Shown one piece after another: positions 1 to 38,753 of a DNA stretch of 38,753 nucleotides (positions are counted from its first letter, which is position 1; each line of letters begins with the position of its first letter). Location of the stretch: contig JACMPM010000033.1 of NCBI GenBank assembly GCA_014377485.1, positions 1 through 38,753 on the forward strand, given 5' to 3'. A model generated the notes under the pieces. The model did no database searches, was not told where the DNA came from, and was given only the letters and a program-made list of their open reading frames with translations. This DNA is from Bacteriovorax sp. GTDB lineage: Bacteria; Bdellovibrionota; Bacteriovoracia; Bacteriovoracales; Bacteriovoracaceae. A program made the position numbers and the translations under genes.

Positions 1-240
1 AACAAAATCTCTTATATCGAGTTACAAGTACTTGAAATATTCTTTTTAAAAATAAGATTTACCATTAATTTTTAAAAAGTAATTACGATACAGAAGCCAC
101 TTTTGGAGATGCTTTCTAATGGGTATAGAGAATTTAATTGGACTTATTTTTAAATTCTTTTTAAGTATCGCGGCTTTTTTTTGCATAAAACTCTTAATGT
201 TTTCTTAACTACCTCTGGCCTATTTCATAGAGTTTGAAAT

Positions 241-831
241 TCACCCTGCAATAAAAGCAGGCTGATTTTTTTTATGGTTTGGATTTATTGGATAGGCTTT
301 AATTAATTTATATATTGGAAAAGCTCCCCCTACAATCATATCGTAAAGGACTAACTGCTCTACTTTGAGTTTTCCAAAATCAGTATTTTTATAAGGGGAA
401 ACCATGTCTGAAACATTTTTAAAATTCTTAAGCCTTACAATCGGAAGTATAGGCTGAAAAATCTTATCCTCATTAAAGACATTTTCACTAATGAGGCTTC
501 GGGCCAATTCATTTTGAAGCTCTCTTAGAGGGATTGAATTTTGAACTCCAATCCAAAGGAGTCTGCCATCCATTAGATTGGGGTAGGCACTGACACCGTT
601 TAATTTTAATTCAAATGTACCATGTGAGTGAATAATACTTTTTATTTTAATATCGAGTTCTTTAATTTTTTCATTTTCAGTTTCTCCCAGGCTTAGAAGT
701 GTTATGTGCAAAAGATCAGATGGAACCCAGCGGTGGATGGTTTTAGAATTATTTAAATTAATTTTTATTTTTTTTAATTTTTCGCTGTCGAGATTAATTT
801 GAGCTGCATTTATTGCTAAGGATAATTTCAT
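241..831 (-). CDS. thpR: 2H phosphoesterase (RNA 2',3'-cyclic phosphodiesterase / 2'-5' RNA ligase-like), second motif lost
   Basis: The protein is about 196 residues, usual for the ThpR/LigT family, which hydrolyses or ligates 2',3'-cyclic or 2'-5' RNA ends using two HxT motifs. The first motif is present as LHITLLSLG (His42, Thr44). At the second site, where the family has PHLTLxR, the sequence reads PILPIVR: the His and Thr are replaced by Ile128 and Pro130, while the Arg remains. Catalysis is therefore doubtful, and it may only bind RNA. The start is the ATG at 831, preceded by AGGAG at good spacing. A TTG at 852 would extend it by seven residues but has no better ribosome site. It follows the chemotaxis operon on the same strand and looks independent of it. 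Family assignment is fairly sure; activity is not. Confidence 0.75.
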   Translation of the reverse strand: MKLSLAINAAQINLDSEKLKKIKINLNNSKTIHRWVPSDLLHITLLSLGETENEKIKELDIKIKSIIHSHGTFELKLNGVSAYPNLMDGRLLWIGVQNSIPLRELQNELARSLISENVFNEDKIFQPILPIVRLKNFKNVSDMVSPYKNTDFGKLKVEQLVLYDMIVGGAFPIYKLIKAYPINPNHKKNQPAFIAG

Positions 832-926
832 CTGATTTCTCCTGCTTTCCAATCATGATTAGATATTCTGCAAGAAATTATCCATAGCTTTTTTGTATAA
901 CCTCAATCGTACTTCAAAAGAATTTG

Positions 927-2441
927 CTATGCAGCGATATGTTTTTTTACTCTAGTTGTAACAGGCTCCATGTTTAAAATAATCAAAACACCTTCTTTCT
1001 CTTCGCCCTGCTGGAAAGTTACAATTTCTTTAATATCATCTTGAAACTGGTCCTGTACTTTCTGAACCATTAGGCTTGGCACTTTCATTTTTTTATCATC
1101 ATCTACTGTTACAATGCTCTCAACAGAATCAACGATCAGTCCAAATCTTTCTTCTCCGCTATCAAAAATTAAAATTTTTGAATTCTCAACATCAACTTTG
1201 GATTGATTCATAACATACAATGATCGAGTATCAATAATAGTTATCAATTTCCCCCTGAGGTTTAAAATGCCCTTCACAAACGTAGGCATACCTGGTGCCG
1301 AAATAATTTCATCTGAATAATTAATTATTTCACGAATGTCTTTAATGGAAACTCCAAAAAGATGATCTAATTTAAAAGAAATATATGCTTGTCTTTTTAC
1401 AGATCTTTTAGTTGCCGTTTGCTCCTTAATTCCTGAGCTATATATTTTGCTATGGCCTTGTGTGATTTCAAGAATTTCTTTATTGGATAATACTTCCTGG
1501 TAATTCAAAAGAATTACATCTCCAACATCTCCTAATGAAATACATCCTAAAAATATTTTAGAACGAGTACTACTTAATAGTGGAATAGGCATAACGTCAC
1601 AGACTTTGTATGTATTGATACTCTCAACTGCATCCACCAATAGACCGAATAATTCATTTTCTATCTTTAGGACAATAATTCTTTTGTCTTCGACTTTTTT
1701 CTCATTTCCCTTACTCGCACCTAAAAGTGCAGCCAGATCTATCACAGGAACCGTCTGTCCTCTCAGATTAATCATTCCAATGCAAAGCTCGTTTTGCAAT
1801 GCTGATTTTTGAATTTCTGGAACTTTGGTAATTTCATGAATTCCCGATATTTCGAAACCCATTTTTATTTCATTAATAGAAAATGAAATACATTTTTGGC
1901 GGCTTTCGTGCAGAGAGCTGGCATCAACCCTAACCAGATTTTGCTTATTTTGTTGGTCAATGATTTGTGGAATATTGTCGATAGAAACTAAAGCAAAAGG
2001 ATCAATAATCTGAAGTAATCTACTACCAGAATCTAATTTTATGGCACCTGAAATAACTTTATGAGAAGTTTCAGTCCCGTAGCTAAATTCACTTATATCC
2101 TTAATATTTACACGTATTATTTCGCTCGTTGAATCAAATAAAAGTCCCACCTTTGCGCCTTCATGATCAACAATTGAAATTTTTTGCGATGGCATCATCT
2201 CATAATCATCAAACTTTAAAAGTACTTTTAAGTTTATAATTGGAATTATGAGTCCACGCAAATTAAACACACCGATCAGAAAATCAGGTGAAAGTGGCAT
2301 CTTAATTATTTTGTCTGGTATATTTACAACTTCATGTATGGCCTTAACATTTATTGCAACTTCCATAGTGCCAATATAAAACGAACCGAAAATTTCATCC
2401 TTAATTTTGGCTATTTTAATTTCTTCATTTTGAGTATTCAT
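927..2441 (-). CDS. cheW: Triple CheW-domain chemotaxis coupling protein
   Basis: This is a 504-residue cytoplasmic protein made of three consecutive CheW domains, about residues 10-150, 180-325 and 345-495. Each carries the NLRG turn typical of CheW (residues 60-63, 225-228 and 394-397) followed by an I/V-I-[DN] strand. Ordinary CheW is about 160 residues and bridges chemoreceptors to the kinase CheA. Three linked copies should bind several receptor or kinase partners and help build the array. It has no receiver domain, so it is not CheV, and no kinase domain, so it is not CheA. It is the last gene of the receptor-cheR-cheD operon, 12 bases after cheD, with an AGGA ribosome site before the ATG. 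No cheA or cheY lies in the window, so the kinase must be encoded elsewhere. Confidence 0.92.
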   Translation of the reverse strand: MNTQNEEIKIAKIKDEIFGSFYIGTMEVAINVKAIHEVVNIPDKIIKMPLSPDFLIGVFNLRGLIIPIINLKVLLKFDDYEMMPSQKISIVDHEGAKVGLLFDSTSEIIRVNIKDISEFSYGTETSHKVISGAIKLDSGSRLLQIIDPFALVSIDNIPQIIDQQNKQNLVRVDASSLHESRQKCISFSINEIKMGFEISGIHEITKVPEIQKSALQNELCIGMINLRGQTVPVIDLAALLGASKGNEKKVEDKRIIVLKIENELFGLLVDAVESINTYKVCDVMPIPLLSSTRSKIFLGCISLGDVGDVILLNYQEVLSNKEILEITQGHSKIYSSGIKEQTATKRSVKRQAYISFKLDHLFGVSIKDIREIINYSDEIISAPGMPTFVKGILNLRGKLITIIDTRSLYVMNQSKVDVENSKILIFDSGEERFGLIVDSVESIVTVDDDKKMKVPSLMVQKVQDQFQDDIKEIVTFQQGEEKEGVLIILNMEPVTTRVKKHIAA

Positions 2442-2453
2442 GTTATTCCTAAT

Positions 2454-2921
2454 TTATATTGCCTTCTGAAATCTAGAAACAGAAACTTGCCCTGAAGAGC
2501 AATCGATAAACATTTGCCGCCCCTCTTCACCACCGACATCAATTTCTCGAAATTTAAAACCATTCAGATCAAGATATTTTTTCGCTGCTGCAAGATTAAG
2601 AATTCCCACATGATCCACATTTTTCCTGGCCAATTGAGACATCATATTCGCCCCTCCGGCAATATAGACTTCTATTTCTTTACTATTTTCTGGCTTCACT
2701 TTTAATAATGCAATTAATGAAGGAACAGCTTGGCTTACAAACTTTGCACTAATGATAGAACTAGGCTCGTAGGCTTCCGGCAATAAACAATGTGCAAGAC
2801 CAAAAATGCCTTTTACTTTCCATACGAAAGCAATACCCACGCAAGACCCCAAAGTAGTCTTTAAAAGGTCGCCTTGCCTACCAACTTTAACTTCTCCAAT
2901 TTTGACGTGGATTTCATTCAT
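2454..2921 (-). CDS. cheD: CheD chemoreceptor glutamine deamidase
   Basis: CheD converts receptor glutamines to glutamate and can interact with CheC. The family signature TTLGSCVG is present with the nucleophile Cys27, and LAHCLLP provides His44. The later motifs AGGANMM and DVGGEEGRQMF are also typical. The start is placed at the ATG at 2921, one base after the cheR stop codon. This gives about 155 residues and puts Cys and His at the same positions as in Thermotoga CheD, as I recall them. An upstream ATG at 2951 would overlap cheR by 29 bases and is less likely. The operon context with cheR and a receptor supports the call. Confidence 0.93.
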   Translation of the reverse strand: MNEIHVKIGEVKVGRQGDLLKTTLGSCVGIAFVWKVKGIFGLAHCLLPEAYEPSSIISAKFVSQAVPSLIALLKVKPENSKEIEVYIAGGANMMSQLARKNVDHVGILNLAAAKKYLDLNGFKFREIDVGGEEGRQMFIDCSSGQVSVSRFQKAI

Positions 2922-2922
2922 A

Positions 2923-3762
2923 CTATGCAACTTTCCCCTCATCTTTTTCATAAACTAAAGGAAGTTTATATTTAAAAGGAGTACTTAAACTATTTAAGGA
3001 TTCAGATTCCCCGATAATGAGAATTCCATCTGACACAAGACCTTTACTAATATTAGTTAAAACTTTTTCCTGATCTTTAGGTTCAAAATAAATCAAAACA
3101 TTTCTAAGAAAAATAATGTCATAATTTTTTCGATCAACGGGTAGCTGGAACAGGTTATGAATGCCAAATTTAATCTTAGCTCTTATTTCCGAACTCACTT
3201 TATAAACATCTGCCGAAGGTTTCATGTATTTATCAAACAACTGACGATTGGAAGTTTTAAATGATTCAATTGATCGTCCTGCATATTCTGCAGTTTCTGC
3301 AACAGCCAATACTTCAGATGAAATATCTGTTCCGAAGATTTGATAATTAAATCCAGGATTTTTTTGAAGATGCTCTTCACAGCATATTCCTATTGTATAG
3401 ATCTCTTCACCGGAAGAAGAAGCACCCGACCAAATTTTTAAAGTCGTCTTTGGATTTGCAGCTGTCCATTTTGGTAGAAAGTCTTTTGTAAAAAAATCCC
3501 AAACCCTTTGCGTTCTAAAAAAAGAAGTTTCATTAGTTGTTACTAGATTTACAAACTCCTGAACTTCATCTTTATGAGCATTAAGATAATCAAGATATTG
3601 ATCATAACTTATTAGCCCAAGCTTTCTTATTCTAGGACGAAGGCGACCTTGAATGAGAGTTTTTTTATTAACTCCCATGGAAATCCCTGTCAGCTTATGT
3701 ACCAATGCTATCACTTTTTCCAGGGAGGATTGATCCATTTCTTCAAGGTCTGCATTAATCAT
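2923..3762 (-). CDS. cheR: CheR chemoreceptor protein-glutamate methyltransferase
   Basis: At 279 residues this has standard CheR size. It transfers methyl groups from S-adenosylmethionine to receptor glutamates during adaptation. An N-terminal helical domain (residues 1-75) is followed by the catalytic domain with TNETSFFR, the SAM-binding IWSGASSSGEEIYTIG, the FGTDIS acidic loop and the conserved IIFLRNVLIYF segment. The ATG lies two bases after the receptor stop codon, and AAGGC inside the receptor's last codons serves as ribosome site, so translation is probably coupled. No cheB methylesterase is seen here; it may be elsewhere, or CheD may supply part of the adaptation. Confidence 0.95.
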   Translation of the reverse strand: MINADLEEMDQSSLEKVIALVHKLTGISMGVNKKTLIQGRLRPRIRKLGLISYDQYLDYLNAHKDEVQEFVNLVTTNETSFFRTQRVWDFFTKDFLPKWTAANPKTTLKIWSGASSSGEEIYTIGICCEEHLQKNPGFNYQIFGTDISSEVLAVAETAEYAGRSIESFKTSNRQLFDKYMKPSADVYKVSSEIRAKIKFGIHNLFQLPVDRKNYDIIFLRNVLIYFEPKDQEKVLTNISKGLVSDGILIIGESESLNSLSTPFKYKLPLVYEKDEGKVA

Positions 3763-3764
3763 TT

Positions 3765-6014
3765 TTATGCCTTAAATTTAGCGACAGCATTTTTTAAATC
3801 TTCAGCACCTTGAGTAAGTCCTTTAGTTGCATTTGCAATTGATTCAGAAGCTGTGGCTGATTTCTCAGTTTCTTCCGCCACTTGCTGAATGGCCGAACTA
3901 ATTTCTTTAGCTGCAACCAATTGCTCTTCTGCTGCACAGGATACTTCTGAAATGGCCTGGGTGGTTTTATTAACACCTGTTACAATTTTTTCAAATGCAA
4001 CACCGGCATGTTTAGAGATCTCACTTCCCTGAGCAACTCTTTTAACCGATTCGTTTATAAGTTTTGAAATCTCTTTCGTTGCTTGAGATGACCGCTCTGC
4101 AAGCTTTCTCACTTCGTCTGCTACAACAGAGAATCCAAGGCCATGCTCGCCTGCTCTCGCGGCTTCAATGGCAGCATTAAAAGCAAGAAGATTGGTCTGT
4201 CCTGCAATTTCACTTATCACTTTTACAATTTCACTTATATCTTCAGATGATTTACTAATGAGATCCATTGCTTCAATCGCTTTACCAATTGCTTTGGCCC
4301 CAATCTCGGCTTCTTGATGAGTCGACTTAGCAACAACGTCAGTATTTTTTGAATTCTCTGCGATTGAATTAATAGATGCCGTTAGCTCTTCGATTGAAGC
4401 ATTCATTTCTTCTGTTGTAGCACCAAGAGCTTGCGCCCCACGAGCAACACCAATTGATTTTTCAGAAATATCTTTTGAGCTGGATGAAAAGTCATTTGCT
4501 AATTTAGTAACTATTTCTTCTACTTCAACTTGCACTGAGATATCAGTCGCAAATTTTACAACTTTATAAGGTTTACCGTTTATATCGAATATTGGATTGT
4601 ATGAAGCTTGTATCCAGACTACTTTTCCGCCTCGGCCAATACGCATATATCTGCCACTTTCAAATTCACCTCGTCCCAGGTTATTCCAAAATTCTTTATA
4701 ATTGGAAGTATTCACAAAACTTGCCTCACAGAACATACGATGATGCTTTCCTTTTATTTCATCAAGATTATAGCCTAATGTTTTAAGAAAATTATCATTG
4801 GCCGAAAGAACGATTCCATCTAAGTTAAATTCAATTACTGCCATGGCCTTACTAATGGCCTCAATCTTCCCAGCATTTTCAGAATCGAGCAGTTTTTGCG
4901 ATGTCACATCGGTTGCCATTTTAACAACTTTCATAACACGATTCATTTCATCCATTACTGGAGCATAGACCCCTTGAATCCAAACTTCTTTTCCCTCTTT
5001 ATTTATTCTTTTAAAGACGTCACTAATACATTTTCCTGATTTGAGGTCACTCCAAAATTGAGAATAATTAGATGAATTGGAATAAGCTGAATCAACAAAC
5101 ATTCGGTGATGTTTACCAATAATCTCTTCAGTCTTGTATCCCATGACTTCAAGAAAATTATGGTTGGCCGTTAATACATTCCCAGTTGTATCAAATTCAA
5201 TATAAGCAAAAGATGAATCAATCGCCCCTAATACACCTTTCATATTCTGACGTTCAATTTCAAGATCCGTAATATCGTAGCGAACTCCAAGATATTTTCT
5301 TGGTTTACCATTGCTTCCCATAATTGGAGCAATAACCGCATCTACATAATAAGGAGTTCCGTCTTTCTTTCTATTCTTAACAACTCCACGAAAAATATTT
5401 CCGCGCCCGATAGTCGCCCAAAGTTCTTTGAATACTTCTTTTGGCATATCAGGGTGTCTGGTTGTATTATGAGGCTGACCAATGAGTTCTTCGCTGCTGT
5501 ATTGAGAAACTTCACAAAACTTTGGGTTGATGCTTAGAATATTTCCTTTCAAGTCAGATTCTGAAACGATGCTGGTTACATCCATGATCGCCGTGCGTAC
5601 TTGAAGCTCGGCTTTAATTGCAGTTATGTCAGTGGCAAAAGTTAAAATTTTAATGACCTCCCCATGTTCATCAGAAATTGGATTATAAGAAGTATTAAGC
5701 CATACATCTATTCCTGCTTTATTTATCATTTTGTACTCACCAACTTGTGCTTGCCCACTAATTAGTTTCTTCCAAAATTCCTGATATTGATCATCAGATA
5801 AAAAATCTTCTCCAAAAAGAAAGCGTAAATGTTTTCCTTTAACCTCTTCTAAAGAGTATCCAAACGTTTTTAAAAAATTGTCATTTCCACATGTAATGAC
5901 TCCATCACGGTTATACTCAAGAATAATTTGCACTTGATTTAGGGCCTGATAAATTGAACTAAGTTCAAGATCATTGATTTGATTTTCTACTGCTTTCAAG
6001 ATCTTTGCTTCCAT
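3765..6014 (-). CDS. Soluble methyl-accepting chemotaxis protein with four PAS domains
   Basis: The protein has 749 residues and no transmembrane helix, so it is a cytoplasmic receptor. Four PAS/PAC modules occupy about residues 20-135, 138-255, 258-375 and 380-497. Modules 1, 3 and 4 are close relatives sharing KGKH-R, EFW-L-G and VW-SYNPI-type segments. Module 2 is of the Aer type, with [14 protein letters not shown], a segment associated with FAD-binding redox/oxygen sensing. The rest is the signalling coiled coil, with its hairpin tip around residues 600-623 ([20 protein letters not shown]). No C-terminal CheR-tethering pentapeptide is seen. The architecture resembles BdlA/Aer-like energy sensors. 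It is the first gene of the operon with cheR, cheD and the triple CheW; GGAG precedes the ATG. Confidence 0.93.
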
Positions 6015-6047
6015 TATAATGTCTCCATCTCAGTCAATAATTTCTGT

Positions 6048-6066
6048 CGTTAAACAAGCTTTAACG
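6048..6066. promoter_or_regulatory. Short perfect inverted repeat upstream of the PAS chemoreceptor
   Basis: CGTTAAA and TTTAACG form a 7-base perfect inverted repeat around a CAAGC loop, about 35-50 bases before the receptor ATG. There is no T-run on either side, so a terminator is unlikely. It could be an operator or a leader hairpin. Assignment is a guess from position only. Confidence 0.35.
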
Positions 6067-6175
6067 GAAATCTTAACTCAAACATTAGAAAACTGAGCAT
6101 AAGTGGCATGTGAAAAATTATGGAAAAAAAATGGAAGAATAAAATTGTAACAATATTGATATTGAATTGATAAAC

Positions 6176-7672
6176 CTACAGGCAAATTTGATAAATTTTT
6201 TGATTGCCCTTGGTGGCAATAATTTCCAAACGATTTTGTTCAACCCATTTTCGCAGGAATTCATTCGTTCTGGATTTTTTTAAACCCAAAATTTTAGAAA
6301 TATCATCTGCTGATAGTCGTTCTTTGCCCACACATCGATGTACATAGAGTAATTGATCACCAATCATGAATTCAGTTGAAAAAAGTATCGAATCAAAAGT
6401 ATTTTGAAAAAAATACAGTCCCATTTTATAAGCAATGTTTATATTCATACTCCGTAATTTTGCAACAATCTTCCTGACATTCTCAAAAGAAGAATCAATA
6501 TTTAAATCAACTCCATACATTAATTCTGACAACAGTAACCAACTTACCCCTGTCTCTCCCCTAATGAGCAAATGATACAAACACTTACGTTGAAGCTCTG
6601 TTAAAAAAAATGTTTCATCGGAGGTTGTGATAACTCCCGCCAACAGATCAAGTTGATTATTATTAAATGGTGAAGATAAATAATTTACTGGATGCATAGT
6701 CACGTTTGTGAATTCAATACACAAATGTTTTTCCTTAGAACCCCTTAAAACATTTAACTGCAAACGAAAATTTGAAATTTGAATCTCTTGATATTTAAAA
6801 TCTTGTAATTCATTCTTGATAATTTTATTTATAAATTTAGAAGATGTTCCATCAACTCTATTGACCTGATAAATTCGTTCAATATGTTCTAAAACCTTAA
6901 TTTTATCACCTAATAATATTAAGTATTGTAATTGAAACCCTTTAATGAACAATTTATGCCGTTCACCAATTGTGTATTTATAAATTGAAATCGAGTAAGC
7001 ATACCCTTCTTCGTCTAAAACACCTTCCATTGTTCGAAAGCCAAATTGCAACAAACGCGTAAAATCTTTCTGCAGTTGAGAACCCAAACTCTTAACTAAA
7101 GTTGAGAGTTCTTCGAGATTTAATTTAGCAGACTTAATATTTTTAATAGAAAAATAAACAAAAAACCTTGAGCTCAAGTAAAAAATCATCTTTTCCTTAT
7201 CTTCTCCTACAAATGAGAGATAATTTTCCAATGCTTCTAAACTTTTTTCAAAGTCATTATTGAATAAATAGACATAATAAATTGATTTAAATAAAAGCAT
7301 GCCGTCTGTAGCTTTATGGATATTCTCTACCGGGGTTTTAATGTTATTCAGGATTAGCAGGCTCCTGCCGTAAGCCCCCTGGCTTGCTAATACTCTCGCA
7401 AAGATAGCCAACTTTAAAATTGTTCCTTGTTCAATTTTTTCTCTATCCAATATACTTAGATCAAGATTGGGAAGAATTAATGTTTGAAGTAGTTTATGAG
7501 AACCAATTTGAAATAATATTGAATAAAAGATTGCTGATTCTTCATCTCCTTCTTTAAATTTGAAATTAGCTTGGTATCTTAGAAGTTTTTTTTGTGCAGC
7601 CAATAGTTCGCAGTTATTAACTAGAACCTGGATATCTTGAAGATATTTTAATTTTAATCTCAGCGCATTCAT
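6176..7672 (-). CDS. Unrecognised protein: helical-repeat region plus winged-helix-like C-terminus
   Basis: I do not recognise the family of this 498-residue protein. It has no signal peptide or membrane segment. Residues 1-290 are alpha-helical with alternating aromatic and leucine positions, as in TPR-like solenoids. Residues 350-440 (FFLTELQRKCLYHLL onward) resemble an OmpR-type winged helix. The last 55 residues (LSADDISKILGLKKSRTNEFL) read as a further helix-turn-helix. It could be a DNA-binding regulator sensing a protein or peptide through the repeats. It is divergent from the PAS histidine kinase at 8126 across a 453-base gap, and could be linked to it. The ATG at 7672 has a GGGG-rich stretch upstream. 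It is separated from the chemoreceptor by 161 bases and is probably transcribed alone. Confidence 0.6.
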   Translation of the reverse strand: MNALRLKLKYLQDIQVLVNNCELLAAQKKLLRYQANFKFKEGDEESAIFYSILFQIGSHKLLQTLILPNLDLSILDREKIEQGTILKLAIFARVLASQGAYGRSLLILNNIKTPVENIHKATDGMLLFKSIYYVYLFNNDFEKSLEALENYLSFVGEDKEKMIFYLSSRFFVYFSIKNIKSAKLNLEELSTLVKSLGSQLQKDFTRLLQFGFRTMEGVLDEEGYAYSISIYKYTIGERHKLFIKGFQLQYLILLGDKIKVLEHIERIYQVNRVDGTSSKFINKIIKNELQDFKYQEIQISNFRLQLNVLRGSKEKHLCIEFTNVTMHPVNYLSSPFNNNQLDLLAGVITTSDETFFLTELQRKCLYHLLIRGETGVSWLLLSELMYGVDLNIDSSFENVRKIVAKLRSMNINIAYKMGLYFFQNTFDSILFSTEFMIGDQLLYVHRCVGKERLSADDISKILGLKKSRTNEFLRKWVEQNRLEIIATKGNQKIYQICL

Positions 7673-8125
7673 CGGCGATATGCCCCATTTCTATTTTTAT
7701 TAAATCTTTTTTTATCGAATAAATTTTAAATAAACCAGTTTAAAATTAAACACCTGACAATAATCATGTATTTTATAACAAAGTCGACACTCTAATTTAC
7801 CATATTTAAAAATTATTATTTATCTAATAAAAACATCTACCCCGTTTCCATCTTTATAGAAGGTGATAATTGTTAACATATACAACTATCACGATAACTA
7901 TCGGCCTAATTGTAAAAATAAGGGGATAAAAAATGGAAAATTACTAAGAAAAATATTATTTAATTTAAAATAATCCTTTATTTTTCTCAATGAAAGCAAT
8001 CAATTTAAACATAAATAATTCTTCACCATGATTGAAACAAGGAACTATTTTCTTCTGTTTTTATTTATACATTTAAAATTTAGAATTACCGAAAGCTTTG
8101 TAAACAAACAAAAGGATACAGCGAT
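7673..8125. other. 453-base divergent intergenic region
   Basis: This very A/T-rich spacer separates the minus-strand gene at 6176-7672 from the plus-strand kinase at 8126. It must hold promoters for both. I see no credible gene; the longest start-to-stop stretches are only a few codons. No clear hairpin terminator or long repeat was found. Confidence 0.6.
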
Positions 8126-9241
8126 ATGAATTTGTTCAAGAGTAAAGACTACCAAATGATCTTAAGTGCTATTTCTGAAGTAGCCATTATCGCTTATACA
8201 GATAAAAATGGCCGTATTACTTTTGCCAATAAAAAATTCTGTGAGATATCAGGATACACACCAGATGAACTGCATAATAAAGATCATCGCATTTTAAATT
8301 CTGGTTTTCATAGCAAAGAATTTTTCATGTTTATGCATAAAACAATCAGCAATGGACAAATTTGGCGTGGTGAAATACGCAATAAAAATAAAAATGGTTC
8401 TTTTTATTGGGTAGATACTCAAATATTTCCAATTACAGATAGCAATAATCAAATAACGAGCTATGGTTCCATACGATTTGATATTACTGAAAACAAAAAC
8501 ATGCAAAACGCATTGATGCAAATGGAGAAACTAGCTTCACTTGGTGAAATTTCTGCGGTGATTGCTCATGAAATAAATAATCCACTTACTGTCATAGAGT
8601 TAGCTGCTCGCACATTACTAACTGACATCGACAGAGGAGTAACTGACATTGATCATTTCGGCTCAAAAATCAAAATGATTAATAAATCTACAAATCAAAT
8701 ATCAAAAATTGTTCGTGGATTAAAAACAATTTCGAGGAACGGAATATCAGAAGACTTCTCTGTGGTAAATCTAAAAACTTTTATGGAAGATGCCCTTTCC
8801 TTTACCATTGCTAAATGTAAGTACAACGACATTTTTTTTAAAATCGGCGATATTCCTGATATTCAAATTGAATGTCGACCTGATCAATTGTCACAAATTT
8901 TATTAAATTTAATTAACAACGCTCAGGATGCAATTTTTAAAAATCTTGATAAATGGATAGAAATATCATTTGAGGAAAATTTAACTTCAAATCTTCTAGT
9001 TTTAAGAATTGCCGATAGCGGAACAGGTATTTCGGAAAGTATTGCTGAAAATATTTTAACTCCATTTTTTACAACAAAAGAAGTTGGAAAAGGAACTGGA
9101 CTTGGATTGAGTATTTCTAATTCAATTGCCCAACAGCATAACGGAAGATTATATTTTGATAAAACAGTGCCTAACACCACGTTCATATTAGAAATTCCTC
9201 TAAGTCAAAGTGGAATTACAGCTCATAAATTAGAAGCATAA
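8126..9241 (+). CDS. PAS-domain sensor histidine kinase (orphan, cytoplasmic)
   Basis: This 371-residue soluble kinase has a PAS/PAC domain (residues 10-123) of the Aer-like type, with [15 protein letters not shown] and W-GEI-N-K-NGS-YWV. It then has a HisKA-type helix with the phospho-acceptor His148 in VIAHEINNP, and an HATPase domain with N box LINNAQDA (residues 262-269), G1 DSGTGI and G2 [11 protein letters not shown]. It should autophosphorylate in response to a cofactor-bound or small-molecule signal in the cytoplasm. No response regulator gene is adjacent. AAAGGA precedes the ATG. It converges with the broken gene at 9248, only six bases away. Confidence 0.93.
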
Positions 9242-9247
9242 TGTATC

Positions 9248-9586
9248 TTAGGGTCGAGCTAGACGACATTCAATATCTACCATACTCGCTCGCCCCCAGG
9301 CACTGGCCACTAATTTATCTTTGTTTTCCCGAAGAGGGCCTTCCCCATAAATTCTCAAATCGTATTGAACAAGTTAAGCCTCAATCATAAAATGCCCATC
9401 TAGTTTTTCTGTAATATAGGCATAAATACCTTCAACTGAATCAATATTTAATCGAAGCTCGGGTGAAGTTGAAACTCTTGTTTCTGAAACTGGTTCAAGG
9501 TTCTGCCGAATGATACAATCAAGTTCGGCAGAATATAGATCAAAAGAAAATACTATCAAGCATAGGCTGATTAATTTAATTACCAT
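9248..9586 (-). pseudogene. Small exported protein gene interrupted by an in-frame TAA
   Basis: Reading from the ATG at 9586, a signal peptide (LISLCLIVFSFDLYSA) is followed by a Cys and a beta-rich stretch. A TAA at 9374-9376 ends the frame at residue 70. The same frame then continues without a stop for another 41 codons, with convincing protein-like sequence (LVQYDLRIYGEGPLRENKDK, then WGRASMVDIECRL), and ends at a TAA at 9248, next to the convergent kinase. A Cys after the signal peptide and one near the far end could pair in the intact protein. The intact product would be about 112 residues. The start overlaps the upstream gene's stop (ATGGTAA), indicating an operon. Function unknown. Confidence 0.7.
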
Positions 9587-9978
9587 TGAAATTTAAGTCT
9601 AATAAAGAAGGCACCAGCAGCTCCTCCCATCGACGTGGCTTCAGCATCACGAATATCAACCGTGTGAGTATCCTTGTGGCTTGCATCATAAGCATGTTCT
9701 TTTAATAAACCAATCGCTACGGCAAAAGCAAAACCGATTAGGGCAGCTTCATTTTTGCTCACATTAAAAGCATAGTAAGCAAGAAGGGTCGCTAAACTTC
9801 CCGCTTCAGAATGAAGGAATTTATCTTATTGACCAGCATAGAATTGCTTGGCAAGAATGCCAGACACTAAGGTAGAGGCCGCAACCGCAATGGCAATTTC
9901 TCCACCGTCTTTAATTGTAAGTTTATGGGGATCGATAGTTGTAGAGTTTGCTTTTCCACTTAATTGATTAATTTGCAA
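9580..9978 (-). pseudogene. YfiM/DUF2279-like protein gene interrupted by an in-frame TAA
   Basis: The frame from a TTG at 9978 encodes a hydrophobic stretch (AIAVAASTLVSGILAKQFY), then a TAA at 9826-9828, then DKFLHSEAGSL, a second hydrophobic segment and KEHAYD, followed by GGAAGAFF. Without the stop, the pattern matches the YfiM lipoprotein family: a GQDK-x-x-H motif, then small-residue helices, then KE-x-x-D. The TAA falls exactly between GQ and DK of that motif. The part after the stop can start at a later ATG and give 60 residues, but this would lack the N-terminal half. No clear signal peptide is visible at the 5' end, which may also be damaged. The upstream exported gene ends only three bases away in the same frame. 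Confidence 0.65.
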
Positions 9979-9981
9979 ATC

Positions 9982-10374
9982 TTATAAATTATCTTCTCTA
10001 TCAACTGTGACCACAAATTGAACTGTATTAATCTCACCAGACTTTTCAGAGCGTTCGTCGCACTGAAACTCGTTAACTGTTAATAGTCCGTTGTAGCTAA
10101 CAGTAACTCTCTTGGGTAAATCGACCGATGCACTTTTTGGAGCGCAAGCTTCTTCAAAGAGTTCATGGGCCTCTTCTGTATCCCGCGGCATCTTCTCATC
10201 GTTGGATACTAAGTCACCTTCATTAACCCTAAGAATATGAGAAATTTTATACATATGGTCTTCATATTCAAAACTGGTGGCTTTTTGTTCAATAACTCTT
10301 TCATTTGTGGCCGCAAAACCTATAGAATTTAAAGCAAGAAAAAGGACGAGTGAAAGACTAATAGTTTTTTTCAT
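9982..10374 (-). CDS. Small exported protein of unknown function
   Basis: This 130-residue protein has a clear signal peptide (KKTISLSLVLFLALNSIGFA, cleavage after Ala-Ala around residue 22) and no other membrane segment. The mature part is acidic, with two cysteines (EEACAP and EFQCDE) that could form a disulfide in the periplasm. I do not recognise the family. AGGA lies eight bases before the ATG. It heads the small envelope operon with the two broken genes downstream. Confidence 0.75.
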   Translation of the reverse strand: MKKTISLSLVLFLALNSIGFAATNERVIEQKATSFEYEDHMYKISHILRVNEGDLVSNDEKMPRDTEEAHELFEEACAPKSASVDLPKRVTVSYNGLLTVNEFQCDERSEKSGEINTVQFVVTVDREDNL

Positions 10375-10400
10375 GATAGTTCCTAATAGTTGATGGGTTT

Positions 10401-10420
10401 AACTCATAACTTGATGAGTT
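10401..10420. promoter_or_regulatory. Inverted repeat between divergent genes
   Basis: AACTCAT and ATGAGTT form a perfect 7-base inverted repeat with a 6-base spacer. It lies 27 bases upstream of the exported protein's ATG (10374) and about 115 bases upstream of the plus-strand gene at 10534. It has no T-run. An operator is possible; this is inferred from symmetry and position only. Confidence 0.35.
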
Positions 10421-10533
10421 GTGGAGAAGGCGGGATAATGGTTTAATTATATAGAATAAACAAATATATAATCTAGATACGACTCATTCGATTAAACTAT
10501 GTGTTTCATATAAAAAACTACAAGGTATCAAAA

Positions 10534-11382
10534 ATGCTTAATAAAAAATTCACTTCTATCTTCTACTTTTTTGCCCCCATAATTGCGACAATTACAGGCA
10601 TATTAACTGTTAAAAGCTATGAGATCCCTGTTGGAGTCTTCTATCCCAATCTAGCGGCTATTATCATCGGAATATGTCTTTCGTTAGTCATCATTTACAA
10701 ATGGAAGAATGTTAAACTCGTCCAAATAAAAATAATGGCAATTTTATCATTACTCTTTCTGGTATCTAGTTTTGTTTTTCCAGCTCAACTCAATGTTCAT
10801 CGCTGGATCTCAATTGATGATCTACATATCAATATTTCCTTTATCATTATTCCTGTCATACTTTTCTGCATTCATTGTTTCTTGCAATCCAAAAATTTTG
10901 TCTTTGCCATAATTTTATTTGTCGTTACTGGCATAACTCTCACCATTCAGCCTGATGCCGGCCAAGCTACTTCATTTGCACTTGGGGCCCTAATACTGTT
11001 TGCCATGGATAAAACTAATCTCGCTCTTTTTTTCGGAGCGTTTATCACTGTTGCAATTATAATTGCAAATTCATGGCTTAGAGTTGATCTCCTTGAGCCT
11101 GTTGAATACGTCGAAGAAATTTTATACATGATCAGAAGCTTAGGCCTAATAGGATATTTCGCAATATTACTGACAGCTGTTTTTAGTTTTTATCCTTTTA
11201 TTTCCATGATCACTAAACCAGGCCGGGCATTGCCAATAGCTTTCACTATTTATCTCTTAAGCACTTTCGTCGTAACTGAGTTTGGTCATTATCCGGTGCC
11301 TTTATTGGGAGCAGGAGCCTCACCAATAATTGGATGGTACTTAATGCTGGCTTTTATTTTTAAGCAATCAACTTCTCCTTAA
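10534..11382 (+). CDS. Short SEDS (FtsW/RodA)-like polytopic membrane protein
   Basis: The protein has 282 residues, with about eight membrane helices. Three landmarks fall in the order seen in FtsW/RodA: HRWISI (residues 89-94, like RRWIRLG), QPDAG (139-143, like QPDLG) and PVPLLGAGAS near the C-terminus (254-263, like LPF-SYGGSS). Real FtsW/RodA proteins are about 370-400 residues. Here the part between QPD and the last motif is much shorter, so the large extracellular loop with the polymerase's catalytic Asp seems absent. It may be a diverged relative with another role rather than a peptidoglycan polymerase. The ATG at 10534 has AAGG upstream; a GTG at 10501 is possible. It overlaps the convergent permease gene by 23 bases. 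Confidence 0.55.
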   Translation: MLNKKFTSIFYFFAPIIATITGILTVKSYEIPVGVFYPNLAAIIIGICLSLVIIYKWKNVKLVQIKIMAILSLLFLVSSFVFPAQLNVHRWISIDDLHINISFIIIPVILFCIHCFLQSKNFVFAIILFVVTGITLTIQPDAGQATSFALGALILFAMDKTNLALFFGAFITVAIIIANSWLRVDLLEPVEYVEEILYMIRSLGLIGYFAILLTAVFSFYPFISMITKPGRALPIAFTIYLLSTFVVTEFGHYPVPLLGAGASPIIGWYLMLAFIFKQSTSP

Positions 11383-12160
11383 TCTTCCAGTAAGCAAGAC
11401 TGCAAAAAACCAAACTTTGAAAAATTAAAATACTTCCACTAACCATGAAAGCATGAGCAATTCCTTTGTCCCAAAATATTGCCTGTGCTAAACGGACCCC
11501 ATGAATCAACGGAAAAAATTCAGCTACAATTCTTACCGGCCTGGCCATATTGGCGATCGGAAAAAAAATTCCTGACAAAAAATATAATGGTGCAATGATG
11601 AAGGAATAAACTGATTGAAATTGATTGATGTTATTAACCAGCGCTGTCGACAAAAGGCCAATCGCTCCGCATGGAAGGGCCACAAGTAATCCTACAATTG
11701 CAGTTGCAGGAATGAGCCATGGGTTTATCATCAAACCACACAGTGCAAGCACAATGGCCACACCTACTGCCATGACTGCTCCTTTAAGAGAAACCCAGAG
11801 CATTTCCCCAATTACGACTTCTCTTACACCTATAGGAGTTGTGAGCATTGCCTTAAAAACATTTTCGTAAGTCATGCGAACATAAAAGCCATAACTACTT
11901 TCAAAAAACGAAGTAAAGAGTGCTGTTGCGACCGTGAGTCCCGGAGCCAGGAACTGCATATAGGTCATCCCCTCAACATTGGTGATAAAGCTTCCAAGAC
12001 CTAGTCCTAACGAAACTAAAACTAATGCCGGATCAGCAATTGTTGGTGAAATATTGGCGATAAGGTCTTTTTTATAAACTGTCCAATTTCTAAGTGTGAT
12101 GTGAAAGCACAATCTGACAGACTCCATCCATGTTGAAAAACTAAGCGATAAATTAAGCAT
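11360..12160 (-). CDS. ABC-2 type transporter permease
   Basis: This is a 266-residue inner-membrane protein with about six helices, of the ABC-2/NodJ type, exporting drugs, polysaccharide or lipid-linked substrates. The motif YGFYVRMTYENVFKAMLTTP and the segment YFLSGIFFPI are characteristic. The start is the ATG at 12160, with CAGGAG ten bases before it; it overlaps the ATPase stop by eight bases, so the two genes are co-translated. An ATG at 12199 would lie deep in the ATPase gene. Substrate cannot be told from sequence. Confidence 0.88.
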   Translation of the reverse strand: MLNLSLSFSTWMESVRLCFHITLRNWTVYKKDLIANISPTIADPALVLVSLGLGLGSFITNVEGMTYMQFLAPGLTVATALFTSFFESSYGFYVRMTYENVFKAMLTTPIGVREVVIGEMLWVSLKGAVMAVGVAIVLALCGLMINPWLIPATAIVGLLVALPCGAIGLLSTALVNNINQFQSVYSFIIAPLYFLSGIFFPIANMARPVRIVAEFFPLIHGVRLAQAIFWDKGIAHAFMVSGSILIFQSLVFCSLAYWKIKEKLIA

Positions 12161-13064
12161 CGATTGATAACTCCTGTCCGGTAAGTTTAAGAAATACATC
12201 TTCTAAATTAGAAGGTCTTATTTGCAATGGAGTTAATCCATAATCGGAGTGGATAGAAGTGAGCTCCGGAAGCGTAGATGAACGCAAATAAATTCCTGAA
12301 GAATCTTCATGGTGAATGAAATTATTTTTTGTCGACAATATTTTTTTAATCGTCTCTTTTTCATCAAGGCTAAAAATTCCCATATATCCGGGAGTGTGTT
12401 CCTCAATCATTTTCTGAGGAGATCCCGCGGCCGCTATTTTTCCATGATTTAATATTATAAGACGGTCACAAAGAACTTCTGCTTCGTGCATGTAGTGAGT
12501 TGTTAAAACGATAGTCGTCCCATTCGCATGGAGCTCTCGCACTTTTCCCCAAAGAAGATGGCGAACCGCTGGATCAAGTCCAGTTGTTGGTTCATCCAGG
12601 ATTAATAGTTCGGGATTTCCAAGAAGTGCGCGTACAAAAACGAGTCTCCTTTTCATTCCCCCTGAAAGCATTTGAATGCGGGCATCTTTTTTATGAGACA
12701 GATTCATATACTTTAGAAGTTCGTTGATCCGGTCTTTTCGATCTAGCTTTGGAAGGCCTATGAACGAGCAATAAATCATCATATTTTCAAACACAGTCAA
12801 ACTTTCATCAAGTGCGTTCTCTTGTGTAACAACCCCAAGGCGCTTTTTAATTTTACGGCTATCGATGTTTGGATCGTATCCGAAGACTGAAAGATTTCCT
12901 CCAGTTCGTTGGACAGTTCCATACATCATGTTAATAAATGTCGATTTACCGGCCCCATTTGGGCCCAAGAGACCAAAGCATTCACCTTTTTTAATTTGCA
13001 GATCGATTCCATTAATGGCGGTGGAATCGCCGAAGGATTTTACGAGAGAATTTGCTATAATCAC
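12153..13064 (-). CDS. ABC transporter ATP-binding protein (ABC-2/NodI type)
   Basis: This 303-residue ATPase energises the permease encoded immediately downstream. It has Walker A (LGPNGAGKST), a Q-loop (VTQENALDESLTV), signature LSGGMKRRL, Walker B with LLILDEPTTGLDP and the H-loop TTHYMHEAE. About 80 residues after the core form the C-terminal extension common in drug/NodI-type exporters. The start is a GTG at 13064; GGAAA upstream is a modest ribosome site. The pair is transcribed away from the GDPD gene. Confidence 0.92.
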   Translation of the reverse strand: MIIANSLVKSFGDSTAINGIDLQIKKGECFGLLGPNGAGKSTFINMMYGTVQRTGGNLSVFGYDPNIDSRKIKKRLGVVTQENALDESLTVFENMMIYCSFIGLPKLDRKDRINELLKYMNLSHKKDARIQMLSGGMKRRLVFVRALLGNPELLILDEPTTGLDPAVRHLLWGKVRELHANGTTIVLTTHYMHEAEVLCDRLIILNHGKIAAAGSPQKMIEEHTPGYMGIFSLDEKETIKKILSTKNNFIHHEDSSGIYLRSSTLPELTSIHSDYGLTPLQIRPSNLEDVFLKLTGQELSIDA

Positions 13065-13230
13065 TATGTGTTTCCGGGGTTATTATTCGAATAAAATAAT
13101 ACTATAAATTGCCCCTCTCTGTGTCTAAAATTTGAACAGAGGTCTGAATTTTTTATCTCCCTAAACTTTGAAAGCTCGGAATCATCTATAATTTCTATAA
13201 TCTTTAATAAATTTTGGAGTTTAAATCTTT

Positions 13231-13977
13231 GTGAATAGGCCATTAATTATTGCTCATCGGGGTTACTCCGGTAAATATCCCGAAAATACTCTTATTGCCT
13301 TTGAGCGTGCAATCGAATGTCACTGCGACATGATTGAACTGGATGTGCATCTCACAAAAGATTCCCATTTGATAGTTGCTCATGATCACTTATTGGGAAG
13401 AACTGTAAATGGCCGTGGAGCAATCGATTCATTATCATTATCAGATTTACAAAAAAAAGATTGCGGTTCTTGGTTTAAAAAAGAATTTTCTGACCAAAGA
13501 ATGTCTTCTTTAAAAGAAGTTTTAATAAAAATTAATAAACGAGTTTCAGTTAATATAGAAATAAAACATGAGACATTAAAATCACCTGGTCATTATAAAA
13601 TTATGGCCGAAAAAGTTTTATCATTAATTGAAGAACTTGGATATCGTGACTTGATTATCATTTCCAGTTTTGATGAGCAGATACTTCGCAAGATAAGATC
13701 AATGGATGCGACCGTTCGACTTGGTATACTTGATCATGAATCAGAAAAAACGTTAAAATTTAACTTGGTCCGTGATATCAAAGCTTTTTCCTATCACCAT
13801 AATCACATAAGATTAAATTCAAAAAATATCCAGCAAATGCATAATGAAGGTCTAAAGGTTTACCCTTATACGGCCAATACCGTAAAGAGTTTTGAAAAAC
13901 TCTCTTCATTAAATGTAGACGGAATTATTACCAATCAAGTGGAAGATTTAAGAGAATTCCTTGGAGTTAAAATTTAA
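13231..13977 (+). CDS. ugpQ: Glycerophosphodiester phosphodiesterase (cytoplasmic UgpQ type)
   Basis: The 248-residue protein hydrolyses glycerophosphodiesters to glycerol-3-phosphate and an alcohol. It has the GDPD signature: IAHRGYSGKYPENT near the N-terminus, MIELDVHLTKDSHLIVAHD with the metal-binding Glu/Asp and second His, and a TIM-barrel pattern ending with VYPYTANT and VDGIITN. No signal peptide is present, which points to the cytoplasmic UgpQ form. The start is a GTG at 13231, with TTGGAG about eleven bases upstream. Its last four bases overlap the convergent yihY gene. Confidence 0.9.
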   Translation: MNRPLIIAHRGYSGKYPENTLIAFERAIECHCDMIELDVHLTKDSHLIVAHDHLLGRTVNGRGAIDSLSLSDLQKKDCGSWFKKEFSDQRMSSLKEVLIKINKRVSVNIEIKHETLKSPGHYKIMAEKVLSLIEELGYRDLIIISSFDEQILRKIRSMDATVRLGILDHESEKTLKFNLVRDIKAFSYHHNHIRLNSKNIQQMHNEGLKVYPYTANTVKSFEKLSSLNVDGIITNQVEDLREFLGVKI

Positions 13978-14801
13978 CTTGCAGATTTTCCTGACTGAAT
14001 AAATAAAAACAACTCCATACTTAAAAATAAAGTAAAAGAAGAATAAAAAGCCCATACCAAAAAAACCAACAACGCGCCAGCTGCTCCATAAACAGAATTC
14101 CCAGCGATTCTGTCCAAGTAAAGCCCAATTAGAATTTTGCCAATTAAAAAAAAGACTGAAGTAAATATTGCCATTTTTATTGCATCCGTTATTTTTGTTT
14201 TTTTGGAAGGAACAAAAAAGTAGACGGCTGTGAATAAGCCAATACTGAGGACAAAATTTAGTATAATCAGCAAGATTTTACCCACTAAATGTTTATCCAT
14301 TGCTTCACCGGCAAAATGTTTTAAGATATTTGCTATAAAAATTGAAAGGAAAAATAAAACGGCCGTTCCAATTACAACCAACATCAAAAAAAGTCTTTCC
14401 ATGATAAACTCTAAAATGGTTTTTGTATTATCTGGATCGTAGTCGCCTTTGATGTAATCCAGAGAATACCGGAGCTCGATAAAAAAAACTGACACTGTCA
14501 GTAAAAGAAATATAATTCCTATTATTCCTGAGATAGACGCCAGGCTCACACCTTCATTAATATTGCTAAAAATCATTTGGATTATATTTGCAACATCTTC
14601 TCCAAAGATAAATTCAGCCTGAAAAACTAAGTCATCTTGTTTATCTTGCCCCAGAACAGATCCAACTTTTAAAAGGATTAAAAGAAAAGGTGCAAGTGCT
14701 AATGCTGCATAGTAGGAAAGTGACGAAGAGAAAGAAAATATATTATGCCTATTGATAACTTTTATAAATTCTTTACTGCGAGAAATAAGCGTATTTGGCA
14801 T
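13974..14801 (-). CDS. yihY: YihY/BrkB family inner-membrane protein
   Basis: This 275-residue protein with about six membrane helices belongs to the YihY/BrkB family, once wrongly called RNase BN; its molecular role is not settled. The N-terminal SSLSYYAALALAPFLLILL segment and later VYFFVPSKKTKITDA and AGALLVFLVWAFYSS match the family. It lies 88 bases after the amino acid ABC ATPase gene on the same strand and may be read from the same transcript. GGAG lies eleven bases before the ATG. Confidence 0.88.
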   Translation of the reverse strand: MPNTLISRSKEFIKVINRHNIFSFSSSLSYYAALALAPFLLILLKVGSVLGQDKQDDLVFQAEFIFGEDVANIIQMIFSNINEGVSLASISGIIGIIFLLLTVSVFFIELRYSLDYIKGDYDPDNTKTILEFIMERLFLMLVVIGTAVLFFLSIFIANILKHFAGEAMDKHLVGKILLIILNFVLSIGLFTAVYFFVPSKKTKITDAIKMAIFTSVFFLIGKILIGLYLDRIAGNSVYGAAGALLVFLVWAFYSSFTLFLSMELFLFIQSGKSAS

Positions 14802-14889
14802 AAGTGGTTTACTCCACGTAATTTTTCATCAATATTCTAGATATTAAACATGCAATTTTCTGGCCTCAATTTAACTCAAAAACAGATCT

Positions 14890-15624
14890 TTAATGACGAA
14901 TTATTTTTGATAGAAAATCTTTTGCACGAGGTGTTCTCGCTCCTAGATCACCAAAAAACTCGTCGGTTTTTGTATCTTCAACAATTTTTCCTTCATCCAT
15001 AAAAATAACCCGATGGCTCACATTTTTTGCAAAACCCATTTCATGGGTTACACACATCATGGTCATCCCCTCTTTCGCAAGTTTAACTATTACATCGAGA
15101 ACTTCACCTACCATTTCAGGATCAAGTGCTGAAGTAGGTTCATCAAATAACATAATAATTGGATCCATACTAAGGGCACGAGCGATAGCCACTCTTTGTT
15201 GTTGACCGCCAGAGAGCTGACCTGGAAATTTATTTTTATGGTCCTTTAATCCAACCCTTTCAAGCATTTTTAATCCTCTAGATAATGCTTCATTTTGAGT
15301 GCGATTAAGAACTTTCATTTGAGCAAGTATCAAATTTTCAGTTACATTCAAATGAGGAAATAATTCAAAATTTTGAAATACCATTCCAACTGTACTTCGT
15401 AATTTGGAAAGATTTGTTGCTGGATCAGTTAATGATGTACCATTAACGATGATCTCACCTTTCTGAATAGTCTCTAAAGCATTTACTGTTTTTATTAAAG
15501 TGCTTTTTCCTGATCCCGAAGGTCCACAAACAACCACAACTTCACCTTTATTGATTGAAGATGTGCAGTCATTTAAAACTTGAAAGTCACCATACCACTT
15601 GGATACATTTTTAATCTCAATCAT
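14890..15624 (-). CDS. gltL: Polar amino acid ABC transporter ATP-binding protein
   Basis: The protein is 244 residues, the usual length for GltL/GlnQ. It shows Walker A GPSGSGKSTL, a Q-loop region TVGMVFQNFELFPHL, signature LSGGQQQRVAIAR, Walker B IMLFDEPTSALDP and H-loop CVTHEMGFA. The FQNFELFPHL segment is typical of polar amino acid importers. It is the last gene of the four-gene uptake operon, six bases after the second permease, with GAGG before its ATG. Confidence 0.94.
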   Translation of the reverse strand: MIEIKNVSKWYGDFQVLNDCTSSINKGEVVVVCGPSGSGKSTLIKTVNALETIQKGEIIVNGTSLTDPATNLSKLRSTVGMVFQNFELFPHLNVTENLILAQMKVLNRTQNEALSRGLKMLERVGLKDHKNKFPGQLSGGQQQRVAIARALSMDPIIMLFDEPTSALDPEMVGEVLDVIVKLAKEGMTMMCVTHEMGFAKNVSHRVIFMDEGKIVEDTKTDEFFGDLGARTPRAKDFLSKIIRH

Positions 15625-15630
15625 AAAACC

Positions 15631-16296
15631 TCAACGAATAATTTGAATTTTCTTTTGTAGAGACTTCGCAAGGCTCGAAAAGAAAAAACAAATAATAAAA
15701 TAAACAAGAGCAGCTATTAGGTAAGTTTCAACTGGTCGATTATAATTTTTGCCCGCAATCTCAAACCCTTTTAATAAATCATAAGCTCCAATAGCGTAAA
15801 CAAGTGATGTATCTTGAAATAAAATTATAGTTTGAGTAGCGAAAACGGGAAGCATATTTCGAATAGCTTGTGGCAATACAACGTATTTCATGCACTGCCA
15901 ATATGTAAGCCCAAGGGCATAACCGGCGTTCACCTGACCTGGAGCTACAGACAAAATCCCCGCTCTCATAATTTCAGAATAATAAGCGGCTTCAAAAATA
16001 GTAAACGTAATAAAGGCACTTAGTTCTGCACCAATAGAGCGTTTAATTAACATGGGTATTAACAAATAAAACCATAGAATAACCATTACCAAAGGAATGG
16101 ATCTCAAAGTATTTACATATAGTTTGGCAGGTATTGATAGCCATCTTTTACTCGAGAGCCTCAATAATGCCAACAGTGTTCCCAACAGAGCGCCGCCGGT
16201 CATTGCGACCAAGGAGAGCTGAATGGAGAAAAGTAAACCTTTGAATATAAAATTAGCGATAACGTCATGAGTGAAAAATGAAAAATTAAGATTCAT
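15631..16296 (-). CDS. gltK: Polar amino acid ABC transporter permease (GltK-like)
   Basis: This 221-residue inner-membrane permease of the HisM/GltK type has about five helices. It carries the EAA loop: EAAYYSEIMRAG and VNAGYALGLTYWQC, then YVVLPQAIRNMLP, which contacts the ATPase. It overlaps the end of gltJ by four bases (ATGA), so it is translationally coupled. It pairs with GltJ to form the membrane channel. Confidence 0.92.
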   Translation of the reverse strand: MNLNFSFFTHDVIANFIFKGLLFSIQLSLVAMTGGALLGTLLALLRLSSKRWLSIPAKLYVNTLRSIPLVMVILWFYLLIPMLIKRSIGAELSAFITFTIFEAAYYSEIMRAGILSVAPGQVNAGYALGLTYWQCMKYVVLPQAIRNMLPVFATQTIILFQDTSLVYAIGAYDLLKGFEIAGKNYNRPVETYLIAALVYFIICFFFSSLAKSLQKKIQIIR

Positions 16297-17003
16297 CGGG
16301 CACCACCGATGGCACCTGGAAGCTTAAGTCGATTTTCTATGTATAAGGCCAGGCGATTGACAGCAAATGCAGAAACAAAATAAAGAAAAGTTGTCGCAAA
16401 GAAAATTTCGATATTTCGAGAAGTTTCTTCTCCGGCCTGAAGGGCAAACATTGTGAGTTCTGAAATACTGACTGCAAAAGCGACTGAAGAATTTTTTATT
16501 ATATTCATCGATTCACTTGTAAGAGGAGGAATGATTATTCGAAATGCCAGAGGCAGAAGAATATATCTATAGGTTTGAGAACGCGTGAGCCCCAATGCTA
16601 AACCTGCTTGCAATTGACCTTTGGAAAGTGACTCCATTCCAGCTTTCACAAGTTCTGAAATTCGTGCCGAAGTAAAAAAACCAAGAGCGATGACTACTAA
16701 GATAAAAGGAGGAACTTGTCGCAAGCTCAAAAAGATTGAAGGAATGACATGATACCAAATAAAAATTTGGATTATTAAAGGAATATTGCGAAATACTTCA
16801 GTCCAGGTATTTCCAATGAATAATAAAAACTTATTGGGAAGCGTTCTTATTATGCCAATAAAGACTCCTACAATAATGGCAATGGCCCAAGAACAAAATG
16901 ATACTGCTAAAGTCCAACCCCAGGCCGATATTAGCCACTGAAGGTAAGTTTGACCTCCACCAGTGTCTTGAAGAAAAATTTTCCATTGAAAAAAACTACT
17001 CAA
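16293..17003 (-). CDS. gltJ: Polar amino acid ABC transporter permease (GltJ-like)
   Basis: The 236-residue permease has the same family signature as its partner: ARISELVKAGMESLSKGQ, LQAGLALGLTRSQTYRYILLP and FRIIIPPLTSE. The Q-G-Q-x-x-A-x-x-LG EAA loop is clear. The start appears to be a TTG at 17003, nine bases after the binding-protein gene, with AGG upstream. The N-terminal segment before the first helix is longer than in GltK, as in E. coli GltJ. Confidence 0.92.
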   Translation of the reverse strand: MSSFFQWKIFLQDTGGGQTYLQWLISAWGWTLAVSFCSWAIAIIVGVFIGIIRTLPNKFLLFIGNTWTEVFRNIPLIIQIFIWYHVIPSIFLSLRQVPPFILVVIALGFFTSARISELVKAGMESLSKGQLQAGLALGLTRSQTYRYILLPLAFRIIIPPLTSESMNIIKNSSVAFAVSISELTMFALQAGEETSRNIEIFFATTFLYFVSAFAVNRLALYIENRLKLPGAIGGAR

Positions 17004-17012
17004 AATATAAAC

Positions 17013-17906
17013 CTATTTTTTGGTAGTGTACTCTTCCATCGGTTTATCGTTTGGATTTGCCCATGCTAATTTTGTATTTTCATTAACAGGTATTCCAACT
17101 TTGATGTTGGTCGGTGGAATTGGTTGCATAAACCATTTGTTCCATAACTTTGCAATTTCACCGGATTTTATAATTCCTTTTATATTTTCATCGACTGCTT
17201 TTTTAAAGTCAGGGTCATCTTTGCGCAACATTATCGCAATTGGTTCAATGCTAAGAACTTCTCCAACTATTTTAAAATCAGAAGGATTCTTTGCACGGGC
17301 AATATTCCCGGACAGGATTGTGCCATCCATTACAAATGCATCTGCTCGACCTGATTCTAAAAGTAAAAAACTATCAGAATGATCTTTTCCATAAATTTCT
17401 TTAAAATTTATTCCAGTTGCCCGTTCATGTTTTCGTAAGGTTTGTACAGATGTTGTTCCTGTTGTCGTTGCTATCGTTTTCCCACCAAGCTGGCTTATGC
17501 TTGAAATCCCGGACTTGGCAAGAACCGCCATGCGAACTTCTTCAACAAATGTTGTAACAGCAAAGGCTACATCTTTTTGTCTTGAAAGATTATTGGTAGT
17601 CGATCCACATTCAATATCAATGGTGCCATTTTGAATTAATGGTATTCGATTTTGTGAAGTGACAGGAAGGTATTTAATTTCGAGTTTTTTTATACCTAAT
17701 TGTTTTTGAATACCAGCAAGAACTTTATTGCAAATATCGATATGATATCCAACGTATTTTCCGTTGCCTAAAGTATAACTCAAGGCCCCTGAAGATTCGC
17801 GAACCCCCATCACAACAATGCCGTTATCTTTAATTTTTTTTAGCGTTTGATCAGCTTGAGCGCAGTTTAAAATTAAAAAAGGAATGAAAATTAATAACTT
17901 CTTCAT
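17013..17906 (-). CDS. gltI: Periplasmic amino acid-binding protein (glutamate/aspartate type)
   Basis: At 297 residues this fits GltI, the solute-binding protein for glutamate/aspartate importers. A signal peptide (KKLLIFIPFLILNCAQA) is followed by LKKIKDNGIVVMGVRESSGALSY and GYHIDICNKV, as in GltI. Other typical segments are IDIECGSTTNNLSRQKDVAF and ESGRADAFVMDGTIL. Glutamate/aspartate as substrate is inferred from overall similarity. It is the first gene of the gltIJKL operon. Confidence 0.92.
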   Translation of the reverse strand: MKKLLIFIPFLILNCAQADQTLKKIKDNGIVVMGVRESSGALSYTLGNGKYVGYHIDICNKVLAGIQKQLGIKKLEIKYLPVTSQNRIPLIQNGTIDIECGSTTNNLSRQKDVAFAVTTFVEEVRMAVLAKSGISSISQLGGKTIATTTGTTSVQTLRKHERATGINFKEIYGKDHSDSFLLLESGRADAFVMDGTILSGNIARAKNPSDFKIVGEVLSIEPIAIMLRKDDPDFKKAVDENIKGIIKSGEIAKLWNKWFMQPIPPTNIKVGIPVNENTKLAWANPNDKPMEEYTTKK

Positions 17907-17924
17907 AAAATATCCCTAAAGTTA

Positions 17925-17939
17925 AATGATTGAATCATT
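17925..17939. promoter_or_regulatory. Palindrome just upstream of gltI
   Basis: AATGATT and AATCATT form a perfect 7-base inverted repeat around one G, 19-33 bases before the gltI ATG. Its position in the leader suggests an operator or a hairpin limiting translation. No regulator gene is adjacent. Confidence 0.35.
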
Positions 17940-18001
17940 AAAAACTATAGTGAGCAGATATTCTTGTGGCAAGCTAATTTACTTGGTTTCTGAAGTCATA
18001 G

Positions 18002-19339
18002 TTACTCCAGCCCTTTAAGAGCATTAAAAACTAATTTAAAATTTCCTTTGCTGTATCCTTGCAGCTCCATTAAATCCAAAAAACCGGACAATTGAAAATC
18101 ATTTCCTTCTTCCAAAATATACCTGGCTAAAATTCCAGTCAGAATAAAAAGACACGACATCGGTCCAATTTGATTTGAATTTCTTTTACGTGGAAACCCA
18201 GTCCCATCAGGCAACTCATGTTGCTCAAGTAAAATTCGATCTATATCCGGAGGAATTTCTTTGAATGAAGAAACTAAATTTTTTGCTCTTATTGGATGAC
18301 TTAAATAATTCTCAATTTCAATATCACTAAAAGTACTCTTTAATTTAAGGAATTCATTATAATCAAAGATCTTCATGAGTGAAATTGAATTTAGGGTAAT
18401 ATCCTGGAGAAAGCTTGCGAGTGATAACTTAAACATAGTTGCTTCAGAACTCCACTCTAATTTTTTAAGGATAGCTAATCCTAACATTGAATGAAGCGTA
18501 TAGAGTTGTGAAGGGTACTCACCTTTTAAATTTAATTTTTTCCAAAAATCATTTAAAAGATCAATTTTAGCAATAAGACTAACCGACTGTTCAATATTTT
18601 CTTTTATAGCTATGGCCAATTCTGGAGTAACCCCCGCAAACTTAACCAGCTCCGACAATTGTGAATGAGTTATGCTTATTTTATCGCTTAGTGAGATATC
18701 ATTTTGAAACATTATCTTACTTATAACAGGCAAGAGAATAGATTCAAAAGAGTGATCTCCGCTATTTAGGATGTATAAATTTGCAACGGATTTATCTTCA
18801 TATTTTTTTAAATCTTCATCAGTTAATAAGACATCTTTATTTATACACTTCACATATTTATGATCTGTTAATTTGATATAAATATCTGCTGGGGTTTTTT
18901 CCAAGAGCCCTAACAAATTAATCGTTAGTGGAATATACTTAATACCCGAAGAACTTTTAAAGTTTTTTGAGAATTCATGATTGGAAACAAGAGTAGAAAG
19001 TTTTTCAATACCAAGAAAAATATCTGGCTTTTGAATATTAAAAAATATTTTTTGATATGGATAAACTTCGGGCATATCTTTTGGGCTTAAAGTACTACAC
19101 AGGACAAACTTCGTTTCTAGTTTTTTATCTATAATAAAATTAAATATCTTATCCCCGCATTCGCCTGGCATATTATGATCGCTTATACAGAGATGAATTT
19201 CATTCATCTTCAATAAATTGATTGCCTCAACTACGGATGAAGCTTTAAGAGTAGTCACACTAGTTGGCCATTTTTCTTGAATGATAAATTCAATGACCTC
19301 TGTAATATTTATTTCATCATCTACAATAAGTACCTTCAT
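18002..19339 (-). CDS. Response regulator with degenerate HD-GYP-like output domain
   Basis: The first 115 residues form a receiver domain: acidic pair Asp7/Asp8, phospho-acceptor Asp54 in ISDHNMPG and Lys104 in QKPD. A middle region (about 130-200) is unassigned. Residues 255-410 follow an HD-GYP fold with TLHSMLG (His283), LSHPIRAK (His348) and EQHELPDGTGFP (His374), the counterpart of HHE-DG-GYP. The core HD motif reads QD (312-313): its His is lost, and HH is QH. Cyclic-di-GMP hydrolysis is therefore doubtful; it may bind the nucleotide or a partner. AGGAG precedes the ATG. No kinase lies beside it; the orphan kinase at 8126 is one candidate partner. Confidence 0.82.
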   Translation of the reverse strand: MKVLIVDDEINITEVIEFIIQEKWPTSVTTLKASSVVEAINLLKMNEIHLCISDHNMPGECGDKIFNFIIDKKLETKFVLCSTLSPKDMPEVYPYQKIFFNIQKPDIFLGIEKLSTLVSNHEFSKNFKSSSGIKYIPLTINLLGLLEKTPADIYIKLTDHKYVKCINKDVLLTDEDLKKYEDKSVANLYILNSGDHSFESILLPVISKIMFQNDISLSDKISITHSQLSELVKFAGVTPELAIAIKENIEQSVSLIAKIDLLNDFWKKLNLKGEYPSQLYTLHSMLGLAILKKLEWSSEATMFKLSLASFLQDITLNSISLMKIFDYNEFLKLKSTFSDIEIENYLSHPIRAKNLVSSFKEIPPDIDRILLEQHELPDGTGFPRKRNSNQIGPMSCLFILTGILARYILEEGNDFQLSGFLDLMELQGYSKGNFKLVFNALKGLE

Positions 19340-19612
19340 AAACTCCTAAAAATAGAATCCTTAAGTACTTAACCTATTCGCCTCTTTAGCTAATCACTTT
19401 AACTTTAGTGCCAGTATTTTTTATTATCTTAGCAGAATTTGACCTTAATCCCGACAAGAGAAGTCAGCTATCATGGTTAGATTTGAAGCTAGTTTATTAT
19501 AAAGGTATCTTGCTTTGATTGAATAAATTACACTACTACTACAATATTTATTTAAATATGCTATTAAGACAAAATTATTAATAAAGACTAATTTCTTATT
19601 CTTGAGGGAAAC

Positions 19613-19879
19613 ATGAAAACACTTTTTTTAATCACTTTGTTATTTTCAAATATTACTTTCGCTCAAAGCGCACCTACTCGTGAAGTGACAGGATGGTTTA
19701 CTTCCCCTGCTCAGGGAACAAGCTCTCTTGAATTAGAAGGAGACGAAGCAATTGCTTTTATGTCTTCAAGATATTTATGGTCAGCAAAAGGCGAAAAAAA
19801 ATCTGTGATCTTAAACAATGTTAAATTTAGCTGCGATAACGAATCAAAGCGATGCACTTTTGAATTCAAAAATAATTAA
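19613..19879 (+). CDS. Small secreted protein of unknown function
   Basis: This 88-residue protein has a signal peptide (KTLFLITLLFSNITFAQ), so the mature part is about 70 residues in the periplasm or outside. It is beta-rich, with two cysteines (FSCDNESKRCTFEF) positioned for a hairpin disulfide. I do not recognise the family. GAGGG just before the ATG is a strong ribosome site. It is a single gene in a long spacer, converging with the chemoreceptor at 19902. Confidence 0.75.
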   Translation: MKTLFLITLLFSNITFAQSAPTREVTGWFTSPAQGTSSLELEGDEAIAFMSSRYLWSAKGEKKSVILNNVKFSCDNESKRCTFEFKNN

Positions 19880-19895
19880 CACCTCAAAAGTGCAT
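19852..19895. repeat. 12-base inverted repeat across a gene end
   Basis: ATGCACTTTTGA (19852-19863, inside the coding end) and TCAAAAGTGCAT (19884-19895) are perfect complements around a 20-base loop holding the stop codon of the small secreted gene. No T-run follows on either strand, so it is not a standard intrinsic terminator. It could still pause transcription or protect the mRNA between the convergent genes. Confidence 0.6.
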
Positions 19896-19901
19896 TAACA
19901 A

Positions 19902-21665
19902 TTAAACGTCTGAGAATCTAGCATCATTACTTGAAGGGTATGCTGCATTATTTTTTGGCGGATTTTCTTTTACTTTTGCCTTTAAGGGTAAAACTTTTCC
20001 TGCATTTGTAATAGGAGTCGTTTTAACTGATCGCATTTGAGACGTTTTTTTATTCAATATCTCTGATGTGCCAACGGATCCAACATTTTCCGAAGTTCCA
20101 CCATTCATTGTTTGAACTAAACTTTGAACAAGCTGTTTTAAAGTAAAAGCTTGGTGAGATAACGCTTCGGCGGCATTGGCAGATTCAGCCGAATTGGCAG
20201 AATTTTCCTGAGTCACTTGATCTAGTTGAGCAATCGCCTTAGTGATCTCCTGCACTCCTTGAGCCTGCTCCTGGCTAGCCGTAGAAATTTCTGCAACAGA
20301 TCTTGTTACGCTTGCAACCGAAGTAACTATTTCACTCAGAACTTCACCACATTCACTGGCGATACGAGTTCCTGTCTCGACATTTATTTTTCCATCTGCT
20401 ATTAATTTTCCAGTCTTTTCTTTTGAGTTTTTAACTATATCCTCAACTTTTTGAATGCTACTAGTTAACATTGAAGAAATCTCTATTGCAGCATTGCCAC
20501 TCATAGTTGCTAAATTACCAACCTCTTCCGCTACAACGGCAAATCCCTTTCCATTTTCTCCTGCACGTGCTGCTTCAACTGAAGCATTGAAAGATAAAAG
20601 TTTTGTTTGAAAAACAATATCGTTAATCACTTTGGTCTTAGTACCAATTTCACCGATAACTTTAATAATGTCTTCCATTTCTCTATTACTGTCGTTAATT
20701 TGCTCCATAATGCTATTATTGCTTATATTAATATCACCAATAGCTTTTATCATTTGTTCAACTACTTTTTGACCTTTTTCAGTATTCCCTAAACTCTGCT
20801 CAGAAGCCAATGCAGATTGTTTTGCATTTTCCGTGTTTGAATTAATCATTGAATTAATTTCTTCAATGGAAGATGAAGTTTCCTGTAATGAAGCGGCTTG
20901 CTCTGTTGTCGCTTGAGAAAGCTCTTCTGCTGAAGAGGCAATTTGGGTAGAGGCAGCAGATACTTCTTCTGCAGTTCCTTCGAGATTATGAACAATTACA
21001 TTAATTGATTTAGATACTTTGGTGGCAAAAATAAATCCAGCGAGAATACTCGCAATACCACCAATTGATGAAACCAGAATAATTAACAAGTTTGTTTGAC
21101 TTGAAACCGCCTTTGATTCTGCTGTGAATTTTGATAAATGATTTTTGTGAAAAGCCACGGCTTTAAGAAATGTTTGATTATATGCATCGGCAGCTTCAGG
21201 ACAGTCTACAAAAAATACTTTCATCATCGCTTCATGATCTTCAGTTTTTCCTGTTCGATATAAAGCAATGGCGTTCTCTCCTATCTTTCGGAAATGTTTC
21301 CAATTAGTATGAAGTTCATCATTAATCTCTTTTTCACCAGGCATGTCGGTCAATAACTCTGAAGCTTTATAATCATCCTCATAACTATTTATTGCATCGG
21401 TTGCATTTTTAATTGCCGTCTCAGCCTCTTTTTTGCCAAGGCCTGGTAAACCAAGTGTTCTGACTTCAATGCGGACTTTTCTAAAATTAAGGGCCATCGA
21501 ATTAATTAATTCTAAGTTCGGAACAACACCTTCTATAATGCGCTCGTTAGAAGCTTCAACACGCTGAAGACCTTGATAAGCAAGAAAACTAATTGTAATA
21601 CTCACACAGGCCATAGCAAAACAAAGTAAAACCAATTTTGCCTTAAAACTTAATCCATTCAGCAT
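19902..21665 (-). CDS. Membrane methyl-accepting chemotaxis protein without a clear HAMP domain
   Basis: This receptor of about 587 residues has a first membrane helix (11-31), a periplasmic helical sensor region of about 160 residues (35-190, four-helix-bundle type) and a second helix (192-215). The signalling domain follows almost directly; a HAMP domain is not evident. The tip is around residues 346-371 (VFQTKLLSFNASVEAARAGE). The final 70 residues are a Pro/Asn/Lys-rich linker without a CheR-binding pentapeptide. The start is the ATG at 21665, with AGGAG seven bases upstream; a GTG codon just before it is less likely. It is divergent from the YceI-like gene. Ligand unknown. Confidence 0.92.
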   Translation of the reverse strand: MLNGLSFKAKLVLLCFAMACVSITISFLAYQGLQRVEASNERIIEGVVPNLELINSMALNFRKVRIEVRTLGLPGLGKKEAETAIKNATDAINSYEDDYKASELLTDMPGEKEINDELHTNWKHFRKIGENAIALYRTGKTEDHEAMMKVFFVDCPEAADAYNQTFLKAVAFHKNHLSKFTAESKAVSSQTNLLIILVSSIGGIASILAGFIFATKVSKSINVIVHNLEGTAEEVSAASTQIASSAEELSQATTEQAASLQETSSSIEEINSMINSNTENAKQSALASEQSLGNTEKGQKVVEQMIKAIGDINISNNSIMEQINDSNREMEDIIKVIGEIGTKTKVINDIVFQTKLLSFNASVEAARAGENGKGFAVVAEEVGNLATMSGNAAIEISSMLTSSIQKVEDIVKNSKEKTGKLIADGKINVETGTRIASECGEVLSEIVTSVASVTRSVAEISTASQEQAQGVQEITKAIAQLDQVTQENSANSAESANAAEALSHQAFTLKQLVQSLVQTMNGGTSENVGSVGTSEILNKKTSQMRSVKTTPITNAGKVLPLKAKVKENPPKNNAAYPSSNDARFSDV

Positions 21666-21780
21666 CACAAAACTCCTATCGCTTGATTTTTTTAATTACT
21701 TCTAAAACTTAGTTCTTTTAAAATTAATTTTAATTACAAATATTCTAATCGAAAGATTTGCGGAGAACATTAGATTTTAT

Positions 21781-21833
21781 TTAGGTACAAAATACCTAAC
21801 AATATCAAGACAATATCAAGATATAGTCTTGAT
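21781..21833. promoter_or_regulatory. Two palindromes in the divergent chemoreceptor/yceI spacer
   Basis: TTAGGTA-CAAAA-TACCTAA (21781-21799) is a perfect 7-base inverted repeat. Just after it, ATCAAGAC (21804-21811) and GTCTTGAT (21826-21833) form a perfect 8-base repeat, and the unit ATATCAAGA is also repeated directly inside. They lie about 115 bases from both genes' starts, where divergent promoters are expected. Operators for a shared regulator are a fair inference. There is no T-run, so a terminator is unlikely. Confidence 0.5.
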
Positions 21834-21950
21834 CGTGCTAAGGATTGCCGGATCCTTTATATTTTTAAAAAAGTAGTCGTAGACGTCTATTGGTTATAAA
21901 ATTTCTATAGAAATATCTGATAAAAGCCTAATATTTTTGGAGCTGCTTAA

Positions 21951-22538
21951 ATGATAAAATTAATCTTTCCATTATTTTCATTTTTTATTATCGTCGCTTA
22001 TTCTACAAACTCACACGCAGAAGTTGTCATCAAAAACTATTTTGCTAAAGATTATAAAACGGCAAAAAATGCAGTAAACCGCATGCGATTTGAAAGTAAG
22101 TCCACCAAGCTAGGCTTTATCACTACAGACTTTGACGGATTCGCAAAAAATTTTACGCTTAGTTATAATTTAAATAAAAACATTCTTGATCAAATCAAAA
22201 TTAAAATCGATGCAAAAAGTTTTGACACAAGCTCCGACGCAAGAAATGACAAAATGAACGAACTCTGCCTTGAATCACAAAAATATCCCGAGATAAACGG
22301 AACAATTGCTGAGAGCGTGGAATTGAACGTAAAAGATCATGATCTGGTGGTAGATTTTATCGTAAAAGATCAGCCTCGTAAAATGCCAGTAAAATTAATA
22401 TCTGAAAAAAACGGTGATCATTATAAATTAACTATTCTCGGTTCGTTTTCGTTAAAGGATTGGAAAATCCCAGATCCGAGCATTGCAATAGCAAAAGTGC
22501 GCGATCAATTTGATCTAATTTTTGAGACAATCATCTGA
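21951..22538 (+). CDS. YceI-like periplasmic lipid-binding-family protein
   Basis: The 195-residue exported protein has a signal peptide ending near SHA. The mature domain follows the YceI lipocalin-like order: a FESKSTKLGF opening, KIKIDAKSFDT then ARND (like the family's S-DT-...RD), an E-x-x-KYPEI segment and a late DWKIPDPS strand. YceI proteins bind polyisoprenoid or other amphiphilic lipids. It shares a TGATG stop/start junction with the MMPL exporter gene, so the two are translationally coupled and may handle the same hydrophobic molecule. GGAG precedes the ATG. Confidence 0.75.
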   Translation: MIKLIFPLFSFFIIVAYSTNSHAEVVIKNYFAKDYKTAKNAVNRMRFESKSTKLGFITTDFDGFAKNFTLSYNLNKNILDQIKIKIDAKSFDTSSDARNDKMNELCLESQKYPEINGTIAESVELNVKDHDLVVDFIVKDQPRKMPVKLISEKNGDHYKLTILGSFSLKDWKIPDPSIAIAKVRDQFDLIFETII

Positions 22539-24604
22539 TGAAAAAAACAAATTCTCTAAAAATATGTTTTCTCATATTGATCATTCCAACAATCTTATTG
22601 TTTTTATGGACAAAAGATCTCTCTCAAAACAATAAAGAATATCTCTTCCTCGATAAAAACTTAAAGAAAAACTACGATCAGTTTGTTCACACCTTCGGTC
22701 ATGATGATCAACTTTTAATTGAAATTATAAAAACCGCTCCTGACAATGATCAAACGCTTCTTAATAAAATATTGCTGATAACTAAAAAACTAGAAACTCA
22801 CAAAATTTCAACATGGACAACTCCATTTGAAACAACCAGAAAAAAAACACCAACTGAGTGGATAAAATTTTATCAAAAGCATCCTCTGATGGATTTTAAA
22901 CTGGCAACACCAAATAGTTTGTTCTTGGTGGCCCAGGTACCTAACTTGAACGATAAAGAACAAATTTCTTTTTATAAAGACATGGGCCAATTACCATTTC
23001 CAATTAACCTGGCAGGAATGGGATATACTAACTACCATCTCAATATAATGGGCCAGAGCATTCAGAAAAAACTTTTTCCCTTACTCTTTATTTTAACCCT
23101 CCTTACTTCTTTTTATTATTATCGCAATTTAGAAATTACTCTGTTTGTATTTATAAACTCGCTTTTTGCGACAATGATTGGCCTTGCCGTTTTAAAAATT
23201 GGCTATAGAGAAGCAAATATTTTGACGACATCCGTGCCCTTAATAAACTTTGTCACAACTCAATCACTAAGCATCCATGTCATCAGCGGTCTTTTTACGT
23301 ATCGAACTATTGGTTTGTCATATAAACGAAAACTAACCCCCATGCTCTTAATGGTCTCGAGCACCATTGTCGGTTTTTTTTCGTTAGTGACCAGTGATAT
23401 TATCGCCGTGAAACAATTCGCCATTACCTCTTCAGTGGCGCTTTTGGTAACTACTGCTTTCTTTATATTCACTTGGAAATTTTTATTAAAGGACATTCGT
23501 TTTGAAAAAAGACATATGCGCCCTCTCAACGTTCTTTACGCTCCTAAATTTATAACCAGGCCAATGGTTTACACCTTTTCTTTGATTTGCTTATTATTAG
23601 CCATATATGCTTATCCAAGACTTACTACGACAGTAGAAGCCTTGTACTTTTTTCCAAAGGATCATCCATTAGTTGTGTCCTATGATCATATTGTTTCTAA
23701 TATTGGTGGAACACCAAAGCTCGATATCATTTTTAAAAAGTCTGATAAAAGTGATTTTGAATACCAGGATTTATTAAACTTAGATAAACTTCAAGACCGT
23801 TTAAAAGTTAAGCTCTCACCGACTTTTCCCAAAATTCAATTTATCTCTCCGGCCAGTTTAATTAAAAATGCTAATTATGCATATACCGGAGACAAAATAA
23901 TTCCAGCTAGTGCCATGGCCTCTAGTTTAATTTTTTCGCAAGTACCGGCCACACTTAAAAGTAGTTTTTCAGACACCAATCTTTATCATCTTGTGCTGCT
24001 TAACCCCACACTACCAACAGAAAACTATATACAAATGTTACGTATCGTTGAAGATGAATTAAAGGTTACTTCGGATAAATATAAGTTTAGTTTTAATGGA
24101 TTGAATTACACATTAATGCAATCGCAGAAACACTTAGTGCATTCACTGCTGATTAGTTTAGGGCTTAGTATTGCACTCGTTTGTCTGATTGTTGGAATAA
24201 GTTTTCGCGACCTCAAAAAACTATCTCATTTTATTATTTCCAACACTCCACCAATTACCCTCACCATAGCATTATTGTTTTTTACTCAAACAGCTCTCAA
24301 TATTTCAACAATTAAAACTTTTAGTATTTCATTTGGTATGATTTTTGATAGTACGATCCATCTTCTATACAATTACAAAAGACCCAACCTGGATGCAAAT
24401 ATTTTCCAACAAGCTGTTTTAAATCCGATCTACATGAGCTCTTTCGTAACAATTGGATCATTTATTATTTTCGGCTTTCATGAGTTTATTCCAATTAAAC
24501 AATTTGGTTTATTACTCGCGTTTCTTTTAACATTGGGATTATTTTTTGATGTTCTCTTACTACCTGTTTTAGAAAAAAAATCCTCCAACGAATTGAGGGA
24601 ATAA
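22538..24604 (+). CDS. MMPL/RND-superfamily exporter
   Basis: The 688-residue protein has the RND layout: one helix (8-26), a periplasmic domain, a helix cluster (about 175-320), a helix (345-365), a second periplasmic domain (365-530) and a last helix cluster to the C-terminus. The segment FGMIFDSTIHLLYNYKR near residue 605 matches the conserved helix-4/10 D-x-x-x-H region of predicted RND exporters. Such proteins usually move lipids or hydrophobic compounds across the inner membrane using the proton gradient. Slightly shorter than typical MMPL proteins. It is coupled to the YceI-like gene and converges on a type III polyketide synthase. Confidence 0.85.
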   Translation: MKKTNSLKICFLILIIPTILLFLWTKDLSQNNKEYLFLDKNLKKNYDQFVHTFGHDDQLLIEIIKTAPDNDQTLLNKILLITKKLETHKISTWTTPFETTRKKTPTEWIKFYQKHPLMDFKLATPNSLFLVAQVPNLNDKEQISFYKDMGQLPFPINLAGMGYTNYHLNIMGQSIQKKLFPLLFILTLLTSFYYYRNLEITLFVFINSLFATMIGLAVLKIGYREANILTTSVPLINFVTTQSLSIHVISGLFTYRTIGLSYKRKLTPMLLMVSSTIVGFFSLVTSDIIAVKQFAITSSVALLVTTAFFIFTWKFLLKDIRFEKRHMRPLNVLYAPKFITRPMVYTFSLICLLLAIYAYPRLTTTVEALYFFPKDHPLVVSYDHIVSNIGGTPKLDIIFKKSDKSDFEYQDLLNLDKLQDRLKVKLSPTFPKIQFISPASLIKNANYAYTGDKIIPASAMASSLIFSQVPATLKSSFSDTNLYHLVLLNPTLPTENYIQMLRIVEDELKVTSDKYKFSFNGLNYTLMQSQKHLVHSLLISLGLSIALVCLIVGISFRDLKKLSHFIISNTPPITLTIALLFFTQTALNISTIKTFSISFGMIFDSTIHLLYNYKRPNLDANIFQQAVLNPIYMSSFVTIGSFIIFGFHEFIPIKQFGLLLAFLLTLGLFFDVLLLPVLEKKSSNELRE

Positions 24605-24811
24605 CAATTGGCTCGAGTTCTATTATTTTGAAGAGAAGTTTCTGCTAAATAAGCTCCATTATTCCATTCTTTGGATTTGTCATTATGTGAGCGAAAAGTT
24701 CCTAGAGACTTAAAAACATTTTCATCAGTACTAGTTACATATTCATTTCTAAAGTTTAGAGCTCTCCATGCCAATATAATTTTTCACCAATACTCCTTGT
24801 TAAAGCTTCAT

Positions 24812-25867
24812 TTACACTTTTTTAATTAAAGCCAATTCAGAACAAAAAGCAGGGCCCATTGCCAGCATCAAACCCATTTTATTTTTTGCAATGTTTTCTT
24901 TTTCAATTGTTTCTTGCATGACATGCAAGACTGAAACTGAAGACATGTTTCCATGAGCTTTCAAACTATCGTAACTATATTTAAAATGTTCAGCTGTTTT
25001 ATTAGTCACTTCAACTAAAGCATCGAGAACTTTTGGTCCACCAGGATGGCTAATCATGAAGTCAATTTGGTCTAGGTTAGTGTCATTGTTTCTTAAGAAA
25101 TCATCCACATTTTTTGACACTTTCGTTTTAACAATTTGAGGAACGTCTCCAGATAGTACAATCTGAAATCCTGATGAGACAACATCCCATCCCATAACTC
25201 TTTCTGTATCTGGATAAAAAAAGCTCTCACCTTTTATGACTTCAAATTGTGCATTCTTTGCAAGAGGATGCTCGTCTCCTACCATTAATAAAACAGCAGC
25301 TCCATCTCCGAAAAGCGAGGTTCCAACTAAATTGGCCACAGATTGATCGCCAAATTGAAACGTTAACGTACAGAGCTCTGTTGCCAATAAAAGTCCGGCC
25401 TCTTTTGGCCGATGTTCAAGATAATCATTTAATCGATTTAATCCAGCAACTCCCCCTAAACAACCTATTCCAAAAAGTGGAACTCGTTTAACATTTTCTG
25501 CAAATGAAAATTTATTCATTAATTTTGCTTCTAAGGTTGGAATCGAAAGTCCGGTCACAGTCGTTGATACAATTTGAGTAATCGATTTTAAATCGATTGA
25601 AGTTTTTTCAATTAATTGTTTTAAATTTTTCTCTTGAAGTTTTAGCGCTATTTCTTGCCAAACAAGATTTCTAGATCCGATATCTCCAAGGTCCTGGTAG
25701 TCACTAAGCGGTATGGTTAAATCTCTATAGTTTACCGAAGAACTTGCAGAAAACTTCTCAACCAATTTTTTTTTGTCTGGCCATATTTCTGAGAGAAGGG
25801 ATTTAATTTCTTCTTGAGCAGTTCGATGTTCTGGAAAGTTAGTTTGAACTGCAATTATTTTGGCCAT
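24812..25867 (-). CDS. Type III polyketide synthase (chalcone/alkylresorcinol synthase family)
   Basis: The 351-residue protein has the full catalytic triad: Cys136 in FGIGCLGGVAG, His274 in ISHPGG and Asn307 in HGNMSS. Family members extend an acyl-CoA starter with malonyl-CoA and cyclise it to resorcinols, pyrones or related phenolics. The start is the ATG at 25867, with GGAGG seven bases upstream; an ATG at 25912 is possible but has no ribosome site. It lies downstream of an FAD oxidoreductase gene on the same strand and converges with an MMPL exporter. A methyltransferase, often found in such clusters, is absent here. Confidence 0.93.
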   Translation of the reverse strand: MAKIIAVQTNFPEHRTAQEEIKSLLSEIWPDKKKLVEKFSASSSVNYRDLTIPLSDYQDLGDIGSRNLVWQEIALKLQEKNLKQLIEKTSIDLKSITQIVSTTVTGLSIPTLEAKLMNKFSFAENVKRVPLFGIGCLGGVAGLNRLNDYLEHRPKEAGLLLATELCTLTFQFGDQSVANLVGTSLFGDGAAVLLMVGDEHPLAKNAQFEVIKGESFFYPDTERVMGWDVVSSGFQIVLSGDVPQIVKTKVSKNVDDFLRNNDTNLDQIDFMISHPGGPKVLDALVEVTNKTAEHFKYSYDSLKAHGNMSSVSVLHVMQETIEKENIAKNKMGLMLAMGPAFCSELALIKKV

Positions 25868-25986
25868 CTCAACTCCTCCAAATGATCGAATAAAACTAAT
25901 AACGATATACAATATATACTCAAAAAAACCATTAAAAATTAGTTTTTATAAAATTATAACGAAAAATTTTAGTATTACTAAAATAT

Positions 25987-27144
25987 CTATGCCAAAAGCA
26001 TTTTAAATAGTCCAAATACCGGCGAGTATATATTCCCTATAATTCCAATAAAGTAATTGGCCCTTGCAGCTTTTTTAGAGATAAAAAGCGCAATGCAATG
26101 ACAAAGTAAAGGTTTTTTTATGACGTTCTGGAAAATTTGATTAAGTACTTTCTTTTGAAACTGTACTCTTTTTTTAGTTTTACGATAGACCTTTAAAGCA
26201 TCCTTAAGTGTCGCTTCTTGCTTAATAGTTTCACTAAGAAGGTGTCCACTTAGAAGTGCATTATAGATGCCCTCACCTGTCAAAGGATCTATAAAACCAG
26301 ATGCGTCGCCAACATAGGCTAAACCATCTCCGGCGACGAATAAATTTTTATTAATGAGTGGAGTGACAACTTTTAAATCAACTCCTTCTGGAATTTCACC
26401 AAACATTTTCATTAAACGTTTAGAGCTTTTTAGATAATCATTGCAAATATCAAGCGAGTTGCTTCCTTTTAACTTGTTTGAATCGACAATAAACGAAACA
26501 TTCACTTCATTGTCATTAATTGGATCTAATCCACAATAAGCTCCATCATTGAAAATATGCATTTCTCCATATCGCAAACCTTGAAATGAATTTCTTGGAA
26601 GATAAAAATGTATGGCAATTCGCGAAGTATCTATTTTAGCAGAATGCCCTAATATTTTTGCTATATTTGACCTTCTGCCATCGGCAGCAATCAAAAGATC
26701 AACTTCAACCTGCTCTTCATTAGTTGCAATTATCCATTTTTTATTTTGTTTATAGATCGAGTTCACAGTCGTATTTAAATTAACTGTTACTCCATTTTTA
26801 ATCGCTTCATCAATAATACGTTGATCAAATAATTCACGATTTAGAGAGATACCACTCCAGCTTTTATTTGTTTGTGGAAAATCACAACTAATAACTATTT
26901 CATCAGGAGAGGCTAAAATCATTCCGTTTAATAAAAGAAATTTTTCGCAGAACTTTTCTTTTAATTGATAACTGTCTAAAAGATCAACTCCTTTGGGACA
27001 TAAATACTCACCACATAATTTTCGCGTGATAGTTGATTTTTTTTCTAAAACAACGACATCATGACCTTGTCTGGAAAGTAGAAGAGCTGTAAAACTTCCA
27101 GCTGGCCCCGCTCCCACAATACCAATTTTTATTTTTTTGTTCAC
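25987..27144 (-). CDS. FAD-dependent oxidoreductase (geranylgeranyl reductase / aromatic monooxygenase type)
   Basis: The 385-residue protein opens with a Rossmann GIVGAGPAGS and an acidic strand end (VVVLEKK), followed by KLCGEYLCPKG, a motif common in oxidoreductases beside type III synthases. The second FAD motif is YVGDASGFIDPLTGEGIYNA. It may hydroxylate or reduce the polyketide or its lipid tail. The start is a GTG at 27144, with AGCGAGGA upstream. It lies about 120 bases before the synthase gene and just after a small unknown gene. A membrane-associating hydrophobic C-terminus is visible. Confidence 0.85.
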   Translation of the reverse strand: MNKKIKIGIVGAGPAGSFTALLLSRQGHDVVVLEKKSTITRKLCGEYLCPKGVDLLDSYQLKEKFCEKFLLLNGMILASPDEIVISCDFPQTNKSWSGISLNRELFDQRIIDEAIKNGVTVNLNTTVNSIYKQNKKWIIATNEEQVEVDLLIAADGRRSNIAKILGHSAKIDTSRIAIHFYLPRNSFQGLRYGEMHIFNDGAYCGLDPINDNEVNVSFIVDSNKLKGSNSLDICNDYLKSSKRLMKMFGEIPEGVDLKVVTPLINKNLFVAGDGLAYVGDASGFIDPLTGEGIYNALLSGHLLSETIKQEATLKDALKVYRKTKKRVQFQKKVLNQIFQNVIKKPLLCHCIALFISKKAARANYFIGIIGNIYSPVFGLFKMLLA

Positions 27145-27165
27145 TCTTTATTCTCGTTCCTCGCT

Positions 27166-27342
27166 TTATTCAAGAATAATTTTATCATTGAGTTTAACCA
27201 TAACGCCAGAGACTTGATCACCATTTTTAAATTTACAGTCGTAGTCTTGGAAGTGCTCCGTAAAAACTTCATCGATATCCAAAGGACAAATAAAACTAGA
27301 GTTAAACATTAAGTATTCAATTTCAAAGAAGCACTCAGGCAT
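27166..27342 (-). CDS. Small unknown protein upstream of the FAD oxidoreductase
   Basis: A 58-codon frame starts at an ATG at 27342 and ends 21 bases before the oxidoreductase GTG. The product is acidic, with cysteines (PECFFEI, FICPLDI, DYDCKFKNG) and a beta-like end (VSGVMVKLNDKIILE). It reads like real protein. However, no ribosome site is visible, and the frame stays open for some codons upstream of the ATG. It may be a small operon member or the tail of a truncated gene. Confidence 0.4.
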   Translation of the reverse strand: MPECFFEIEYLMFNSSFICPLDIDEVFTEHFQDYDCKFKNGDQVSGVMVKLNDKIILE

Positions 27343-27509
27343 GAACAGTTGTAAAAAGAAATGAAACAGATGCCAGTGCTAAAGTTTATATTTAATTTTT
27401 TATAAATACCTCCATTTAAGGCTATCTATAGCATAGTATTTTGCGATTCTATCGTTAGGGTTTAGTTAGAGCATTTTAACTTATAAAAAATTCAAGGGTT
27501 ATTTCAAGT

Positions 27510-28574
27510 TTAATCGAAGAAGGCTTTCATTAAGTCGGCACAGCCGATGTGTAACTTTCTAAGAATTTTATTCTTAATCGTTAATTTAATAAATTGTCTA
27601 AGGATCTTATCCCCATTTTCATCATGCATAAGTTCAGGATGAAATTGAAATGTAAATCCCAAACCATTTAAAAATTCAAGAGCCTCAACGATTGGTTGAT
27701 TGTCTAGACTAGATCCAATGATTTTATATACTGAATCACCCTCATGAACAAAAACTGCTTGATGATGAAATGAATTAACCAACAGTTTATCTTTATCAAA
27801 TGCACTGAAGACTTCACTAGAATCATCGATATTGATTAAGTGGTGACCGTTTAAATGGATTTCAGAGGCGTGTTCTTCAATTTGAATGTCTTGAGTAAGT
27901 TTCTTGTGATTGGCAACAGCACACATTTGATGCCCTCTGCATATTCCGAAATTCATTCCTTGCTTAGCCTCAATAAACTGTCTGACAAATTTAAGTTCAC
28001 TCACGTCCCTTTTTCTCACAATATTTCGGGCATAAGATTTTTTTTCGCCATAAAGATAAGGATCAATATCGTCACCACCAAGGATTAACTGAGCATCGAA
28101 TAAACTTATCAATTTTTCTCTAAATTCTTTTGATTCTTTTGCATCTAAGGTTAAATCGTGAACTACCGGAAGAACAAAAACTTCAGCTCCAATCGCCTCG
28201 AGCCTTTTTATGACATTAGCGACCCCATTGCCATGGGGTGGTTTATAGAGAGCATCTAGTTCATTGGTGACAACAACAAATCGTGGTTTGTCGTTTATTG
28301 CTGGCTCAAGGGATTTAAAAATACCTCGCTCATGAGTAAGTTTTCCTTCTCTAATTAGGTCTTGAATTTCGCTTTCTTCAAAAAGCCCTTGAAGAGATTT
28401 TGTTTCTTGAATTTTTTTAAAATATTCCTCAATAGCCTCTTGTCTCGTCTGGTCATCTTTTTTAGGAAATATGATTGGAGCAGAGCCGGGAGACTGTCTC
28501 CACAAAAAGGGCTCAGCTCCATAACTTAGAGTATGGAGAAGCCCAAAGATAATAAAAGTAATTATATGTTTCAT
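27510..28574 (-). CDS. Exported class I glutamine amidotransferase-like (peptidase C26/PuuD-type) protein
   Basis: The 354-residue protein has a signal peptide (KHIITFIIFGLLHTLSYGA) and a 70-residue charged linker. A GATase-I fold follows: LGGDDIDPYLYG (residues 165-176), nucleophile Cys212 in GICRGHQ, and His312/Glu314 in FQFHPE. PuuD/C26 enzymes hydrolyse gamma-glutamyl bonds in the cytoplasm; export here suggests a target in the periplasm, such as gamma-glutamyl peptides or cell-wall fragments. The substrate is unknown. The next gene upstream also encodes an exported protein of hydrolase fold. Confidence 0.85.
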   Translation of the reverse strand: MKHIITFIIFGLLHTLSYGAEPFLWRQSPGSAPIIFPKKDDQTRQEAIEEYFKKIQETKSLQGLFEESEIQDLIREGKLTHERGIFKSLEPAINDKPRFVVVTNELDALYKPPHGNGVANVIKRLEAIGAEVFVLPVVHDLTLDAKESKEFREKLISLFDAQLILGGDDIDPYLYGEKKSYARNIVRKRDVSELKFVRQFIEAKQGMNFGICRGHQMCAVANHKKLTQDIQIEEHASEIHLNGHHLINIDDSSEVFSAFDKDKLLVNSFHHQAVFVHEGDSVYKIIGSSLDNQPIVEALEFLNGLGFTFQFHPELMHDENGDKILRQFIKLTIKNKILRKLHIGCADLMKAFFD

Positions 28575-28736
28575 AGCTATTGGGAGTTAGTTGCAAGCAA
28601 TATGCCGAGCTTTCTCTATTGTTCTTAGGCAATTAGAGTGACTCCTCTGTTGAAAATATTTGATTTTGTAGAAATATTAAACACTACCAGTAAATTGTAT
28701 CATGCTGAGGTTATCGTTTTCGGGTGATCCTAAGAC

Positions 28737-30086
28737 TTAGAAAAACTTTTTAAGTCGGCTCGGTAGTGTTTCAAATGAGAGCAACTCAATATCCTTTTGA
28801 CGTGTGCCTGCAATATCTAAAATCATCTTAAAAGGAGTATTCTTCTGAAAAAGAATTTCTACGATGTCCGAAGGATAAATCGTTAAATGCCCCATTCTCT
28901 CTCTCGTTGGAAATTCATCAGTGTTATAAATTAAAAAAATCAGCTCAGTGAAAAGTAATTTATTTAATTTTAGAACATCAAAAGTATAATTATATTTTTT
29001 CCCAAGTTGCTCCACTCCAATTTTTAATTGAGCGGATACGTTTACGTGATCATCTAGTTCCCCGTCTCGTCTCATGACTAAAACTTCATCAGTATAGAGG
29101 AAATGTTCAAAGTCATTTAGCTGTACACCATTTCTAGTGGTATCTAGAATAACTTTGCCATCCATGATTTCTTTTTGATGAGGAACGATGCTCGGATCAT
29201 TCCACATTCCAATTTCCACTAATTGCTCTTTTGTTCCGATGTAAATTGCCCCGTGATCATAGTGTCCAGGAACGGCCATTCCCGCAAAAACAAATGGGGA
29301 ACTGCACATCACTATATCCATGGGTCTTAAAGTCTTTCTTAGCAGCTCCAAAGCTTTGTTGTTCTGGTGTAGATGACCATTTCTTAAGCGTTTATTTCCG
29401 GTCATTCTGGTTAAAAATGAATTGGTGTATCCTACAGTTCCATTTATGGCCCCAAAAAATGAATCTACAAAAACGTGGTTGCTGAAATTTAAATCTTTTT
29501 GATCAATCTTTTTATCAGCAATCAATTTGAATAATGATTCATCTCCAGAATTTCCAATTGAATCTAACGAATTAAAAAATTTATCGTTATTTGAAAGATC
29601 ATTGATATATTCCAGCTCATCACGCCATTCATGTGCATGGTCTTCCAGAACTATACTTTTCAATGAAGCTTTTAGGATTCGACGAAGTTGTCTATTTGAG
29701 TGATAGAATGTTTTAAAAAAAGTTTGTGCTTGGTTTAGTAAAACTACTTTTGCGGCTGTTTGAGTTAAGTCTTCCTGATTTTTTTCCGTAAGAACAATCA
29801 GAGCGCGAAAAATTTTCTGATTTATGACCAGGGTTTCTTTCAGGGCATAGACTTCGGCACCAATAAAGTTTTTATTATTAGTAAATTTTGAAATTAGATT
29901 TTGGCCGAATGGAATATTTTTCTGATTAAATTCATCAGCTAAAATAGAGAGCTCTAAGACTTGAGCTGAGGCTGCACCAATTCGGTTTTCAATAGAAGAT
30001 AAATTCTGTCTATATTCGACTGTGTCGAATGCCTGTAGGATTGAGCAAAAACTCATTAGAGTCATAATTAAAAATATATTTTTCAT
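28737..30086 (-). CDS. Exported YiiX-like permuted NlpC/P60 protein, nucleophile apparently lost
   Basis: The protein is about 449 residues. After a signal peptide comes a helical region (25-230), then a domain of the YiiX/permuted papain type: LRPMDIVMCSSPF, YDHGAIYIG with the expected His near residue 278-280, and a late KKYNYTFD followed by LLFTELIFLIY. In YiiX-type enzymes the last element is F/Y-C-[ST]-E-L, carrying the catalytic Cys; here that position is Phe. It may be a binding protein or pseudoenzyme, perhaps for peptidoglycan or lipid. The start is the ATG at 30086; a TTG two codons earlier is possible. No ribosome site stands out. Fold call is moderate. Confidence 0.65.
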   Translation of the reverse strand: MKNIFLIMTLMSFCSILQAFDTVEYRQNLSSIENRIGAASAQVLELSILADEFNQKNIPFGQNLISKFTNNKNFIGAEVYALKETLVINQKIFRALIVLTEKNQEDLTQTAAKVVLLNQAQTFFKTFYHSNRQLRRILKASLKSIVLEDHAHEWRDELEYINDLSNNDKFFNSLDSIGNSGDESLFKLIADKKIDQKDLNFSNHVFVDSFFGAINGTVGYTNSFLTRMTGNKRLRNGHLHQNNKALELLRKTLRPMDIVMCSSPFVFAGMAVPGHYDHGAIYIGTKEQLVEIGMWNDPSIVPHQKEIMDGKVILDTTRNGVQLNDFEHFLYTDEVLVMRRDGELDDHVNVSAQLKIGVEQLGKKYNYTFDVLKLNKLLFTELIFLIYNTDEFPTRERMGHLTIYPSDIVEILFQKNTPFKMILDIAGTRQKDIELLSFETLPSRLKKFF

Positions 30087-30144
30087 TTGCAAATTGTAGA
30101 TGATGTAAGATTTTTCTCAACCAAAAGCCAAATGGTATGTAAAA

Positions 30145-30267
30145 ATGACCTGCTTATTAGCCCAATTTTTGTGCCTCTTGCTTAATTTAAGCGCCCAAGG
30201 ATTACCAACTGGAGCATTCATTCTTGCTTCAAAAATGAAATATCTTTCTTGTATTCATCCGTTTTGA
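30145..30267 (+). CDS. Possible short secreted-protein remnant
   Basis: A 40-codon frame starts with a signal-peptide-like stretch (TCLLAQFLCLLLNLSAQG) and stops early in a region without other genes. It lacks a good ribosome site. It might be the 5' end of a broken exported-protein gene. Weak. Confidence 0.2.
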   Translation: MTCLLAQFLCLLLNLSAQGLPTGAFILASKMKYLSCIHPF

Positions 30268-30332
30268 ATATCAGTGCACCATTTTTAAAGTAAGTTCGGC
30301 TTAATGAATACTCAAAACAATGGAGGCAAGAT

Positions 30333-31013
30333 TTGAAAAGTTTATTTTATTGTATGGTCGTTATTTCTTTATGCAGTTGTGGTCGTTCTGCAAACTCAGA
30401 ACACCAAGAACAATCAGCTCAAGCGCAATTGATTAGTCAAAGTGCAGAGCAATTTAGCTTACCTAAATTAAACTTGCACAGAGTTGTGACAATTGACAAC
30501 AACGTTACTTCTTTCTATGAAGACATGACTATTAACTCAAAAAAAGAAGATGTAGTTTTGGGGGATAATGCCTTTTACATTATGATTAATGAAAATACAT
30601 TTCCTTCATTTAATGAAGTGCATTTAAATTTTTATAACAAGACGAAGGTTCGTAATATTTTTTATATTGATACCCAAAATTCGCCCCTACGGCCAATTGA
30701 AATAAGTAAAGAGAATTTACAAGGGATGAAATTGAAAGAAGTAACAGAATTTTATAAAGACGGACTAGTTTGGGGTAAACACAATCAGGACAATCCCGAA
30801 AACGACATGTTGAATAAGGCATACGTAGTTAGAACTGAAGAAATACAACTTAAAGGAAATGTAGAGTTTAAATCTCAATCAATGTATTTAATCTGGATTG
30901 AATGCTTCGGTGATATTAAGGCAGTCAATGATTATGCTTATTCGTGCAGCAAGTACAATTTGAAATTTCATTATAAATTATTAGATTATTCTTTGAACTC
31001 TAATAAAATTTAA
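30333..31013 (+). CDS. Predicted lipoprotein of unknown function
   Basis: The 226-residue product begins with a lipoprotein signal peptide; SLCSCG places the lipidated Cys at residue 16. The mature part has a Ser/Gln/Glu-rich linker and then a beta-rich domain with two later cysteines (IECFGD and YSCSKY). I do not recognise the family. The start is a TTG at 30333, chosen because GGAGG lies seven bases before it. A strong terminator follows the stop codon. Confidence 0.75.
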   Translation: MKSLFYCMVVISLCSCGRSANSEHQEQSAQAQLISQSAEQFSLPKLNLHRVVTIDNNVTSFYEDMTINSKKEDVVLGDNAFYIMINENTFPSFNEVHLNFYNKTKVRNIFYIDTQNSPLRPIEISKENLQGMKLKEVTEFYKDGLVWGKHNQDNPENDMLNKAYVVRTEEIQLKGNVEFKSQSMYLIWIECFGDIKAVNDYAYSCSKYNLKFHYKLLDYSLNSNKI

Positions 31014-31018
31014 GAAGC

Positions 31019-31058
31019 AAGAAGAGGAGATCATAAATGTGCATCTCCTCTTCTTTTT
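31019..31058 (+). terminator. Intrinsic terminator after the lipoprotein gene
   Basis: AGAAGAGGAGAT and ATCTCCTCTTCT form a perfect 12-base stem with an 11-base loop, followed by a T-rich tail (TTTTCTTCTTT). It starts six bases after the lipoprotein stop codon. Confidence 0.9.
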
Positions 31059-31181
31059 CTTCTTTAACCATCGAGTCAAAACTTCGGTAATATTTTATTA
31101 AAAAGTTGTTACATAATGGAATGGAGTCCACCTTGGCAAAAGTAAAAAAAACCAAAAGCACTAGCAACAACTTTTTCATAG

Positions 31182-31382
31182 TTGCGTGTCCAAGCAACAG
31201 AATCATTAGACCATGAAAACGCAAATCTGAATGCTTGTCACAAGCTTTTCAAGTTAGTGGAAGGTAAATCAATCATGCTAGTGGAGTATGCTCGTGAAAT
31301 GATTTACGCTGAAGAGATGCATTTGGGTGAAGAGGATAAGATGCTCCTTAAACCGGGTGATGTGGGTGTGTTTAAAATCTAG
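31182..31382 (+). CDS. Possible 66-residue protein or gene remnant
   Basis: The frame opens right after a TAG and has only a TTG start without a ribosome site. It reads plausibly as protein (CHKLFKLVEGKSIMLVEYAR, then LLKPGDVGVFKI) and ends 14 bases before a convergent gene. It may be the surviving 3' end of a gene whose 5' part has been lost. No family recognised. Confidence 0.3.
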   Translation: MRVQATESLDHENANLNACHKLFKLVEGKSIMLVEYAREMIYAEEMHLGEEDKMLLKPGDVGVFKI

Positions 31383-31396
31383 TATTGCTGCTGATA

Positions 31397-32047
31397 TCAA
31401 ATATTATCTAAGATTTGCCTTATATTTTCTGGTGAGCTGGAATTAGGTATTGGGTATAATGAGTCCTGATCTTTTGATTCAGAAGCTTGAAGCTTCTGAA
31501 TCAAAAGATCTTTTTGTTTGTTTTGGATAGTATCAAGATACATAGCAATGAAAGTTAAGAAGATAATTAAAATACTATTTGCGATTTTTAGTATTTTAAA
31601 TTGTGCAATATCTCTTTCATTAACTGCTTCACGTTTTGCAATGTCTTCCAGAAGGTTATTATTGACCACTCGTTGTAACTTATCTAATTCATTTATCATA
31701 TCACTTGGATCGGGAGATGACTGATTCTTTAAATGTTCCCACTTTTGTTTAATACTATCTAATCTTGGAAGTTTTTCTCCAGTAAGCTGTTGTTCAAATC
31801 TAATCAGATCTTCATCAATTTCCTGGATTTTGGCTCCGGAAAACACCTGTCTTTTTGGATTATTATTTAAAGTCTCTTTGATTTTCAATTCAAGATCATC
31901 AAGCTTAAATCTATCTTGAGCCACTCGAATAGTTTTTGTATTGTTTAAGGTCAGAACACTTAATGAATTAAATGATTTGGAGATCATAAAAAGCAATAGA
32001 ATCACACCGAGGTATAAAGTGGTTTTGAGGAAGGAGCTTTTATTCAT
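31397..32047 (-). CDS. Two-helix membrane protein with periplasmic coiled coil (sensor-like, no output domain)
   Basis: The 216-residue protein has a membrane helix at 8-24, a periplasmic helical/coiled-coil region (35-150) and a second helix at about 152-171, then 45 cytoplasmic residues. This is the layout of the input half of chemoreceptors or histidine kinases, but no signalling domain follows. It could be a truncated receptor, or a regulator acting through partner proteins. The cytoplasmic tail is partly encoded by a 43-base palindrome (31468-31510). Not a family I recognise. Confidence 0.65.
   Translation of the reverse strand: MNKSSFLKTTLYLGVILLLFMISKSFNSLSVLTLNNTKTIRVAQDRFKLDDLELKIKETLNNNPKRQVFSGAKIQEIDEDLIRFEQQLTGEKLPRLDSIKQKWEHLKNQSSPDPSDMINELDKLQRVVNNNLLEDIAKREAVNERDIAQFKILKIANSILIIFLTFIAMYLDTIQNKQKDLLIQKLQASESKDQDSLYPIPNSSSPENIRQILDNI
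31468..31510. repeat. 43-base perfect palindrome inside a coding sequence
   Basis: The arms 31468-31488 (starts GATCTTTTGATTC) and 31490-31510 are perfect 21-base complements around a single G. On the plus strand TTTTTGTTTG follows, so it could act as a terminator for plus-strand transcription from the 31182 side. On the minus strand it encodes cytoplasmic-tail residues of the two-helix protein. A recent fold-back duplication could also have made it. Confidence 0.9.
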
Positions 32048-32133
32048 GTTATAAACCTGGACCTATTTTTTCCCATTTAAATCAATAAAAAGCTTACACA
32101 AATATCATTACAAGAAAAATACTAAAAAAATAT

Positions 32134-32322
32134 ATGTTTAATAGAAATATATTTTTCCCGGATAAAGTGTCTTGGCACGAGGTAGAGCAACAAGAATATT
32201 TTATTTCTGTGTTATTTTGTTCTACACCTCTCGATTACTTCGTTCCTACTAAAATATCGGGTGTTAGTCCATGCATGGAGATAGATAAAAAATGTTATTG
32301 CACTCTTGGAACCAATACATGA
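32134..32322 (+). CDS. Uncertain 62-residue protein, ending in a hairpin
   Basis: The frame from an ATG at 32134 encodes a Cys-containing small protein (PCMEIDKKCYC near the end) with no ribosome site and no recognised family. Its TGA lies in a perfect hairpin (ATGAAGTTT-CTAA-AAACTTCAT, 32319-32340). It is the only candidate gene in 32048-32350, which otherwise must hold the promoter of the minus-strand gene ending at 31397. Could be spurious. Confidence 0.25.
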   Translation: MFNRNIFFPDKVSWHEVEQQEYFISVLFCSTPLDYFVPTKISGVSPCMEIDKKCYCTLGTNT

Positions 32323-32351
32323 AGTTTCTAAAAACTTCATTAAAAGTACTT

Positions 32352-32442
32352 CAGTTCGAGACATCAACTTGGGTCGTCTTGCAGTATTTTGAAATTGTGG
32401 AACTTTTTAAATGGCGTATCCTAGTGAATGACTTTCGAACTG
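32352..32442. repeat. Cassette-boundary element A (bulged inverted repeat)
   Basis: The outer arms CAGTTCGA (32352-32359) and TCGAACTG (32435-32442) are perfect complements. Further pairing with bulges continues inward (CAT/ATG, then GG/CC). The core 32367-32416 (ACTTGGGTCGTCTTGCA onward to AAATGGCG) matches element B at 48 of 50 bases. The segment 32411-32450 matches element C and contains the methyltransferase stop codon. It lies directly downstream of that gene. Confidence 0.8.
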
Positions 32443-32447
32443 CTTGC

Positions 32448-33191
32448 CTAAATACTCAATACCAAACGAAGCATCCAAGGATCAGTAGCCTTTTGTTTAT
32501 CAAGAGACTCGGAGAGAACTTTGAACCCAGCTTCTATAATCTCTTCCATAACTTTAGTAGGTGGATAAATTCGTCGTTGAGCACACCATTTCTGACCATC
32601 AATTTCAATAATTCCAAGATAATTATTAGAATTGGTTTTATGCCAAAGAATATGATCGTTATCGAAGCGTAGTGTGTCTGTACCGCCAGTCGCAACAGTG
32701 TCAACTCCTAGAACCATCGTATCTAAAATAAAAATTCCATCTGTATTTAAAATCTTCTTGACGCCATCTAAAACGAGCTTTCGATCGTCTTCAAAAACGA
32801 TACAATGAAGACAGTGGCTGTCGTAAACGATATCAAATTTTTCTTCTAGTTGATTCAGCAGAAGTAGATCGTAAACTTTAAATCGAATATTAAGTTTTTG
32901 TGCTTTTGCAAGCTCATTAGCTAATTCAATTGCAGTTTCGGAAATATCAATACCAGTAACGTTGAAACCTAATTGAGATAAAGTAAAAGCAGTTGTTCCA
33001 GTTCCACAACCTAAGTCTAGGGCATATTTACCATTAGGATTCTTGCTCCACTTATATATAGATTGTTTCAAGAAGTCATGAGTCTCTGATGAGTTTAACT
33101 CTTCTAATGTTTTTATATTTCCCCAGCCGACATGGCCTTTTTCCTTGATGATTTTGTAGGCTGACTCATGAGCGTGGTAATAAGATTTCAT
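32448..33191 (-). CDS. SAM-dependent class I methyltransferase
   Basis: The 247-residue cytoplasmic enzyme has motif I ALDLGCGTGTTAF (about residues 57-69), the acidic loop VTGIDISETAIELA, motif IV-like FDIVYDSHCLHCI and a post-motif ILNTDGIFILDTMV. It resembles the TehB/UbiE-like small-molecule methyltransferases; the substrate is unknown. Direct repeats A and B flank it on both sides, and its stop codon lies within the repeat A boundary. This suggests it entered, or can leave, as a discrete unit. Confidence 0.85.
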   Translation of the reverse strand: MKSYYHAHESAYKIIKEKGHVGWGNIKTLEELNSSETHDFLKQSIYKWSKNPNGKYALDLGCGTGTTAFTLSQLGFNVTGIDISETAIELANELAKAQKLNIRFKVYDLLLLNQLEEKFDIVYDSHCLHCIVFEDDRKLVLDGVKKILNTDGIFILDTMVLGVDTVATGGTDTLRFDNDHILWHKTNSNNYLGIIEIDGQKWCAQRRIYPPTKVMEEIIEAGFKVLSESLDKQKATDPWMLRLVLSI

Positions 33192-33254
33192 GCAGATTTT
33201 CTCTAGTGATTTAAATTCATTTTAAAAAGTTTAGATGATTAATGTTTGATTGAA

Positions 33255-33341
33255 AAGTTCGAACCATTACTTGGGTCGTCTTGCAATATTTTGAAATTGT
33301 GTAACTTTTTAAATGGCGCTTACTGCGGGCATGGTATACTT
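33255..33341. repeat. Cassette-boundary element B (bulged inverted repeat)
   Basis: The core 33269-33318 matches element A at 48 of 50 bases in the same orientation. The left arm reads AAGTTCGAACCAT (33255-33267). The right side carries ATGGTATACTT, so ACCAT/ATGGT and AAGT/ACTT can pair around a small internal loop. It lies between the M3 peptidase stop and the methyltransferase start. Confidence 0.78.
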
Positions 33342-33402
33342 TCCTGGTATTAGCTCCCCTTCAAGGCTATTCGAAGCCAAAATCAAAACTTCTTTTCATA
33401 CT

Positions 33403-35109
33403 CTATAGCCCAAGCTCATTTTCAAGTCTTGTTGCCAAAGGTGCAATGACTTCTTCACCAAAACTAAGCGTCGTTCCAAATAACTCATAAATTTCAGGAA
33501 CTGTTTTAGATGCAGCTGCACTACATCCTTTTTTATAGCTATCAATGCCATCTGATGGATTCGCCTTATATCGATCCCAAATTGTAAGTGCGAGCAGTTC
33601 ACTAATTGAATAATCAATTAGGTAAAAAGGCATTTGAAGAATGTGCAAAAACTGCCATTCAATTTTAGCAAGCCTGTCTTCGTAACCGTCAAAATCTAAG
33701 CCTTCATTATAAATACGATTTAACTCTATCCACTTTTCTCTACGCATTTGACTGCTATGTCCTGGGTTTGCATATAACCAGTGCTGAAACTCATCTCCTC
33801 GAGCGCAGCTAGAAAATAAACCTATTATATTTTTTAACTTATCTTCTTTAATTCTTTTGCACTGATCAATACCTAGATACTCACTCATTTTTTCTAGACC
33901 TATGTATTCCATACTCATAGATCCTGCTTCGGCAACTTCAGATGTACAATTTTGAAGTGCATAAGGCTCAACATCTTTACCTAGAAAATAATGGAAACAG
34001 TGGCCAAGTTCATGGAGCAATACCATTAAGTCTGACGACAGACCAACACCATTATAAAAAACAGAGGCCTGTTCAAAAATGGGATACATCACCATATATC
34101 CACCAGGTGCTTTATTTTCCCTAGAGTCTAAGTCGAGCAGATTATTTTCTCTAATTTTACAAAAGTAAGTATATAGTTCGCCATCGATAGCTTTAATGAT
34201 TTTGCTAGTCCCTTCTATTAAAGAGTCACTATCACCTTTTTCATAAATTTTTAAAGGCTCTCGACCTTCAACATCTACCCCCAGATCGTAAGGCTTTACT
34301 GAATCTAAATTAAGACTTTTTTTTCTTTGTTCTAAAAGCTTTTTTCTTAGAGGAAGAATATGCTTTTTAACTGCATTATGAAAATCAAAGCAATGAGATG
34401 GTCCCCAATCGAAACGTCGTAATTCTTTGAAGCGATAATCAGTGTAAGTATTAAACCCTGCATTTTTAGCAAGCTGCTGTCTCAAAGATAATAATTGATC
34501 AAATTTTTCATCAATAATATCTGCAACTGCTAATTCAGCAATCTTGAGGCATTCATATGACTCTTTTCTTATTTGGCGATCAGGCGACTTCAAAAAAGGA
34601 TAAATAGCTGGCAATGGAATTTCTTCGCCTTTCCAGTTAACGACTAACTTACCCTGAATTTCGGTAATCTCCATTGAAATTTTATCAATCTCTTTATGAA
34701 TCTCAATATTTTCTGTACAAAAAATATCCATTTCATTCTTTTGATTTCTTCGAAGAATATTATAAGGTGCGCTTAACTTCTGAGCTACAACAGATTCAAG
34801 AAATTTCTTATTTAACTTTTCGTCATATTCTCTGTTAATTGGAGATATGACTTGTTCAAAATGCTCCTTTCTTTTCTTTTTCTCTTCATTCGCTACATCT
34901 GTTGTCATCAAAAAATAACTTTCGGCCATCTCATTAACTGTATATTTCTCAATGATATCTCTTTGTCTCTGAAACTGTAAAACCAACTCTGCTGTAGACA
35001 TGTCCATTAGAAGTAAGTCTTCATATATCTTTTTTAATTGGTTTTCATCTGTGATGGAAATTTTTTTTAGTGATTCAAATTTTTCAAATGGATTTAATAA
35101 TTTTTTCAT
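33403..35109 (-). CDS. M3-family zinc oligopeptidase (oligoendopeptidase F-like)
   Basis: The 568-residue cytoplasmic enzyme carries the gluzincin motif HELGH (366-370) in VLLHELGHCFHYFLG and the downstream Glu-containing SEVAEAGSMSMEY. It fits M3 oligoendopeptidases, which cut short peptides inside the cell. No signal peptide is present. The ATG follows AAAGG and lies only 13 bases after the end of the broken nucleotidyltransferase gene, so they share a transcript. It sits in the accessory block between element B and the decayed unit. Confidence 0.9.
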   Translation of the reverse strand: MKKLLNPFEKFESLKKISITDENQLKKIYEDLLLMDMSTAELVLQFQRQRDIIEKYTVNEMAESYFLMTTDVANEEKKKRKEHFEQVISPINREYDEKLNKKFLESVVAQKLSAPYNILRRNQKNEMDIFCTENIEIHKEIDKISMEITEIQGKLVVNWKGEEIPLPAIYPFLKSPDRQIRKESYECLKIAELAVADIIDEKFDQLLSLRQQLAKNAGFNTYTDYRFKELRRFDWGPSHCFDFHNAVKKHILPLRKKLLEQRKKSLNLDSVKPYDLGVDVEGREPLKIYEKGDSDSLIEGTSKIIKAIDGELYTYFCKIRENNLLDLDSRENKAPGGYMVMYPIFEQASVFYNGVGLSSDLMVLLHELGHCFHYFLGKDVEPYALQNCTSEVAEAGSMSMEYIGLEKMSEYLGIDQCKRIKEDKLKNIIGLFSSCARGDEFQHWLYANPGHSSQMRREKWIELNRIYNEGLDFDGYEDRLAKIEWQFLHILQMPFYLIDYSISELLALTIWDRYKANPSDGIDSYKKGCSAAASKTVPEIYELFGTTLSFGEEVIAPLATRLENELGL

Positions 35110-35122
35110 TTTTACCTTTTAT

Positions 35123-35609
35123 TTATTTTTTAACTGCTGCCTTAAGCTCTACAAAAGTATTTAAGTATTTCTCATTCTCGCTCCACTATCTTATTTTAGT
35201 CATATTTACAGGATGCTTCTGGGCTACAAATACGGCTTGATCAAAGTTATCTCTCGATTTAAAATACATGTAACCAGCAAGTCAATCACGAACACAATCT
35301 GTAGGAGAAAGAATTTTTATTTTTGTTCCTTCAAGGATCACTTCATCTGGCTTAATCTTATTATCGTCACCAATCTCTAAAAAACTCGAAGGAAATTCTA
35401 CAAACAAATGTTTGCAGTCTGGATGCTCATAATGCCTTCCACTTTTTTTCATAAATCCTATTGTTTTCTTGAAATCTGGTAAATTCTTAACAAACATATC
35501 TAATAATGCAAAATCTAAATCTCCAGATTCATAAAGACCTTTAGAATAGATAGAAACAACAGCTTTTCCATAACTCCTTTTCCGTACATTCATTAAAATT
35601 TATTTTCAT
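35123..35609 (-). pseudogene. Decayed nucleotidyltransferase-fold gene (deletion/frameshift plus two stops)
   Basis: A start at 35609 gives MKINFNECTEKELWK, then the frame is lost. The family-like sequence resumes in another frame as AVVSIYSKGLYESGDLDF, with the S-G-D-L-D-F nucleotidyltransferase motif but without the preceding glycine pair, so a deletion with frameshift is likely. The frame runs through HYEHPDCKHLFVEF and LSPTDCVRD, meets TGA at 35282-35284, continues LAGYMYFKSRDNFDQAVFVA, meets TAG at 35186-35188, and resumes WSENEKYLNTF to a TAA at 35123. The PTD-V-DRLA / WS-E pattern is family-typical across both stops. Non-functional. Confidence 0.75.
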
Positions 35610-35731
35610 TTAATTTTCTTTATTACAGGCTTTCTTTTTCTTCTAGGATGCCTTCTTATGTTAAACATCTCTTCGCGGTTATCCAAAGGGATCGCCTCAT
35701 AAAATTCTTTAATAAGTTCTTTGATATTGAT
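35606..35731 (-). pseudogene. Remnant of a small gene preceding the nucleotidyltransferase
   Basis: A 41-codon frame without a usable start (in-frame TGA immediately upstream) encodes KELIKEFYEAIPLDNREEMF and a basic end (RRHPRRKRKPVIKKIK). Its TGA overlaps the ATG at 35609, as expected for a coupled two-gene unit. The 5' end is lost or damaged. It was probably the small partner of the nucleotidyltransferase. Confidence 0.5.
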
Positions 35732-35758
35732 TCAATCTTAAAAACAAAGCCTCTCCTA

Positions 35759-35797
35759 CTAAAGGTTGCAGCCAGACCATGCAGTCTAAACCTTTAG
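35759..35797. repeat. Bulged hairpin after the beta-lactamase-like gene
   Basis: CTAAAGGTT (35759-35767) and AACCTTTAG (35789-35797) pair perfectly, and an inner AGAC/GTCT stem surrounds a CATGCA loop. It starts four bases after the gene's stop codon. There is no T-run, so it is not a typical terminator. It could be a boundary structure of another type than A-D. Confidence 0.55.
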
Positions 35798-35801
35798 ACA
35801 T

Positions 35802-37196
35802 TTATTCAATTTTTTTATAGATAAAATCTTTTCCATCTTGCTTGAGTGTGAGAGATTTAATCGCCTCACTGTCTTCTGGAAAAACAATTTTTGCATCGAT
35901 TTCGGTGAAATTAAAAATAGTACTACTCTCTGCCCTTAGTACCCACGGTTGTTGCTTTGCTATATTCACAATAAGAAATTTATTATTTTGTGAAGTGACT
36001 ATCGACATCTTATTTCCAAGATCATTTTCAAAATCCCCAACAAATCGTTCTAATTGTTTTAAAGACATTGAGTAAGTTTTTTTAATTCTACACTCCTCAC
36101 CTTTGAAAAATTCGACCAAGCAAGGAACATTATTTGAATTATTCGTTAACAAGGTAAGCGCACGACCAGTTTTAGGCTGAATAATAATTAAACTACTAAA
36201 TCCACCAGTTCCACCATCTTTCGTATAAATAAGTCCATCTGGGTGATTACGCACGTACCAACCAAGGCCCAATTGAGCATCCTTTCCTTTGTAATGAATT
36301 TCTTGTGTAAGAAGAATTGCTTCTTTCAGTGAAGTTGATTCAGGTTTTAATTGCGCCTGAGCAAAATCTAGTAAATCTTGTATCGTTGCTCTCACTCCAC
36401 CCGCACTATTAAAAACTCCCAAATCCCAATGAGAGGTTTCTACAGAAGTCGATGCATAAGGAATGGCAAAATTATTTCTTTGATTACCAGTAAGAGTTAT
36501 CGTCATAGGCATATTGAGCTTCGTCAAAATTTCCTGTTTTAGAGTTTCTTCGTAATCTTTTTTTAAATTAAGATTAGTTAAAATTTGACCTAAAAGAGCA
36601 AAAGCTAAATTTGAATAATGATACCCATATGGCTTACTTTTGATTTCTTTATAGCTTTGCAAGAATGACATGAATTGCTCTTGCGTATAATCAGTGTAGG
36701 GATTCGTTGGGTTTTTTGGGTTCATATTATTTGGCATTCTTGGTAGACCGGAAGAATGTGTGCTTAATTCCCTAAGAGTTATTCTCCCAACATCACAATT
36801 TATCAGAGAAGGAAAGAATTTGCTTACTTTATCATCTAAATTTAATTTTCCTTCAATAGCAAACTTTGCCAAAAGTTCACTGGTTAAAACTTTAGTAATC
36901 GAAGCAATTTCAAAAAGTGTAGATTTTAAAATTGGTTTATCTTTAGCCACATTCATTTTACCCAAAGTATAAATAGACTGCTTGCCAGACTCATCGATTA
37001 TCCCAAGAGCAATTCCCGCATTGTAACCATTATCCACACTATCCTGAGATATATCCCTTACTTTATCTACCCATGTTAATGAGGCAAGATCAGAATTAAC
37101 TATAATTGGAATGTTAGAGACAGATCGATTTTTATTTTGGGAACTCGTCGAGCAACTAAGAAGAATTAAAAACATTACAGATAAAAGTATTTTCAT
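35802..37196 (-). CDS. Beta-lactamase-fold (class C-type serine hydrolase) lipoprotein
   Basis: The 464-residue protein has a lipoprotein signal (ILLSC, Cys15). It has the serine hydrolase motifs SITK (99-102) and YSN (194-196), with a KDGGTGG segment in the place of the third K/H-T/S-G motif. Such proteins include esterases, D-amino-peptidases and true class C beta-lactamases; sequence alone does not separate them, and an antibiotic role is not implied. The start is the ATG at 37196, with AAGGA seven bases upstream; an earlier start at 37259 would bury the signal peptide. A single gene, upstream of a bulged hairpin. Confidence 0.85.
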   Translation of the reverse strand: MKILLSVMFLILLSCSTSSQNKNRSVSNIPIIVNSDLASLTWVDKVRDISQDSVDNGYNAGIALGIIDESGKQSIYTLGKMNVAKDKPILKSTLFEIASITKVLTSELLAKFAIEGKLNLDDKVSKFFPSLINCDVGRITLRELSTHSSGLPRMPNNMNPKNPTNPYTDYTQEQFMSFLQSYKEIKSKPYGYHYSNLAFALLGQILTNLNLKKDYEETLKQEILTKLNMPMTITLTGNQRNNFAIPYASTSVETSHWDLGVFNSAGGVRATIQDLLDFAQAQLKPESTSLKEAILLTQEIHYKGKDAQLGLGWYVRNHPDGLIYTKDGGTGGFSSLIIIQPKTGRALTLLTNNSNNVPCLVEFFKGEECRIKKTYSMSLKQLERFVGDFENDLGNKMSIVTSQNNKFLIVNIAKQQPWVLRAESSTIFNFTEIDAKIVFPEDSEAIKSLTLKQDGKDFIYKKIE

Positions 37197-37572
37197 TTTT
37201 AATCCTTTTGAGAGAGATCTTACATAAGTATCGTACGGTCTATGGAATTGTTCAATCACTAAAAAAAGAACCTAGACCTAGTTCCAGTCACATACTTTTT
37301 TCTTTCACGTTTTCCGAATAAGGTTTTATCGACGATTAGTATTTTATTTCAATGCTGCTTTTCATTTTTTGGATCACCAATCATATGGGCAGTAGATATT
37401 AAATATGTTCAAGGTATGTTAAGTAAAAAAATAGATCGCACCAAAAAACAAAAAGATAATTGGTTATTCCGAATAGAAATATGAAATAAAAACGAGAAAA
37501 TTATTTCTGACGAGTAAGCCGATCAACTCAAAATATTGGTTAATTAATTTTTTGATTTTATTTGTAGTGGTA
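37197..37572. other. Gene-free spacer upstream of the beta-lactamase-like gene
   Basis: This 376-base A/T-rich stretch holds no credible gene. It should contain the promoter of the lipoprotein gene. An imperfect palindrome (GAACCTAG-A-CCTAGTTC, 37268-37284) is the only symmetry I noticed. It runs into element C. Confidence 0.5.
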
Positions 37573-37650
37573 AAGTTTGAGCAATGACAAACAGTTAGTA
37601 ATTTCAAAAACTTACCCAGTGGCGCACCCAAATGGATGACTTTCGAACTT
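37573..37650. repeat. Cassette-boundary element C (bulged inverted repeat)
   Basis: AAGTTTGA (37573-37580) can pair with TCGAACTT (37643-37650) with one wobble. The right part 37619-37658 matches element A (32411-32450) at about 32 of 40 bases, including ATGACTTTCGAACT. The stop codon of the nucleotidyltransferase gene (37656-37658) falls at the same place as the methyltransferase stop does in A. Confidence 0.7.
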
Positions 37651-37655
37651 CTTGT

Positions 37656-38093
37656 CTAGAGGCTAATGCCTTGATCTTGAACAGCACGAAGCAAAATAGC
37701 CAGACTTCCTTCTGAATCATACAAAACTTGTGATCCATCCGAAATCACCCGAAAAGTGTTAGGCCCTATTGGATCTATAGTTGCCCAGGCAGGAGTCGTA
37801 ATATTAAATTCAACTTCCAAGCCTCCTTCATAAAAGGTTCTAAGAGTTTTCACTGCGCCCCAGTCTTCATGTTTAGCACTAACTACTGCACCAAATACAT
37901 TTAACCATTTTTGGTCTTTAAGCAACAACTCAATATGGGAAACAAAAAACATTATATCAATGTCGGAATCAGGCTTGGCATTATTTTGAGCATAAGACCC
38001 AACGAGAAGCACGCCAGAAATATCGGACTGCTCTTGAGCCCACTTAACTATTTCATCAATAAGTTTAAGAGCGCTATCATTCTGCCCAATCAC
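37656..38093 (-). CDS. Nucleotidyltransferase-domain protein (aminoglycoside adenylyltransferase-like)
   Basis: The protein is about 145 residues. It has the nucleotidyltransferase motif VGSYAQNNAKPDSDIDIMFF (G-S-x-A then D-x-D), as in KNTase/AadK-type and MNT proteins, followed by FEGG-EVEF-like strands (YEGGLEVEFNI) carrying a third acidic residue. It transfers a nucleotide to a small molecule or protein; the target is unknown. The GTG at 38093, one base after the higA stop and preceded by AGAAGG, is my preferred start; an ATG at 38129 would overlap higA by 35 bases. It shares an operon with higBA and ends inside the boundary element. Confidence 0.8.
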   Translation of the reverse strand: MIGQNDSALKLIDEIVKWAQEQSDISGVLLVGSYAQNNAKPDSDIDIMFFVSHIELLLKDQKWLNVFGAVVSAKHEDWGAVKTLRTFYEGGLEVEFNITTPAWATIDPIGPNTFRVISDGSQVLYDSEGSLAILLRAVQDQGISL

Positions 38094-38094
38094 T

Positions 38095-38355
38095 TTAAGC
38101 AGCCTTCTCTCTCGTGATCCATAGATCATACTCAGCCTGCATTCTCACCCACATTTCGGCACTCGTACCAATCGTCTGCTCAAGTTCAAGTGCAAATTGA
38201 GGCGAAATACTTCTCTTACCATTCACGATCTCATTTATCTTTTTAGGTGAACAACCATGAAGCTCTGCCAATTGAGATTGATTCAGATTCATTTCTTTCA
38301 TATAGACTTCATTAAGAACTGTTCCAGGATGTAGTGGTTTTGGATTTCTAATCAT
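38095..38355 (-). CDS. higA: HigA-type antitoxin (XRE-family helix-turn-helix)
   Basis: The protein is 86 residues. PLHPGTVLNEVYM is the HigA/VapI signature, followed by a helix-turn-helix (LNQSQLAELHGCSPKKINEIVNGKR) and the family's SPQFALELEQTIGTSAEMW segment. It neutralises the toxin encoded just before it and represses the operon. The ATG at 38355 has GAGGG upstream and overlaps nothing; toxin-first gene order is typical of higBA. Confidence 0.94.
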   Translation of the reverse strand: MIRNPKPLHPGTVLNEVYMKEMNLNQSQLAELHGCSPKKINEIVNGKRSISPQFALELEQTIGTSAEMWVRMQAEYDLWITREKAA

Positions 38356-38359
38356 AAAA

Positions 38360-38656
38360 TTACCCTCTGTGATAATTCTCAATTACGACATCTGAGAATT
38401 CACCATTTTTAAATTTAAAAGTTATGCACCATGGAAGTTGTATCGTTACGCTCCAATAATCTTTTTTGTTACCTTGCAATTTATGCAACCTAATATTTGG
38501 TGGCTGCCCTTTTATTTTCAAGTCATTTATCGTTGAAGTATAGTGCATGATGGTTAGCAATGCTTTAGCACGAATCCATAATTCTCTCGGAAGAGTCTTC
38601 GAACTATTCGTTTCCCAAATGTCTTTCGCTAATTTATTTCCAAAGCTAACTATCAT
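38360..38656 (-). CDS. higB: HigB-type mRNA-interferase toxin (RelE superfamily)
   Basis: The 98-residue protein fits HigB: a LPRELWIRAKALLTIMHYTS helix, LKIKGQPPNIRLHKLQGNKKDYWSV and WCITFKFKNGEFSDVVIENYHRG at the C-terminus. HigB toxins cut ribosome-bound mRNA. It precedes higA by four bases. A GGA lies just before the ATG. The upstream spacer (CCACTATACCACC) may hold the operator bound by HigA. Confidence 0.92.
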   Translation of the reverse strand: MIVSFGNKLAKDIWETNSSKTLPRELWIRAKALLTIMHYTSTINDLKIKGQPPNIRLHKLQGNKKDYWSVTIQLPWCITFKFKNGEFSDVVIENYHRG

Positions 38657-38682
38657 TATTCCACTATACCACCTTGGGGGAT

Positions 38683-38753
38683 AGGTTTCAACATGTGAAT
38701 AAAATCTTAAAAATAGAACAAATTGTTAAGTGGTTGATTTTTTTAATGGCGCA
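38683..38753. repeat. Cassette-boundary element D, cut by the window edge
   Basis: AGGTTTCAACAT (38683-38694) resembles the left arms of A-C, and the stretch ends AAATTGTTAAG..., then TTTTTTTAATGGCGCA, like the AAATTGTG... TTTAAATGGCG core of A and B. The right half lies beyond the window. It lies directly upstream of higB. The match is partial. Confidence 0.5.

Follow-up and report, generated by a model that had tools for sequence, protein, structure and literature searches.

Are the in-frame TAA codons found in two neighboring genes of a Bacteriovorax sp. genome the mark of a lost function, a sequencing fault, or stops that are read through during translation? The question arises at a minus-strand locus in contig JACMPM010000033.1 of assembly GCA_014377485.1 (38,753 nucleotides, analyzed whole and referred to here as the window), where a gene for a YfiM-like protein (gene A) is followed by one for a small secreted protein (gene B). 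A preliminary description of the sequence had offered all three readings, and loss of a shared function is the one that fits best. We conclude that a two-gene envelope operon was probably turned, recently and in this lineage, into a pair of pseudogenes by three nonsense substitutions.

Results

Gene A is an interrupted frame at 9583 to 10374 on the minus strand, with 264 codons if read through and a natural terminator at 9580 to 9582, and over that span it encodes a signal peptide, an N-terminal part, and a C-terminal YfiM-like (Lipocone-type) domain. Its first in-frame TAA, at 9982 to 9984, separates the N-terminal part from the C-terminal domain at a position where both close homologues have a sense codon, and closes an ORF of 130 amino acids (9982 to 10374) with a signal-peptide-like start. 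The second, at 9826 to 9828, lies directly 5' of the DKxxH motif and ends an ORF that runs from a TTG at 9978, after which the frame is open from 9825 to the TAA at 9580. This second stop is in frame between GQ and DKFLH, exactly as had been described; the TTG at 9978 had been taken as the start of the first gene, and the TAA at 9982 to 9984 was consequently overlooked. That start does not stand, as in two congeners the counterparts of the 9982-to-10374 ORF and of the YfiM-like ORF form one frame, a single ORF of 268 amino acids in G005 and of 269 amino acids in the G011 copy on contig C69. Two natural genes in place of one gene A were also considered and rejected, because the parts are fused in both close relatives and in distant ones. 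The window frame contains no frameshift, its only sizeable gap against the congeners being an in-frame one of 12 nucleotides (four codons), and gene A keeps its signal peptide together with an AGGA ribosome-binding site.

Gene B is likewise interrupted (9251 to 9586, minus strand; 112 codons if read through; natural terminator at 9248 to 9250). Its ORF spans 9374 to 9586 and ends at an in-frame TAA (9374 to 9376) at which the homologues are open; a further 41 sense codons then lead to the TAA at 9248 to 9250, which six bases (9242 to 9247) separate from the end of a convergent kinase gene at 9241, all of which agrees with the preliminary description. Its statement that each gene is broken once is right for gene B but not for gene A, which has two stops. 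The genes had also been called coupled, which holds only in part: the window and G005 have them side by side, but G011 carries the two homologues on separate contigs. In the window, gene B begins with an ATG that overlaps the final codons of gene A (positions 9576 to 9590), and about 50 bases separate the two genes in G005. Upstream of gene A, a perfect 7+7 inverted repeat (AACTCAT N6 ATGAGTT, 10401 to 10420) sits between it and a divergent gene and is, by its sequence, a possible operator. The divergent gene (10501 to 11382) encodes a hydrophobic protein of 293 amino acids with no Pfam match.

By alignment and by the gene census given below, the pattern exceeds chance. The read-through frame of gene A aligns end to end with the two congeners at 68% and 64% identity, and that of gene B aligns end to end with an intact homologue at 58% identity. 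Intact gene B homologues of 108 to 116 amino acids occur in G005, G011, G013, and, more distantly, G008; the relatives named here are metagenome-assembled genomes of Bacteriovoracaceae. At the three stop positions the relatives carry three different sense residues, and none of the relatives found shares the stops. Homologues ending naturally at these positions had been named as grounds for refutation, and every homologue found is open there. Orthologues are thus open where the window copies have premature stops, as is expected of pseudogenes. Gene A itself was recovered as a hit with two internal TAAs, and a search of the genome for a second copy or paralogue of the genes found none. In searches of genome contigs, a first scan returned nothing and a second matched only the two congeners.

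About a dozen more distant gene A homologues from the same family have the C-terminal domain in common, usually downstream of a signal peptide and an N-terminal part that varies. All are uninterrupted; in three of them a single stop was flagged, which is the natural end of the ORF. In no relative found does the N-terminal part of gene A stand on its own. A second, distant paralogue type is present in G011 and G009 (L007, 1075 to 1926, and L005, 1060 to 1911); it differs from gene A in its N-terminal part and shares its C-terminal motifs.

The motifs common to the gene A homologues are DKxxH, KExxxD, HTxD or a variant of it, DAxAT, and a late glycine, with D184, K185, H188, K225, E226, D230, D240, and D243 invariant in our alignment (A1). 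These motifs match positions described for the Lipocone superfamily, namely a histidine in helix H2 (within DKxxH), a glutamate in H3, an aspartate in H4, and one more acidic residue where H3 ends (PMC12419801); the alignment shows the residue pattern of the YfiM clade, the assignment of residues to helices being our own. In the window, the segment carrying DKxxH, KExxxD, HTxD, and DAxAT, and with them the predicted Lipocone catalytic positions, is 9583 to 9825 on the minus strand. By motif, the gene A family likely belongs to the YfiM clade of Lipocone, a clade with links to the outer membrane whose predicted targets are lipid head groups (PMC12419801). The family resembles the members of that clade (YfiM-1, YfiM-DUF2279, and YfiM-Griddle; PMC12419801) and PRK10759 in its DKxxH, its KE followed by D, its Asp-rich last helix, and its late glycine, as well as in its signal peptide and its occurrence in bacteria with an outer membrane; it may also share four hydrophobic helices. 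It differs in falling below curated cut-offs, in its longer and variable N-terminal part, in the two stops of the window copy, and in that no outer-membrane barrel was identified adjoining gene A. Pfam gave no match to gene A above its cut-offs, and the commonest match among the homologues, NCBIfam NF008028 (PRK10759, YfiM family lipoprotein), was below cut-off in every case, with a best E value of 0.0022 among homologues and 0.12 for the window copy. A structure model of gene A has four C-terminal helices at a mean pLDDT of 33, too poor for a structure search.

The model of gene B (pLDDT 71.5) is a beta protein with eight strands, and two cysteines are invariant among the homologues. The final strands of the model and the second of these cysteines are encoded 3' of the stop. 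A structure search with the model returned only weak up-and-down beta barrels of the fatty-acid-binding type (TM of about 0.35, not significant), and a search by sequence for a solved structure found none.

A changed genetic code, already considered unlikely in the preliminary description, is rejected on the basis of stop usage, release factors, tRNAs, and a gene census. TAA is the main stop and ends 273 of 455 long ORFs; two release-factor ORFs are full-length and intact (364 codons open in each), alongside a short third; and no UUA anticodon is present among the 27 distinct tRNA anticodons read by ARAGORN in a possibly incomplete assembly with one tRNA at a contig edge unread. For the census, 756 ORFs of G005 served as queries against 1.3 Mb of the genome, and 177 genes (53,451 codons) matched the congener at 50% identity or more. 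Genuine in-frame stops were confined to genes A and B, with none in the 175 other conserved genes, and the event is therefore local to these two. Other apparent stops were rejected: those in rimM- and pyrH-like genes stem from query ORFs with over-extended 5' ends, one belongs to a wrong-strand ORF, and one falls at the end of an aligned kinase. Two candidates from a codon scan (L021, 5251, and L028, 14479) are unlike real proteins. Since the three stops align with three different residues, they point to scattered nonsense mutation and not to a single reassigned codon.

Compared with G005, gene A of the window shows a dN of about 0.24 and a dS near saturation, and the same pattern holds in each segment between stops; conservation does not drop from the N-terminal part to the part after the first stop. 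A low dN against a near-saturated dS on both sides of the stops implies that gene A was functional for most of its history. Lineage-specific amino acid changes across both genes number 33 in the window and 43 in G005 (p = 0.30), and all 26 columns that do not vary among the remaining four gene A homologues are unchanged in the window. As constraint extends to both sides of every stop, no frameshift is present, and the window lineage is not accelerated, the stops are young.

The age of the stops was gauged in two ways, which disagree in strength. Base changes that accumulate neutrally are nonsense in about 4% of cases, and TAA results from about 57% of these nonsense changes. A Poisson relative-rate estimate assigns a probability of about 1.5% to at least three nonsense changes with so little other change under pure neutral accumulation, a rough figure that assumes a clock and ignores both overdispersion and the choice of the locus by its stops. 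In a three-branch codon model, the best omega is 0.11 on the window branch and 0.05 elsewhere, with a likelihood ratio that is not significant; this fit leaves room for about 65 to 80 neutral changes, among which about 2.5 to 3.2 nonsense mutations are expected, and, with synonymous sites saturated, even an omega of 1 on the short window branch is not strongly rejected. Taken together, the two calculations speak for young stops and not for translated ones.

Discussion

Recent loss of the operon is the best reading of these data, accounting at once for the stops, their confinement to a single operon, the differing residues of relatives at the three positions, and the lack of another copy. Two of the nonsense substitutions fell in the YfiM-like gene A and one in gene B. 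With translation ending at 9984, gene A would be reduced to its secreted N-terminal part and would lose the C-terminal domain, putatively of four helices, in which the lipid head-group active site is predicted; an end at 9376 would strip gene B of its final beta strands and the second of its conserved cysteines. Together, the loss of that domain and the truncation of gene B would mean that a function shared by the two proteins was lost, and loss of a shared function predicts that both genes of one operon are broken. The loss would have been recent enough for little further decay. Against it, three nonsense changes should bring many missense changes and some frameshifts, yet no excess of amino acid changes is seen. 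This is a modest surprise, which can be explained by chance together with selection of the locus for its stops, or by selection for loss.

It could be argued instead that sequencing or assembly introduced the stops as base errors, or that they come from a mixed-strain consensus, and that the real genes are intact. The constraint pattern of a working gene does continue past every stop, and the assembly is fragmented (147 contigs), with an estimated contamination of 3.3%. Yet a random single-base change creates a stop in only about 4% of cases, such that three independent errors, all of them nonsense, imply an excess of missense errors that is not seen, and, because no other genuine in-frame stop occurs in some 53,000 compared codons, the assembly is not generally error-prone; we consider this explanation unlikely. 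More improbable is a gene A cut down to a functional secreted N-terminal part (residues 1 to 130), with the C-terminal domain and gene B dead. The position of the first stop, where the conserved N-terminal part gives way to the C-terminal domain, and the retained signal peptide and ribosome-binding site would suit such a product, but the free N-terminal part occurs in no relative found, and the sequence past the first stop has been conserved just as well.

A shade less probable again is low-level readthrough of TAA, in which little full-length protein is made and is still selected. Low dN relative to dS on both sides of all stops, the absence of frameshifts, and the intact motifs are all compatible with it, and, according to one report, in-frame stops at a dN/dS below 1 are widespread among bacteria (PMC7918605). 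It would have to operate in a genome with TAA as its main stop, two intact release-factor ORFs, and no UUA anticodon among the tRNAs read; gene A would require two events in series, and no relative found has these stops. In its most elaborate form, UAA would be read through twice in series in gene A and once more in gene B, which would tune down an outer-membrane lipid-modifying pair without abolishing it; we hold this to be very improbable. The bacterial genes with in-frame stops under purifying selection compiled by Belinky et al. (2021, PMC7918605), whose main set comprises stops common to at least two species, are similar to the present ones in that the stops interrupt an otherwise constrained gene and are apparently short-lived. 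They differ in that three stops occur here, in two adjacent genes and in one genome only.

Recent operon loss, as the preferred reading, would make this locus a clean case of lineage-specific loss caught early, with nonsense mutations ahead of other decay. The gene model is corrected to one YfiM-like gene with two stops in place of a short gene with one, and the locus alone gives no support for recoding. The Bacteriovoracaceae family of gene A is placed, likely by its motifs, close to the YfiM clade of Lipocone.
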